Positions 1-50,797 of a stretch of DNA of 50,797 nucleotides are shown piece by piece (within the stretch, counting starts at the first letter, position 1; each line of letters starts with the position of its first letter). A model generated the notes under the pieces. It searched no databases. It saw only the letters and a list, made by a program, of their open reading frames with translations, and was not told the origin of the DNA. The stretch comes from a virus, in IMG/VR virus record IMGVR_UViG_3300032053_000118, positions 1 through 50,797 of that record, one strand, 5' to 3'. Both the position numbers and the translations under genes were made by a program.

Positions 1-84
1 ACTAGTTTTCAAGTTCAGTGTTATGTCAACGGATCAACTCCTGATAACAACGCTTATGACATACTTTGCATGGGCCCACGATAG
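1..84 (+). CDS. C-terminal end of upstream structural gene (partial)
   Basis: Frame 1 is open from the window edge and ends at TAG (82-84) with the residues ILCMGPR. Only 27 residues are visible, so no family can be assigned. It lies immediately before the thioredoxin gene at the head of the virion gene run; in podoviruses the major capsid gene commonly sits here, so a capsid C terminus is the best guess, by position only. Confidence 0.5.
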   Translation, partial: TSFQVQCYVNGSTPDNNAYDILCMGPR

Positions 85-122
85 TACTTGATAAGTAAAA
101 AAAGAAAGGATATCCTATATTT

Positions 123-482
123 ATGAATAATATTATAGAAACTATTGGATTTTCTTCTGGATTAGACGCTCTTGATAAGAGTAAACTATCTGGTCATGTT
201 CTTGTTAATACATTGGCTGATACTTGCCCTGCTTGTCAGGCGTTTAAAGATGATCTACCTACGCTTATTGATCTAGCTAAAGCAAAAGGTATACAAGTCA
301 TTAATATTAAAGCAGAAGATTCTAATAAAGAATTTTTTGAGCAATATAAATGCGAAACTCTTCCATACACCTTTGTATTTTCTAATGGGCAATTTGTTGG
401 TGGAGATAGTTTTGATAAAGATTCTTATAGTCAACTATTAGGAGCTTTAGGAGAAATTCATGAGTCTGCTCAACAAAGTTAA
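123..482 (+). CDS. Thioredoxin-like protein
   Basis: A 119-residue thioredoxin fold. The redox motif C35-P-A-C38 follows a beta strand (HVLVNTLADTCPAC), and a cis-proline is present at P81 (ETLPYTFVF), followed by a glycine-containing final strand. Size matches single-domain thioredoxins. The CPAC rather than CGPC active site suggests glutaredoxin/DsbA-like potential. It probably maintains a thiol pool in the cytoplasm, perhaps as electron donor to the class II ribonucleotide reductase encoded at 45097-46956, or assists a virion protein; the location among late genes leaves this open. The stop region overlaps the next gene by 23 nt. Confidence 0.9.
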   Translation: MNNIIETIGFSSGLDALDKSKLSGHVLVNTLADTCPACQAFKDDLPTLIDLAKAKGIQVINIKAEDSNKEFFEQYKCETLPYTFVFSNGQFVGGDSFDKDSYSQLLGALGEIHESAQQS

Positions 483-714
483 GCTTGCTTTAGAATCAGC
501 TAAAAGTGTTGCTAAAAACGTTGCCGATGGAAACGACGTAACAGTTAGCGACGAAGAAAAGCAAAGAAGGTTAGATACGTGTAAAGACTGTCCTTCTTTA
601 AAAAGTTTAGCAGGTCAAATGCAGTGTGGGGAATGTGGATGTTTCCTCAAGGCTAAAGCAGGATTGAATTCTATGAAATGTCCATTAAATAAATGGAATA
701 ATGAACATAGTTAA
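460..714 (+). CDS. Small zinc-binding protein, C-x2-C / C-x2-C-x-C type
   Basis: 84 residues with a helical N terminus and a Cys-rich C-terminal half: C-K-D-C, then C-G-E-C-G-C-F and a last Cys in KCPLNKW. This pattern (CxxC ... CGECGCFLKAKA ... CPLNKW) is shared by small phage zinc-ribbon proteins such as the DUF6171 type. The start is supported by AGGAG six bases before ATG, inside the thioredoxin gene. Pairing with thioredoxin suggests a linked redox or metal role; exact function unknown. Confidence 0.7.
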   Translation: MSLLNKVKLALESAKSVAKNVADGNDVTVSDEEKQRRLDTCKDCPSLKSLAGQMQCGECGCFLKAKAGLNSMKCPLNKWNNEHS

Positions 715-720
715 AATTTT

Positions 721-963
721 ATGACAATTGAAGAACAAGTAAAACTTGATATTGAAAACGCAAGAGCTAAAAAAGAGCTTGATGATTTAGAAAACAATGT
801 CAAAACTAAAATTGAAGAAATCGAAACTTTAACTTTTGAATATAATTTAAAAATTGATGAATATATTTTAAATTCTTCTGATAATATTTTAAATGAATTG
901 TTTGATTTAAAGAATGGTATAGATCAAAAATTACAAGAGCTGAAAAAAATTCTTAACAATTAA
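721..963 (+). CDS. Hypothetical acidic coiled-coil protein
   Basis: 80 residues, rich in Glu, Asp, Lys, Leu and Ile with heptad-like spacing throughout (ELDDLENNVKTKIEEIETL), no Cys and no membrane segment. It starts 6 nt after the preceding stop with no clear ribosome site, so translation is probably coupled. I do not recognise a family. Position suggests a small head or scaffold accessory protein. Confidence 0.65.
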   Translation: MTIEEQVKLDIENARAKKELDDLENNVKTKIEEIETLTFEYNLKIDEYILNSSDNILNELFDLKNGIDQKLQELKKILNN

Positions 964-974
964 AAGGGTAATAT

Positions 975-1244
975 ATGGCAAATACAACAAAAAGATTCTC
1001 AGAACGGGATGCAAATCAAACTCTTCAAGCTTCTTTCAATGACGCAGACAGCTCTCTCACAACTGCTGGATTCCTAGTTGGTAAAGCTGGTCGCAAGATT
1101 GTTCCTACTATTTCAACAACTACAATTGCAAATGATACTATCAGTTACGCATACTCGGAAAGTGGTAGTGCTTTATATACTATTACTTGTATCTATACAG
1201 ATGGAACTAGAACAACTTTGTTGTCAGCAGAACGAACCGCATAA
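975..1244 (+). CDS. Small virion-associated protein, hypothetical
   Basis: 89 residues, rich in Ser, Thr and Ala with alternating hydrophobic strands in the C-terminal half (DTISYAYSESGSALYTITCIYTDG is beta-like in pattern). AAAGGG precedes the ATG. It lies directly before the tail spike gene, 12 nt away, so a small structural or spike-attachment role is plausible. No family recognised. Confidence 0.6.
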   Translation: MANTTKRFSERDANQTLQASFNDADSSLTTAGFLVGKAGRKIVPTISTTTIANDTISYAYSESGSALYTITCIYTDGTRTTLLSAERTA

Positions 1245-1256
1245 TAAGGATAATTT

Positions 1257-3572
1257 ATGTCGATAATCTTCGACCCTCTAAGTTCAAATTTAATTGATAT
1301 CGGCAATGTAAGCGGTGGATCATCTATAGGCGGAGCAATCTCCGGATCTAGTGCAAATTCTGCATTAATAATAGATTCAGCAAATACATTACAAAACCTT
1401 GTACTCAGTGATGGTCAATTAGTAATTGGGGCTACCGGTGCCAGTCCCGTTGCTGGGACTATTACTGGTACATCTAATCAAGTATTAGTTACTAATGGTG
1501 CAAATTCCATTACACTTTCTCTTCCGCAATCTATTGCAACCACTTCTTCTCCAACATTTGAAAATTTATATTTACCACCAAATGGGACTATTGATTTAAA
1601 TGCTGCTGGTATTTTAAATTTTGGAACTACTACAGCTACCGTTATTAATATTGGTAATGCTGGGGCAGATGTTAACATTTATGGAGATACAGTTTATCAA
1701 AATGTTACAAATTTAAATGTAACTGATAAAAATATTACATTAAATAATGGTGGAAGTGCATTTACATCATTTAATTCCGGCCTTCATATTTATGATGATG
1801 GAATAGCTGATCGTGGATATTTTGAAGTATCTTTAGATATGCTTGGTTGGAACATGAAAGCTCCTTATGCTAATGGAGTTATTCATTTTGAAAATGGAGC
1901 TACGGGATTTACCATTGATCAAGGATCTCATAATCCTATTACTATTGCAACTCCAGCAAATGGACTTGCAGTAGACCCAAATCAAGAACTTTCTATTGCA
2001 TTAGCAGATATATCTACCACTGGAGCATTATCTTCTACAGATTGGAATAGTTTTAATGAAAAAGTAGATAGAGCTGGCGACACGATGAGCGGATCGCTTA
2101 TCATGGAAACTACCGGAACACCGGGAGAAATATTAACTGTTTCATCTGACGGAATAGTTTCAAGCCAAGGATTAACCGTTAATATTACTTCAGGCAGTAA
2201 TTTAACTGGCCCAACTGGTGATATTAAAATTGAAACAGGTGAAGCTGCTGGTCCTGATTATGCTGGATCTGTTTATTTAACAGGTGGAGATAATGTTGAT
2301 GGAAATCCAGCAAACATAGTTTTAACATCAGGGGTTTCAAGTGGAACTGGAACAAATGGTTCCATTATTTTAGATTCAAAAAACGTTGTTTATTTAAATC
2401 AAAATGCTTCTGGGACTATTAATGCTTCTAACCATAGAATTGAGAATGTAAGTAATCCTACTGCTCCTCAAGATGCTGCTACCGCTCAATGGGCTAAAGA
2501 TCTTTCCATTTTAAATAATGTTCTTTATGTTTCTACCACTGGTAATATTTTTACAGGAAATGGTAGTTTGTTTGATCCATATGATTCTATTGCAACAGCA
2601 TTAACCAATGCGGTTGATAATGCTGTTATTGCTTTATTACCGGGAACATATAATGAACCTACAGTGGTTATTCCAAGTACATTAACTAGTATTAATTTTT
2701 TAGGAATGTCAGCAGTAGCTACTATTGTAGCAAACGGATTTTCATACACAACATCAGCTTCAACTATTAATTTGATTTTTGATAAAATTAATCTAGGGTT
2801 AGTAACAATAGATACAACTTTAGCATTAAATGGTTTAATTGAAATAACAAGATGTTATTTTACATTAGATTTACCATATAATAATAGCAATTTCTTAACA
2901 AAAACATCAGAATCTTCATTTTTTGGTGGAAATATATATGGAACATTTAATGCTTCAGAGTGTCTTTTTCTTGGTCCTGTAAATGTTTATTCCGGATTAA
3001 GTATCTTTGAAAATTCTAAATATGTTGCACAAGTTGAAGCATACGGAACTGCTATTGTTAGAATGCTCGACTGTGAGCTTTTTGGTGCCGCATATTTTAT
3101 AAACGGAACTACTGTAGGATTAGATACCCCAACATGGGAAGTTGATTTAGTTACTGATTATTTGGGTGGATATCACGGGAATATCAATAAAATTATTTTA
3201 GCAAATATTGAAAACGCTGGTGGTGTACTTGCTGTAGCCGGTGACATTGTTCCAACAACATGGACAGGACTGACTAATAATACATCAAATCAATCAATTA
3301 CAGGTCTTGTAATTCAATCTTCTGTATCATCCTTTGAACTATTGATGAATGTATCCATCACAGCTACAATAGACTCTTACACAACCTTTAAAATATATGG
3401 TACAAAAACTGGCGCTGACTGGAGTGTAAATGACCTTGCGGTTGAGTACGGCGGAGCTACCATTACCGATGTCTCATTTAACATTACTTCCGGTGGTCAA
3501 ATGCAGATAAGTATTGGTAATATAATAGGATTTAGTTCAGGTTCTATTAAATTTAGAATGATGACTGTATAA
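1257..3572 (+). CDS. Tail spike / tail fibre with beta-helix domain
   Basis: 771 residues. The first ~300 are low-complexity Gly/Ser/Thr/Asn sequence of the type seen in phage fibres (LVLSDGQLVIGATGASPVAG). Around residues 420-480 comes a pectin-lyase-type entry, GNGSLFDPYDSIATAL followed by ALLPGTY, which marks the start of a right-handed parallel beta-helix continuing to about residue 640. The last ~90 residues form a separate beta-rich tip domain ending SIKFRMMTV. No chaperone-type cleavage site is seen. Likely binds, and perhaps enzymatically degrades, the host surface polysaccharide. AAGGA precedes the ATG. Confidence 0.8.
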   Translation: MSIIFDPLSSNLIDIGNVSGGSSIGGAISGSSANSALIIDSANTLQNLVLSDGQLVIGATGASPVAGTITGTSNQVLVTNGANSITLSLPQSIATTSSPTFENLYLPPNGTIDLNAAGILNFGTTTATVINIGNAGADVNIYGDTVYQNVTNLNVTDKNITLNNGGSAFTSFNSGLHIYDDGIADRGYFEVSLDMLGWNMKAPYANGVIHFENGATGFTIDQGSHNPITIATPANGLAVDPNQELSIALADISTTGALSSTDWNSFNEKVDRAGDTMSGSLIMETTGTPGEILTVSSDGIVSSQGLTVNITSGSNLTGPTGDIKIETGEAAGPDYAGSVYLTGGDNVDGNPANIVLTSGVSSGTGTNGSIILDSKNVVYLNQNASGTINASNHRIENVSNPTAPQDAATAQWAKDLSILNNVLYVSTTGNIFTGNGSLFDPYDSIATALTNAVDNAVIALLPGTYNEPTVVIPSTLTSINFLGMSAVATIVANGFSYTTSASTINLIFDKINLGLVTIDTTLALNGLIEITRCYFTLDLPYNNSNFLTKTSESSFFGGNIYGTFNASECLFLGPVNVYSGLSIFENSKYVAQVEAYGTAIVRMLDCELFGAAYFINGTTVGLDTPTWEVDLVTDYLGGYHGNINKIILANIENAGGVLAVAGDIVPTTWTGLTNNTSNQSITGLVIQSSVSSFELLMNVSITATIDSYTTFKIYGTKTGADWSVNDLAVEYGGATITDVSFNITSGGQMQISIGNIIGFSSGSIKFRMMTV

Positions 3573-3580
3573 TTACAGTA

Positions 3581-3595
3581 TTAACAACTATATAC
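3581..3595 (+). promoter_or_regulatory. Shared late element TTAACAACTATAT
   Basis: TTAACAACTATATAC lies directly against the ATG of the gene at 3596, which has no Shine-Dalgarno sequence. An almost identical 13-base core is placed the same way at 11138-11152. Candidate late promoter with its -10 (CTATAT) so close to the start that the mRNA would be leaderless. Confidence 0.4.
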
Positions 3596-4036
3596 ATGAG
3601 GCAAGTATCATATGCAGATCCAACACAAATCGTTCAAAGAGAGTTTGATGAAAAATTAGACGCAAAACGTGTTGTAATTGTTGGTGGAGAAATGCCAGTA
3701 TTTAATGTTCAGGGAAGTTCACAACAAGAAATTAGAATTGAACGAGTTGAAGTACCTCAAATCATTGTACAAAAAGAAGTACAGGTTATTGAAGTAGAAA
3801 AGATTATTATACAAAAAGAGTTACAAATCGAAAGAGTTGAAATTCCAGTTATTTTAAGAGAAGTACAAGAAATTATTAGAGAAGTTCCAATAGTACAGCA
3901 CGAAATTAGAATGTTAGAAGTGCCAGTTGTTGTTAAGGAAATTGAATATAGAGAAATGTCAAAATTAGTAAAATGCGCGATTGCAGTACACGCACTTACT
4001 ACAACTTTATTACTGCTAAAGCTTATTTTAAAATAG
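3596..4036 (+). CDS. Membrane-anchored repeat protein (Val/Glu/Ile periodic)
   Basis: 146 residues. Residues ~50-120 are a quasi-periodic run of short units such as VEVPQIIVQKEVQVIEVEK and IPVILREVQEIIREVPIV, alternating charged and beta-branched residues, as in extended stalks. The C terminus (about 127-146, CAIAVHALTTTLLLLKLILK split by charges only at the end) is one hydrophobic helix. A tail-anchored membrane or capsid-attached stalk is likely; spanin-like or host-envelope roles are alternatives. Start lacks a ribosome site but is preceded by the TTAACAACTATAT element. Confidence 0.6.
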   Translation: MRQVSYADPTQIVQREFDEKLDAKRVVIVGGEMPVFNVQGSSQQEIRIERVEVPQIIVQKEVQVIEVEKIIIQKELQIERVEIPVILREVQEIIREVPIVQHEIRMLEVPVVVKEIEYREMSKLVKCAIAVHALTTTLLLLKLILK

Positions 4037-4045
4037 GAGATAAAT

Positions 4046-4291
4046 ATGGCGTTTGTAATGGTAAGAGTAGAAGTTCCGGCAATGAGTGATAGTCAATTAA
4101 ATGAAAAAGTATTAAGCAGTCAATCTGGTGATAGTACTAAACCACAAGAAGGTATTAATGCACTACGTAATTTGATGGATGCAATTAATGCTGGTTCTAT
4201 CGATGCACAAGTAGACGTTGCAATTCGTTCTACTACACAAGCTATTACCGCATCTGGTAATGGTAGTTCTGCCGCGTTTAACCTTAAGTAA
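4046..4291 (+). CDS. Small hypothetical virion-region protein
   Basis: 81 residues, Ser/Ala/Asn-rich, no Cys, ending in ITASGNGSSAAFNLK. A good ribosome site (GGAGATAAAT before ATG) and tight spacing (9 and 15 nt) to its neighbours support a real gene. The middle (GINALRNLMDAINAGSID) resembles small decoration or head proteins of tailed phages, but I cannot name a family. Confidence 0.6.
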   Translation: MAFVMVRVEVPAMSDSQLNEKVLSSQSGDSTKPQEGINALRNLMDAINAGSIDAQVDVAIRSTTQAITASGNGSSAAFNLK

Positions 4292-4306
4292 TTAGGAGTT
4301 TATACA

Positions 4307-4714
4307 ATGAATAAAATGTTTGAAAAAATTATTGCAAAGAAAAAAGCAGAAGGCAAGCCAATGTCTTCTACTCATAAAGAAGCAAAAGGCTCTGTACTTT
4401 CAGACCTAATGGAACATCTTGGAAGCATGGGATTAGATAAAGTAAAAGGAATGAAAAAGATTTCTATTGCTTCTGATTCCAAAGAAGGTCTTAAAAAAGG
4501 TCTTTCTAAAGCCGAAGAGATGGTTGAAGGCGGCGCAGAAGCTGCTGACGATTCTGAAATGTCTGATCATGGACAAGCTCTTGAAGCTTCTGACGAAGAA
4601 TCCGCAGAACATGAAATGATGGAATCTCCAGAAGAAGAAAAATCAGAAGAAGACAAAGACGCTGAAATTGCAGAATTGAAAGCTCAACTTGCAAAATTAC
4701 AAATGAAAGTCTAA
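4307..4714 (+). CDS. Acidic hypothetical protein, possible scaffold-like
   Basis: 135 residues. The first ~65 are Lys-rich and basic (FEKIIAKKKAEGKPMSSTH); the remainder is strongly acidic (runs such as SPEEEKSEEDKDAEIAEL) and ends in a coiled coil ELKAQLAKLQMKV. Charge segregation with a C-terminal helix is typical of scaffold-like or chaperone-like virion assembly proteins. TTAGGAG precedes the ATG. Function inferred from composition and position only. Confidence 0.55.
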   Translation: MNKMFEKIIAKKKAEGKPMSSTHKEAKGSVLSDLMEHLGSMGLDKVKGMKKISIASDSKEGLKKGLSKAEEMVEGGAEAADDSEMSDHGQALEASDEESAEHEMMESPEEEKSEEDKDAEIAELKAQLAKLQMKV

Positions 4715-4718
4715 TTAA

Positions 4719-6050
4719 ATGGCGGGAATCAAGCCTTATTATACAACTAATTCCTTAATTTCCTCAATTAAGCTTCGTATTATGTTTCCTACGTCACAAT
4801 CAACGTTGACGTACAATGACATTCTTACGATGATTAATGAAGAGTTACAATTGAGTGCTGTTCCTGCTATTCGGGAATTGCATGAAGAATATTTTGTATA
4901 TAAGTGTCCTCCTACTCCGTTAGTAAATGGTATTAGCAGATATCCAATTCCTAATAGAGCACAAGGAATGGCAGTGCGTGATATCAACTGGAGTGATACT
5001 TCTGGTAACTTTTTTAAGATGAGCCGTATTGCACCAGAAGAGAAGTCCTTTTTCCAACAAAACGTTGGATCGAATCAAGCTATCGGTAAATACTACGTAG
5101 AAGGTAACGAAATCGTTATCACTCCACAAGTAAGTACAGGTGCTACCGGTTCCTTGAACTTCTTCGTATATCTTCGTCCTAACTACCTTGTAAGAGATGA
5201 CAGAGCTGCTGTAATCCAAGGCTTTCAAAAAGCTCTTGTGATTTCAGACAATGCTCAAGTACAAGTTGGCGACACCATTATTATCACTACTGGTAATCAA
5301 ACTAACGCTCCTATCGCTAGTTTATTAACCGCTGTTGCTAGTTCTCCGGGATTACATGAGTTTGAAATTGGTGCTACCGCTGCTATTACTGCTGCCAATA
5401 TTAACACTGCTATTAATGATTTAGGACTAGAAGATGTTAGCTGTACCGTATCTGCTTCTATTGCTACTGTGGGTTATTCCGATATTACTACTAGCTTCTC
5501 TGTTGCTTCATCTGGTGTTACTGTTGATAATACTAATATCTATATTCATTTCGATAATTTAGCAACTACTTATACAGACCCCGAAACGGATATCACAGAA
5601 ACTTTGTATGATGTTGCTAACACTGTAGATTTTCTTCAGACAGATCCGGGACATCGTACTTATACATACGATATTAAACTGCGTCAAATTCTTCCCAACA
5701 ACATTGGTAAGTTCAAAGCAACAGATCTACAAACTTGGGTTAACAATAGCTCAGGTGGCCCACAAAAGTATGTGTCAGTTCAAGTAGGCGATTATATTTG
5801 TCTTTCAAACGAATGTATCATCCCACAAATTCCACCAGAACTTCATAGTAAACTTGCAGAAATGGTTGCTGCCCGTATCCTAATGGCTATTGGTGACAAA
5901 GAAGGTCTTGCTGTTTCTATGGGTAAGCTTGCGGAAATGGATAAGCAACAAGCTGCTCTCATCGGACAACGTGTAGAATCAAGCGTACCAAAAGTATTTA
6001 ATCAATTCTCCCTATTACGCCTCGGTAAACGCGGTCGTCGTAGGATCTAA
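4719..6050 (+). CDS. Head-tail adaptor / tail tubular protein A candidate
   Basis: 443 residues. The N terminus (residues ~20-60, SQSTLTYNDILTMINEELQ) has the helical pattern of head-tail connector proteins that line up under the portal, followed by mixed beta sequence. Between about residues 165 and 300 there is a Thr/Ser/Ala-rich insertion that looks like an added decoration domain; the C terminus returns to helices (LHSKLAEMVAARILMAIGDKE) and ends basic (RLGKRGRRRI). Directly upstream of the tail nozzle gene, the arrangement of T7 gp11-gp12. Exact orthology to gp11 is inferred from context. Confidence 0.6.
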   Translation: MAGIKPYYTTNSLISSIKLRIMFPTSQSTLTYNDILTMINEELQLSAVPAIRELHEEYFVYKCPPTPLVNGISRYPIPNRAQGMAVRDINWSDTSGNFFKMSRIAPEEKSFFQQNVGSNQAIGKYYVEGNEIVITPQVSTGATGSLNFFVYLRPNYLVRDDRAAVIQGFQKALVISDNAQVQVGDTIIITTGNQTNAPIASLLTAVASSPGLHEFEIGATAAITAANINTAINDLGLEDVSCTVSASIATVGYSDITTSFSVASSGVTVDNTNIYIHFDNLATTYTDPETDITETLYDVANTVDFLQTDPGHRTYTYDIKLRQILPNNIGKFKATDLQTWVNNSSGGPQKYVSVQVGDYICLSNECIIPQIPPELHSKLAEMVAARILMAIGDKEGLAVSMGKLAEMDKQQAALIGQRVESSVPKVFNQFSLLRLGKRGRRRI

Positions 6051-6061
6051 AGAGGACTTAG

Positions 6062-9000
6062 ATGGCTTCTCAACAGGTTACAATTCAAGCAGTGGGACTA
6101 AACTATAGCCCAAATACACTAAGTCTTCCTCAAGGTTCCCTTGTTCAAGCTGATGATGTTATTATCCGTCGTGATAACGTTATTGAGTCGAGAAGAGGAT
6201 ACAAAGAGTATAGTGAAGATCTTGGATTTAGTACAGATAGAGCCAAACAATTATTAGAATATAAAGAAAGAGTATTAGTTCACTACAGTACGACTCTAGC
6301 CTTCGATACACAAGAACTTGATAACAATGGTAAAGCTATCTTTCAAGCGTTTACAGGAAGTTTTAGTGAGACACAGTCCGGTCTCCGTATTAAATCAATC
6401 GAAGCAAATAAAAACTTGTACTTTACAACAAGTGAAGGTATTAAAAAGATCGCAGCTAAAACCGCAGCAGATCTTGGTTCTGCCACAGTAAAAGATGCTG
6501 GTGCTATTAAAGCTCTTGATATTTCTGGCGCATTAGATCCATCTCAGGGACAATTATCAGGGTTCCTTCCAAATGACAGCGCAGTTGCTTATCGTGCGGT
6601 TTGGGGATACAAAGACGTAAACCAAAATCTATTACTAGGTGTTCCTTCCAATCGTATCGAAGTGTATAACTATTTGACAGATACTATTGCAATGGATCTA
6701 AATTCTCTATGTGTTAATCTAGATATCCTCAATCAAAGCACATCATTAATTACAGACGGTAATTACGCATCTTCCTATTATTCTCCTCTTAATTCTAATG
6801 CATCTCTTCTATTAAACAATGTTAAAAACTTAGCAATACAATTAGACGGTGATATCCTATATGCTAATGATACAGGAACCGGTGCTCCGTTAAATATATC
6901 AACAGCAGAACGTAATGTCGGTGGTACAGTTAGAATTACTTTTTCTTCTGGTAATCCTACTTTGTACGTGTCTACAGGTGAATACATTGAAATTAAGAAT
7001 GCTGTATCTCCTTTTGATGTGCTAAATGGTTCACATGCTTTAACAAACGTACAAGCTACATATATTGAATTTATTTTTAAAACAGGTGTTATTGCTGCGG
7101 CAACGCCGGGAGTTAGCACTACAATTTCTTCGTATAACTACCAACATATCTGTGCTACAGGCGATGCAACATATGCACTTTCACTAGACGAAGTTATTAC
7201 AGACGGACTTGCTGTGCCAGCTACCGCAGAACAAATTGGTATTATTGACAATACACTAGCTAGAATGGTTGAGCGTCTTAAAATAGAACCAAACGCTGTT
7301 ATTCCTACCGCATTAATGACAGCATATATTACACCGTTTGTAATGACCACTTCTGCTAATGTCAATGTAACGGTGACTATTCCTACTACTATTGATAGCG
7401 ATTACTTTGTACAAATCTATCGTACACGTATTTTTACAGCAACAGAAACTCAATCATTGGGCGCAGGTGGAATTCCTGTAATTCCAGACGATGAAATGCG
7501 TCTTGTTTACGAAGCGTTTCCAACCGGGGGAGAAATCTCTCAAGGTTATCTAGTATTCAATGACAGTTCTCCAGAAGAACTTGTACAATATAATACAAAT
7601 CTATATACAAATCCTGAAACTGGAGAAGGTTTAATAGCAGCAAATGAACAACCACCATTTGCTAAAGACATCAACCGTTTTAAGAACGTTGTATTTTATG
7701 CTAATACAAGAACTAAACAACGTCTTACTACATTCCAACTACTTGGGATTTCTCAGATTACTTCTGGTGATAAAATTACAATTACTAGTTCTGGTGGTAG
7801 CATCACATACACTTTCATTTCCGGTGTACAAGAGGTATCTTCTATCCAATGTCCCGCTGCTTCTGGTATTACCGGTGGACAATACTTCAATCTCTACTCT
7901 ACTTCTGGTATTCACTATACTCCTTATTACATTGTCAGCGGAGTTGGTTCTGATCCTGCTATTAGTGGTGCCGTTTCTATCGGTATCAACATCTTTTCTG
8001 CCGATACAGCGATTCAAGTTGCTGAAAAAACTCAAAACACATTGAATGGTCTTGTATATGACTTTACAGTTACAGGAACTACTATACCATCTGATACTAT
8101 CACGGTAACAAATATCGACGAAGGAAAGTGTACAAGTATTTCTAACGGTACTACTTCTGGATTCACGTTTACTACAGTTACTAACGGCGACGGAGAAGAT
8201 GCGGCTTCACAACAAGTGTTATTATCATCTCTGACATCAGCAGCACAAGCTATTGACGAAACAGCTCAATCATTAATTCGTGTTATTAATAAGCAAATTA
8301 CAAGTGTTGTTAATGGTTATTATCTCAGTAATGCTAGTACTTCTCCGGGAATTATCAATCTAGAAGAAAAATCACTTACCACTAATACATTCTACGTGAT
8401 TGCTGATTCTTTGGGGTTAGGTTTATCCTTTAATCCTGATATTGGATATGTTACAAGTATTTCTACTCCGGGTTGTATTACGGGAACTTCTGGAAGTAAC
8501 GTGTTTACTCTTACCTCTCCTGCTCACGGATTTAATAATGGTGATCAGATTGTAATTACTGGTTCAAATTCTAATCCAGTAATCGATGGGTTGTATACAT
8601 TATCTAATTGTAGTACCAATACTTTCGATATCACATTTACTAGTAACTATGTGAGCGATGGTAGTGCGTTCAAATACAGTCAAATCTCAGATACTGTATC
8701 TTCTACTAATGATGTAAAACCCAATAGAATTTATTACAGCAAACTAGGACAACCCGAAGCTGTACCTCTTCTTAACTATTTTGACATTTCTGCTGAAGAT
8801 AAAGAAATATTACGCATTTTCCCACTTCGTGATACTCTATTCGCATTTAAAGAAGATGGTGCATATAGGGTTTCGGGAGAAGTAGCTCCTTTCACTACTT
8901 CATTGCTCGATTCTTCTTGTATCGTTATTGCTCCGGATAGCGTAGCGGCAACTAATAACACAGTATACGCTTGGACTTCTAAGGGTATTACACCAATCAG

Positions 9001-10720
9001 TGAAACAGGGGCAAGCTCAGAAGTTAGTAGACCGATTGATACAGAAGTTCTTCGTGTTAGTGGGATATCTTTTTCTAATTTTTCAAAAATTACTTGGGGT
9101 GTTGGATATGACAGTGATAGTAGTTATACTGTATATACAAACTCCGAGTTAGATGATACCTATGCTACTATTGCATTTCGTTACTGTACATTGACTAATA
9201 CTTGGACTAATTTTATTAGAAATCAAACATGTGGTCTAAATCTTATTAGTCAAGATCTTCTCTACATGGGTTCTGGTGATGCAAATCTTATTCATAAGGA
9301 ACGCAAAAACTTTGATAGAACTGACTATTCTGACAAAGATTTCAAAGTGACATTAGCTTCTGGTGCTTTGAATTCTGCAACTAAGACATTGAGTTTTACT
9401 TCGGTTGAAGGAATCAATATTGGTGATGTAATTACACAAGAACAAACTCTTACTACTTATCAATTTAATAGTCTTCTCCGTCAATTAGATAATGATCCTA
9501 CAGTTGGTGTTAATATCATGACTTCTAGTTCAGGTGCTGGTACTTCCATCACTATTACTACGGCATCTGCTCATCAATTATCTAACAATGATTACGTCAA
9601 TCTTTCTGCTACCACTTCTTATCCTAGTTTGGATGGTTTGTATAAAATTAGTAATGTAACATTTAATACTTTCAAAATTACTATTATTAGTCCGTTATTA
9701 GTTCAAGCAACTTCTGGTAGAGTTAAACGTAATTACGAAGCTACTATGAGCGCATCTAGTGGTGATAATATGCGTAATAAAATTGTTACGCTGGCTACTT
9801 ATCTGGATACAGACACAGGAACTTCTTTCAGTGACTATACTTCTAGGGTTGCTGCTAAATTTGGTTCTATTATCTCAAACTCGGAAGATAACCCTACAAT
9901 TATTACAACTGGAACAACTGGTCCTACCACTCTAGTTCCACATGGATTAGTTCCCGGTCGTATTGTTACTATCAGCGGTACAAATGGGTCTATTCCTTCT
10001 ATTGTTGGAACATTCGCAGCTTCTAATACTGGATCATTTGGGGTTTCTTCTACTTTCACAATTCCTAAAAACGTAACCACGCAGGGTGGATCTGGTCTAT
10101 CTTTCTCAACTTCTGCAAACCTAAATACCTTTGAAGACATTAAAGCATGCTATAATGAAATCGTATCTCGCCTCAATTCCGACTCTGGAGTTACTTACAG
10201 TAGTTATCAATCGATTAATGATGTAACTCTATATGAAGCGGTTGTATTAGCTGTAAACACCGCACTAAACCGTGTTACAGTTAATCTACCTCTAGAATGG
10301 GTAGTTGGTCCTATGACTGTTTATAACGCAATTAAATGCGAATTTCAGTACGCTGCTATTACTTTTGGTGATCCATTAATGAACAAACAGATCTCAGAAG
10401 CTACTATGATGTTTAAAGATAAGGCTATGACTAAGATCACTACAGGATTTAGTTCAGATCTTAAACCAGAATTTACAGAGATTGATTTATTTGGACAAGG
10501 TAATGGTATCTTTGGTCACTATTCCGATCCGGGATTTGGGTCTGGTTTTTTTGGTGGTGGAAGTAATAATGCACCATTTAGAACATTGATCCCCGCGCAA
10601 AATCAACGTTGTAGATATTTGAACATGAAAATGCGCATCAAAGTTGCTAGAGAATCTTGGGCATTATATGGTGTTACATTAACTGGTAATTTAGGAATTT
10701 CACAAAGAGCGTATAGATAA
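6062..10720 (+). CDS. Tail nozzle protein, tail tubular protein B-like
   Basis: 1552 residues. The N terminus GLNYSPNTLSLPQGSL followed by ADDVIIRRDNVIESRRGYKEY is the signature entry of T7 gp12 / podovirus tail-nozzle proteins, whose beta-propeller forms the DNA exit channel. T7 gp12 has about 800 residues; here several Ser/Thr/Gly-rich beta insertions nearly double the length, including two related modules with phrases like SPAHGFNNGDQIVITGSNSNP (residues ~820) and ASAHQLSNNDYVNLSATTSYP (~1180), which look like duplicated Ig-like domains. The C terminus contains the nozzle-type Gly-rich stretch GIFGHYSDPGFGSGFFGGG. AGAGGA precedes the ATG. Confidence 0.85.
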   Translation: MASQQVTIQAVGLNYSPNTLSLPQGSLVQADDVIIRRDNVIESRRGYKEYSEDLGFSTDRAKQLLEYKERVLVHYSTTLAFDTQELDNNGKAIFQAFTGSFSETQSGLRIKSIEANKNLYFTTSEGIKKIAAKTAADLGSATVKDAGAIKALDISGALDPSQGQLSGFLPNDSAVAYRAVWGYKDVNQNLLLGVPSNRIEVYNYLTDTIAMDLNSLCVNLDILNQSTSLITDGNYASSYYSPLNSNASLLLNNVKNLAIQLDGDILYANDTGTGAPLNISTAERNVGGTVRITFSSGNPTLYVSTGEYIEIKNAVSPFDVLNGSHALTNVQATYIEFIFKTGVIAAATPGVSTTISSYNYQHICATGDATYALSLDEVITDGLAVPATAEQIGIIDNTLARMVERLKIEPNAVIPTALMTAYITPFVMTTSANVNVTVTIPTTIDSDYFVQIYRTRIFTATETQSLGAGGIPVIPDDEMRLVYEAFPTGGEISQGYLVFNDSSPEELVQYNTNLYTNPETGEGLIAANEQPPFAKDINRFKNVVFYANTRTKQRLTTFQLLGISQITSGDKITITSSGGSITYTFISGVQEVSSIQCPAASGITGGQYFNLYSTSGIHYTPYYIVSGVGSDPAISGAVSIGINIFSADTAIQVAEKTQNTLNGLVYDFTVTGTTIPSDTITVTNIDEGKCTSISNGTTSGFTFTTVTNGDGEDAASQQVLLSSLTSAAQAIDETAQSLIRVINKQITSVVNGYYLSNASTSPGIINLEEKSLTTNTFYVIADSLGLGLSFNPDIGYVTSISTPGCITGTSGSNVFTLTSPAHGFNNGDQIVITGSNSNPVIDGLYTLSNCSTNTFDITFTSNYVSDGSAFKYSQISDTVSSTNDVKPNRIYYSKLGQPEAVPLLNYFDISAEDKEILRIFPLRDTLFAFKEDGAYRVSGEVAPFTTSLLDSSCIVIAPDSVAATNNTVYAWTSKGITPISETGASSEVSRPIDTEVLRVSGISFSNFSKITWGVGYDSDSSYTVYTNSELDDTYATIAFRYCTLTNTWTNFIRNQTCGLNLISQDLLYMGSGDANLIHKERKNFDRTDYSDKDFKVTLASGALNSATKTLSFTSVEGINIGDVITQEQTLTTYQFNSLLRQLDNDPTVGVNIMTSSSGAGTSITITTASAHQLSNNDYVNLSATTSYPSLDGLYKISNVTFNTFKITIISPLLVQATSGRVKRNYEATMSASSGDNMRNKIVTLATYLDTDTGTSFSDYTSRVAAKFGSIISNSEDNPTIITTGTTGPTTLVPHGLVPGRIVTISGTNGSIPSIVGTFAASNTGSFGVSSTFTIPKNVTTQGGSGLSFSTSANLNTFEDIKACYNEIVSRLNSDSGVTYSSYQSINDVTLYEAVVLAVNTALNRVTVNLPLEWVVGPMTVYNAIKCEFQYAAITFGDPLMNKQISEATMMFKDKAMTKITTGFSSDLKPEFTEIDLFGQGNGIFGHYSDPGFGSGFFGGGSNNAPFRTLIPAQNQRCRYLNMKMRIKVARESWALYGVTLTGNLGISQRAYR

Positions 10721-10721
10721 A

Positions 10722-11135
10722 ATGGCAAAACTATCAAGCTATCGCAGATTACTTGAACAAGATTTTCCAGATGATTCTGAGCTGGTTAAAAAACTTGGTA
10801 TTACTATTAACTCTTCTTTTGATGAATTGTATAATGCTCTTAATAATCGTTTAACAATTAGAGATAATTTAAGCGCAACTATTGCTGAGTTTACTGTTAC
10901 TGTGAATGCTGCTGGAACTCCTAGAAATAACACATCGTTTAAATTATTGAATAATCAAACAGTTGTGGAAGGTCTATTGGTGATCAGTGTGTCGGGTGCC
11001 TCTGATCCCACTGTGCTTCCTACTTCCGGTCTTGCTATTTCATATGTTCGCAGTGAGTCTAATATAAATATCCAAAATATCAAGGGGTTACAACCAGATA
11101 AATCATATCGAGTTAAAGTAATCGTTTTAGGCTAG
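10722..11135 (+). CDS. Hypothetical tail protein
   Basis: 137 residues, beginning one base after the nozzle stop (TAAAATGG), with no ribosome site of its own, so probably coupled. Residues 1-50 are helical; the rest is beta-rich (TVTVNAAGTPRNNTSFKLL) and ends KSYRVKVIVLG. Small proteins after gp12 homologs often complete the tail; no family recognised. Confidence 0.6.
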   Translation: MAKLSSYRRLLEQDFPDDSELVKKLGITINSSFDELYNALNNRLTIRDNLSATIAEFTVTVNAAGTPRNNTSFKLLNNQTVVEGLLVISVSGASDPTVLPTSGLAISYVRSESNINIQNIKGLQPDKSYRVKVIVLG

Positions 11136-11137
11136 TT

Positions 11138-11152
11138 TTAACAACTATATGT
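11138..11152 (+). promoter_or_regulatory. Shared late element TTAACAACTATAT, second copy
   Basis: TTAACAACTATATGT abuts the ATG of the GIY-YIG gene, matching the element at 3581-3595 over 13 bases. Neither gene has a Shine-Dalgarno sequence. Candidate late promoter giving a leaderless message. Confidence 0.4.
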
Positions 11153-11722
11153 ATGGTTATTTATAAAATCACCAATAAGATCAATGGTAAGATATACATA
11201 GGTCAAACTACAACGTCTATTAAGGATAGATGGAAGTCTCATTGCAAACGTAAAGATAGGCCCGGAATAAGTCATGCGATTCAAAAGTATGGAAAAGAAA
11301 ACTTCACAATCGAGGAAATTGACGGTGCTAATAGTTTATCAGAGCTTAATTACCTAGAAGAACATTATATCTATACGTACAATAGTTTGGCTCCAAATGG
11401 GTACAACTTGACATCTGGTGGTAAAAATGCAAAACATTCTGATGAAACAAAAAAGAAGATGTCAGAAAGCGCAAAAGTAAAAATTTTCACAGAAGAGCAC
11501 AGAAGAAATATTGCAAAATCTAGCACAGGAAGAGCTAATAATAAAGGTAAAGTATTCTCAGAAGAATGGAAAAGAAATATGAGCATCTCACACAAAGGAC
11601 TAAAAAGAAGTGATGAGACTAAAAAGAAAATGATACAAGCTCGATTGGGCTTTAAACACACAGAAGAAACTAAACGAAAGATAAGTGCTACTAAATTAGA
11701 GAAAAAATTTAATAAAATTTAA
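11153..11722 (+). CDS. GIY-YIG homing endonuclease with NUMOD3 repeats
   Basis: 189 residues. The N-terminal catalytic domain carries the GIY-like MVIYKITNKINGKIYIGQT, with the catalytic Arg expected in SIKDRWKSH and the later Glu and Asn in the LEEHYIYTYNS region. From residue ~95 there are five NUMOD3-type DNA-binding repeats with the pattern (S/T)-(D/E)-E-x-(K/R)-(K/R) (HSDETKKKMSES, FTEEHRRNIAKS, FSEEWKRNMS, RSDETKKKM, HTEETKRKIS). This is a free-standing homing endonuclease inserted between tail and internal-virion genes; it likely cuts a homologous intergenic site in related phages. Confidence 0.9.
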   Translation: MVIYKITNKINGKIYIGQTTTSIKDRWKSHCKRKDRPGISHAIQKYGKENFTIEEIDGANSLSELNYLEEHYIYTYNSLAPNGYNLTSGGKNAKHSDETKKKMSESAKVKIFTEEHRRNIAKSSTGRANNKGKVFSEEWKRNMSISHKGLKRSDETKKKMIQARLGFKHTEETKRKISATKLEKKFNKI

Positions 11723-11735
11723 TAGAGAAAATATA

Positions 11736-13262
11736 ATGATACCTATCAAACCAGTACAACAAGATAATAAAGATACTCAAAAACAAACGAGTAATAGACA
11801 GAGTGGCAGTGGCTTCACGAACATATCAAAAGTATTGGGTGCAAATGTTGGTGCAGGTAAGCAAATGGGACAAAAGATTGGTTCAAGTCTTTCCGGTCAA
11901 GCTGGTGCAATTAAAGAAGGTATTCAACAAGGACAAGCTGGATTTCAAGCTGGTATGCAATCGGGAGCAGAGCAAGCTAATAAAGCTATTGCAAGTGGTA
12001 AACAATTGCAACAAAAAGAAGGTGAACAAGCTGATGCATATGCAAATCGTCTTGCTGGTATTGGACAAGCTCAACCTGTAGATCTATCCGCACAAGGTCA
12101 AGCTCTTAGAGGTGCTGCGTACACTGGACCTCAAGGACTTCAACAAGCTGGGCAACTTGGATCACAAGCTGCTACTGCATCTGCTCTTGCAAAACTCGGT
12201 GGTACTGCAGGTGGACAACAACAACTCCTAGCTTCTCAAGTTGCTGGTAGAGGTGGATACGGAAGTGGTCACAGTGCTTTGGATAGAATGCTTCTTGCTA
12301 AAGGTGGACAACAAGCGATTCAACAAGGTCGTAGTGCATTGACAGGAATTGAAGGCGCAGCACAAGGTGCTGTTCAAGGTGCTCAACAACAAGCAACTGC
12401 ACAAGCTGCATCTATTGAAGCTAATAAAACCAAAGCTCTACAAGATTTACAAAGTCAATTGTCCGGTGATAAAGGATTCACATCTGTTGCAAAACAACAA
12501 GCAGCAGATTTTAACACAAAAGCTGGTAAAATTCAACAAATGCTTTCTGGTAAAAATCCAGACGGCACTACAATTGATGCAACACATCCTTCTCAATATT
12601 CACAAGAAGATATTGCATTATTAAATGATATGGGTTCATATGGTATTGATCCTAATCAAATGGTATATGGTAAAAATGCTGGTGAATATGGAAGCGCATT
12701 AGGTGATATTTCTTCCAATGTTGATCTTAGTCAACAATCTAGATATATGGGAAATCAAGGTCAAGCTGCCAAAAATCTCGCAACATTTCTAGGTGATCAA
12801 GGTGCTTCAACTATTAATCAAAATCCTTTTAATGAACAAGTGTTCAATAAAGGACAACAACAAAGTGCTATGAGTAGAAATGAAAAAGCACAACAGTTGG
12901 ATTTAGCACAACAAAAGAAATTACAAGATCTATCAAAAGAAGCCGGAGAATACGGAACAGTTCGTCGTAAATTTGGTTCTGTTTTCGGTGACACAGATAT
13001 TAAATTGGGAGATGGTAGAAATTTAGCACAAGCTCGTGATAGCCTTGTTGCTCAGTTAACACCACAAGAACAACAAGTAGCAAGATCTTTTGGTACATTA
13101 GGACAATCATTAGAATATGCACAAGATGCTTTGTCTAAAAGAGCAGCATCTAGTGTTGGACAAAAGAAATCAATGCAACAATTAGCACTGGAACGTCTAG
13201 GTCAAAAATATACAGAACCACAAACAAAAGATGCACCAAAAAAAAAATTAACACAAAAATAA
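11736..13262 (+). CDS. Internal virion protein candidate (Gln/Ala/Gly-rich)
   Basis: 508 residues, very rich in Gln, Ala and Gly with long predicted helices (SALDRMLLAKGGQQAIQQG). No catalytic motif is visible. First of four consecutive large proteins of similar composition after the tail genes, the place of T7 gp14-gp16, which are ejected from the capsid and build a trans-envelope channel. The C terminus is basic (KDAPKKKLTQK). Assignment rests on composition and gene order. Confidence 0.6.
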   Translation: MIPIKPVQQDNKDTQKQTSNRQSGSGFTNISKVLGANVGAGKQMGQKIGSSLSGQAGAIKEGIQQGQAGFQAGMQSGAEQANKAIASGKQLQQKEGEQADAYANRLAGIGQAQPVDLSAQGQALRGAAYTGPQGLQQAGQLGSQAATASALAKLGGTAGGQQQLLASQVAGRGGYGSGHSALDRMLLAKGGQQAIQQGRSALTGIEGAAQGAVQGAQQQATAQAASIEANKTKALQDLQSQLSGDKGFTSVAKQQAADFNTKAGKIQQMLSGKNPDGTTIDATHPSQYSQEDIALLNDMGSYGIDPNQMVYGKNAGEYGSALGDISSNVDLSQQSRYMGNQGQAAKNLATFLGDQGASTINQNPFNEQVFNKGQQQSAMSRNEKAQQLDLAQQKKLQDLSKEAGEYGTVRRKFGSVFGDTDIKLGDGRNLAQARDSLVAQLTPQEQQVARSFGTLGQSLEYAQDALSKRAASSVGQKKSMQQLALERLGQKYTEPQTKDAPKKKLTQK

Positions 13263-13294
13263 ATAGTATAAAAAAAAGTCAATAGGAGCAATAG

Positions 13295-14656
13295 ATGTCT
13301 ATTAAAGGTGGATTAAGCGGAGCAGCTACTGGAGCAACGATTGGATCAGTGGTTCCAGTTATTGGAACTGGTATAGGTGCTGTCGTTGGTGGTATTGCTG
13401 GATTATTTGGCGGCGGTGAAGACAATGCAGCAGCAGAAGCACAACAACGTGCTATTGATGCTATTAATGCTTTGGATGTTGATGATTTAAGTAAGCAAGT
13501 AATGCTTCAACAATACCAACAAAATGGTAGACTTGATCCAGAGATGCTACAGAACTTGAATCTAAATGCTGATCAAAAGCAAGTTCTAACAGAAAAACCA
13601 GAAACCCTTGCTCGTCAACAATATGCAATGAATGCTCTTAAGCAAATGTCTCAAACTGGGATGTCTGCTCAAGATTTAGCACAAATGCAAGAAGCTCGTA
13701 GTGCTGTTGCTGAAGATACAAGTGCTAAAACTAATCAATTACTTCAACAATCTCAAATGCGTGGTCAATTAGGCGCAGGTGACACTCTCGCTTCTCAATT
13801 GATGGCAGCGCAACAAGGTGGACAACGTGCTAGTAAAGAAGCACTACAAACTGCTGCGGCTGCTGGACAAGCTCGTCAACAAGCATTAAGTCAATATGGT
13901 AACATGGCAAGTCAAGCAAGAGGTCAAGATTACACAACTCAAGAAGCTAATATGCAAAACGAATTAGCTCGTCAAAGATTTCTTGATCAAAACTCTATTG
14001 CCCGTCAGCAAGCTAACGTTGCCGCTGAAAATCAAGCTCGTATGTATAACCTACAACGTCAACAAGGTGTAGGCGATATGAATGTAGGCGGAGCTAACAC
14101 TGAAGCACAACGTTCTGCAAGTCTTCGTGCTAATCTTTCTTTAGGTAAAGCTAATGCACTAGCTGATGCATATGGAGGACAAGCGAAGACGCTCGGTGAG
14201 CAAGCTGCTGCAAGTGCTGCCTCCGATACAGCAGCAATAAGTGGATTAGGAAGTCTTGCCGGTGATTTGGGTAAAGCCGGAGTATTTGGAAAAAACGAAG
14301 CAGGATATGGTGCATTTGGTGCATTGGGGGGATCAACAAAACAAGGAACCCCAGCACAAGCAACATCTTCCGGTAGTCCTTATTTTAATCCATCAAAATT
14401 TGCGGGACAAAAAAAAGCTCACGGTGGAGAAATTGACGGACCAGAAATTGTTGGACATGACTCAGAAGAAAATGATATAATACCTATTATGGCTTCTGCT
14501 GGAGAATTTGTCATTCCAAAAACTAAAATGAAAGATGCTGAATCTGCTAAAGCATTTATCGACAAACATTTCAAAGTAAAAAAAGAACCAAGTAAACATG
14601 AACATCTACTTGATTTAATTGCAGAACTTCACGGTAGTAAGAAATCTAAGGAATAA
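13295..14656 (+). CDS. Internal virion protein with glycine-zipper N terminus
   Basis: 453 residues. Residues 5-40 form a glycine-zipper membrane segment (GAATGATIGSVVPVIGTG continuing GAVVGGIAGLFGG), as in channel-forming or ejection proteins. The centre is Gln/Ala-rich helix. Near residue 385-415 is the phage motif GEFVIPKTK, preceded by an acidic turn (GHDSEENDIIP), found in the C termini of many ejection and tape-measure-like proteins. Good ribosome site (ATAGGAGCAATAG). Best reading: an ejected protein that inserts into the host membrane (T7 gp14-like role). Confidence 0.65.
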   Translation: MSIKGGLSGAATGATIGSVVPVIGTGIGAVVGGIAGLFGGGEDNAAAEAQQRAIDAINALDVDDLSKQVMLQQYQQNGRLDPEMLQNLNLNADQKQVLTEKPETLARQQYAMNALKQMSQTGMSAQDLAQMQEARSAVAEDTSAKTNQLLQQSQMRGQLGAGDTLASQLMAAQQGGQRASKEALQTAAAAGQARQQALSQYGNMASQARGQDYTTQEANMQNELARQRFLDQNSIARQQANVAAENQARMYNLQRQQGVGDMNVGGANTEAQRSASLRANLSLGKANALADAYGGQAKTLGEQAAASAASDTAAISGLGSLAGDLGKAGVFGKNEAGYGAFGALGGSTKQGTPAQATSSGSPYFNPSKFAGQKKAHGGEIDGPEIVGHDSEENDIIPIMASAGEFVIPKTKMKDAESAKAFIDKHFKVKKEPSKHEHLLDLIAELHGSKKSKE

Positions 14657-14662
14657 TATACA

Positions 14663-16162
14663 ATGCCTACATTACAGGACATTCTTTCTCAAAACGATCC
14701 AGAAGCACTAAAAAAGCTATTAGGAAGAAACAGTAGTAGTGTTGATGATCAACCAATGGAAGATGCATCTGCAATTCCCACTCCCGGTCCTACACCAATT
14801 CCAGAAGCAACACCGGCTCCATCTATTCCAACACCTATTGGAATGGGGCCACTCTCTAATCCTGACGACTACAAACCATCCGTAATGAATGAGTATGCAC
14901 CAGAAGAAGAGTCTCCTTCTAGTATGATTCCCGATCAACGCAGTTCCATGTCAATGTCTTCTCAAGTAAGAAGTCAGCAACCTGCTTCTGTATCTGCTGA
15001 TGTATCTCGTTCTCCAACACAAGAAGGCTTTACAGAAAATACAGTAGAAAATCTTAAAAAAGCACAAGCAGAGGCTGCTCGTCTTAAAAACTTCGAAGAT
15101 CTAAACAATACTGCAACTATTTTAGCTGGTGCTGCTGCTGGTGAAAGACATCGTGCAACTCCTACTAATGTTGATGAACTTGTTAAAATTGGCGAACAAA
15201 AGAAAAAAGACGCTGATAGCATTGTAAAAGATTTCCAAGCTCGTGGAGAACAAGAGAAGAACGATCCGGGTAGTGCAGCATCTGCTCAAGCTAGATCACT
15301 GGCTCGTGCTATGATGAAACAAGCTGGTCTTGGTATCAATATCCCAGATAACGTTTCTGCTGCTGATCTTGAGAAAAGATTTCCGCAACTACAACATATG
15401 GCTACATCCAAGCAAGCATTGGATGAGCGTCGTGATTTGATGAGTCTAAAACGCGAAGAACTTGCTACTAATAAAGAAAGTGCAAGAAATGACAAGCTTG
15501 ATAAAGAATTTGATTCAAATGTAATTAAATTTAATGCTAATTTGGATAAGCCCGAATTGTCCGGTGCTCGTTCTGCTGCTGGTAAAAACGTACTTATTTC
15601 TCAATATGCCGATCGTATTAATACGCTAGTTAAGTCTGCACCAAAAGGTGATTATAATAACCTAACAAATCAACAAGTATACGAGATCGCAAAATCTTTG
15701 GATGCTATGTTATCGTTGGGTGCTCCTACTGTTGCTGGTACAAAAGAAATTACTCCAAGTTCAATCCAATCAATTCTTGCTGGATATTCTCAAAAAGCTT
15801 CAAACGCTCCTGCTGGTGCTCAATTGGGTAAATTCGTTGAAAACATCAAAGATACAATCGATCGAGAAAAGAAATTAGCAGATAAGCAAATTAGTGATTT
15901 CTACGAAGTTGCTAAACAAGGTATTCCAGAAAGACAATACAAAGCTCGTCAATCTGATTATGATAGAACGCTACAATCTCGATTAGCAAGAATTGCAACA
16001 TCAGAAAATCCAAAAGCAGTTGAAACACTTGCACAAGTTCAGCAATCCAAAGCAACACCTTCTGATATGGTTAAAGTTATTTCTCCAGATGGAAAGTCTG
16101 GATCAATTCCAAAAGATAAGCTACAAGAAGCTTTGAAACGTGGATATAAGGAAGTTAAATAA
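14663..16162 (+). CDS. Internal virion protein candidate
   Basis: 499 residues. The first ~125 are low-complexity, Pro/Ser-rich (TPGPTPIPEATPAPSIPTP); the rest is mostly helix with coiled-coil character (LMSLKREELATNKESARN). No enzyme motif found. It overlaps the next gene by one base (TAATG), showing tight coupling. Middle member of the ejection-protein run by position. Confidence 0.55.
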   Translation: MPTLQDILSQNDPEALKKLLGRNSSSVDDQPMEDASAIPTPGPTPIPEATPAPSIPTPIGMGPLSNPDDYKPSVMNEYAPEEESPSSMIPDQRSSMSMSSQVRSQQPASVSADVSRSPTQEGFTENTVENLKKAQAEAARLKNFEDLNNTATILAGAAAGERHRATPTNVDELVKIGEQKKKDADSIVKDFQARGEQEKNDPGSAASAQARSLARAMMKQAGLGINIPDNVSAADLEKRFPQLQHMATSKQALDERRDLMSLKREELATNKESARNDKLDKEFDSNVIKFNANLDKPELSGARSAAGKNVLISQYADRINTLVKSAPKGDYNNLTNQQVYEIAKSLDAMLSLGAPTVAGTKEITPSSIQSILAGYSQKASNAPAGAQLGKFVENIKDTIDREKKLADKQISDFYEVAKQGIPERQYKARQSDYDRTLQSRLARIATSENPKAVETLAQVQQSKATPSDMVKVISPDGKSGSIPKDKLQEALKRGYKEVK

Positions 16163-17961
16163 TGGATAAAGATGATTTGGGATTTGTTCCAGATACACAA
16201 GATCATGATGATTTAGGATTCGTTGCGGACGAAAAAAGTCCGAGAATGATGGAATCTCTTGATAAAAAATATCACGGTGATGTTAATGAAGCTATTGGTG
16301 ATATTCCATTGGTTGGAAAACCTTTAAAGTTTGCAAAAGAAGTTAGAGAAGATTTAAACGCATCTACTCTTCGTAGTTTACTTGGTGGTCTTGGTGCAAA
16401 AACTGAAGCTGCCGGTAGAGCTGGTATTGAAAAAATTAGTGGATCTGATCAAGATCTTGGTGCTTTATACGAAAAATATAAACAAGTAGTTGGTCAAAAA
16501 CAAAAAGAATCAGAAGCTCGTTCTCCTGTATCTACAGCACTAGGAAAAGGAATGGGTGCTCTTGCCCCAGCCATGACTGTATTTGGTGGAGCTGGTGCTA
16601 TGTCATTACCAGCAGAAATTGGTGCAAGTGCTGCATTAGGCGGAGTAGAAGGAGCTGGTGAGTCTCATTCAAAAGATGGACAAGGACTTGCTAAAGATAT
16701 TGGAATGGGAGCATTAAAAGGTGCTGTTGCTGTTCCTGTTGCAAAAGGTATAGGTAAAGTTGTATCTAATGTTGGAGAAAAAGCATTAGAAAAACTAAAA
16801 GATAGTTCTTTTGCTAAACAATTAGCTGCGACCGCTGTAAATGCCGCAAAAGTTGGCGAAGAAAAAGGTCAGACATTATTCGGAGAAGCCGGTGATGTTT
16901 TGTATGGTCAAAATAAAGGTCTAGCTAAGAATATCTCAGAACAAATTGAAGCACCTATTTCACAAAAGAATGCAGAATTTACAAAAGCATTCCAAACTGC
17001 GGCACAAGAAGGTAAGACTGTAACTCCCCCATTTGAAGAAGGAATGAAGGACGTTGAAGATTTCATCGTTGATCTTGGTGTTAATAAAATTAATCCAAAG
17101 GCAATGCCAACTTGGACACCTGAGAACTTTCAAAAGTATAGAACCGGATCTCTTACTCCGGATGTTGCAAACCAAATGATACAGGAGCTAAAGGGTCTTG
17201 ACGTATCTAAATCTACAGCAACTTCAACGTTAGCTCAAACCAGAGATAACGTATTACAAACTCTACAAAAGAATACAAACGATGCGTTAGGAGAAGGTGT
17301 TCTTCAAAAGCTCAATAAAGAAAAGCAAGCTGCATGGCAAGCTTCTGAGCCTCTAGTTCAAACCGGTAAAAAAGAAGCGGTCGAAGAAGGTTTTCAAAAA
17401 TCAAATGCTAGTAACTTATCTCCAGAAGCTAGAATGTCTCGTACTAAATCATTCTTCGAAGATATCATTAAGAATGCTGGTAAATCTACAATGCAAGGTG
17501 AAGCTAGATCTAATCTTAAAGATGCTACCGAACTAATGGAAGAAGCTAATAAAGCCGGAAATCTTGGAATGAACGTACAAGAAATGCAACAAGCGGCTCA
17601 AAATCAATCTTATTTGAGTGCCGCTAAACAAAATATCTCCGGTGGTAGTCTTGCAAACGAAACTCCAAAACTTGGTAGTATTGATAAACTTGTATCTGGA
17701 TTTGTATCAAGTCCTTATAGAGCAGCGGAAGTTGTATCAGGTTATCCAGCAGTGCAACGCGCTTCTAAAATGCTATTAGAAGGAACTCCTGAATCATTAT
17801 CTAGTATTGGTAAAAAATTACAACAGATTCCTTCTGTGTCCCACTTAGGACAAGCTCTTGATCATGCTGCTAGTGTTGGTGACAAGGGAAAAATGAATGC
17901 GGCTATCTTCACAATTCTACAAAATCCATTGGCTAGAAAAGCCTTGAATGAAGATGAATAA
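16162..17961 (+). CDS. Internal virion protein candidate with hydrophobic Gly/Ala segment
   Basis: 599 residues. It opens with two copies of an acidic unit (DDLGFVPDTQDH, DDLGFVADEK). Residues ~125-210 are a hydrophobic Gly/Ala-rich stretch (MGALAPAMTVFGGAGAMSLP), likely membrane-inserting, followed by long helices. Similar layout is seen in the largest ejection proteins of podoviruses, although the ~1300-residue size and transglycosylase of T7 gp16 are absent. Last large gene of the structural run. Confidence 0.55.
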   Translation: MDKDDLGFVPDTQDHDDLGFVADEKSPRMMESLDKKYHGDVNEAIGDIPLVGKPLKFAKEVREDLNASTLRSLLGGLGAKTEAAGRAGIEKISGSDQDLGALYEKYKQVVGQKQKESEARSPVSTALGKGMGALAPAMTVFGGAGAMSLPAEIGASAALGGVEGAGESHSKDGQGLAKDIGMGALKGAVAVPVAKGIGKVVSNVGEKALEKLKDSSFAKQLAATAVNAAKVGEEKGQTLFGEAGDVLYGQNKGLAKNISEQIEAPISQKNAEFTKAFQTAAQEGKTVTPPFEEGMKDVEDFIVDLGVNKINPKAMPTWTPENFQKYRTGSLTPDVANQMIQELKGLDVSKSTATSTLAQTRDNVLQTLQKNTNDALGEGVLQKLNKEKQAAWQASEPLVQTGKKEAVEEGFQKSNASNLSPEARMSRTKSFFEDIIKNAGKSTMQGEARSNLKDATELMEEANKAGNLGMNVQEMQQAAQNQSYLSAAKQNISGGSLANETPKLGSIDKLVSGFVSSPYRAAEVVSGYPAVQRASKMLLEGTPESLSSIGKKLQQIPSVSHLGQALDHAASVGDKGKMNAAIFTILQNPLARKALNEDE

Positions 17962-17969
17962 GATGTAAT

Positions 17970-18245
17970 ATGGAAAACTCAACCGAAAAAGAATTACTCT
18001 TAAAACTTCACGATAAAGTCGATGCCATCAAAGATAAGATCAATGATGTGGAAATTGTACAAGTAAAACACGAAGCTAATTTGCTAGAGCACATGAAAAG
18101 GACCGAACTGGCAGAACAACGTGTTGAAATGATCGAAGTAGAAGTGAAGCCAATTCTTCAAGGTTTGTCTTTTCTAAAACTAGTTGCTAAGATTGGCGCA
18201 ACTATCAGCTCTATGCTTTACGCCGCCTCAAAATTTTTTCGTTAG
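17970..18245 (+). CDS. Small coiled-coil membrane protein, holin-like candidate
   Basis: 91 residues: residues 1-62 are a charged coiled coil (LLLKLHDKVDAIKDKINDVE), and residues ~67-90 a single C-terminal hydrophobic helix (LSFLKLVAKIGATISSMLYA) ending in KFFR. This architecture fits XhlA-type holin-associated proteins and other small lysis proteins. It is the last + strand gene, and its final 35 bases overlap the convergent gene at 18211-18717. Confidence 0.55.
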   Translation: MENSTEKELLLKLHDKVDAIKDKINDVEIVQVKHEANLLEHMKRTELAEQRVEMIEVEVKPILQGLSFLKLVAKIGATISSMLYAASKFFR

Positions 18246-18717
18246 AAGGTTCTGATAGTACATTATACTCATCGTAATAATGACTAGTCTGAATGTCCAT
18301 CTGCTTATTCAATTCCTCTTCTGGATTTTCCCCTAATATCTTTGTATTCTCTTCTGTATACTCTATCTTGCCTTGTGCTCTTTGCTGAGTTAAGATGCAA
18401 CGGTTTCTAGCGTTGTTTCGATCGTAGCATTCTTTCTTCTTTTCTTTTGTAGTAGCATACAAATTCTTAGAAAGATTTTCAGAATCTAGAGAAGCATTTA
18501 CCCACTCTTCAGTAAACTTATTCAGCCACTCTTTTTCTCTTTTAGAAAGCTTATCAACATAATCATAGTCAATAAGATCAGTTCTTGTTTTAAGATTGAG
18601 TCCCGGATTTAAAGCAGGGTACTTAGTCTTCTTTCTTCTCGTCTTTTTTCTGGAAGTAGAGGGCTTTGTCTTGGTACTTTTTAGCGGGGTCCGCGTTGCT
18701 GTTTTCTTTTTTGGCAT
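18211..18717 (-). CDS. Hypothetical basic protein
   Basis: 168 residues. The first ~32 are strongly basic with SxK/TxK repeats (TATRTPLKSTKTKPSTSR), suggesting nucleic-acid binding; the remainder is helical and charged with KLSKREKEWLNKFTEEWV. AGGAAG lies 8 nt before the ATG, inside the upstream gene. Its first 95 nt therefore overlap the end of the 245-residue gene in another frame. Sequence type is common as an unnamed gene near packaging genes in podoviruses, but I cannot assign a function. Confidence 0.65.
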   Translation of the reverse strand: MPKKKTATRTPLKSTKTKPSTSRKKTRRKKTKYPALNPGLNLKTRTDLIDYDYVDKLSKREKEWLNKFTEEWVNASLDSENLSKNLYATTKEKKKECYDRNNARNRCILTQQRAQGKIEYTEENTKILGENPEEELNKQMDIQTSHYYDEYNVLSEPSNEKILRRRKA

Positions 18718-19360
18718 TTCGTTTTCTTCCTAATCTCCATCGTTGAACTTCCTCCGCAGTTATTAATTCCTTGATCTTTTCGTTAACAGCGATCCAATTA
18801 AGGTCATTTACATTCAAGTGCTTTTTATCAAATACTAGTCCACACATTTCCCCAAATGAGATGTAGCCTAGTATGCTCTTTTTTCTATTATCGTCGCACC
18901 ATCTATTGTACACATAATACAATATATCTTGTTCGACATATACAGTTCCGGGTTCTAGTCCTGTATCAGAAAGGAATCTTTCAAAGTGAGTAATCCAAAC
19001 CTTGCTTTTGTACTTTGGCTTTCTCTTCTTTTTTAGAATCTCGTCTAATTGTTTAGAAATTTCTAATACTTTTTTATTAACTAGATAAACCTTTTGGTTA
19101 GTGTCCGCTGTCGGTAAATAGCTATCTAGTTGATAGTTAAAAGACGACTGGTTAAATGCTAGTCCTCTAGTCCAGTTTTTAAATAGATTGAACAGTAACC
19201 TCGCTGGTACTTTTTCTTTCCCAGCTTCTAATTTAAAGGCTTGTACAAAGCTTGCAATGGGATTATCAAACTTGTATTCAAGAGATTCCTTGCTTAGATC
19301 TTCCCCAACGAGGCTTGCTAATAGCTCCTCGTCTGAGATCTCATGTAGCTTTTTTTTCAT
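18623..19360 (-). CDS. Hypothetical protein with two winged-helix-like repeats
   Basis: 245 residues. Two segments share the pattern (hydrophobic)xxxY/FxxWxxxx ... F found in the C-terminal winged helix of P4/D5-type primases: VPARLLFNLFKNWTRG (residues ~51-66) and DILYYVYNRWCDDNRKK (~145-161, followed by ISFGEMCGLVF). I infer a DNA-binding protein with tandem winged-helix domains. The basic C terminus is encoded in the region overlapping the next gene. No catalytic motif seen. Confidence 0.6.
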   Translation of the reverse strand: MKKKLHEISDEELLASLVGEDLSKESLEYKFDNPIASFVQAFKLEAGKEKVPARLLFNLFKNWTRGLAFNQSSFNYQLDSYLPTADTNQKVYLVNKKVLEISKQLDEILKKKRKPKYKSKVWITHFERFLSDTGLEPGTVYVEQDILYYVYNRWCDDNRKKSILGYISFGEMCGLVFDKKHLNVNDLNWIAVNEKIKELITAEEVQRWRLGRKRNAKKENSNADPAKKYQDKALYFQKKDEKKED

Positions 19361-19792
19361 CTAGAAGTTTAAGCCTATTGAAATTCCTGCTGTTTTATCT
19401 GATAGTGCCCATACTCCACCGGTAATGGGACCGAGGATATTTTTGTTAGCACTGATGCCATAAATTGGAGTAGACAAATTGATAGGGAAATTACTACCAG
19501 CAAGTACAGAGATATTAATACGGTCTTTACTGATTGTTGATTCTTTTGTTTCATCATTTGATTTACTATTAGTTTTACTGTCAGTGTTTGTATCAGTTAC
19601 AACGGTAGTCTCTTTTGAGCCATCTGGATTCTCTTTGATGTAGATCTTTTGATGAACGACTTGAGTTACAACCTTCTCAACTGTAACGGTCTTCACTTCT
19701 GTTTTGGTCTTTTCAGGTGTTAAGAATCTACCTGAAACAAAGCTAATGGCAAGTAGTACAACTGATAGGATGATCTTATTACGTGTAGTCAT
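19361..19792 (-). CDS. Envelope protein: N-terminal membrane anchor, coiled stalk, beta C terminus
   Basis: 143 residues from the ATG at 19792. Residues 5-22 are a membrane helix (IILSVVLLAISFVSGRF), followed by a Lys/Glu/Val/Thr-rich stalk (TEVKTVTVEKVVTQVVHQ), a Ser/Asn/Thr linker and a beta-rich end finishing SIGLNF. The terminal Phe with alternating hydrophobics resembles outer-membrane-directed sequences. Spanin-like linkage of both membranes is one reading. A TTG further upstream keeps the frame open, but it lies inside the promoter, so ATG is chosen; the predicted transcript begins at this ATG. Confidence 0.65.
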   Translation of the reverse strand: MTTRNKIILSVVLLAISFVSGRFLTPEKTKTEVKTVTVEKVVTQVVHQKIYIKENPDGSKETTVVTDTNTDSKTNSKSNDETKESTISKDRINISVLAGSNFPINLSTPIYGISANKNILGPITGGVWALSDKTAGISIGLNF

Positions 19793-19798
19793 ACTAAT

Positions 19799-19827
19799 AT
19801 GATACAAGCTGGCATAATTCTTGTCAA
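19799..19827 (-). promoter_or_regulatory. Sigma70-type promoter, leaderless
   Basis: TTGACA (19822-19827), 17-nt spacer, TATCAT (19799-19804) on the minus strand. Only 6 nt (ATTAGT) separate the -10 from the ATG at 19792, so transcription should begin at or next to the start codon. Confidence 0.7.
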
Positions 19828-19833
19828 GGAAAA

Positions 19834-20166
19834 TTATTTGGATTTCTTATTTTTCTTACGAATTCCGGAATGGATCGCAGTGTGAGTCTTGTGGCACTCA
19901 GCATCAAGTGCTCTGAGTCCTTCTGGACCAACGAAGAGTCTATCAATGTATGCTTGCCAGTTATCGAATCCTGTTAGTGGGACTACAGGAACTATATGAT
20001 CGATTTGGAGTTTGGGATTTGATTTGCCACAAATAGCACAAGTGTATCCACGCTCTTTAGCAATCTTCATTGCTTCTCGCCTTTGGGGACCATAGAACCA
20101 GATACGACGAAGTGCGCTAGTTATGCGAGATTTTAGATTGTATTTCTTTGCTTTTTTCTTACCCAC
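19834..20166 (-). CDS. HNH endonuclease
   Basis: 110 residues, basic. Zinc/HNH signature: C-A-I-C-G-K (residues ~41-46), I-D-H-I-V-P-V (HNH first His), then C-H-K-T-H-T for the second zinc pair and final His. Both ends are Lys-rich (MGKKKAKKYNLKSR; IRKKNKKSK). Stand-alone HNH nucleases of this size often assist packaging terminases or act in recombination; no homing-type DNA-binding module is present, so a working phage enzyme is more likely than a mobile element. Confidence 0.85.
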   Translation of the reverse strand: MGKKKAKKYNLKSRITSALRRIWFYGPQRREAMKIAKERGYTCAICGKSNPKLQIDHIVPVVPLTGFDNWQAYIDRLFVGPEGLRALDAECHKTHTAIHSGIRKKNKKSK

Positions 20167-20449
20167 GCTTAATTACTAATTTATGTGGACATTTATCACA
20201 ACGAACAAAAGCTCGAATACCAAGTTCTGTTGTAGTGAGCTTTCCCTTTTTACAAGTGGGACAAGCATTTTCATGGACTTCTTCTTTTGGTTGCTCTTTT
20301 TTAGGAGCTTTCTTTTTAGAAGGAGGATCTAATTCATTGTTAAGCTTTTTTAGTTGTCGTTCCAAGCTTTTTATGGTTTGATCACGATCTCTGATCATTC
20401 GCTTAAGCTCTTGAATTTCGTCTATAGATCTTTTTTTACTGCGACTCAT
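20159..20449 (-). CDS. Coiled-coil zinc-ribbon protein
   Basis: 96 residues from the ATG at 20449 (MSRSKKRS). A helical coiled coil (IDEIQELKRMIRDRDQTIKS) is followed by a basic linker and a C-terminal zinc ribbon, C-P-T-C-K-K-G-K-L ... V-R-C-D-K-C-P-H. Ribbon plus coil suggests a DNA- or RNA polymerase-binding adaptor. The start overlaps the end of the upstream gene by 14 nt; the end overlaps the HNH gene by 8 nt. Confidence 0.65.
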   Translation of the reverse strand: MSRSKKRSIDEIQELKRMIRDRDQTIKSLERQLKKLNNELDPPSKKKAPKKEQPKEEVHENACPTCKKGKLTTTELGIRAFVRCDKCPHKLVIKRG

Positions 20450-20618
20450 CTTTTGCTTCTTCTTGAACTTCTGCTGGCTGCTCTGATTCTTGCTCAAGTA
20501 CTTGTTTTGCATTAGTAATTGTCTTGCTCAGAAGTTCAGCAACCTGTTCGTAAGGAAGTGTTTTAACTTTGTTAATAAGTTCTTGTAGGATTTCTGTGTC
20601 GATAACATGTCTGCTCAT
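20436..20618 (-). CDS. Small acidic hypothetical protein
   Basis: 60 residues, helical (ILQELINKVKTLPYEQVAEL) with an acidic Glu/Gln-rich tail. First gene after a promoter whose -10 is 6 nt upstream of the ATG, so the mRNA is predicted to be leaderless. No family recognised. Confidence 0.6.
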   Translation of the reverse strand: MSRHVIDTEILQELINKVKTLPYEQVAELLSKTITNAKQVLEQESEQPAEVQEEAKDESQ

Positions 20619-20624
20619 ACAAAT

Positions 20625-20653
20625 AGTTTACCTTTCTTAAAAGTTGTTGTCAA
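20625..20653 (-). promoter_or_regulatory. Sigma70-type promoter, leaderless
   Basis: TTGACA (20648-20653), 17-nt spacer, TAAACT (20625-20630), then ATTTGT and ATG at 20618. Same -10 hexamer as four other blocks in this genome. Confidence 0.7.
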
Positions 20654-20661
20654 GTTAAAAG

Positions 20662-20916
20662 TTACCAAGAAATGACATCTAGTATTTGTTCTTTTTTATT
20701 GAAAGAAAATGTAGATTCTTTAACATTAAATCCAGCTTTAGTTAATTCAATAACAATTCTTTCTTTATATTTAAATCTAGATAAATCAGAAGAAATTGAT
20801 CTTTCTCCCATTGATGCCGACATTTTAATATCAGCTAATACGGAGTTAAGTTGTTCTTGGAAAACTCTACTGGGATAAGTCTCTACCAGATCTCTAGCCA
20901 TCTGTGCAGTAATCAT
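20662..20916 (-). CDS. Small phage protein, hypothetical
   Basis: 84 residues. N-terminal MITAQMARDLVETYPSR, centre ADIKMSASMGERSISSDL and C-terminal strand-turn ending ILDVISW match a widespread small phage protein shape (start MIxAxxAR, then GxxxI, ending I-x-W) of unknown role. Starts one base past the upstream stop. Confidence 0.6.
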   Translation of the reverse strand: MITAQMARDLVETYPSRVFQEQLNSVLADIKMSASMGERSISSDLSRFKYKERIVIELTKAGFNVKESTFSFNKKEQILDVISW

Positions 20917-20917
20917 A

Positions 20918-21394
20918 TTAGAAATCTAACCCAATTAGAAGTAGTCCAGTCTTATTAGTCTGAGCTTGAGCACCAACAGATAGTACGTCAGTGATTAGGC
21001 GTTGATACTGAAGACCACCAACAAGACCTCTACTGTTCTCAACTTCTACCGTATTACCAGTAGTTGAGGTTGATAGTTTGTTCCTAGATCCGTAACCACC
21101 TAATGCTGATACGCGGTTCTTATTTGGATCGTTTATTGTACAAGTTTCTGTTGTAGTATTTTGCGCAGTTTTAATGATATACTGTTGAAAGCGAGGTACA
21201 ACCTTAAACCTTTCTGCGGGGACTGTACTACTTTTTCCATTTGCAAGGGTAACAGTAATGGTAGCACCTTTTAAATGATTTGGAGTATTTGCATCGATGT
21301 TATAGTATGATATAGCTTCATCTACTGTAGTATTTGAAGAGCAGTTATTTGCATATGAATTTGTAGCAAGTAAAAGTAGTAATAGTGTTTTCAT
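20918..21394 (-). CDS. Secreted envelope protein with outer-membrane-like C terminus
   Basis: 158 residues. Signal peptide MKTLLLLLLATNSYA with predicted cleavage before NNCSS. The mature part is beta-rich and the last strand, TGLLLIGLDF, ends in Phe with alternating hydrophobic residues, the typical recognition end for outer-membrane insertion. The final pattern GL(D/N)F is shared with the protein at 19361-19792. It overlaps the collagen-like lipoprotein gene by one base, suggesting joint action at the host outer membrane (lysis, exclusion or receptor masking). Confidence 0.6.
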   Translation of the reverse strand: MKTLLLLLLATNSYANNCSSNTTVDEAISYYNIDANTPNHLKGATITVTLANGKSSTVPAERFKVVPRFQQYIIKTAQNTTTETCTINDPNKNRVSALGGYGSRNKLSTSTTGNTVEVENSRGLVGGLQYQRLITDVLSVGAQAQTNKTGLLLIGLDF

Positions 21395-21891
21395 TAGTTA
21401 TTCCTATTTCCGTTTGATGTTAGATTATTAATAAGGATAGTTGTAGATCCACAAGTTAGATAGTACTTGTCCTGACTTTTGAGAGTCAATGTACAACCAG
21501 AAGCATTTGTTCCGTTAGTACCATTTGTTCCGTTAGTACCATTTGTTCCGTTGGTGCCATCTTGCCCATCCTCGCCATCAGAACCATCTTCACCATCTGC
21601 TCCGTCTTGACCGTCAGAGCCATTCATTCCGTTTTGTCCATCATAAACAATTGCGCTAGTATCAGCACAAGTGATGATGACATAGTTGGCTTCTTCCGGT
21701 CTAGCAATAGAGCAAGATTGCCCATCTTCACCATCTGCTCCATCCATACCATTCTGTCCATCAGCACCGTTCTGACCGTCTTCACCGTTCATGCCATCTT
21801 CGCCATCGATACCATTTACAACACGAACTACCTCTCGGTCAGGTCCGCAAGCTACTAACATCATCAAACTCGTCATCAATAAGTATTTCAT
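21394..21891 (-). CDS. Collagen-like repeat lipoprotein
   Basis: 165 residues. Signal peptide II with lipobox LVAC (Cys 15; MKYLLMTSLMMLVAC). The mature protein has two collagen-like blocks of Gly-X-Y triplets: about 11 (GEDGMNGEDGQNGADG...) and about 15, the latter ending in six GTN triplets. Each block is followed by a small beta domain with a Cys pair (SCSIARPEEANYVIITC; GCTLTLKSQDKYYLTC). Proline is absent, and X/Y are mainly Asp, Asn, Glu. A rod-like, probably trimeric surface lipoprotein is expected. GAGGAG precedes the ATG. Confidence 0.8.
   Translation of the reverse strand: MKYLLMTSLMMLVACGPDREVVRVVNGIDGEDGMNGEDGQNGADGQNGMDGADGEDGQSCSIARPEEANYVIITCADTSAIVYDGQNGMNGSDGQDGADGEDGSDGEDGQDGTNGTNGTNGTNGTNGTNASGCTLTLKSQDKYYLTCGSTTILINNLTSNGNRNN
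21508..21561 (-). repeat. 18-bp tandem repeat coding for (GTN)n
   Basis: Three near-identical 18-base units (plus strand TTTGTTCCGTTAGTACCA, last copy with small changes) code for paired Gly-Thr-Asn triplets in the collagen-like lipoprotein. Their identity suggests recent expansion by slippage. Confidence 0.65.
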
Positions 21892-21907
21892 AAACTCTCC
21901 TCTAATT

Positions 21908-21936
21908 ATTGTATATCAGCTATTATTCTTTTACAA
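21908..21936 (-). promoter_or_regulatory. Promoter candidate for the lipoprotein gene
   Basis: TTGTAA (21931-21936), 17-nt spacer, TACAAT (21908-21913), with a 16-nt leader carrying GAGGAG before the ATG at 21891. The -35 is weaker than in the other promoters here. Confidence 0.5.
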
Positions 21937-22699
21937 GAAGTTTTTTAGAGAATCCTTTTTCTCGTAGATTGATTTTGTCTGTATATAGACTTCCACAACT
22001 TTGACATTGATATCTTTGAAAAATTCCAGACTTGGTAGTTTTTTTGCTGTGTTTTGTTAAATGAGAACTACCACAAGAACACACATGTTTTTCTGTGAAG
22101 TGCCCAAAATTAGCTTCTTTAATCCAAGGGAACAAAACATACCACAAGTCTTCTGTACACAAAACGTCGTGTTTATTATACCGCTTCATTTCTGCCCATG
22201 CCTTTGGATTTCCAGCAATACATTCAATCCAAAGAGACATTCCCGGAAATTTTCCATGCTTTAATTTTTGGTGCTTTGTATTGAAATAGTAACATGCATA
22301 CTCTAAACTATAACTAACTAGTTTAAAATTACGTCTAAGAGTGCGCTCTAGATCAATATGTTCACATAGAGAAGGTCTTGGTATTTTGTGTTTGGCGCAT
22401 CGAGCATTGAACATTTTCATATCAAATCGAATACCATTTTTGGTAACAATTATATCAGCTTCGTCAATAAGATCACGTAAGGCTTTTACTAGTTCTTTAT
22501 CATCTCGTTTATCTTTTTTGTTTTTATTATCTTTGTATATGACAGTTTTAGTTCCGAGGAATTTTGCACTAAAAGAAATCATAGACCATTCTTTAACTTT
22601 TAAATTATTATGTGGAATATTTTGTTCCCAAATGTCAAATACCGGGGCTTCTAAGTGTGATGTTTCAATGTCAAAAATTAATACTTTTGGTTTTTTCAT
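21923..22699 (-). CDS. 3'-5' exonuclease (DEDDy, DnaQ-like) with C-terminal zinc ribbon
   Basis: 258 residues. RNase H-fold exonuclease motifs: Exo I F-D10-I-E12-T, Exo II NGIRFDMKMF, and Exo III YNKHDVLCTEDL (Tyr/Asp of the DEDDy type). After residue ~200 is a zinc ribbon, C-S-C-G-S-S-H ... Y-Q-C-Q-S-C-G-S. Likely trims 3' ends in replication or recombination; the polymerase at 29110-30666 has its own exonuclease domain, so this is an additional nuclease. It overlaps the metallopeptidase gene by 4 nt (ATGA). Confidence 0.8.
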   Translation of the reverse strand: MKKPKVLIFDIETSHLEAPVFDIWEQNIPHNNLKVKEWSMISFSAKFLGTKTVIYKDNKNKKDKRDDKELVKALRDLIDEADIIVTKNGIRFDMKMFNARCAKHKIPRPSLCEHIDLERTLRRNFKLVSYSLEYACYYFNTKHQKLKHGKFPGMSLWIECIAGNPKAWAEMKRYNKHDVLCTEDLWYVLFPWIKEANFGHFTEKHVCSCGSSHLTKHSKKTTKSGIFQRYQCQSCGSLYTDKINLREKGFSKKLLVKE

Positions 22700-23220
22700 T
22701 TATATTTCCTTTTAATTTCCTTAAACTTTGCTCTTCCCTCTTTTTTAGAAGGAAAGTGTCCAGTTAAATAATATACGTTGTAAACCCAGATGTCAAACTC
22801 TTTATTTGCCTCAAGTCGCCATTTTGGAAATTTACAATTAGTATCTCGATAAATAACATCCCACCATTGGGTTCCTGCTATTTCCGTGTTTAGTATTTTT
22901 TTGCGTAGTGCTTTAGGTGCTGGTGTATCTGATAGCTCACACTCATGTAAGTTTTGTCGCTCGATAGCCTCTTCAAATTTAAGATCGGGCTGTCTATTCT
23001 TTTCGTGGATAAACCAGACATGATGTCCAAGTTCGTGTATTAATGATAGAATGATATCAATCTTTGTGGTACTACTATTTGTATATACAGTAATCTCAGT
23101 ACCGTCTAGTGTCCACTCAGCAGCAGGGGAGTTACGTAAACGAGTAAGAAACTTAACCTTGAGGCCAAGTCCTTCTGCGTACTTCGTAAGTCGCAATATT
23201 TCATCATCCCGTACTGCCAT
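22696..23220 (-). CDS. Zinc metallopeptidase, ImmA/IrrE- or SprT-like
   Basis: 174 residues. Zinc-binding helix IHELGHHVWF with H62-E63-x-x-H66; a further acidic ligand is likely in the later helix WRLEANKEFDIW. A conserved beta sheet precedes the helix (GTEITVYTNSS). The ImmA family cuts repressors; SprT-like enzymes cut DNA-protein crosslinks. No signal peptide, so it acts in the cytoplasm. Either anti-repressor or DNA-repair use would suit a phage; the sequence does not decide. Confidence 0.7.
   Translation of the reverse strand: MAVRDDEILRLTKYAEGLGLKVKFLTRLRNSPAAEWTLDGTEITVYTNSSTTKIDIILSLIHELGHHVWFIHEKNRQPDLKFEEAIERQNLHECELSDTPAPKALRKKILNTEIAGTQWWDVIYRDTNCKFPKWRLEANKEFDIWVYNVYYLTGHFPSKKEGRAKFKEIKRKYK
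22768..22796 (-). promoter_or_regulatory. Promoter candidate inside the metallopeptidase gene
   Basis: TTGACA (22791-22796), 17-nt spacer, TATTAT (22768-22773), about 70 nt before the exonuclease start at 22699. It lies within coding sequence, so chance is possible. Confidence 0.4.
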
Positions 23221-23221
23221 A

Positions 23222-23458
23222 TTATTCTTTATCTACAATCGCTTTTAACTTTTTCTCGTAGTCTTTTACTTTTAAGTCCATCAAAGTAACATTGGTATTA
23301 ATTACGGAGATCACTTCTTGAACTGCTACATAGTTCTTAAACATTGTAAGTCCTCTTTGAGCTAATGTTAAGACTTGTAACACAGCTTTTAGATCACGAA
23401 TCACTTTTTCGTAGATCTTCTTATTTTTATGATCCTGCAAAGAAGTCGTCGATACCAT
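23222..23458 (-). CDS. Hypothetical coiled-coil protein
   Basis: 78 residues, almost entirely helical (YEKVIRDLKAVLQVLTLAQR; LMDLKVKDYEKKLKAIVDKE). Its first 32 nt overlap the end of the upstream 73-residue gene. No family recognised. Confidence 0.55.
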   Translation of the reverse strand: MVSTTSLQDHKNKKIYEKVIRDLKAVLQVLTLAQRGLTMFKNYVAVQEVISVINTNVTLMDLKVKDYEKKLKAIVDKE

Positions 23459-23648
23459 GTAATTCCCTTAACATTTCTTCCAATTGACTTTTGCTAGTAG
23501 ATCTACCGTATAGCTTACCAATTTTTTTCTCCAATAGATCCCAATTATCTTCTAATAAATATGCACTTTGATTAGTAAGAACTTCTCCGGGTTTTAGTTT
23601 GTAATCGAGTCCGCTTAATCTAAAGACCTTCATCTTCTTCTGTCCCAT
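23427..23648 (-). CDS. Hypothetical small protein
   Basis: 73 residues; an internal ATG at 23633 (MKVFRLSGLDYKL) is an equally good start. Contains a short beta N terminus and a helix YLLEDNWDLLEKKIGKLYG. Overlaps both neighbours (29 and 32 nt). Function unknown. Confidence 0.55.
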   Translation of the reverse strand: MGQKKMKVFRLSGLDYKLKPGEVLTNQSAYLLEDNWDLLEKKIGKLYGRSTSKSQLEEMLRELHGIDDFFAGS

Positions 23649-23808
23649 CGCCTATTAGTTTGTGGTTATATAGATTTACTAAATGTTCTTTACCATCTAT
23701 TTGTAATCTATCAGCATAAATAAAATAAAAATCAGTTGCTAATGATTCAATTTCGCCACCCTTAAGATTTAATAATGGATAACATAAATGTTTCCAACGA
23801 TCTTTCAT
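23620..23808 (-). CDS. Hypothetical small protein
   Basis: 62 residues with an acidic end (IGDGTEEDEGL). The ATG overlaps the last base of the AAA+ gene (TAATG). No recognisable motif; probably co-expressed with the ATPase. Confidence 0.55.
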   Translation of the reverse strand: MKDRWKHLCYPLLNLKGGEIESLATDFYFIYADRLQIDGKEHLVNLYNHKLIGDGTEEDEGL

Positions 23809-24767
23809 TAGAAACCTACACCAGATTTTTTTGAGAATGCCTTATCATATAACTCAGCCTCTCCAACCATTTCCTTTAATGATTGTAACAATGTTTTAGA
23901 TTGAAGTCTACAACGAATATAAGATTCTCGAAGTTGAGAAGGTGGAAGTCTTTGACATTTTGTACCAGCAACGAACTCCAATGCTTCTGGAGTTGCGTAG
24001 TCTTTAGCAAAGAACTTAAGGAGAGACTGTCTAGCTGCAGCATCTGGATAGCCCACCTCGATTTTGTCATCGAAACGTCCGGCTCTGTTTGTAAGATTGG
24101 ATGCGAAGTTTTCTGGGAAGTTTGTTGTGGCAATGATCATGATAGGAAGGGTGAAAGTCTTTTCCTGATTATCTAAAAGAGATAGTAGGGATTGATCAGA
24201 AGCAATACGAGTATTCTCGTTCTCAATACCACCAAGGTCTTCAATAACTAGGATGAGCTTTTCTACACCAATATATTGGAATGTTGAAATAAAGTCTTTA
24301 ACTTCATACGCTTCCATTTTAGCAGAATGCCAAACAATAATAGCAGTCTTTTCGTCCTTGGAGTACTCTTCAATACATTTAGAGATGGCTGTAGACTTAC
24401 CAGTACCAGCAGGACCATACAAAAGAACACCACGTTTAGGAATCTCAATACCAAACTCTTTGTATAGATGTAGGTTATTAAAGAAGCAAGATACAACTTC
24501 TTCAATCTTTCTTGTATTGACAAACTCTTCTAGGATAGAGTCCTTCACAAAAGAAGTTGGTTCAAGTTTATATTCAGACATTGACTTAGTAATCTTCCAA
24601 GTTCCCGGATTTACTTCGTACTTATGTACACCTTTAGACTCGTCCTTATATTTGAACTGGTGGAACATTCCATCCGGTCCCATAATAGAATAGTCGGATT
24701 CTGGGATAATAGAATCAGGACCAAGTTCAGATAGATTGGTTGATTTTAAAAAAGTAAATTGACCCAT
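23808..24767 (-). CDS. AAA+ ATPase (FtsH/p97-type fold), first of two
   Basis: 319 residues. Walker A GPAGTGKS at 118-125 (GVLLYGPAGTGKSTAIS), Walker B region LILVIEDLGG with E176-D177 instead of the usual D-E, sensor 1 IIATTN (N216), and the arginine-containing helix NRAGRFDDKIEVGYPD. The N-terminal ~80 residues are beta-rich and phage-specific. Phage AAA+ proteins of this type act as remodelers or clamp-loader-like factors on DNA. A paralog lies at 39595-40470. In an operon with its own promoter at 24978-25006; starts by TAATG overlap. Confidence 0.8.
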   Translation of the reverse strand: MGQFTFLKSTNLSELGPDSIIPESDYSIMGPDGMFHQFKYKDESKGVHKYEVNPGTWKITKSMSEYKLEPTSFVKDSILEEFVNTRKIEEVVSCFFNNLHLYKEFGIEIPKRGVLLYGPAGTGKSTAISKCIEEYSKDEKTAIIVWHSAKMEAYEVKDFISTFQYIGVEKLILVIEDLGGIENENTRIASDQSLLSLLDNQEKTFTLPIMIIATTNFPENFASNLTNRAGRFDDKIEVGYPDAAARQSLLKFFAKDYATPEALEFVAGTKCQRLPPSQLRESYIRCRLQSKTLLQSLKEMVGEAELYDKAFSKKSGVGF

Positions 24768-24961
24768 TATGGACTCATCCTTAATGCTTCTTTTAATAAT
24801 TCAGTTGCAAGATTAGCACGTTCTTCTTCGTCAAGCCCTTTAGAAACATTGTTAATGATCTCTTCAATGTGTTCTCCAGATGGGGATAGTTCGTAGATAG
24901 CTCGCACAAGATTTTTAGGACCGGGCCATGTATTTTCTAATAGAGTGCAGATTTGGCACAT
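24767..24961 (-). CDS. Small helical protein preceding AAA+ ATPase
   Basis: 64 residues, C-x2-C at the N terminus (MCQICTLL), the rest helical and acidic (HIEEIINNVSKGLDEEERAN). AGGAGG stands 7 nt before the ATG, the strongest ribosome site here, right after the promoter at 24978-25006. Likely partner or regulator of the ATPase. Confidence 0.65.
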   Translation of the reverse strand: MCQICTLLENTWPGPKNLVRAIYELSPSGEHIEEIINNVSKGLDEEERANLATELLKEALRMSP

Positions 24962-24977
24962 AGATTACCTCCTAATT

Positions 24978-25006
24978 AGTTTAAGACATCATCATAGATA
25001 AGTCAA
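24978..25006 (-). promoter_or_regulatory. Sigma70-type promoter
   Basis: TTGACT (25001-25006), 17-nt spacer, TAAACT (24978-24983), then a short leader with AGGAGG before the ATG at 24961. Drives the AAA+ ATPase block. Confidence 0.75.
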
Positions 25007-25055
25007 TATAAAAATATATAGCTATCGTAATATATACAATTAGAACGTCCATCAT
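24981..25055 (-). CDS. Candidate 24-residue membrane microprotein
   Basis: ATG overlaps the methyltransferase stop (ATGATGG) and GGAG lies 5 nt upstream in that gene's last codons. It encodes MMDVLIVYITIAIYFYIDLS plus MMMS, a single hydrophobic helix. The stop TAA is part of the downstream -10 hexamer TAAACT. Too short for family evidence; the ribosome site and junction make translation plausible. Confidence 0.4.
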   Translation of the reverse strand: MMDVLIVYITIAIYFYIDLSMMMS

Positions 25056-25705
25056 AGTTTCTCCAGTACAACTTCGAGTTCATATCTCCATTTAGAATGT
25101 TCTGTGTCCGGTTGATTATAATCGTGTCCCTCGTCTGCTTCATATAAATACCTGATTCTAAAAGAATTTGGTACTAATGATTCTTCAATTTCTTTTAATA
25201 AAGAAGCTGCTGTATAAAATCTTAGATGCGATTCGTTGAAACGGGAAGGTAGAGATTCTTTCTTTTCGTACAAATATTTATGGGGTACAACGATAATGAT
25301 GTGCCCACCTTTATTAGTAACGCGGAACCATTCTTGTATTGCGTTCTTATAGTCTGTGATGTGTTCAAGACAATGACTGCTGTACACATAGTCTAAAGAG
25401 TTGTCTGCAAACGGTAGAGTGCGTCCATCATATCCCGGATAGTTCAGGTCTACTATCTCGGCACTAGGAAGTACTGCGTGAACATTTTCAAGGTATCCAG
25501 TTCCACCAACGTCAATACCCTTTCCTGACATATACCGTTCGAAGAATCCCGACCAGTACTTATCTTCCCAAGACTTACGCGTTTCTTCTCCTGTGTTTTG
25601 TCCCCAAGTTTGATCGTAATTCATATACATTTCCCGTTCTTTAACCATTTTTGTTACGCTTTCCAATACTTTATCAAACTCTGGATCTGGTCCATATATT
25701 TTCAT
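25052..25705 (-). CDS. SAM-dependent methyltransferase, class I
   Basis: 217 residues. Motif I is GKGIDVGGTGYLENV, motif II EIVDLNYPGYDG, and the post-core DNSLDYVYSSHCLEHI and FRVTNKGGHIIIVVPHKY fit the Methyltransf_11 family common in polysaccharide and small-molecule methylation. Start chosen at 25705: AAGGAG is 8 nt upstream, and the ATG overlaps the glycosyltransferase stop as ATGA. A signature CLEH follows the acidic loop. Co-transcribed with a GT9 protein, so modification of host LPS or another glycan is the likely job; DNA modification is an alternative. Confidence 0.8.
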   Translation of the reverse strand: MKIYGPDPEFDKVLESVTKMVKEREMYMNYDQTWGQNTGEETRKSWEDKYWSGFFERYMSGKGIDVGGTGYLENVHAVLPSAEIVDLNYPGYDGRTLPFADNSLDYVYSSHCLEHITDYKNAIQEWFRVTNKGGHIIIVVPHKYLYEKKESLPSRFNESHLRFYTAASLLKEIEESLVPNSFRIRYLYEADEGHDYNQPDTEHSKWRYELEVVLEKL

Positions 25706-26643
25706 ATTCCCAACTCCTTCAACTTTGCAATCCATTTATTGCTTGTCATAAGTTCTAAGCATTTATAGTCTTTATAAAAACAAGTGGTAAAAGAATGATC
25801 ACTATCTGGAAAGTTTTGATCACTCTGACAAAATGTACAAGCTAGTTCTTCTTTTGTTGGAGCTACAACTAGATGATTTGTATTAGGTGGAAGTCTATGT
25901 TCAGGTCTTACCGTCGTAAATCCCCAAATAGCTTCTCCGGTTCCCATACTATGAAGATGCATAAGCCCGTTATCTATTCCCAAAGTCACTACAGCGTCAT
26001 TCATAATAGAATGAGCTTCAAATAGATTCGTCTTGTCTATTAGATTGATTCCTTTTGTGTAGTCAGCTTTGAAGTTTCCTGTAATTCCTGTCCCTTTATA
26101 TGCTTGTGTGTAACTTTTACCAATGTAAACTGGTGTGATTCCTTGTGCTACAAGATAGTCACTGACTTCGTTCACAGATTGTGCAAGCCATTCGCGAGTT
26201 TCGCTAGTAAATCCTGTAGTTACAACAGCATACAATCCCGGTAGATTGAATTCATCAACTGGAATTGGATCTAGTTGAAGATAGCTTTTGTATTTGTCTT
26301 CTGGAATTGTACCAACGATGGTTTGGAAGGCATGATCGACCATGTTGACTGATAGATTAGTGAGACTATGTGAATGGGGAGTTCTTGCTGGTAGAGATTG
26401 GTCGGCTTCCGTAAAATAGAGCGACATTCCTTTTACTGTGATGTTCTTATACTCTTGGAATACTACTTTACAAAGATCAACAGCGTAATCATGTGTCCAA
26501 AGATTGACAATGATGTTCTTGTGGAAATCTAGGATGTATTTAATAGCTGGTAACGCTGCTATAGTATCCCCAACTCCACCTTTGTGAAGAAGTACGTTGT
26601 ACTTTTTGTATTCTAATTCTGTACCTTTACGATATACTTTCAT
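25702..26643 (-). CDS. Glycosyltransferase family 9 (heptosyltransferase)-like
   Basis: 313 residues. N-terminal Rossmann motif HKGGVGDTIAALPAIKYI and, in the C-terminal nucleotide-sugar domain, TLGIDNGLMHLHSMGTGEA and WGFTTVRPEHRLP, the donor-binding segment of GT9 enzymes (ADP-heptose:LPS heptosyltransferases). A Cys-rich segment (CTFCQ...CFYKDYKC) near the end resembles that of other GT9-like phage and bacterial proteins. Cytoplasmic. With the methyltransferase it may alter LPS to prevent superinfection. Starts right after the non-coding RNA region. Confidence 0.75.
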   Translation of the reverse strand: MKVYRKGTELEYKKYNVLLHKGGVGDTIAALPAIKYILDFHKNIIVNLWTHDYAVDLCKVVFQEYKNITVKGMSLYFTEADQSLPARTPHSHSLTNLSVNMVDHAFQTIVGTIPEDKYKSYLQLDPIPVDEFNLPGLYAVVTTGFTSETREWLAQSVNEVSDYLVAQGITPVYIGKSYTQAYKGTGITGNFKADYTKGINLIDKTNLFEAHSIMNDAVVTLGIDNGLMHLHSMGTGEAIWGFTTVRPEHRLPPNTNHLVVAPTKEELACTFCQSDQNFPDSDHSFTTCFYKDYKCLELMTSNKWIAKLKELGI

Positions 26644-26995
26644 AAAATATAAAATGTGGCCGATGTCATCCCGTTTACCAGCTTTCCGACTGTCCGCTCT
26701 CTGTACACCATTACGGGTAAGTGCGTAGTATCTGGCACCACAAAAATATTGAGAGGTGGTTCGCCACTACCACATAGACTTCATTCGACCTGATCATATA
26801 CGCTTGCGGTCTGTCTTGCATTTCATTGATTTGCACCGGCTATTTATGCTACTCTCAAATTTTGGGCCGCGTATCGTGCGGCTCCTACTACGTGCTTTGT
26901 CTCACTTAGAGTTACTCAACGGCTATTTTTTCCCCGTTGAGACAATCATTTGGCACTGCCACCAAACTCCCGTCTTACCCAAACTCAGCAACCGA

Positions 26996-27012
26996 GGTGG
27001 AGTCGAACCACC
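26996..27012 (-). other. Isolated tRNA T-arm-like hairpin
   Basis: GGTGG-TTCGACT-CCACC is a perfect T-arm (5-bp stem, TTCRANN loop) starting only 7 nt after the CCA of tRNA-Asn, too close for a 5' tRNA half. Either a relic of an eroded second tRNA or a T-loop motif within the large RNA. Confidence 0.5.
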
Positions 27013-27019
27013 ATTACTT

Positions 27020-27096
27020 TGGCTGGGAAGGCGTGACTCGAACACGCGACCTAATCGTTAACAGCGATTTGCTACTACCAACTGAGCTACTTCCCA
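27020..27096 (-). tRNA. tRNA-Asn (GTT)
   Basis: A full cloverleaf of 77 nt including encoded CCA. Acceptor TGGGAAG pairs with CTTCCCA over 7 bp, discriminator G73, then CCA. D-arm GCT/AGC; anticodon stem AATCG/CGATT with loop CTGTTAA (anticodon GTT); T-arm GCGTG-TTCGAGT-CACGC. U1:A72 and G73 match bacterial tRNA-Asn identity. The D-arm has one extra base. Embedded in the large non-coding RNA region; AAC and AAT codons are frequent in this AT-rich phage. Confidence 0.95.
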
Positions 27097-27219
27097 AAAA
27101 AATTTGTGTGACGTTACAATACGCTGTTTTATTGTAATCAGGGTTCTATCCAGTGGGGTACCATCACCTACTACCTGACCGTACTTGCTCGGCCTAACTC
27201 GGCTCCGTCACACTCTTAT

Positions 27220-27248
27220 AGTCTATTACTCTTCATCTTCTATGTCAA
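27220..27248 (-). promoter_or_regulatory. Sigma70-type promoter of the non-coding RNA
   Basis: TTGACA (27243-27248), 17-nt spacer, TAGACT (27220-27225). The -35 lies within the last codons of the gene at 27226-27657. Predicted start near 27213-27214, at the first base of the closing stem, so transcript and structure begin together. Confidence 0.75.
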
Positions 27249-27657
27249 GTTTATTTTCTTCCCTATATTTCCTATACGCTGATAATACATTCTGATCAAG
27301 GATCTCTGTATAGTTAATACAATGTTGAACGTCTGGATACTTTGTTAAGACTTCTTTATAAGCTTGTATATAACAAAAGTATTGCCATTTTCGAAATACA
27401 ATGTTAATACCAGTGTATTTAAAGAAAGGTCTAAAGATTGCTCTATCCAATTTTCTAAGCCAATTTGGGAATCTATTATACATATGTCTCGGATAGAACA
27501 ATGTATGTAGCTCAAGTTCTGTACTTAGGTAAGCATACCAACGAGTTGTATCATACTTCTCTTTGATTTGTCCCATGATAAGACCACGAGAAGCCCATTT
27601 TTCAAAGACATCTAAACTATCTGATATATCGGAATATAGTTCATTCCTTGTTTTCAT
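27226..27657 (-). CDS. Hypothetical protein
   Basis: 143 residues, rich in aromatic and basic residues (LFYPRHMYNRFPNWLRKLDR; FRKWQYFCYIQAYKEVL) with an acidic C terminus (KLDIEDEE). No known motif. Its start overlaps the upstream gene by 17 nt and its last codons contain the -35 of the RNA promoter. Confidence 0.6.
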   Translation of the reverse strand: MKTRNELYSDISDSLDVFEKWASRGLIMGQIKEKYDTTRWYAYLSTELELHTLFYPRHMYNRFPNWLRKLDRAIFRPFFKYTGINIVFRKWQYFCYIQAYKEVLTKYPDVQHCINYTEILDQNVLSAYRKYREENKLDIEDEE

Positions 27658-27913
27658 TCTTTTTATCCTCTCTTTTCTTATCTTCCTTTTTTCTATCTTT
27701 TTCCCTCTTATTTAGAAGCTCCTCGATCAAGTTTGTCTGTCCTCTCTCCATCAACTCTCTGGGACGAGCATGTTTAAGACTAGCATTCTCTTTTTCGTAC
27801 CATGACAAGCACTTAGCACGAGGCCATCCGAGTTTATCCATTGCAAGGGTGATGATCTGTTCCATTGTGAGATTGCCGTTGTTGTGGGGATTACGGCATT
27901 TGCGTTTAGTCAT
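27641..27913 (-). CDS. Small charged protein with antitoxin-like helical motif
   Basis: 90 residues. The centre, LGWPRAKCLSWYEKENASL then ARPRELMERGQTNLIEELL, is reminiscent of the MbcA/ParS/Xre C-terminal domain (W...N..L....P.EL...G....I..LL). The C terminus is a Lys/Asp/Glu-rich tail (KREKDRKKEDKKREDKK). Resemblance is weak, and no toxin gene is adjacent; a terminase-small-subunit-like or host-targeting role cannot be excluded. ATGA overlap with the HNH gene. Confidence 0.5.
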   Translation of the reverse strand: MTKRKCRNPHNNGNLTMEQIITLAMDKLGWPRAKCLSWYEKENASLKHARPRELMERGQTNLIEELLNKREKDRKKEDKKREDKKNENKE

Positions 27914-28446
27914 CGTCTTTTATTCTTTCCTTGTTCCATAGAAGTTGCCCAGTGACAATTTTCTGGCTCATAATTCCCATTCGGATCTTTCCTATCCAAA
28001 GTTAATCCATATGGTCTTTCTCCCATATCATCGAAGAAGTTTTCGAAACTATCCCAACGCTTACATACAGAAATCCCTCGACCTCCGTAGTAATGGTAGT
28101 TGTCTTTGTTTGGATTGTTACAACGCTCTCTCATAGAACACCAAGAAGTATATGTATAGCTTCTATTGGATTGTCCATGTTTAATTGCAAGTTTCCTTTT
28201 ACTTTCTTTAAGGACTTCAAGAAAGCATTCATCACATAGTATTTGGCTATCCTTAGTCTTCTCAAGGAGCTTTGCTTTAGATAGACTGAAAGAGACTTTG
28301 GGAATGATATATCCAGAAGGTTCTCCACATTCACAAACACATAACCATTTATATGTGCTTCCTTTGTTATTTTTCCCGTATCTTTGTCTTTTGTCGAATC
28401 TAAGTACAGTCAATTTTCCGAATTTATGTCCTGTCCAATCTTTCAT
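27910..28446 (-). CDS. HNH homing endonuclease
   Basis: 178 residues. N-terminal DNA-binding part DWTGHKFGKLTVLRF and a zinc site (WLCVCECGEPSG ... ILCDECF), then the typical phage HNH core: SWCSMRERCNNPNKDNYHYY, GGRGISVCKRW, LTLDRKDPNGNYEPENCHWAT. Overlaps the end of the polymerase C-terminal gene by 4 nt. Its position directly behind a split polymerase gene suggests it is the mobile element linked to that split. Confidence 0.88.
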   Translation of the reverse strand: MKDWTGHKFGKLTVLRFDKRQRYGKNNKGSTYKWLCVCECGEPSGYIIPKVSFSLSKAKLLEKTKDSQILCDECFLEVLKESKRKLAIKHGQSNRSYTYTSWCSMRERCNNPNKDNYHYYGGRGISVCKRWDSFENFFDDMGERPYGLTLDRKDPNGNYEPENCHWATSMEQGKNKRR

Positions 28447-29123
28447 TTTAATTCTTCCAGAAGTTTCTGATTCTTTTTTAATCCATAATTAAGAAACAGA
28501 TCTTCAACAACAAGAACATATTTAAAGATCTGGGCGGTATCGTATAATTTTTCTAGCATCTTTTTCATGTGAAAATCACCATCAAATCTTTCTACTAAAC
28601 ATAATGATTCGTCTGATTTAAAGAAAACTCTGATTTTATCACCTTCGACATATTCTGTTCCTTGTATAGCGTCTTTTATCTTTTGTTCATTAGTTCTCTT
28701 TGGGTTCATTACGCTCGGTGTGATGGTCTTTTTACTTGACCATCTGGTAACGTCCTTGATATTTAAAATTTCTTTAACATATTCATGGTATACATCGACG
28801 AATCTATTGGTTTCGTCTAGAATCTCTTTAATGATTCTTTTAATGAATTCAGCTAGTGCAATTTCTTTCATTGGAGCTTTAATGCTATTACCCTTATATG
28901 TAATAGACCCGTCATATTTTTCTAAGACATAATTCTTAGCAGCCAACGTAATAACGGTCTTGTAGTATCCGTCATCTTCCCATATCATCATTTCTGGAGA
29001 AATTTCATTGATCTCTTTTAATAATTTATCCAATTCTTCTTTATTAAAAGGTTCCATTGTTTGTTTACAGAAAGAAATACTGTCTGTATCAGTTGGTCCG
29101 ATTATAAAATTATACTGATTCAT
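28443..29123 (-). CDS. DNA polymerase family B, C-terminal part (split gene)
   Basis: 226 residues. It begins a few residues before polymerase motif C (FIIGPTDTDSISF, catalytic D12 and D14), followed by the KxY-type motif (AAKNYVLEKY, K63) and the thumb. These complete the N-terminal part encoded by the preceding gene. ATG is preceded by GGAG at 9 nt within that gene; the two genes overlap by 14 nt in different frames. The two products must associate to form the palm active site. No sequence between motifs B and C appears lost. Confidence 0.88.
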   Translation of the reverse strand: MNQYNFIIGPTDTDSISFCKQTMEPFNKEELDKLLKEINEISPEMMIWEDDGYYKTVITLAAKNYVLEKYDGSITYKGNSIKAPMKEIALAEFIKRIIKEILDETNRFVDVYHEYVKEILNIKDVTRWSSKKTITPSVMNPKRTNEQKIKDAIQGTEYVEGDKIRVFFKSDESLCLVERFDGDFHMKKMLEKLYDTAQIFKYVLVVEDLFLNYGLKKNQKLLEELK

Positions 29124-30666
29124 CTTCTGTTTCTCCTTTTGTTATAGACTTAAACAAATCCATCCAATAATCTTTTCCTCTTCCGCTAGACCATTTCAAA
29201 GCAAGATCAATAACATTTCTTGTTTCTAATGTAATTTTTGCAGCAACTTCAGGAGAATTAAAGTTGAGACCGTTAGTCGAGCAAGCACCATACGCTGAGT
29301 TGATAAAAATCTTACCAGATGCGTCAAGATCTTCCCATTTTTTATCGCCAGTTTGTTTATTCATCTTTTTGTAATGAAATCTTTGTTCTGTGAAATATTT
29401 AACTAGTTTATAAAAATTTCCTTCTGGATCTTTAGATTTATCAAATAGTTTAAAACGCAATACCTGTGATGGATATGCGGACTTTAAATCAATTTTTACT
29501 AGATTACGGTAGACCCCCGGAATTGCAAAACTAATACCGCCTTCTAGTTTTTCTAGTTGATCTGCTTTAGGGATACTATGTCCTTCTTGTAAATAACTTC
29601 TCACTAGAATACCATTAATAAGAGCACCTGTTGCTGAAATATGAAGATGTTGAAAAGATCTTGTTGTCGATTGTGATTGATAGAAGTAAGCAGGACACAT
29701 TAGATCAAAAAGAGCAAGAGCATCATCAGCATCATCTATACAATACTCTTTAATCTTTTTCATTTCTTCTGGGTCTTTGTATTTATATCTAATTTGTGAG
29801 GCATCATAAAAAGTCCGGCCTTCTTTTTCGAGTCCTTCAGTTTTAATAATAGACTTTAGTCCATAACTATCGTATTTCTTTTTAACAGCATCATAACGAT
29901 AACTCAAAAACATAGTATCTATTACTTCTCGTCCATAACATTTTACATTAGTAAACTCCATATCACGGCTACCGTCGATACGAAAACTGGATGTGTATTC
30001 ATGTGGAGTTAGTGCTGAACCATCTCTACCGATATTCAAAGTAATTCCACAAGAATCAGCTCGACCTAATAGATATCTAATATCAAATCCAAAAATATTA
30101 TGACCAGTTAATATACTAGGATCTTTGTCACAAATCCATTGACACCAATCCAAAAGCATATCGGCTTCTGTTTCATATTCGTCATAGCTAAATAGCTTTG
30201 TTTCTTTTCCTTTTAACGAACGAAAAGTATTAGAGATTAATACAATTTTTGCATTCTCGTTTGACGGATCTAAGCCAGTTGTTTCTAAGTCAAAAGAAAG
30301 AACACTAACGTCTTTTGGATTCAATCCTTGATAATAACATATTCCGTCTTTAGTCATTAGTGCTTCTTGTTCTGACCAAATAGTATAAATATCGTCACTC
30401 TTTTTCCAAGCACCACGACACTTTGACCAAGTTGCTCTATCCTTGAATTGTGTGCCCCAGTTATAATGAAGATCACCTTTAAGCTTCGCGAACTTTCCAT
30501 TGAGATTTTTATTTGAGAGAATCCAGAATCTATTAGAAACAAATACAGAACTTATACCACCATCTTTATCTTGTACAAAGACTTCTGCTGTATCGTCGGC
30601 TACTTCAAGACCTACAACACCTTTTACCCCTGCTTTACCAAATACAAGCTTTTCTGTATTATCCAT
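29110..30666 (-). CDS. DNA polymerase family B, N-terminal part with 3'-5' exonuclease
   Basis: 518 residues. Exonuclease motifs: S-F-D126-L-E128-T, GHNIFGFD195, and Y308-C-I-D with a further Asp at 315. Polymerase motif A is KIDLKSAYPS (D393) and motif B GKIFINSAYGA (K452, N456, Y459-G460). The ORF stops after a further ~58 residues, before motif C, which is on the next gene. Replicative enzyme of the phage. A protein-primed TPR insertion is not obvious. Preceded by AGGAGAGGC and a promoter candidate. Confidence 0.9.
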   Translation of the reverse strand: MDNTEKLVFGKAGVKGVVGLEVADDTAEVFVQDKDGGISSVFVSNRFWILSNKNLNGKFAKLKGDLHYNWGTQFKDRATWSKCRGAWKKSDDIYTIWSEQEALMTKDGICYYQGLNPKDVSVLSFDLETTGLDPSNENAKIVLISNTFRSLKGKETKLFSYDEYETEADMLLDWCQWICDKDPSILTGHNIFGFDIRYLLGRADSCGITLNIGRDGSALTPHEYTSSFRIDGSRDMEFTNVKCYGREVIDTMFLSYRYDAVKKKYDSYGLKSIIKTEGLEKEGRTFYDASQIRYKYKDPEEMKKIKEYCIDDADDALALFDLMCPAYFYQSQSTTRSFQHLHISATGALINGILVRSYLQEGHSIPKADQLEKLEGGISFAIPGVYRNLVKIDLKSAYPSQVLRFKLFDKSKDPEGNFYKLVKYFTEQRFHYKKMNKQTGDKKWEDLDASGKIFINSAYGACSTNGLNFNSPEVAAKITLETRNVIDLALKWSSGRGKDYWMDLFKSITKGETEDESV

Positions 30667-30673
30667 GCCTCTC

Positions 30674-30868
30674 CTATTTTACGCTAACACTACCCAAAGT
30701 CAACAAGAAATCATTGATACAAGTAGTTACACAAGCAGCATCGTTGTTACACTTCTGCTCGCAATAAGGACGTACTAGTGATAAGTCTAGCTTATGAGTT
30801 ACGATAATTGGATCTGATGTTACATGAATGCCGCAGCCTGATAATAGAAGAAGTACAAGATACTTCAT
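30674..30868 (-). CDS. Small Cys-rich lipoprotein
   Basis: 64 residues. Signal peptide II with lipobox LLSGC (Cys 12). The mature part contains four further Cys (YCEQKCNNDAACVTTCIND) that could form two disulphides. Placed among cytoplasmic genes; may be an o-spanin, superinfection-exclusion lipoprotein or periplasmic inhibitor. ATGA overlap with the upstream gene. Confidence 0.6.
   Translation of the reverse strand: MKYLVLLLLSGCGIHVTSDPIIVTHKLDLSLVRPYCEQKCNNDAACVTTCINDFLLTLGSVSVK
30676..30703 (-). promoter_or_regulatory. Promoter candidate for DNA polymerase
   Basis: TTGACT (30698-30703), 16-nt spacer, TAAAAT (30676-30681), 9 nt before the ATG at 30666. The AGGAG ribosome site would be at the extreme 5' end of the transcript or partly lost. 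Confidence 0.5.
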
Positions 30869-31047
30869 TGCTTAGTTACTTCCCTCAATAAACCTACCCA
30901 GATATCGTTATCTTCTAGAATTACACTGACTTGATTATCTGACAAAAGCTGGTCCACCGTACCATAAACTGGGCCATCTGTTTGCTTATCCCTGATTCTT
31001 TTATCCAAAGCACCGACGACCATAACAATGTCTCCCACTTTAATCAA
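30865..31047 (-). CDS. Small SH3/KOW-like protein
   Basis: 60 residues, all beta. The start IKVGDIVMVVGAL and later GPVYGTVDQLLSDNQVSV pattern match small SH3-like barrels found in many phage proteins that govern binding to nucleic acid or protein. Overlaps neighbours by 4 nt at both ends. Confidence 0.55.
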   Translation of the reverse strand: MIKVGDIVMVVGALDKRIRDKQTDGPVYGTVDQLLSDNQVSVILEDNDIWVGLLREVTKQ

Positions 31048-31337
31048 AATAACTCCCTACTAAATAGATCATCCAGTACCTCGTCCATCTCGTTGTTGTT
31101 CAAAGCTGTAACTACTATCAACCTATCTTCAAGTATATCAGGCACGTAGTTCTGAATCAACTGGAAAATGATAGAAACTCGTTCTTGTATGTTTTTTCTA
31201 CCAAATTGATTGCAAGATATGATGATCTCTATCTCACCCGTGTCTTCATCTGGCTCACTTATTGCAAGGAAAACTGGCTGCAACTTGGCGCAGAGCGCAA
31301 ACTCTAGATCAATGATGAGTTCTTTATCGTAGCTCAT
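31044..31337 (-). CDS. Hypothetical protein
   Basis: 97 residues with an alternating alpha/beta pattern (ELIIDLEFALCAKLQP; GEIEIIISCNQFG; DRLIVVTALNNNEMDEVL). No catalytic motif or known family visible. Embedded in a run of small genes linked by ATGA overlaps. Confidence 0.5.
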   Translation of the reverse strand: MSYDKELIIDLEFALCAKLQPVFLAISEPDEDTGEIEIIISCNQFGRKNIQERVSIIFQLIQNYVPDILEDRLIVVTALNNNEMDEVLDDLFSRELF

Positions 31338-31699
31338 ACGTTATATTTTCTTATCACCACTTCGTATACAGGTTTTTTCAACTTAAGCATTTCTTCTTTC
31401 ATATTCTTAGATCCACGGGATTCTCCATCCCAGATAAGAAGAAGCGCGTCACCATATTGGGCCATCTCTCGATTTCGTATGGGGCCAGCCGCTTTACCGT
31501 GTCTATCCCAATCCGCATTAAAAATGGTTGATCTCATCCAAGATTCTGCCCAAGCATCTACTCCAGTTGGGCAGCCGCCTGTTACAATTTCAAAATCCTC
31601 GTAATCATCTTCATTTATATCAAACATTTGAAATGCTGTATAAAGACCATCAGTAAAATTAGGAACGATAGTTCTACTACCAGCAATAATCAATTTCAT
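31334..31699 (-). CDS. SLOG-domain protein (DUF2493-type)
   Basis: 121 residues. Rossmann-like start KLIIAGSRTIVPNFTDGL, glycine loop IVTGGCPTGVDAWAESW and the late ALLLIWDGESRGSKNMKEE with Gly-Ser before the last helices are the hallmarks of YspA/YpsA-related SLOG proteins, which bind nucleotide-derived ligands. Members are found in phages and in anti-phage signalling. Ligand sensing or degradation of a defence signal is a reasonable hypothesis, not shown by the sequence. Confidence 0.75.
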   Translation of the reverse strand: MKLIIAGSRTIVPNFTDGLYTAFQMFDINEDDYEDFEIVTGGCPTGVDAWAESWMRSTIFNADWDRHGKAAGPIRNREMAQYGDALLLIWDGESRGSKNMKEEMLKLKKPVYEVVIRKYNV

Positions 31700-31953
31700 T
31701 TTTTCTCCAATTCATACGAAATTCTACAACCCTTAATCAAACATTGTCTAACACGTTCGTAAGGTACTAGATGAATATCTCTAAGGTTTTCTACATCATA
31801 TCCAGCAGCATACTCTTCCATCATTCTTACAATTCTACTAGTAAGAGGAACATGGTCTTCATACTTATCAATGAGGTTTAAGCAGTAACGAACTTCCCAT
31901 CTAGTTGGGGTATCATTGTTAAGTCCTTTTAGGATTCCAAATAGAAATCTCAA
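31696..31953 (-). CDS. Hypothetical protein
   Basis: 85 residues, helical, containing RWEVRYCLNLIDKYEDHVP and the basic end YERVRQCLIKGCRISYELEKK. No known motif. ATGA overlaps on both sides. Confidence 0.5.
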   Translation of the reverse strand: MRFLFGILKGLNNDTPTRWEVRYCLNLIDKYEDHVPLTSRIVRMMEEYAAGYDVENLRDIHLVPYERVRQCLIKGCRISYELEKK

Positions 31954-32240
31954 GCTTCTACCTCAATTTCGTTTTCAATTGTCATAATTGGGTCAATTCT
32001 TTTAATCATTGTTAATGGAACTCTTATACCATCATCTAATAGAACAAAACTTTTTATATCCCTTAAATAGGATTCTACACGATCTTTTCCTGATACAATA
32101 TAATAATCATCTCCCCACCAATCAACCCTCGGAAATCTAGTAATACATCCTTTTTCATTTTGTCCGTAATGAACAATAGCAATTCCAGAATTTGTTTTAA
32201 TTTTTTCTATTACTGTTTTCTTTTTAAATAATCCGAACAT
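31950..32240 (-). CDS. Hypothetical protein
   Basis: 96 residues; N-terminal amphipathic MFGLFKKKTVIEKIK followed by a beta-rich body (IAIVHYGQNEKGCITRF; YYIVSGKDRVESYL). Starts by TAATG overlap with the preceding gene. Function unknown. Confidence 0.5.
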   Translation of the reverse strand: MFGLFKKKTVIEKIKTNSGIAIVHYGQNEKGCITRFPRVDWWGDDYYIVSGKDRVESYLRDIKSFVLLDDGIRVPLTMIKRIDPIMTIENEIEVEA

Positions 32241-32557
32241 TAGTTTATCTTCCCATCTTTTGGATATTCTGCACTTGCCATAATTTCGTCGAGTGGGTTG
32301 TCCATTATCTCTACGTGAACTACCGTATCTCTTCTCACTGCTTGATTAATAGCATCTGGATCAAGTCCTAGATATAGAAACTCGTCATCAGTATCAACAA
32401 GGTATCCACCCAATACAATAGGAGCTTTCAAGGTCTCAATCTTTGTCTCCGTTTGTGTTGTAGACTCGGAATCCCGGTTTACCATCACAGCAACGGCTTC
32501 TCCGCAGAAGATATCAAATAGTCGATCAATTTTTTTTGTTTTTTTCTTCAATGTCAT
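32240..32557 (-). CDS. Hypothetical protein, Sm/RNA-binding-like fold possible
   Basis: 105 residues. Basic N terminus (TLKKKTKKIDRLFD), then beta strands with APIVLGGYLVDTDDEFLYLG, reminiscent of small barrels with a bent sheet, and a C-terminal DEIMASAEYPKDGKIN. Assignment is only a fold impression. Confidence 0.5.
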   Translation of the reverse strand: MTLKKKTKKIDRLFDIFCGEAVAVMVNRDSESTTQTETKIETLKAPIVLGGYLVDTDDEFLYLGLDPDAINQAVRRDTVVHVEIMDNPLDEIMASAEYPKDGKIN

Positions 32558-32669
32558 GTTTTTCCATTACCTCAACTATTTTCTCACACAATTCTTTTAG
32601 ACTATCTTCGTCGTAATCAGTTTCTATATACAAAAGAGTCCAGAGTTTACCTAGTAGATCATTCTTCAA
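32526..32669 (-). CDS. Small hypothetical protein, TTG start (candidate)
   Basis: 47 codons from TTG at 32669 reading KNDLLGKLWTLLYIETDYDE, then a helix DSLKELCEKIVEVMEK and a Lys/Asn-rich end. It fills the otherwise empty ~100 nt between its neighbours and overlaps them by 11 and 32 nt, as usual in this operon. The TTG start and lack of a clear ribosome site keep confidence low. Confidence 0.42.
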   Translation of the reverse strand: MKNDLLGKLWTLLYIETDYDEDSLKELCEKIVEVMEKHDIEEKNKKN

Positions 32670-32850
32670 GAAGTAGATTGTCCAACTCTGAATATAGTTC
32701 TGCTTTTTTTAATTCTAGATTATAAATGTCAACAGCAATAAACGAAATTTCTTTTTGTATCTGTTTAATACGAACTTCTTTATTATTACCACAGCATTTA
32801 TATGTGCTAGTTCCAGATACTCCACAGATGTTACATTTTTCAGCACTCAT
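32659..32850 (-). CDS. Small zinc-knuckle coiled-coil protein
   Basis: 63 residues. N-terminal C-N-I-C-G and later K-C-C-G form a compact zinc site; residues ~30-63 are a coiled coil (IQKEISFIAVDIYNLELKKA). Overlaps the upstream gene by 4 nt. Role unknown. Confidence 0.55.
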   Translation of the reverse strand: MSAEKCNICGVSGTSTYKCCGNNKEVRIKQIQKEISFIAVDIYNLELKKAELYSELDNLLLEE

Positions 32851-33053
32851 TCGTAATTCCCTAAAGTTTCATCACTATAATCAAGTACTTCATTTTGTTT
32901 TAAAAAAGCATCGCTATCTTTTATTTGTATTTCTAAATCGTGCATTAAAACTTCATAGTCTACAAAATTTGAATGAGTATAAACCCTAAAATATAGTGCG
33001 CTACCGTCTTTTATTAGAGTACCTTTTAATCCATTTGCTGATATCTGTTTCAT
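32847..33053 (-). CDS. Hypothetical protein
   Basis: 68 residues from ATG 33053, chosen because GGGAGAAAGA precedes it and it makes an ATGA junction with the upstream gene. Contains beta strands (GTLIKDGSALYFRVYTHSN) and a helix (VLMHDLEIQIKDSDAFLKQ). No family recognised. Confidence 0.5.
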   Translation of the reverse strand: MKQISANGLKGTLIKDGSALYFRVYTHSNFVDYEVLMHDLEIQIKDSDAFLKQNEVLDYSDETLGNYE

Positions 33054-33274
33054 TCTTTCTCCCACTGATTACAACTAATTCCTGTATTAACAATCTCATT
33101 GAATTTTTGTTGATTGAACTTTCCATCTACAATTGCTCTATTGGGGGGAAGCATACCAACTTCCTCTAATGAACGAAGAATTTTTTCAGATACCTCTGTG
33201 ATATCGGGACTATTGATTGGATAATAATTATTCATAGTTGCAACAATAATTTCAACGACTTCGCTTCTTTTCAT
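33050..33274 (-). CDS. Hypothetical protein
   Basis: 74 residues from ATG 33274 (ATGA junction with the primase-helicase stop). Helical N terminus (RSEVVEIIVATMNNYYP) and a Pro/Asn-rich centre. Possibly a primase-helicase partner by position; nothing in the sequence proves this. Confidence 0.5.
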   Translation of the reverse strand: MKRSEVVEIIVATMNNYYPINSPDITEVSEKILRSLEEVGMLPPNRAIVDGKFNQQKFNEIVNTGISCNQWEKE

Positions 33275-35235
33275 CGCCAATCATCCTCACCTTTATCAGT
33301 AGTCTTATTCTTAGCATTTTCTTTGATCTTAAGAAGTCTTTCAAGTTCTTCTTCACCTTCTTCTCCAAGACCCCAGATTTCGCCTCGTTTACCTTCCCAA
33401 CCGAAGTTGAAAAGATCAAGCTCACCTAAGTCATTCTTAAGAATAGCAAGTTGAAGAAACTTGTCATTGTCTTTAAGTTCTGGAGTAAAGAAAGGTCTCC
33501 AGATAGAAATGATAGAACGGAAAGCTTGATACAAGTAAGAAGATCCTTTGATGCTTGTATAGTTTAGAATTGGAGTATCTGGTCCACCGCTCAATGAGAA
33601 CTTGTTCGGCTGAACTAGAGTGATCAAACAAATGTTAAGATCGTTGACTAAATCCTGTAGTTTACCAGCAACTTCTTTAGAAGCAGCAGTTTCATCTGAC
33701 TTATCGGCATTAACTCGTTCAAAGTAATCCACAGCAAGTAGCTTTACCTTGTTACCAGTTTGATCTTCGATTTTACCAATGTATTGTTTGATATCTTCAA
33801 CGGTAGGACAAGAACGATCGTAGAAGTACACATTCTTGTATTTATCTTTTACTAGTTGGAAGATTGGTCCAGCTTCGTTTTTCTTGATCTTTTCATATAG
33901 CTCTTTACGATTAAGGCCGGACAATCTATACAAGAGTTTCTCGTAAAGTCTGTTACGACGCATATCTAGAGAAGCAAATACAGAAATAACACCAGCGTTA
34001 GATGTATTCTCAAGGATCTTTAAGATCATTGCAGTCTTACCAGAAGACGGAGCACCGATCACACCAAGGTTCATACCAATCGTAAGAGGTAGAGCTTCAT
34101 CAAGTTCTGGAATACCAGTTAGAATTGTATTAGCATCAATGTTCTTTACGTAGTCAATGAACTCTTCTTGGATGTCTTCTAGTTGAACTACTGGAACATG
34201 ATCTCTATCTGTAGTATCAAGTCCCATTCTGTCGCAGTACTTTTTCAACCAAGGATTAGTAGCAGGGCTGTACTGTCCACCTTCCCATTTATCAGAGAAG
34301 ATAGAGTCTTCGATGATGTTCTTGTATAACTCTTCTTTGTTGAACTTGTCTTCGCCGTATCTGTTAGCCTGTTTTTCAATAGCACTTTTACAGATGTGGT
34401 AAGTAGTAGTCTTGTCGTATCCAAGTCCACGGCAAGTTGCTGCAATTACCATGAGAGCATTATGACGCTCACCGGATTCAAAGAAACCTTGGGCTAATGC
34501 CCACTTATATGGCTTCCAACCTTTTGGAGAAGACTTTGGATCGAAATCTGCTGTTGGCATTGCCATAGTCTCCTTTTTCTTCTCTTTAATCTTAAATAAA
34601 GACTCTGATAGTTTTACAGGACTAGCACTATGTTCATAGTCTTCTCTCGGAGTCTTTGCAAGTTCCTTGATCTGATCAATGGTCATTTCTTCTGCAATTT
34701 CTGCAAGATGAAGTGGTATTTTGTATAAGCCACTTTTTGGGTGTTTTGTATACTCAAGTCTAATAACACGTTGAGGATCTGAAACTACTGGATCAAATGT
34801 TGATAGGTCTTTAGCAAGAATTGCGGTAGCTTGCTTAAACTGTTCTGGGGTAATGTCACGGTCTAGTGGTAATACAACGTGAAATCCTTTGTTACCAGAC
34901 ATGTAGCAAGCAATATCATCTGGATTAACATCATACTCTGTCATAAGACGCTGACCAAGAGTTACAACGTCTTGTCTAGCCAACTCTAGATCTGAACTGT
35001 CAAAGTCAAATACAAGAGTGTTTGTAGTTACGTCTTTAATACCAGCAATCGAGCCGGTTTCTTCAACACGCTTTTTATGAGCATCATTGTAACTGTAAAT
35101 AGATGTGTAGTAGTCTTTGTTTGGATCAGTCTTAAACTCTTGGATCTGTTTCAAAGTCATTAGCTTTGGTTTACCAGTTAGAGTTTCTTTAAAGTTGAAG
35201 TATTTGTTTTTATTTTCCATCGTTACTTTTTCCAT
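33271..35235 (-). CDS. AEP-type primase fused to DnaB/RecA-like helicase
   Basis: 654 residues. The N-terminal archaeo-eukaryotic primase domain has VFDFDSSD (catalytic D77 and D79), SGNKGFHV (H119) and SDPQRVIRLEY (R156-R159) matching the DxD / SxH / R motifs. The C-terminal RecA-fold helicase carries Walker A GAPSSGKT (394-401) and Walker B LLAVDYFERV (D503). A linker with ERHNALMVIAATCRGLG joins them. The single protein should prime and unwind at the fork together with the split polymerase. AAGGG is 5-6 nt before ATG; the shorter start at residue 6 is possible. Confidence 0.88.
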   Translation of the reverse strand: MEKVTMENKNKYFNFKETLTGKPKLMTLKQIQEFKTDPNKDYYTSIYSYNDAHKKRVEETGSIAGIKDVTTNTLVFDFDSSDLELARQDVVTLGQRLMTEYDVNPDDIACYMSGNKGFHVVLPLDRDITPEQFKQATAILAKDLSTFDPVVSDPQRVIRLEYTKHPKSGLYKIPLHLAEIAEEMTIDQIKELAKTPREDYEHSASPVKLSESLFKIKEKKKETMAMPTADFDPKSSPKGWKPYKWALAQGFFESGERHNALMVIAATCRGLGYDKTTTYHICKSAIEKQANRYGEDKFNKEELYKNIIEDSIFSDKWEGGQYSPATNPWLKKYCDRMGLDTTDRDHVPVVQLEDIQEEFIDYVKNIDANTILTGIPELDEALPLTIGMNLGVIGAPSSGKTAMILKILENTSNAGVISVFASLDMRRNRLYEKLLYRLSGLNRKELYEKIKKNEAGPIFQLVKDKYKNVYFYDRSCPTVEDIKQYIGKIEDQTGNKVKLLAVDYFERVNADKSDETAASKEVAGKLQDLVNDLNICLITLVQPNKFSLSGGPDTPILNYTSIKGSSYLYQAFRSIISIWRPFFTPELKDNDKFLQLAILKNDLGELDLFNFGWEGKRGEIWGLGEEGEEELERLLKIKENAKNKTTDKGEDDWR

Positions 35236-35246
35236 GTTGTCCCTTT

Positions 35247-35615
35247 TTATCTGCCAATTTGTACTTCTATGAGATGAACTTTATCCCGGTCTTCCTTCAT
35301 CTCCAGTACTATCATAACACGTTCGTTAGATAATACAATAGTTTTTGCGTTGTCATTTACAGCAATTTCTACAAGCTTTAGTTCCTCTTTTTGCATTCTA
35401 GAAGCAGAAAGCTCGCGTCCAGTTTTTCTGTTGTATCGATCTTTTGGGCTTACTCTGGCAATACCTACATCATAGCTTACAACAGCCTTTGGATTTTCTC
35501 CTAATAGCTTCCAAATATCAATACGTAGATTTTCTTTGGTGGGAATTTCTACACATGCTGTAAATTCTTTTCTATGTCCTTTGTTATAGTCGCCGTGATA
35601 AAATTGTTTATTCAT
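35247..35615 (-). CDS. Hypothetical protein
   Basis: 122 residues, mixed alpha/beta, with basic segment RVSPKDRYNRKTGRELSASR and a C-terminal strand pair (VMIVLEMKEDRDKVHLIEVQ). First gene after the terminator at 35627-35676; AAGGACTTCAA precedes the ATG. No motif recognised; may be a replication accessory by position. Confidence 0.55.
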   Translation of the reverse strand: MNKQFYHGDYNKGHRKEFTACVEIPTKENLRIDIWKLLGENPKAVVSYDVGIARVSPKDRYNRKTGRELSASRMQKEELKLVEIAVNDNAKTIVLSNERVMIVLEMKEDRDKVHLIEVQIGR

Positions 35616-35626
35616 TTGAAGTCCTT

Positions 35627-35676
35627 AAAATAAAAAACCCACAATCAAATAGCGGAGGAACTATTTAACTGTGGGT
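35627..35676 (-). terminator. Rho-independent terminator
   Basis: On the minus strand ACCCACA ... TGTGGGT (35670-35676 with 35637-35643) plus inner AAATAG/CTATTT form a long stem around a CCTCC-containing loop, followed by TTTTTATTTT (35627-35636). Ends the recombination block 35703-37348. Confidence 0.85.
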
Positions 35677-35702
35677 CGAGGGATAGATGAGTTGTGGAGA
35701 GA

Positions 35703-35969
35703 TTATTTAGTAACGAGGATCAACTCACCTAATACAAAATCAGGCATCTTTTCAATACGTGCTCTAGCTTTTTCACCATTTTCTTCTGACATTCTACCAG
35801 CAGCTACAGCAGCATCTAGTGATTTCAGTTGGTAAGCCTTTGACTCAACTTGAACATATTCACCATGTTTAAGAGTAATGCTGTCCTTGTTTTGCAAGTC
35901 AACTTTGATATAATTTGATTTACTTGGGTCTTGTGATTTATACACACTACCAATTTTTTGTCTAGCCAT
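35703..35969 (-). CDS. Hypothetical protein
   Basis: 88 residues; beta-rich N-terminal half (NYIKVDLQNKDSITLKHGEYVQ) and a helix AAVAAGRMSEENGEKARARI, ending FVLGELILVTK. The last gene of the Erf block, just before a strong terminator. Small single-stranded-DNA-binding or OB-fold-like role is possible but not demonstrated. Confidence 0.55.
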   Translation of the reverse strand: MARQKIGSVYKSQDPSKSNYIKVDLQNKDSITLKHGEYVQVESKAYQLKSLDAAVAAGRMSEENGEKARARIEKMPDFVLGELILVTK

Positions 35970-36456
35970 TCGCGGTTTCTCCTTGTTCGAAACTTGTTTG
36001 TACAGATGCTAATACTGCTTCTGTAGTACTAGTATCTCCTGCTTCAGACGCTTTGTCAAGAGCAATCTTTTCATCCATTTGAGCAGCTTGTAAAATAATA
36101 AACTTAGCATCTAGTAATCTAGTACCAAGAGAAAATACAGACTCTACAGCTTCTGAACGGAAGATGATGTTCTCACGTTCTAAAGGCCATGAAATGAGAG
36201 CATCAAGTACTTCTTTAGCGTCCTTAGCCATTAAGCCTTGTACACGAGCTTGATACATTGGATATACCATACGGAAGAATTGACCAGCAACTACTTCAGG
36301 TGGTTGAGCTGAGATTGCGTCAATAGCATCCTGCTCTGCTTTTTTCATTAGCTCCGCTTCAATTTCAGCGGGACTACGCGTATCAAGTACTTCCTCTGGA
36401 GTAGAGGCATTCTCAATTTTTACAAGTTCTTCATTATCTAATGCTGCTTCTGTCAT
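35962..36456 (-). CDS. Hypothetical helical protein of the recombination block
   Basis: 164 residues, acidic, Ala/Glu-rich helices (AEIEAELMKKAEQDAIDAIS; QARVQGLMAKDAKEVLDALI). No catalytic motif. Co-transcribed with Erf; overlaps neighbours by 4 and 8 nt. Unknown function. Confidence 0.55.
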   Translation of the reverse strand: MTEAALDNEELVKIENASTPEEVLDTRSPAEIEAELMKKAEQDAIDAISAQPPEVVAGQFFRMVYPMYQARVQGLMAKDAKEVLDALISWPLERENIIFRSEAVESVFSLGTRLLDAKFIILQAAQMDEKIALDKASEAGDTSTTEAVLASVQTSFEQGETANG

Positions 36457-36710
36457 ACTTTTCCTTTTGCTTCAAAATAATATTTACCATCATTTACTTC
36501 ATCTTCAATCCAGCTCACTAAATCAAGACTGTGGGGTTCCTTAATCCCTAGAACCCTATTTAAGCGATAACGTCCGTGTTTATCCCATTCACAATCTTGT
36601 CCATCAACTTTACCAGAAAGCATGATGTGATCTTCATTGAAGTTTCTGTATTCTGCTACGCCGTTAATTTCAGCTAGTTGACCATCTCTGGTCACATACC
36701 TACTAAACAT
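36453..36710 (-). CDS. Hypothetical protein
   Basis: 85 residues from the ATG that overlaps the Erf stop (TAATG at 36710). Beta-rich (LAEINGVAEYRNFNEDHIML) with an acidic-aromatic C terminus (WIEDEVNDGKYYFEAKGKV). Unknown; likely a partner in the recombination block. Confidence 0.5.
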   Translation of the reverse strand: MFSRYVTRDGQLAEINGVAEYRNFNEDHIMLSGKVDGQDCEWDKHGRYRLNRVLGIKEPHSLDLVSWIEDEVNDGKYYFEAKGKV

Positions 36711-37348
36711 TAGTTCCAACCGTTCTCGTCAGTCGAGGTAGCCGCTGCTACTGGTTTTGGTGCAGCTTTGTTTCGAAAGCTAGACTTTTTAAGAGGTTCC
36801 ATTGTAGTAGTCGGTGCAGTCTCTGTTTTAGAGGGAGCCGGAATAGCGTCGAACTCCGCATTGACATTTGTAGTGGTAGGAGCTACAGCCTTTGCTGTAG
36901 GAGCTGCTGTGGTGGTTGCAGTAGGAGTTGGTCTAGCTTGTGACTTTGTGTCACGATCTGAAATGCTGTTCCCATCATCATCTTCACTTGGAATGAAAAG
37001 AAGAGCTTGCAATCCAAAACGTCTTGCGTAAGTTTGCGCAGCACCAAATGCTTGTGGATCATTTTGTTTTGCTGATACTACTTCTGTCTCTGAGGACATC
37101 CATTCCCCAGTTTCTCCATGAAATAAAGTAGTTGTAATAAAATTTTTACCATCTCGATTAGAAGATGGTTGTAACACGACAATTCCAGCTTCATTTAGAG
37201 GTTCTTTAACCACTTCCATTACGGTGGGAAGATCTGCATAGTTAGACTTAAAGAAAGGATTTTTATTCCCTTTTACTGCTGCACCCATTTGTTTTTGGGC
37301 TTGTAAAAGAGCTTTTGTTAAATTTTTAATTGATTCGCTAGTTTTCAT
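36710..37348 (-). CDS. erf: Erf-family single-strand annealing protein
   Basis: 212 residues. The N-terminal ~130 residues hold the Erf core: LLQAQKQMGAAVKGNKNPFF, YADLPTVMEVVKEPLNEAGI and DPQAFGAAQTYARRFGLQAL. A long Thr/Pro/Ala linker leads to a conserved-looking tail ENGWN. Erf/Redbeta-like proteins anneal complementary single strands for recombination and genome circularisation; the Cas4/RecB-like nuclease at 38475 could supply the ends. Strong promoter and AGGAG upstream. Confidence 0.88.
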   Translation of the reverse strand: MKTSESIKNLTKALLQAQKQMGAAVKGNKNPFFKSNYADLPTVMEVVKEPLNEAGIVVLQPSSNRDGKNFITTTLFHGETGEWMSSETEVVSAKQNDPQAFGAAQTYARRFGLQALLFIPSEDDDGNSISDRDTKSQARPTPTATTTAAPTAKAVAPTTTNVNAEFDAIPAPSKTETAPTTTMEPLKKSSFRNKAAPKPVAAATSTDENGWN

Positions 37349-37364
37349 GTTATCTCCTGTATGT

Positions 37365-37393
37365 AGTTTACTATGTGTTTAACTTTACGTCAA
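37365..37393 (-). promoter_or_regulatory. Sigma70-type promoter for the Erf block
   Basis: TTGACG (37388-37393), 17-nt spacer, TAAACT (37365-37370), followed by a short leader with AGGAG before the ATG at 37348. Confidence 0.75.
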
Positions 37394-37400
37394 GAACTAT

Positions 37401-37643
37401 TTAGTCATACATCATTTGTTCTACAGCTTGTTCCAATGAGTACTCAATTTCAAACGAGTCCTTATTCGACTCCATAATAGTGGCTGCTCCAACTTCAAGC
37501 TTATCGTTAAAAGATACACAAACTAGATGATACTGTCCGTCTTTTTGAATGACTGAGTATGCTCTCTTGTTGAACACTTTTGGTAAGGTAAGTTCTGTAA
37601 CTTCTTCTACATCAGGAATTTCTACTTGCGATTTCTTAGCCAT
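37401..37643 (-). CDS. Hypothetical protein
   Basis: 80 residues; a beta-rich centre (AYSVIQKDGQYHLVCVSF) between acidic ends (IEYSLEQAVEQMMYD). GGAAGG precedes the ATG. No family recognised. Confidence 0.55.
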   Translation of the reverse strand: MAKKSQVEIPDVEEVTELTLPKVFNKRAYSVIQKDGQYHLVCVSFNDKLEVGAATIMESNKDSFEIEYSLEQAVEQMMYD

Positions 37644-37824
37644 TTGAACCTTCCATTATCTGGTACGTAACAATACTACGAATTGGAATACGTAGTCCAT
37701 CTTTTGCTTTAACTACATGATTTCCATCATAAAACTGCATAACATCGTCGAAGGGTTTATCAACTGGGTTATGTTCTAACATTACATCTTGTCCATTACT
37801 AAGTGTCAATCTTACTTTTTCCAT
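37636..37824 (-). CDS. Hypothetical small protein, predicted leaderless
   Basis: 62 residues, beta-rich (KVRLTLSNGQDVMLEHNP; GLRIPIRSIVTYQIM). Same general size and strand pattern as the proteins at 38200 and 31950, perhaps distant paralogs. A promoter -10 lies 6 nt before its ATG. Confidence 0.5.
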   Translation of the reverse strand: MEKVRLTLSNGQDVMLEHNPVDKPFDDVMQFYDGNHVVKAKDGLRIPIRSIVTYQIMEGSNG

Positions 37825-37827
37825 ATA

Positions 37828-38031
37828 TTAATTGTCCTTCTTTTCTGAAACATTGTCAAGTAGTTTTTGTACTTCGTCAACAGTTTCTTTCACTGCACTG
37901 ATTTTCATCATGTTACTATACAAAACAGTGTTGTAAACAGTCTCCCCGTAACGATTGTCGATTGGCTCGATCCTATTTACTCCACCTTGTCCAAATCCAA
38001 AGATGCCTTCTGATAGTCTAATAAATTTCAT
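37828..38031 (-). CDS. Hypothetical small protein
   Basis: 67 residues; beta N terminus with GIFGFGQGGVNRIEP, helical C terminus with VDEVQKLLDNVSEKKDN. AGAGGA precedes the ATG. Function unknown. Confidence 0.5.
   Translation of the reverse strand: MKFIRLSEGIFGFGQGGVNRIEPIDNRYGETVYNTVLYSNMMKISAVKETVDEVQKLLDNVSEKKDN
37831..37859 (-). promoter_or_regulatory. Promoter candidate, leaderless
   Basis: TTGACA (37854-37859), 17-nt spacer, GACAAT (37831-37836), then TAATAT and the ATG at 37824. The -10 is weaker, but geometry is identical to 19799-19827 and 20625-20653. Confidence 0.45.
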
Positions 38032-38216
38032 TTTGATTCCTCTGGTAACTTCTTCTGTAGCTCTTTTACAAGCTGTACTGATAATGATACGTGTTTTTCT
38101 ATCTTTGTCAAGCTTCCTTTTGTAGAAGATTTACTAATAGCCTTTAAATCGCGCAACGTCTTTTGTTGAGCAAGTAATCCTTGAAGAATATCTTCTAGTT
38201 TATTCACTTTGTTCAT
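38028..38216 (-). CDS. Hypothetical small helical protein
   Basis: 62 residues, helical and basic (LEDILQGLLAQQKTLRDLKA; LSVQLVKELQKKLPEESK). Overlaps the upstream gene by 17 nt; a promoter -10 lies 8 nt before its ATG. No family recognised. Confidence 0.5.
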   Translation of the reverse strand: MNKVNKLEDILQGLLAQQKTLRDLKAISKSSTKGSLTKIEKHVSLSVQLVKELQKKLPEESK

Positions 38217-38478
38217 CTATTACAATTTTATATACACTAGTTTGTGTTGTCAACATGATATTATTACCGTCTTCTTTAATACTTTGAACTAGACTTGTTC
38301 TAATCCAACTGTGCAAGCTATGACAAGAAACATATGCTCCACCATTTAAATCTTCTAATACTTTAAAATATCCTTCTTCATATGTTCCAATTGGAAGATT
38401 ACTTTCAGAATTTAAAGAAATTTTTGTAATAGAACCTTTTAAATGATGTATTTTATCTTTTAATTCTTCTACTGTCAT
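38200..38478 (-). CDS. Hypothetical protein
   Basis: 92 residues; N-terminal helix (VEELKDKIHHLKG) then beta strands (GTYEEGYFKVLEDLNGGAYV; NIMLTTQTSVYKIVID). Overlaps the nuclease gene by 4 nt. Unknown. Confidence 0.5.
   Translation of the reverse strand: MTVEELKDKIHHLKGSITKISLNSESNLPIGTYEEGYFKVLEDLNGGAYVSCHSLHSWIRTSLVQSIKEDGNNIMLTTQTSVYKIVIDEQSE
38225..38253 (-). promoter_or_regulatory. Sigma70-type promoter
   Basis: TTGACA (38248-38253), 17-nt spacer, TAAAAT (38225-38230), 8 nt before the ATG at 38216; near-leaderless. Confidence 0.6.
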
Positions 38479-39587
38479 TTCTCAAATTCCTTTAATCCGT
38501 CCATCTTGCCCTTATAACAAAGGTCGATGTAATCACAAGGCGAGCCAAAACTATTTAAACAGCTACTCAAGTTTTTACTATACACATTATGCTTGATAGA
38601 CTGATTGATGTCAATGATGTTTTCAATGATGAGATCCTCAGTTGCTTGTGGGATTTCTTCTACTAGAAACTGTACATAGATATCTGGATCAAGCGTTTCG
38701 TTCCAAGCTCCGTTACAACGTACAAGCTTTTCTGCTGAGCCTTTCTTAGACTCAACCATTTGTAGAGTTTCTTGATCACAAGTCTTTGCTCTGCTACCAG
38801 AGCCATCATGATTACATACAGAACAAATCTTCGTCCTGTTTTTAATCACCGCTTTGTTTAATACAATGTATCCTGCAAGTCGAGTGTTGTACTTCTCACT
38901 CATTGCATGAGTATACAAGCTTAACTGTGGGCTATAAATAACGCTAGTTTCTTCGTCGTATTGTCTAGCAGATGTCTTCAAGTCCAAGATAACTGGTCGA
39001 TCGTATCCTTCAATATCAGCAATTAAATCGATGAATCCAATTACAGAATCACCTTCGTCGTTTTCTAGATTGATCTCTTCTTGAGTGCTATATACCTTCT
39101 TAATCTTTGGCATAACCTTTTTACGGAATGCCTTGATCATAAGATGTCCTTTTGTATGCATGCTCCACCAATATGCATGGTTTACAATAGACTTTTGTTC
39201 ATCAGAAAGCGCATCGAATCCTTCAGAATTTCTACGTTGGATAAGGTTCAACACCTCTTCTTTTGTAGACTCAATCTTGGACCAACCTTCATCAGATACA
39301 AGCTCTTCATCAAAATCAGTTTTAGCATATACAAGACTTGATAAAGTTGGGATGTATTCTTGATTACCATTTACGTACTGAAATCTCCAGTACTGGTCGA
39401 AGATCTGTTCTCCGGTTTGATCATCAACTTGTTCGAGAATAGCAGAGATACTTTTATCAAGAGCAGTTCCAAATAGAAGTGCCGCCTTACTTTTAGTGGT
39501 GCGGATACGATTTACGTAATGATTTTTCCAGCTTGTTGGGCATTGCTGCCAACGGGAAATGCTTGAGTGTGATAATCTATTAGGCAT
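38475..39587 (-). CDS. PD-(D/E)XK nuclease, RecB/Cas4-like
   Basis: 370 residues from ATG 39587 (AGGA upstream; the region before it belongs to the AAA+ stop). N-terminal LSHSSISRWQQCPTSWKNHY is the classic entry of RecB-family nucleases. Catalytic core: GFIDLIADIEGYDRPVILDLKTS with the Asp and D-x-K motif, then the Q motif in SVIYSPQLSLYTHAM. The N-terminal Cys plus three C-terminal Cys (CLNSFGSPCDYIDLC) suggest a Cas4-like iron-sulphur cluster; a second Cys group (CSVCNHDG) may bind zinc. Probable 5'-3' exonuclease partner of Erf. Confidence 0.85.
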   Translation of the reverse strand: MPNRLSHSSISRWQQCPTSWKNHYVNRIRTTKSKAALLFGTALDKSISAILEQVDDQTGEQIFDQYWRFQYVNGNQEYIPTLSSLVYAKTDFDEELVSDEGWSKIESTKEEVLNLIQRRNSEGFDALSDEQKSIVNHAYWWSMHTKGHLMIKAFRKKVMPKIKKVYSTQEEINLENDEGDSVIGFIDLIADIEGYDRPVILDLKTSARQYDEETSVIYSPQLSLYTHAMSEKYNTRLAGYIVLNKAVIKNRTKICSVCNHDGSGSRAKTCDQETLQMVESKKGSAEKLVRCNGAWNETLDPDIYVQFLVEEIPQATEDLIIENIIDINQSIKHNVYSKNLSSCLNSFGSPCDYIDLCYKGKMDGLKEFEK

Positions 39588-39594
39588 TTTATTC

Positions 39595-40470
39595 CTATCT
39601 GTATCCTTGAAGTGGACTGTCATCGTCTTCTAAATCATCAGACATACTGATTTCAGAGAAGTCTCTGGTTTTCTTAATTGTTGTCACAACATCGTCGATT
39701 TTTTGGTCGAAGATATATACAGATTGCACTACTTCTTTCAATTCGTCAACAGATAATCCATTAGTTTTTTCTACCCATTTATCAAGGTCTTTAAAGTCTT
39801 TTCCCATTTTAAGAGAGAAGTACTGGTTACGACATTGAGTGTTAGGGTATTTAACTTCAATGACTGAGGACATACGTCCCGGTCTGATCATACGCTTAGG
39901 GATTTTTTGTAGGTAGTTTGTAGTAGCCAAATACATAACATTCTGTTTTTGGATTTCTCCGTCTAGAAGATTAAGAAGGATAGACTCTCCATATTGTCTA
40001 ATGATAGTATCAAACTCTTCTAATACAACCATTGTAATTGTATCTGGTTGAAGATCATCTAATATGGAGTATGCTTTTGGAAGGAGCCTTGGATCTTGTG
40101 AAAAGAGCACTACTCCACCGTTTTTGATCACTTCTTGAATTACGCGGTTTACTAGTACTGTTTTACCTGTTCCCGGATTTCCATATAGAAGTGCGGAACG
40201 TTTATACAAAAAGCCTTTATCCTCAAACTTTGCACGAGTTTCAGGATGAAGGAATGTAGTCATTTCTTTTGTTAGTTTTTGATATTCTGGTGATGGTAAA
40301 TCGATGATCTTGTCATGATTATTGCTGAACTCTTCAAACCAAAATTCATTACTCATTCCATTAAAATGAGTAGTGTATACTCCGGGTTGTAGCTTTGTGT
40401 AAGCTCTAGCTTCGCTTTTAGTTGGTTCGAACTGTTTACCTGACTGTACTATTCCTTGAAAAGTTTTCAT
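39595..40470 (-). CDS. AAA+ ATPase, second paralog
   Basis: 291 residues from ATG 40470: GAGG lies 4-5 nt upstream and the promoter -10 is 16 nt upstream, so longer frames reaching TTG 40506 are excluded. Walker A GNPGTGKT (97-104), Walker B TMVVLEEFD with E151-E152 instead of D-E, sensor 1 LATTN (N185), Arg-containing RMIRPGRMSS. Similar in arrangement to the protein at 23808-24767. In a transcription unit with the RecB-like nuclease, so action on DNA ends or replisome is likely. Confidence 0.82.
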   Translation of the reverse strand: MKTFQGIVQSGKQFEPTKSEARAYTKLQPGVYTTHFNGMSNEFWFEEFSNNHDKIIDLPSPEYQKLTKEMTTFLHPETRAKFEDKGFLYKRSALLYGNPGTGKTVLVNRVIQEVIKNGGVVLFSQDPRLLPKAYSILDDLQPDTITMVVLEEFDTIIRQYGESILLNLLDGEIQKQNVMYLATTNYLQKIPKRMIRPGRMSSVIEVKYPNTQCRNQYFSLKMGKDFKDLDKWVEKTNGLSVDELKEVVQSVYIFDQKIDDVVTTIKKTRDFSEISMSDDLEDDDSPLQGYR

Positions 40471-40485
40471 AATTACCTCAACAAT

Positions 40486-40514
40486 AGAATAGCAGCAATT
40501 ATACAAATTGTCAA
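40486..40514 (-). promoter_or_regulatory. Sigma70-type promoter
   Basis: TTGACA (40509-40514), 17-nt spacer, TATTCT (40486-40491), 15-nt leader with GAGG before ATG 40470. Confidence 0.65.
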
Positions 40515-41138
40515 CTATATATTATTAAAAGGATGATTTTTATGATAATAAAAATGAAAAGCTACAGGTTTATATAGGTTATGAAGTAAGTAATTGAAGT
40601 TGAATCCTAATAAATGACATCCTAATAGATATACCCATTGTAATTGGAATCCACTAGTATCATTTTGTTGGATCAATTCAAAAGGATCTTTAAAGAATTT
40701 TTGTACTAACCAAAGTAGTGGGTACATTGGATATTTCAAGAATGGGAACGCAGCTACCATCATCAAAGGCCAGATAGGGAAGTTACGTAACAAGAAGTCT
40801 CGTCCTTCTACTTTTTTATCTGTGTCGTAAATAAATGCGTGTGTAATTCCATACCAAAGAATGTCTCTAGGAATGCCAGTTTCTTTTAGGTAGATACAAG
40901 CTGTTGCAACCGCCAAGTAATCGTCCCAAGCTGATTGATCGTAGTCATTACCTTTCCATCTAGCAAAAAGACCGGGTTTCAAATAGCATTCTTTCACCAG
41001 TTCCTTATAGTTTGGAAAGTCGTATCCTAATACTACAGCAACACTGGTAAACATTACACCATTGTCACAAGGTCGTCCATCATTTGGTTGTGGGAGTACT
41101 AGTCCATTATAGTCGAGCCATTCTTTTGGGAAGTTCAT
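40515..41138 (-). CDS. Hypothetical hydrophobic-aromatic protein
   Basis: 207 residues. N terminus MNFPKEWLDYNGLVLPQP then DGRPCDNGVMFTS; two hydrophobic stretches (FPIWPLMMVAAFPFLKYPMYP and FQLQWVYLLGCHLLGFNF) separated by charged sequence. It resembles unnamed phage proteins with aromatic-rich alpha domains. Membrane-associated or cargo-binding enzyme is possible; I cannot name a function. It follows a terminator at 41151-41174. Confidence 0.55.
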   Translation of the reverse strand: MNFPKEWLDYNGLVLPQPNDGRPCDNGVMFTSVAVVLGYDFPNYKELVKECYLKPGLFARWKGNDYDQSAWDDYLAVATACIYLKETGIPRDILWYGITHAFIYDTDKKVEGRDFLLRNFPIWPLMMVAAFPFLKYPMYPLLWLVQKFFKDPFELIQQNDTSGFQLQWVYLLGCHLLGFNFNYLLHNLYKPVAFHFYYHKNHPFNNI

Positions 41139-41150
41139 ATTTATCCTAAC

Positions 41151-41174
41151 AAAAAAGGGCAGAGATTTCTCCCT
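41151..41174 (-). terminator. Rho-independent terminator after serine protease gene
   Basis: Minus strand AGGGAGA-AATC-TCT(G)CCCT stem with one bulged G, followed by six T (41151-41156). Lies 27 nt past the protease stop. Confidence 0.7.
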
Positions 41175-41200
41175 ACCCCTTCTCTACCTACTGGGTTACA

Positions 41201-42094
41201 TTATTCTTCGTAATGAACTAGATCTGTAGTTACGTATTTACAATACTTAGAAACTAGTTCGTATTCTTCTGTATTTGTTTGTATTTTACAAGTTTCTCTT
41301 AGCTTCTTTTCCGCATTAAGTTGTAGCTTACTTAATAGATCGTCTACAGGCTGTTGGGCAGTCAAAGATGGAAGTTCGTTCTTCAAAAAGTTATTGATGT
41401 ACTCAACCGGAACCATGTGAGAGTATCCAATTTGTCCAGATCCAGCAAATACAAGAGCTGAGATCTTTCCTTCAGCATTAAATGCGGCACTTCCAGAACT
41501 TCCCGGCATGATCAATGACGAAGATACTACAGTGTTATACGTCTTGATGACTGGAATTCCACCTAAGAAAGCGCACAGCATTCCTAATCCATCTTCAAAA
41601 TCTTGATCTGTACATTTTTTCATGCCTGTCATTACATCAATAACAGCATGTCCAGAAAAAATTCCTCTAGTAATAAGAGTTGGAAGTAAAGATGGATGAC
41701 CAGATACAATAGATGGTTCGTACAAGTGAGGAGCGTCAGTAGCTACTTCAGTCTTGATCTCTAAATTAGCATTCACTGTAATTAGACATAGATCATGAAC
41801 TTCAGATACTTTGTATGATGTAACTGTTGCTCGATGCTTGTCCGTAGTTACTAGTCCGCCATTTTTTACCACGCCACACACGTGTGCGTTAGTCAATACA
41901 GAGCTAACAAAAGGTCCGCTTGCTAGTACAACACCAGTTCCGCCACTATTACCTTTTAGATTGGTAATCATAGCAGTAGTTGAAGCTAGTTGAGCGTCTG
42001 TTGGTAATGTTGGATTTTTGGTTTTATAATGTGATACACCGATTCCTACAATTGATAGGATCAGTCCGATTGATAAAGCTTTATTTAATGTCAT
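41201..42094 (-). CDS. Trypsin-like serine protease with N-terminal membrane anchor
   Basis: 297 residues. Residues 6-21 are a hydrophobic anchor or uncleaved signal (LSIGLILSIVGIGVSHY). The catalytic triad is readable: H71 in LTNAHVCG, D101 in EVHDLCLI, S200 in MPGSSGSAAF, as in DegP/S1-type proteases. There is no PDZ domain; a C-terminal helix region (QPVDDLLSKLQLNAEKKLRE) follows. Cys are frequent (HVC, HDLC, KKC, GMLC, ETC, KYC), consistent with periplasmic disulphides. It is the only gene between its own promoter and terminator. Likely acts in the host periplasm on envelope proteins or on virion precursors. Confidence 0.85.
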   Translation of the reverse strand: MTLNKALSIGLILSIVGIGVSHYKTKNPTLPTDAQLASTTAMITNLKGNSGGTGVVLASGPFVSSVLTNAHVCGVVKNGGLVTTDKHRATVTSYKVSEVHDLCLITVNANLEIKTEVATDAPHLYEPSIVSGHPSLLPTLITRGIFSGHAVIDVMTGMKKCTDQDFEDGLGMLCAFLGGIPVIKTYNTVVSSSLIMPGSSGSAAFNAEGKISALVFAGSGQIGYSHMVPVEYINNFLKNELPSLTAQQPVDDLLSKLQLNAEKKLRETCKIQTNTEEYELVSKYCKYVTTDLVHYEE

Positions 42095-42113
42095 TTAAGA
42101 TTCCTTCTATATT

Positions 42114-42142
42114 AGTTTATAGGTCGTTTATAAGCTTGTCAA
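42114..42142 (-). promoter_or_regulatory. Sigma70-type promoter for serine protease
   Basis: TTGACA (42137-42142), 17-nt spacer, TAAACT (42114-42119), 19-nt leader with AAGGA before ATG 42094. One of the best matches in the window. Confidence 0.8.
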
Positions 42143-42591
42143 GGTTTATTTTCAAAAAGTTCTTTAATATAATATTCTTTATTATTTGTGTACAAAACTT
42201 GTGAGAATAAGATAGATGACATAAGACTGACTGGTTCTAGTTTTTCATTAACATCGTCTAAATGTTTCCTATGTAATAGACAATGACCACCTTCATGTAG
42301 GAATACCATTTCCTTTTCTATGTCGTTTAAGGTATTCCAAAGTCGTAGACTAATAACAATGGTTGGAGTCATTCCATAATAGGTTCTACATTGAGCAATG
42401 ATAGTACCACCAAGATCTCTAGTTGAGAATACACGTAAAGAATTGACTTTGATATGGTTATTTATGGTGTAGGACTTCTCTTCAAACATTGTTACGTACT
42501 TTTCGTAACCTGATTCGATACTTAGATAAGGTGTGATAGGAGAATCTGTACAACTACATAATAGTATACAAAAAGCTATTATATACCTCAT
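42139..42591 (-). CDS. Lipoprotein zinc metalloprotease candidate
   Basis: 150 residues from ATG 42591, chosen because GGAGAG stands 8 nt upstream and the protein then begins with a signal peptide II, MRYIIAFCILLCSC (lipid Cys 14). Zinc helix FLHEGGHCLLHRKH has H99-E100-x-x-H103, with H107 or H110 as possible third ligand. It should be anchored in the cell envelope facing the periplasm. It precedes the serine protease gene, forming a small envelope-protease cluster. Confidence 0.72.
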   Translation of the reverse strand: MRYIIAFCILLCSCTDSPITPYLSIESGYEKYVTMFEEKSYTINNHIKVNSLRVFSTRDLGGTIIAQCRTYYGMTPTIVISLRLWNTLNDIEKEMVFLHEGGHCLLHRKHLDDVNEKLEPVSLMSSILFSQVLYTNNKEYYIKELFENKP

Positions 42592-42637
42592 CCAAAAGTC
42601 TCTCCGAGCCAATATAGTATTACAATAATTACTTCGT

Positions 42638-42934
42638 TCATTCTTTTCCAATCTGTGACAAATTGCCACGGCTTGCGAGGTAACAATCAATGCCATCAAC
42701 AACAGTGCAACAATTTTCTAACCATATTGTATCTGGAGCTTCATTGATGATTGCAAACTTAATTTGAATAAGTAAATCCTCAGCCCCTTTCACCCTCGCT
42801 TCAAGCGCGGTGATTTCGGATTGTCTGGAGTCATATCCAGCCTTAAACGCTCTATCAATGTCAGGCGCAAAACAATCAGTACATACATCATGGTGAACGT
42901 GGCTGTATTTTCTTGCCAACTCTTCTCTATTCAT
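42638..42934 (-). CDS. Small phage protein, hypothetical
   Basis: 98 residues: FKAGYDSRQSEITALEARVKG is a motif seen in many small phage proteins (AF/AGYxSR followed by a helix), flanked by Cys (DVCTDCF; ENCCTVVDGIDC). Unknown role. Confidence 0.55.
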   Translation of the reverse strand: MNREELARKYSHVHHDVCTDCFAPDIDRAFKAGYDSRQSEITALEARVKGAEDLLIQIKFAIINEAPDTIWLENCCTVVDGIDCYLASRGNLSQIGKE

Positions 42935-43254
42935 TTTTTACCCTTTATTTGTTCGAGTGCTAACTCTGCTTCATTATCAGAACAACAGCATCCTCTTGAC
43001 TGACCACAAACACGATCATGCCAATCGTGTCTTATATTTTTCCCTACTGACTCCAAAGCCTTAACAGCAATCTCCAACTTATCTTTCAGCCGATCGTTTT
43101 CGGATTGGAGTGTTTTAATTTCATCTTTAAGATATGAAATATATTTCAATGTGCTCTCAGCTCTATGTTCATCAAAGTTTTTTCCCCATTGAAGCCAATC
43201 AATACATAACATTTCCATTATTTCTAGTTCTGTTTTTGTATATTCACTTAGCAT
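42931..43254 (-). CDS. Coiled-coil protein with Cys cluster
   Basis: 107 residues. A long coiled coil (LKDEIKTLQSENDRLKDKLE) leads to RVCGQSRGCCCSDNEAELAL, with four Cys that may bind metal. ATGA overlap with the next gene. No family recognised. Confidence 0.55.
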   Translation of the reverse strand: MLSEYTKTELEIMEMLCIDWLQWGKNFDEHRAESTLKYISYLKDEIKTLQSENDRLKDKLEIAVKALESVGKNIRHDWHDRVCGQSRGCCCSDNEAELALEQIKGKK

Positions 43255-43515
43255 TTAAAGCCCCAACTCTTTCAATACCGCACCTATATTGTTGTTACTA
43301 AAATAGTATCTCTCTAGTAATGCTATAACATCATCCCTACTCACGATCACTTCGCCTTCTTTAATTTCAACAACCTTTATCCATGCTCCACCCATTTTAG
43401 CTAAACAAAAAATATCGTTAAAAACATAACCCTCAAGCCTCTCAGGTTTCTTTTCTTCCTCGACTAAGCGGTAAACTTTTCCGTTGATTGTGTATTCTTT
43501 TTCTACATTACTCAT
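43255..43515 (-). CDS. Hypothetical protein
   Basis: 86 residues; beta N terminus (EYTINGKVYRLVEEEKKP) and a helix SRDDVIALLERYYFSNNN. Immediately abuts the next gene. Function unknown. Confidence 0.5.
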   Translation of the reverse strand: MSNVEKEYTINGKVYRLVEEEKKPERLEGYVFNDIFCLAKMGGAWIKVVEIKEGEVIVSRDDVIALLERYYFSNNNIGAVLKELGL

Positions 43516-44128
43516 AAATACCTCGCTCGTTTTTAGAAGCTGGACATTTTGTACAGATGTCCATACGTTTACTTAGACCGATGTAGTCTCGCCATTCATG
43601 TTGACATCCAACTTCTTTTGTTTCTTTCTTAAAATATTCGTGATCAATTCCAATTAAAGTTCCAGAATATCCGCCGGAGTTACTATAATATTGTTGTGCT
43701 GTTTGTATCGCTTGTTGAGCCGCTCCGATTATTCCGCCAGCTCCATTGTACGTGTGTAGAGGAGTTTGGCTTTGTGTAGATGGAGCCATAATTTTTTCCA
43801 GTTCAATTTTTTGAACAACAGAAACAGAAAGACGCGCATCAAAAGATACAACGCAATCACTCATTCCACATGAAACTATATTACCAACAAGACTGTTAAA
43901 TCTTATGTCGTTTCCGGTATAAAAAACTCGATCATTAAGTTGAAATTGTCTACTAATAAGTTTTACATTAGTAGAAACATCTATCATGCCAAGAGATTGT
44001 GGAAAATTATTAAACTCAAGTTCATATGATGATCTTAATTCACCAACAACCTTTCCTTTATCACCTTTTGGGAATCCAAAATAATTATCGCTAATAATCT
44101 CTACAATATCGCCAATAAAAAGTTTCAT
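43508..44128 (-). CDS. Hypothetical protein with SH3-like and zinc-finger parts
   Basis: 206 residues. Two SH3/KOW-like barrels (KLFIGDIVEIISDNYFGFP; FQLNDRVFYTGNDIRFNSL), a Ser/Gln/Tyr low-complexity linker, and a C-terminal zinc site C-Q-H-E-W-R ... C-T-K-C. The layout suggests a scaffold or nucleic-acid-binding protein. First gene after the promoter at 44146-44174. Confidence 0.55.
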   Translation of the reverse strand: MKLFIGDIVEIISDNYFGFPKGDKGKVVGELRSSYELEFNNFPQSLGMIDVSTNVKLISRQFQLNDRVFYTGNDIRFNSLVGNIVSCGMSDCVVSFDARLSVSVVQKIELEKIMAPSTQSQTPLHTYNGAGGIIGAAQQAIQTAQQYYSNSGGYSGTLIGIDHEYFKKETKEVGCQHEWRDYIGLSKRMDICTKCPASKNERGIYE

Positions 44129-44145
44129 GTCATCACCTCGTTAAT

Positions 44146-44174
44146 AGGATAATACAAAAGAAATAGAATGTCAA
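44146..44174 (-). promoter_or_regulatory. Sigma70-type promoter
   Basis: TTGACA (44169-44174), 17-nt spacer, TATCCT (44146-44151), 17-nt leader with GAGG before ATG 44128. Confidence 0.7.
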
Positions 44175-44182
44175 AGACTTTT

Positions 44183-44557
44183 TTAAAGTCCAAGTCTTTC
44201 ATTGATGCGTTCTCTATTAAGTCTCATTGCTTCTTCTGTTGGAACATAGTCATTGTAGAATGCCTTGTTTTCTGGAATAAAGATACTACTATCTTTGTAT
44301 GTAGGTTTGTATCCTCTAGATAGCATTTCGTTGACTAGATCTTCAAAACGACGTTGTAAGAATAGCATCTTGTCGTAGAAGAACTTTACATGCCCAGTTC
44401 CTAATACATAGGTACTAGGAATTTCTGACATACTAAAAAGCTTTGTACGGGATAGGGATTGTCGCAAGTTATTTGGAAGTCTTGTGATCTCTCTATACTC
44501 AGCTACTAAATGTTTGGTCGTAAGTTCTGCGGTAGGGACTACGTTAATTCTTGTGAT
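44183..44557 (-). CDS. denV: Pyrimidine-dimer DNA glycosylase (T4 endonuclease V type), apparent AUC start
   Basis: 124 residues if initiated at ATC 44557. With that start the N terminus is M-T-R-I-N, as in T4 DenV, where Thr2 is the catalytic nucleophile. E11, H16, AEYRE with E23, and R26 all fall at T4 positions, then PSTYVLGTGHVKFFYDKMLF and the C-terminal DYVPTEEAMRLNRERI match the family. AAGGAG is 7 nt before ATC. The first in-frame ATG is after residue 40 and would remove the active site. T4 DenV has 138 residues, so the last turn is shorter. It repairs UV damage in phage DNA. Its start overlaps the end of the HNH gene by 14 nt. Confidence 0.85.
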   Translation of the reverse strand: MTRINVVPTAELTTKHLVAEYREITRLPNNLRQSLSRTKLFSMSEIPSTYVLGTGHVKFFYDKMLFLQRRFEDLVNEMLSRGYKPTYKDSSIFIPENKAFYNDYVPTEEAMRLNRERINERLGL

Positions 44558-45093
44558 ACCAAGGCTCCTTGTTATAAAGTTCTACATATTTATCATAATA
44601 TGCATTATGTGCTTCGTCAACTGTATTATATACACCCAATGGAATAATTTTCCCTTGATAACGAAGTTGTGAATAATATTTTCCCGTGATTTTATCTAAA
44701 TATGCGCCTCTTTTTTTATTTATAAGAACCCGGTATTTATGTAATTCATTAAAAGAATCAGTACAATATTCTAAATTTTCTAATTTATTATTTGATTTGT
44801 CGCCATCTTTATGATTAACAGACAAATCACTTATTCCAATAAAAGCTTCCATTACAATTCTATGTAATAAAAGTTGGTGGTGACGCTTTTTTTTCATTTT
44901 TATATAAACTTAATTGTCTATAATTATTTGCAATAACTCTAGGTTTTATATACTTACCTTTATAAAATCTTTGTCCTGTTTTTGTTTTAACAATTCTATC
45001 TAAACTTTTTACATTACCAAAATTAGAAACAATATATAAACCTTCAAAACCAACAACAGATTTCCATATTTCTTTTTTATTTTGTTTTTCCAT
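44544..45093 (-). pseudogene. HNH homing endonuclease (NUMOD4-HNH), frameshifted at A8
   Basis: Two overlapping frames make one homing endonuclease. 44860-45093 encodes the NUMOD4 part, EIWKSVVGFEGLYIVSNFG and VKSLDRIV; 44544-44897 encodes the HNH part, HRIVMEAFIG, LSVNHKDGDKSNNKLENLEY, and a C-terminal AP2/NUMOD1-like domain GKYYSQLRYQGKIIPLGVY. The frames join at a run of eight A (44884-44891); seven A would restore a continuous protein (YKNEKKRHHQ). Either a broken gene, transcriptional slippage, or a homopolymer error. It sits between nrdJ and denV. Confidence 0.8.
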
Positions 45094-45096
45094 AAT

Positions 45097-46956
45097 TTAA
45101 ATACTTGTTAATTCGCACACGCCTCCGCTGCAAGCTACAGTTTCGGTCTTATTAGTATTGTCCTCTGTTTCAACTATCTTTGTCAAGTCAATTTCTTTAA
45201 CAAGTACCATATACTTTTCATATGTTTCTTTTGTACACTCTTCGAATGGAGCTTGTTGGTAACTTCCACCATCATAAGGAAGAAGTGAGATACCAGAATA
45301 CAGGTGACGGTTTTCCCACATGCTTTCTCTTACTTGCTCCCATTCATTATCCTTAACTGAAATAGTTGCAGATACATTGTTCTTATTGTCGCCACTTCTA
45401 TGACCAACGGATACCCAATTGGTATTGTAATCATATACACGATTCAATAGATCAAGTGCTGTTTCCTTTTCTCTGGTAATAGCATTGTCTGGAGACTTTT
45501 GTGGGATAGTTACTACAGATCCACTTGCTGAAAACAAATCATTCTCAACTAGATCTGGAATAACATTGCGAAGATAACTATCTAGACTATCGTTCTTGTT
45601 GATACGGAAACGACGTAGGTAGTACTCGCTGTGTCTTGCGTGAATTCCTGATGCAGAGCCAAGTACACACGAAGAAGTGCCTTCTGGTTTCAATGTAGTA
45701 ACACGAGCTGCTGGATTAATACCAATCTTTTTAGCGTAACGCTCATTCATTTCTAGTGCAAGGTTGGCACCTTCTTGGAGCCACTCGTTTGTAATGAGTC
45801 CGTGAGCATCTGCAATACCTGTAAACGACGTACCAATAAGAGCATCAAGTTCTGTTGTCTCTTTCCAAATAGGACGAAGATAAGGAAAGTCTGTATATGC
45901 TGCTTGTAAAGTTCCTAGTAATGTTGCAGAATGAACTCGCTTCAAGAACTCTGCTTTGGTCTTGATACCTGTTTGATTAATAGTAGTGAGGTTACAAAAT
46001 TGATTAGGTCTTAGGCTAATTTCGTGACAAGGATTAAACCCCCAATCTGTATTATTAGTCCAACTAATTCCCGGCTCTCCCGCTCCACTCTCTTGTAGAA
46101 TCTTAAAAATATAGTCAAACTCTTCCTTTGTAACTTCTGATCTAGGAAGAATTGCTGAGTTATTTGCTCTAGCTCGTTGTGGATTCTTTGTCCACCAATC
46201 CCCAGACTTTGATTTTAACATCTCTGTATCGTCTCTATCAAACAGAGAAATAGTTGCTGCGCGACGAATACCACCAGACAACACACAATCAGAGATAATA
46301 CAAATAATGTCGTGAACTTCAATCGGTGACAAGCGTCTACCAATAGCAAGCTTAAGTCTACGTTCAACTTCAGCAAGCATTACTCGTAGTGGTTCCGGGC
46401 CGGGAGCCTTTGCACCTGTGGTAACAAGGTAAGATCCTTTTGCTCTGATATTAGAAAGATCAAATACAGGACGAATCCTTCCAAGGAAGTAAGCGTCAAT
46501 CAATTGATCTAAAGCTTGCGCCCAACCAATGATACTATCGTGGGCAACGTAAGTGCCTTCTTCTCTTGGGGATTGTACTTTACCTAATTGATTAACATGA
46601 GATTTTTGTACAGAAAATCCAACGCCTACTCCAGATAGAAGAAGAAACAAGGTTTCTCCAAAACAACGAATATCATTGATAGGAAGATACGAACAATTGT
46701 ATTGTCTAATATTGTTTTTTAGTACGGCGTCTCCGGCAAACTGTAGGCCGCGCATCGATGGCATGACTTTAAGTGCATGAACATTGTCAAAAGCTTTGAT
46801 GATGTCTTGAGATAGTTTTGGAAACTTTTCAAGATGCATAACCATATCACGGTTAATAGTTTCTTCTAAAGTTTCACGACGAGCCAATGGTTGTAAGTAC
46901 TTAGCATATGTACGAAAAGATACTAGATCTGATAGAAGTTTGTTACTTTGATCCAT
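45097..46956 (-). CDS. nrdJ: Ribonucleotide reductase class II, adenosylcobalamin-dependent, monomeric type
   Basis: 619 residues from ATG 46956, where AAGGAGA lies 6-7 nt upstream; the frame is open further, but that region is the structured leader. Active-site residues match the Lactobacillus leichmannii enzyme in spacing: N308-x-C310-x-E312 and C321 (N406, C408, E410, C419 there), C88 in RQYNCSY as partner, and a C-terminal shuttle pair CSGGVC with the same five-residue spacing. Reduces ribonucleotides (triphosphates in the monomeric class) for phage DNA synthesis and needs host cobalamin. About 120 residues shorter than the bacterial enzyme. Thioredoxin at 123-482 may donate electrons. 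Confidence 0.93.
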   Translation of the reverse strand: MDQSNKLLSDLVSFRTYAKYLQPLARRETLEETINRDMVMHLEKFPKLSQDIIKAFDNVHALKVMPSMRGLQFAGDAVLKNNIRQYNCSYLPINDIRCFGETLFLLLSGVGVGFSVQKSHVNQLGKVQSPREEGTYVAHDSIIGWAQALDQLIDAYFLGRIRPVFDLSNIRAKGSYLVTTGAKAPGPEPLRVMLAEVERRLKLAIGRRLSPIEVHDIICIISDCVLSGGIRRAATISLFDRDDTEMLKSKSGDWWTKNPQRARANNSAILPRSEVTKEEFDYIFKILQESGAGEPGISWTNNTDWGFNPCHEISLRPNQFCNLTTINQTGIKTKAEFLKRVHSATLLGTLQAAYTDFPYLRPIWKETTELDALIGTSFTGIADAHGLITNEWLQEGANLALEMNERYAKKIGINPAARVTTLKPEGTSSCVLGSASGIHARHSEYYLRRFRINKNDSLDSYLRNVIPDLVENDLFSASGSVVTIPQKSPDNAITREKETALDLLNRVYDYNTNWVSVGHRSGDNKNNVSATISVKDNEWEQVRESMWENRHLYSGISLLPYDGGSYQQAPFEECTKETYEKYMVLVKEIDLTKIVETEDNTNKTETVACSGGVCELTSI

Positions 46957-47075
46957 GTTGTTTCTCCTTGTTGTAAAAGTGATGACTTTTCTAGGTACTC
47001 GGCCCGTCATCATACCGGAATAGTTGCTTAACCAATCTCACCACTGCAACAGGTGACTTCGAGGATTTTCATCCC
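46957..47075 (-). promoter_or_regulatory. Structured 5' leader of nrdJ, riboswitch candidate
   Basis: About 119 nt from predicted start to ATG. Elements in order: GGAT-GAAA-ATCC (47063-47074); hairpin TCACC/GGTGA (47052-47056 with 47038-47042) whose loop GTTGC (47046-47050) can pair with GCAAC (47023-47027), a pseudoknot; GGTAT/GTACC (47012-47016 with 46994-46998). TGATGAC (47006-47012) is a perfect complement of GTCATCA (46980-46986), which can instead form the hairpin AAAAGT-CATC-ACTTTT (46975-46990) just before AAGGAGA. Exclusive pairings suggest ligand-controlled translation. Confidence 0.6.
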
Positions 47076-47081
47076 ATATAT

Positions 47082-47110
47082 AGTCTATCAAATCATCTAA
47101 ATCTAGTCAA
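47082..47110 (-). promoter_or_regulatory. Sigma70-type promoter of nrdJ
   Basis: TTGACT (47105-47110), 17-nt spacer, TAGACT (47082-47087). Predicted start at 47075-47077, at the beginning of the first leader hairpin. The -35 overlaps the stop of the upstream gene. Same -10 as the non-coding RNA promoter at 27220. Confidence 0.7.
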
Positions 47111-47318
47111 TACTATTTTTCAAAGTCTCAATCACAATATTTCTCATCGCATCAGTTAATTCATTATCCAAGTCTACAACTACATTTCCGTTTAGTACTT
47201 GTTTGTCGCGAATGTTTTCTAGTGCTTGTTTAAATTGTTGAAGACGTTTACATACAGCTTCATAGTGCTGTTGTTTTGCTGATAATGCACTTTTGTAATA
47301 TTCTAGTTCTGTATTCAT
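47103..47318 (-). CDS. Hypothetical coiled-coil protein
   Basis: 71 residues from ATG 47318 (AAGGAAATT upstream; avoids a 26-nt overlap). Coiled coil (LSAKQQHYEAVCKRLQQFKQ) and a helical end with LDNELTDAMRNIVIETL. Unknown role. Confidence 0.55.
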   Translation of the reverse strand: MNTELEYYKSALSAKQQHYEAVCKRLQQFKQALENIRDKQVLNGNVVVDLDNELTDAMRNIVIETLKNSID

Positions 47319-47337
47319 AATTTCCTTAAAGTCGTAA

Positions 47338-47601
47338 CTAGTCGTCAACACCAATTTCAACAATCATTGAATTTTCTATTACCTCAACTTGCTTCTTTTG
47401 TGCATCACTAGGATTCATCAGTGAGAAGTTCTCAACCTCTCTAATAGCATCTTTTAGCTCGTCGATGTTCAGTACTAGCTTACTAAGTCTAGGTTCTAAT
47501 GCAATCTCTGTACGATCGTTAGTAGACTTGAGTTCTAGTACAGTTTCTTCTGACTTGTTTTCTACTATAGTAATTGATACAATAACATTCTTCTTAATCA
47601 T
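47338..47601 (-). CDS. Hypothetical protein
   Basis: 87 residues, beta-rich N terminus (KNVIVSITIVENKSEETVLE) then helices with LVLNIDELKDAIREVENFSL. Overlaps the upstream gene by 4 nt. No family recognised. Confidence 0.5.
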   Translation of the reverse strand: MIKKNVIVSITIVENKSEETVLELKSTNDRTEIALEPRLSKLVLNIDELKDAIREVENFSLMNPSDAQKKQVEVIENSMIVEIGVDD

Positions 47602-47855
47602 TTTTTACTCCGATTATCTACAATGAATTGAACATCTTCACTTAATCTTACTACAAATATTCTTAATTGTTTATTTTTAAAATGTTTTTTTAATTGATTT
47701 TTTCTTTGTTTAGAATATAAATAGATTCGTTCTAAATCTTCCATAGTAACTTCTACAATAGCTCCATCGGATCTACCGTGTAATAGTTTTTTATCTTTAG
47801 ATAAAACATAAACACCTTCCACATTATAAGGACGGATCTTTTTTGTCTTCTTCAT
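47598..47855 (-). CDS. Hypothetical basic protein
   Basis: 85 residues, Lys/Arg-rich with YNVEGVYVLSKDKKLLHG and a helix LERIYLYSKQRKNQLKKHF: looks like a small nucleic-acid-binding protein. ATGA overlap with the preceding small gene. Confidence 0.5.
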   Translation of the reverse strand: MKKTKKIRPYNVEGVYVLSKDKKLLHGRSDGAIVEVTMEDLERIYLYSKQRKNQLKKHFKNKQLRIFVVRLSEDVQFIVDNRSKK

Positions 47856-48007
47856 TTTATATCCTTTGTTGCATGATATAAAGCATTGTATATGATCTCA
47901 ATGATTCTACTATCGTAAGTATCAGATGCGTATTGTTCTAGCTTATGTTTAAGTTCTTCCATTCCGTAACTTCTACCGTTCTCAAAGTCTTCGTCTTGTG
48001 GTCTCAT
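47852..48007 (-). CDS. Small hypothetical protein (51 residues)
   Basis: Opens at ATG 48007, overlapping the repeat-protein stop by one base (TAATG), and ends with an ATGA junction into the next gene. Reads MRPQDEDFENGRSYGMEELK then a helix with EIIYNALYHATKDIK. Both junctions and the GGGGA ribosome site make it a convincing gene. Confidence 0.65.
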   Translation of the reverse strand: MRPQDEDFENGRSYGMEELKHKLEQYASDTYDSRIIEIIYNALYHATKDIK

Positions 48008-48984
48008 TAGATTATCCCCAATTCTTTTGCTTTATCTTCGTCTAAAAACTTTTCAACACCATTTACAATTACTTTAATCTGATTTTTCAATAAAGATATT
48101 CCATTTGAAATTTTCATAAATACTTCGTTATCAAAATTAGGTAAAGATTTAATAAACTCTTTATCAGAATCTGTTAGACTTCTCCAATCCATTCTATCAG
48201 TTTTTCTTAGAAATCCTTCTGTAATTTTTGAAGATGGATTATCTTTCTTTTCTTGTTCTGTCATATTTGATAAAGAAACCCAAGTAAGAATAGGTTTAAC
48301 ATTTAAATTTCTCAATTTACTTTCAAGTTCTTTTGTATATTTCATTGTTGATGGTTTATTAAAGAAGTACAAAGGAATTTCTGTATTGAAGTAGCCGGAG
48401 TTCCCGTCGCCGGAGTTCCAGTCGCCGGAGTTCCTGTTGCCGGAGTTCCCGTAGCCGGAGTTCCCGTAGCCGGAGTTCCTGTTGCCGGAGTTCCAGTTGC
48501 CGGAGTTCCTGTTGCCGGAGTTCCCGTAGCCGGAGTTCCCGTAGCCGGAGTTCCCGTAGCCGGAGTTCCTGTTGCCGGAGTTCCAGTCGCCGGAGTTCCT
48601 GTTGCCGGAGTTCCTGTCGCCGGAGTTCCAGTCGCCGGAGTTCCTGTTGCCGGAGTTCCCGTCGCCGGAGTTCCCGTAGCCGGAGTTATTATTTTTAAGC
48701 ACAACATCCAAAATTTCTTTTGAACTTAATTCTCTAATAATTTTAATACGAGAAGTAGCAGATTTATCACTTTCTGTTTCAATTGAACCAATAGCTTCTA
48801 CTTCACAAATTCTAGTAGAACTTTCTTTTGTATAATAGTTATATACATCTAAAAGATTAGCACAGAAATGGTATCCATTGTTACAAATCTTTAATTTTCC
48901 TATGATAAAATATTCTCTACCAACTTCAAACTGAAGTCCTCTACATTTTAGATCTTTATCAAACGCTTTATATCCTCTTATCAT
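48007..48984 (-). CDS. Pentapeptide (NSGxx) repeat protein, DUF7666-type N terminus
   Basis: 325 residues. Residues 1-90 (GYKAFDKDLKCRGLQFEVG; KICNNGYHFCANLLDVYNYY; ICEVEAIGSIETESDKSA) match the N-terminal domain that precedes such repeats in other phages and mobile elements. Residues ~100-199 are 20 tandem NSG-[YDN]-[GWRF] units, expected to form a compact beta-helix or rod. The C-terminal ~125 residues are alpha/beta with MKYTKELESKLRNLN. Function unknown; DNA mimicry or protein binding have been proposed for other pentapeptide proteins. Promoter candidate at 49047-49075. Confidence 0.8.
   Translation of the reverse strand: MIRGYKAFDKDLKCRGLQFEVGREYFIIGKLKICNNGYHFCANLLDVYNYYTKESSTRICEVEAIGSIETESDKSATSRIKIIRELSSKEILDVVLKNNNSGYGNSGDGNSGNRNSGDWNSGDRNSGNRNSGDWNSGNRNSGYGNSGYGNSGYGNSGNRNSGNWNSGNRNSGYGNSGYGNSGNRNSGDWNSGDGNSGYFNTEIPLYFFNKPSTMKYTKELESKLRNLNVKPILTWVSLSNMTEQEKKDNPSSKITEGFLRKTDRMDWRSLTDSDKEFIKSLPNFDNEVFMKISNGISLLKNQIKVIVNGVEKFLDEDKAKELGII
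48388..48687 (-). repeat. 20 x 15-bp in-frame tandem repeat
   Basis: Each unit reads AAC TCC GGC nAC nGG on the coding strand. Only the two n positions vary (T/G/A and G/T/A); all other 13 bases are identical in nearly every unit, apart from the last, NSGYF. C never occurs at the variable positions. GC-rich against the AT-rich surroundings. Confidence 0.95.
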
Positions 48985-48986
48985 AA

Positions 48987-49271
48987 TTATGCAATCCTCT
49001 CTATTGGATCTGAGTTACTGTATCCATCCTCAAATCTCTTCTCTAAATTGTAATAAGTTTCTGCAAACATGTCAATGGCTTCCTGTTGACCGGGCATCAT
49101 TTTATCCCATGTCAAATATCTCTCAAGCTTTTTAGGTGTGTCGAAGTATGGGAACTTGGACAAGATATATTCACTAGTCCAGTCGAAGTAATACTTCTTA
49201 GTCTTGTCATGGATGCGACGACTTACCCAAGCACATTGAGCTTTGTATGATATGATTAATAAATCAGTCAT
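48987..49271 (-). CDS. Hypothetical protein
   Basis: 94 residues from ATG 49271 (ATGA junction with a possible 20-codon frame before it). Aromatic-rich (KKYYFDWTSEYILSKFPYF) and helical (GQQEAIDMFAETYYNLEKRF). No family recognised; an ATG 24 nt upstream is an alternative start. Confidence 0.55.
   Translation of the reverse strand: MTDLLIISYKAQCAWVSRRIHDKTKKYYFDWTSEYILSKFPYFDTPKKLERYLTWDKMMPGQQEAIDMFAETYYNLEKRFEDGYSNSDPIERIA
49047..49075 (-). promoter_or_regulatory. Promoter candidate for the repeat protein
   Basis: TTGACA (49070-49075), 17-nt spacer, TACAAT (49047-49052), about 60 nt before ATG 48984, within the upstream coding sequence. Confidence 0.5.
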
Positions 49272-49330
49272 TTCTTTTTTCCACCACAAGTACATGGAAA
49301 CCAAATACAATTAGGTTCGTGATTACTCAC
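49268..49330 (-). CDS. Candidate 20-residue Cys-rich peptide, GTG start
   Basis: GTG at 49330 overlaps the end of the DUF3310 gene, and the stop makes an ATGA junction with the next gene. It reads MSNHEPNCIWFPCTCGGKKK, with three Cys in a CPCxCGxKKK-like zinc-knuckle order similar to SEC-C ends. Exact fill between two genes supports it; length makes it uncertain. Confidence 0.35.
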   Translation of the reverse strand: MSNHEPNCIWFPCTCGGKKK

Positions 49331-49742
49331 TTTTATTCTCCAATTCTTTAATCAATCTATCCAAATAAAATCTAGCTTTCTTATAGTCTTCTAGTTCTTT
49401 GCCCTTGTATCTGGCACGACAAGTGTATTTTACAACATTAGCTGCTCGAAAATCGAGTTTTTGATCTTCAATAAAATCAATTACTTCAATTTTACCTTGT
49501 GTATAATGTGATGGTCTGTTTACTACATCTTCTTTACTTTTGAAAAAAGGTTCTAGCATTTCTTCTGTGTATCTACTTTCATCTATATCAAGAATATAAC
49601 CATTACCACGATCAATGTGAGTAATTATTGCTCCTTTACCAAAATGATTCGCCATACTTTCAACAAAAATATTAGAACCGTAAACTACGCCAACTTGTAA
49701 TTCGCTCTTAACTCGTACTTTATCTCCAAGATTATACTTCAT
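49323..49742 (-). CDS. DUF3310 protein with N-terminal SH3-like domain
   Basis: 139 residues. The N terminus is an SH3-like barrel (YNLGDKVRVKSELQVGVVYG). The C-terminal half, VNRPSHYTQGKIEVIDFIED then AANVVKYTCRARYKGKELEDYKKARFYL, is DUF3310 (phage nucleotide kinase-like family of unknown function). Overlaps the upstream gene by 4 nt. Confidence 0.8.
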   Translation of the reverse strand: MKYNLGDKVRVKSELQVGVVYGSNIFVESMANHFGKGAIITHIDRGNGYILDIDESRYTEEMLEPFFKSKEDVVNRPSHYTQGKIEVIDFIEDQKLDFRAANVVKYTCRARYKGKELEDYKKARFYLDRLIKELENKSE

Positions 49743-49993
49743 AGAACCTCCAAAAACTTCTTCAAAGTCTCTTTATCTATATTACCCACTAAATCTTCAT
49801 TCGTCAATCCTAAATTTCTTCCTATTTCATCCGACAAGTTTCTAGTGATCTCATCCACTTGTTGATCCTTGGCTTCATCCATGAACTCTCTGTCAACATC
49901 TTTGATTTGCTCAGTAGTCTTTCTAATGATGTCGCGTACTAGTTCATCATTATTAATGAGCCAGTCAACTACTTGTTGTTTGTTATTCTTCAT
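49739..49993 (-). CDS. Hypothetical acidic helical protein
   Basis: 84 residues from ATG 49993 (GGGAATTGT upstream, short overlap). Helical and charged (DELVRDIIRKTTEQIKDVDR; NLSDEIGRNLGLTNEDLVGN). No motif recognised. Confidence 0.5.
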   Translation of the reverse strand: MKNNKQQVVDWLINNDELVRDIIRKTTEQIKDVDREFMDEAKDQQVDEITRNLSDEIGRNLGLTNEDLVGNIDKETLKKFLEVL

Positions 49994-50186
49994 ACAATTC
50001 CCATTGATCAAGGTCATCATTATGGATTGTAATTGTGTCGTTTTTTAATAGCTTAGGCATTTCATTATTCCCAACGCGCCACCAAAAACCAACACATACA
50101 ATTCCAATGTCAAGCTCTTCAATATGTCTAGGTGAAAACGCTACGTCAATGTTATTCTTGTGTTTATATAAATGATCTGTTTTCAT
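49983..50186 (-). CDS. Hypothetical protein
   Basis: 67 residues, beta-rich (EELDIGIVCVGFWWRVGNNE; TITIHNDDLDQWELYEE). Overlaps neighbours at both ends. No family recognised. Confidence 0.5.
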   Translation of the reverse strand: MKTDHLYKHKNNIDVAFSPRHIEELDIGIVCVGFWWRVGNNEMPKLLKNDTITIHNDDLDQWELYEE

Positions 50187-50443
50187 ATCTTAAACCTCTC
50201 CGTTTTTCCGCTGTTACGAACTTCGTCTAAGAAACTAGCTCCAAGTTCCTTAGCTGCTAATTTAGCTTTCTTCTTTAAGGAAGTTAATGTATTTGCTGTT
50301 CCAGTTTTTAAAGTTTTTTTATCTGTTGAAATTGCATACTTAAGAGTACTTGGAAAAATTGTAATACTAGCAATTACAGTGCCACATAAAAATGATTGAG
50401 ATCTAAGTACTTCAGCTTTCTTTGTGTATTTAATTCGTGTCAT
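50183..50443 (-). CDS. Hypothetical basic protein
   Basis: 86 residues. A weakly hydrophobic segment (SFLCGTVIASITIFPSTLKYA) lies near the N terminus, then Lys-rich helix SLKKKAKLAAKELGASFLDE. Could be membrane-associated and, next to the transglycosylase, a lysis accessory; uncertain. Confidence 0.5.
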   Translation of the reverse strand: MTRIKYTKKAEVLRSQSFLCGTVIASITIFPSTLKYAISTDKKTLKTGTANTLTSLKKKAKLAAKELGASFLDEVRNSGKTERFKI

Positions 50444-50797
50444 AAGTATTTCTAATAGCTTCTACTTTATCCACATAAGCTTGATTGATAAGCTCATCGC
50501 CTCTATACTTTGGTGAACCTGTATTGTATGCTGCAATGGTAAGCTCGTCAAAGATATATCGCTTTTGTAATTGCTTCAAATAAAGAGCCGCAACCTTTAC
50601 GTTTACCGATGGTTGTTGCAATGCCAGAATGTCTAGATGGGGTACAAGCATCTTAGCTGTCTTCCCGTTGATCTGACATACACCGTGGCTACCGCCTCGT
50701 GGATCGTCAAAGTTATTGACATTCTTTAGACGACTTTCTACTGTGCAAATAGCAAGTAACATTGAGACATTGACACCGATTTTGTTTGCAACGATTG
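50430..50797 (-). CDS. Lytic transglycosylase (SLT-type), 5' end outside window
   Basis: 122 visible residues; the frame stays open to the right edge, reading IVANKIGVNVSMLLAICTVE, so the true start lies outside. The catalytic Glu is in AICTVESRL, followed by GGSHGVCQINGKTA (GxxQI motif) and the late AAYNTGSPKY, the hallmarks of the SLT/lysozyme-like fold. It cuts peptidoglycan either at DNA entry or during lysis. Overlaps the next gene by 14 nt. Confidence 0.85.
   Translation of the reverse strand, partial: IVANKIGVNVSMLLAICTVESRLKNVNNFDDPRGGSHGVCQINGKTAKMLVPHLDILALQQPSVNVKVAALYLKQLQKRYIFDELTIAAYNTGSPKYRGDELINQAYVDKVEAIRNTYDTN

Follow-up and report, generated by a model that had tools for sequence, protein, structure and literature searches.

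The window, which is the whole 50,797-nt stretch of viral DNA analyzed here, carries a T4-type denV gene that is very likely a working gene started at AUC; less certainly, its original AUG was lost to an upstream insertion. Our best reading of the sequence is that this AUC was created or tolerated when DNA entered directly upstream, and that it is a genuine start, probably of weak output. The layout of the locus is given in Table 1.

Table 1. Features of the denV locus, in the order in which they are read on the minus strand of the window
Feature	Position	Strand	Remarks
B12-dependent-type ribonucleotide reductase	45097..47013	-	precedes the endonuclease gene
NUMOD4 half of the homing-endonuclease gene	44860..45093	-	ATG 3 nt past the reductase stop
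A8 tract	44887..44894	-	frame change of the NUMOD4-HNH endonuclease gene
HNH_3 half of the same gene, upstream of denV	44544..44897	-	stop 44546-44544 within denV codons 4-5
Shine-Dalgarno (SD) AAGGAG	44565..44570	-	7-nt spacer to ATC; inside the end of the HNH frame
denV, T4-type pyrimidine-dimer DNA glycosylase/AP lyase, 124 aa from AUC	44183..44557	-	homology, profiles
ATC (AUC) start codon	44555..44557	-	codon 2 is ACA (Thr2, catalytic N-terminus)
TTG, codon 31	44465..44467	-	first in-frame NTG of denV

Identity of denV and its start codon

A sequence-only reading of this DNA had claimed that the frame ahead of the first ATG continues with DenV homology, and our searches agree. The frame (44581..44183, minus strand) runs uninterrupted from a TAG at 44584-44582 to a TAA at 44185-44183, and the protein read from the ATC begins ITRINVVPTAELTTKHLVAEYREITRLPNN. 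It matches Pfam PF03013 (Pyr_excise; E=2.3e-14, 53.9 bits against a cut-off of 23) and phrog_1183 (E=3.1e-43), and T4 endonuclease V (2end) aligns with it without a gap from residue 1 over the N-terminal ~80 residues (E=1.5e-21). The same reading had the start followed by T-R-I-N as in T4, with H16, R22, E23, and R26 in ungapped register; in the 2end alignment these four residues and T2 are all identical. The AAGGAG that it placed 7 nt before the ATC was found at 44570-44565, and the ATC at 44557-44555 is the sole SD-placed codon for denV. Reading in frame from the upstream stop, one meets no ATG, GTG, or TTG ahead of codon 31. A start at the TTG of codon 31 would already cost the protein T2, H16, R22, E23, and R26, and the first in-frame ATG is codon 43, which confirms that starting at the internal ATG would drop the active site. 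Within the window, denV is the only recognizable gene whose sole SD-positioned start is non-NTG, and RNA folding around this start showed nothing unusual.

The codons before the TTG differ from those of four relatives (L104, L002, L003, and L004) by 12-18 synonymous and 3-6 amino-acid changes, which argues that this stretch is translated as protein and is constrained. Since the amine of the N-terminal threonine carries out DenV catalysis (PMC3285167), a start either upstream or downstream of codon 1 gives no enzyme, and AUC is thus the start by exclusion. Taken together, homology, SD spacing, the missing alternative start, and purifying selection make the AUC start well supported at the sequence level.

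Codon 1 in other denV genes

DenV must have Thr2 at its N-terminus, which fixes the position of the start and makes codon 1 readable in other phages; TRIN follows it in nearly all denV relatives. Among the 80 nearest viral loci, codon 1 is readable in 79 (L077 was left out, its contig being cut too short to read), with 75 ATG, 2 GTG, 1 TTG, and 1 ATC. Searching for any NTH codon followed by TRIN...HLxAE recovered five contigs, all with ATT or ATC (L109, ATT; L106/L108/L110, with ATT in L106; and L020, again ATC), and a scan with one more residue in the pattern added L234 (ATC), L236 (ATC), and L235 (ATA); every codon 1 recovered in this way is ATH. Scanning the L234/L236 clade yielded 52 distinct genes, of which 45 have ATG, 3 have GTG, and 4 have ATC. 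The 225 distinct intact denV genes, a non-random sample for which ATH members were deliberately sought, comprise 187 ATG, 15 TTG, 14 GTG, 7 ATC, 1 ATT, and 1 ATA. From a rough capture-recapture of two scans (10 of 32 recaptured among 117), some 370 NTG genes would fit the first pattern.

Parsimony on the denV tree requires at least seven switches to ATH. L106 was left off the tree because it is frameshifted; with it there are eight, the window counted in. By this count, no fewer than seven phage lineages besides that of the window phage have each lost the denV AUG on their own. The earlier expectation that a non-AUG start would be rare holds overall, but such starts are less rare in denV than expected, at about eight separate lineages. 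An SD precedes codon 1 in the window, L109, L106, and L020. The window's close denV relatives have ATG (L104, L002, L003, and L004) or GTG (L175), and AUC is thus not conserved within the window's own denV clade. Conservation of ATH among close relatives is restricted to the L244/L254 group, and ATH alleles are otherwise scattered at the tips of the tree, with ATG in near relatives. In a small control within the L234/L244 denV clade, the single-strand-binding-protein-like genes start with ATG in 25 of 25 cases.

The alleles of the window, L020, L109, L234, L236, L254, and L235 each stand on one contig; that of L244 recurs in contigs of three IMG datasets (L244, L245, and L303), and that of L106 likewise in contigs of three datasets. 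A search with the L020 denV returned L020 only, and a DNA search of phage records with the L109 and L106 flanks found no denV-bearing relative. At L020:5917-6000, between a ribonucleotide reductase gene and the ATC-start denV, there is a terminator-like hairpin with a T-run, close ahead of denV. In bacterial genomes, the pattern for non-AUG denV matched only non-denV ORFs (MutS-like by our reading). Shigella phage sb4 (L330 / PQ666542.1) was considered as a cultured example, since it has an ATT-start denV together with a split lysozyme gene. We set this case aside because the record seems unreliable: sb4 and its sister sb2 (L329 / PQ666540.1), which has a premature stop in denV, carry nonsense changes in lysozyme, denV, or the next genes.

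The genes with ATH starts can also be compared for constraint. Between L244 and L254, which both start with ATC, there are 11 synonymous and 3 non-synonymous changes (dN 0.010, dS 0.156, dN/dS ~0.06), which suggests that ATC-start denV genes stay functional, and L234 (as L277) gives dN/dS of 0.04-0.18 against its ATG near-twins L276, L274, and L299. In L106, the exception, each of the three contigs lacks one base past about codon 21. This frameshifted ATT-start denV is closely followed by a TnpB-like gene (L106:4300-5980).

Homing endonucleases and extra DNA before denV

In the window, a NUMOD4-HNH gene stands directly before denV, and the HNH stop (a TAA) lies inside denV such that the two frames overlap by 14 nt. 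Both the NUMOD4 and HNH domains are present (PF07463 and PF13392); the reading frame is not intact, being split in two at the A8 tract, for which decay, slippage, or sequencing error are the options. Three further ATH-start denV genes follow a homing-endonuclease gene (HEG): an HNH gene of phrog_953 ends 11 nt before denV in L109, a PD-(D/E)XK/VSR-like endonuclease gene (by motif and weak phrog matches) 10 nt before it in L106, and a NUMOD3-bearing, apparently HNH-type gene 77 nt before it in L236. All four HEGs thus end at most 77 nt upstream, and they differ in type. The endonuclease stop, the SD, and the ATH codon all fall within ~25 nt in the window, L109, and L106, a layout fit for direct initiation or reinitiation.

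A HEG-like gene ends at most 110 nt upstream at 4 of 9 ATH loci versus 3 of 211 NTG loci (Fisher p=4.4e-5, relatedness ignored). The calls were made with profiles built up from seeds taken from the loci themselves; because some of these seeds had been picked for standing before ATH genes, unknown HEG families would be missed mainly on the NTG side. As an independent check against this seed bias, the 145 genes preceding NTG-start denV that were scanned with Pfam showed HNH families in only ~2 cases, which indicates that HEGs are rare there. When HEG presence was tested against ATH in phylogenetic pairs, the result was not significant, as too few pairs were supported. The three NTG-start genes with an upstream HEG (L016, L116, and L255) all have ATG; in L116 and L255 the endonuclease gene is only 17 and 7 nt away, respectively, so ATG need not be lost. 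Conversely, L020, L234, and L244/L254 have ATH but no HEG.

In the recA-denV clade, the spacers before the ATC genes measure 68, 69, 89, and 855 nt and are unusually long: the 39 NTG genes have a median spacer of 25 nt (Mann-Whitney p=0.002, with relatedness left out of account). The clearest case is L234, which differs from its near-identical ATG relatives (L274, L276, and L299) in that a leader like that of L274 has gained 32 nt immediately ahead of the start and the codon is ATC in place of ATG. There are no close relatives of L020 and L235 for a leader comparison; where relatives are comparable, the common factor is extra DNA immediately before codon 2, which is a HEG in four cases.

An empty-site search over 22 reductase-relative loci found none with denV beside the reductase, and among the 17 of these records searched whole, one has denV, elsewhere and with ATG. 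The reductase searches gave no relative in which the same reductase adjoins denV without the endonuclease, and a search with the gene after the window denV found no relatives. The proposal of the sequence-only reading, that the HNH insertion replaced the original ATG, is favored by the excess of HEGs at ATH loci, but the HEG-flanked ATG loci, the ATH loci that have no HEG, and the lack of an empty-site relative among the loci searched leave it short of proof. Comparing codon 1 with and without an upstream HEG supports the insertion idea without proving it for the window phage.

Several other observations concern genes of this kind. The window carries a GIY-YIG/NUMOD-type endonuclease gene among structural genes (11153-11722, plus strand) and an HNH gene (27910-28446) directly following a DNA polymerase (28443-30666, minus strand), which is apparently split into two overlapping frames, with a DTDS motif in the second. 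In L244 (1274-1828), an HNH/NUMOD homing endonuclease lies between single-strand-binding and recA-like genes. A separate gene of the window (48007-48984, minus strand) encodes a protein with a long NSGD/NSGN/NSGY repeat run.

Proposed mechanism and alternative explanations

We propose, with less certainty than for the AUC start itself, that DNA inserted in front of codon 2, here a homing endonuclease, would have cut denV off from its own leader and AUG and would have supplied a new SD plus a substitute start codon. Ribosomes could then either bind at the AAGGAG or, having terminated at the overlapping HNH stop, reinitiate; initiator fMet-tRNA would read AUC with a third-position mismatch and at a lower yield than AUG; and the methionine would be removed because residue 2 is Thr, leaving a free N-terminal Thr to do the chemistry. 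Published reporters lead us to infer limited DenV expression from AUC: AUU and AUA starts with strong SDs yield ~10% of AUG (PMC13009471), a natural AUU start has been verified by mutation (PMC10191623), and an AUC mutant of a Bacillus subtilis lacZ fusion was much weaker (PMC10303841). A reduced rate may be tolerable for an enzyme needed in few copies. That the codon is ATH and not ATG may reflect a chance outcome where the insert joins denV, an advantage of making less enzyme, or shielding of the occupied site against the endonuclease. A broader and rather unlikely version is that unrelated HEG families repeatedly insert exactly at the denV start via its conserved active-site codons, replacing AUG by AUC or AUU, and that the changed codon both keeps denV at a low level and makes the occupied site endonuclease-resistant. 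If true, mobile elements would rewrite the start codons of genes beside which they land.

Low expression might itself have been selected, with AUC as an adaptive attenuator and the HEG link secondary. This reading, which accepts the AUC start, is a possible though less favored one: it would account for the ATH loci that have no HEG, and natural AUU and AUA starts do attenuate conserved regulators (PMC13009471), but ATH in denV is scattered at tree tips beside ATG relatives and not clade-wide as in infC, and extra DNA precedes every ATC allele of the recA-denV clade. It is improbable that denV is instead being lost, the insertion having taken the AUG and the ATC being the first visible defect of a gene that is untranslated or barely translated. 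L106 does combine an ATT start with a one-base denV frameshift in three contigs, and the upstream HNH gene of the window is itself split; however, denV in the window reads through 124 codons uninterrupted and under normal constraint, a properly spaced SD is kept in the window, L109, and L020, and ATC alleles elsewhere have dN/dS of ~0.04-0.2, with the two ATC genes L244 and L254 having diverged mainly synonymously.

A sequencing or assembly error hiding a true ATG would be very unlikely. The window allele rests on one contig, the nearby A8 frameshift could be error or decay, and the sb4 record illustrates how such calls can mislead; against this, a substitution at exactly the codon-1 base is a priori unlikely, homopolymer indels are another type of error, and ATH starts recur in at least seven other lineages, one of them in contigs of three datasets. 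HNH genes are frequently carried in introns, and the endonuclease block could in principle be an intron or skipped segment whose removal joins an upstream AUG to codon 2 in the RNA. We give this hardly any weight and reject it, given that Rfam found no group I or II intron structure at the endonuclease-denV junction in the window and seven related loci, codon 2 is preceded by C or T where a group I intron would end in G, and ATC also arises with a mere 32-nt insertion. A frameshift fusion of DenV to the HNH protein, suggested by the overlap of their frames, is rejected as well and seems barely conceivable, since it would leave Thr2 internal, without the free amine on which catalysis depends, and since stops and SDs lie between endonuclease and denV in L109 and L106. 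An AUC start following upstream insertion is thus the explanation that we prefer.

Significance and comparison with known systems

As DenV chemistry fixes the first residue, the start codon of denV can be read off with no gene caller involved. AUC, AUU, and AUA starts appear to arise repeatedly in phages, and callers limited to ATG, GTG, and TTG miss denV or cut its active site off. The near-identical ATG and ATC alleles could serve as natural pairs for how mobile DNA before a gene alters translation.

T4 DenV shares T2, H16, R22, E23, R26, a near full-length alignment, and PF03013 with the window denV, which differs in beginning at AUC instead of AUG and in sitting behind a homing-endonuclease gene. 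An ATH start after a strong SD is likewise found in infC, in Staphylococcus aureus cvfC1 and ccpN, and in Yersinia pestis RcsD-Hpt (PMC13009471, PMC10191623), and in RcsD-Hpt the near-cognate start is likewise secondary, there after a frameshift. Unlike these natural AUU and AUA bacterial genes, the window denV is a phage repair gene with a predicted AUC start that is not conserved in its clade, and the ATH starts of denV appear to have recurrent origins tied to inserted DNA. The free-standing seg and mob HEGs of T-even phages, in the portion of text available from PMC2988022, are also intergenic HNH or GIY-YIG genes beside genes of nucleotide and DNA metabolism. That portion does not describe a gene without a standard start after the endonuclease, as we see in the window; it does describe mobE-nrdA overlaps that suggest coupling, and these resemble the HNH-denV overlap of the window.
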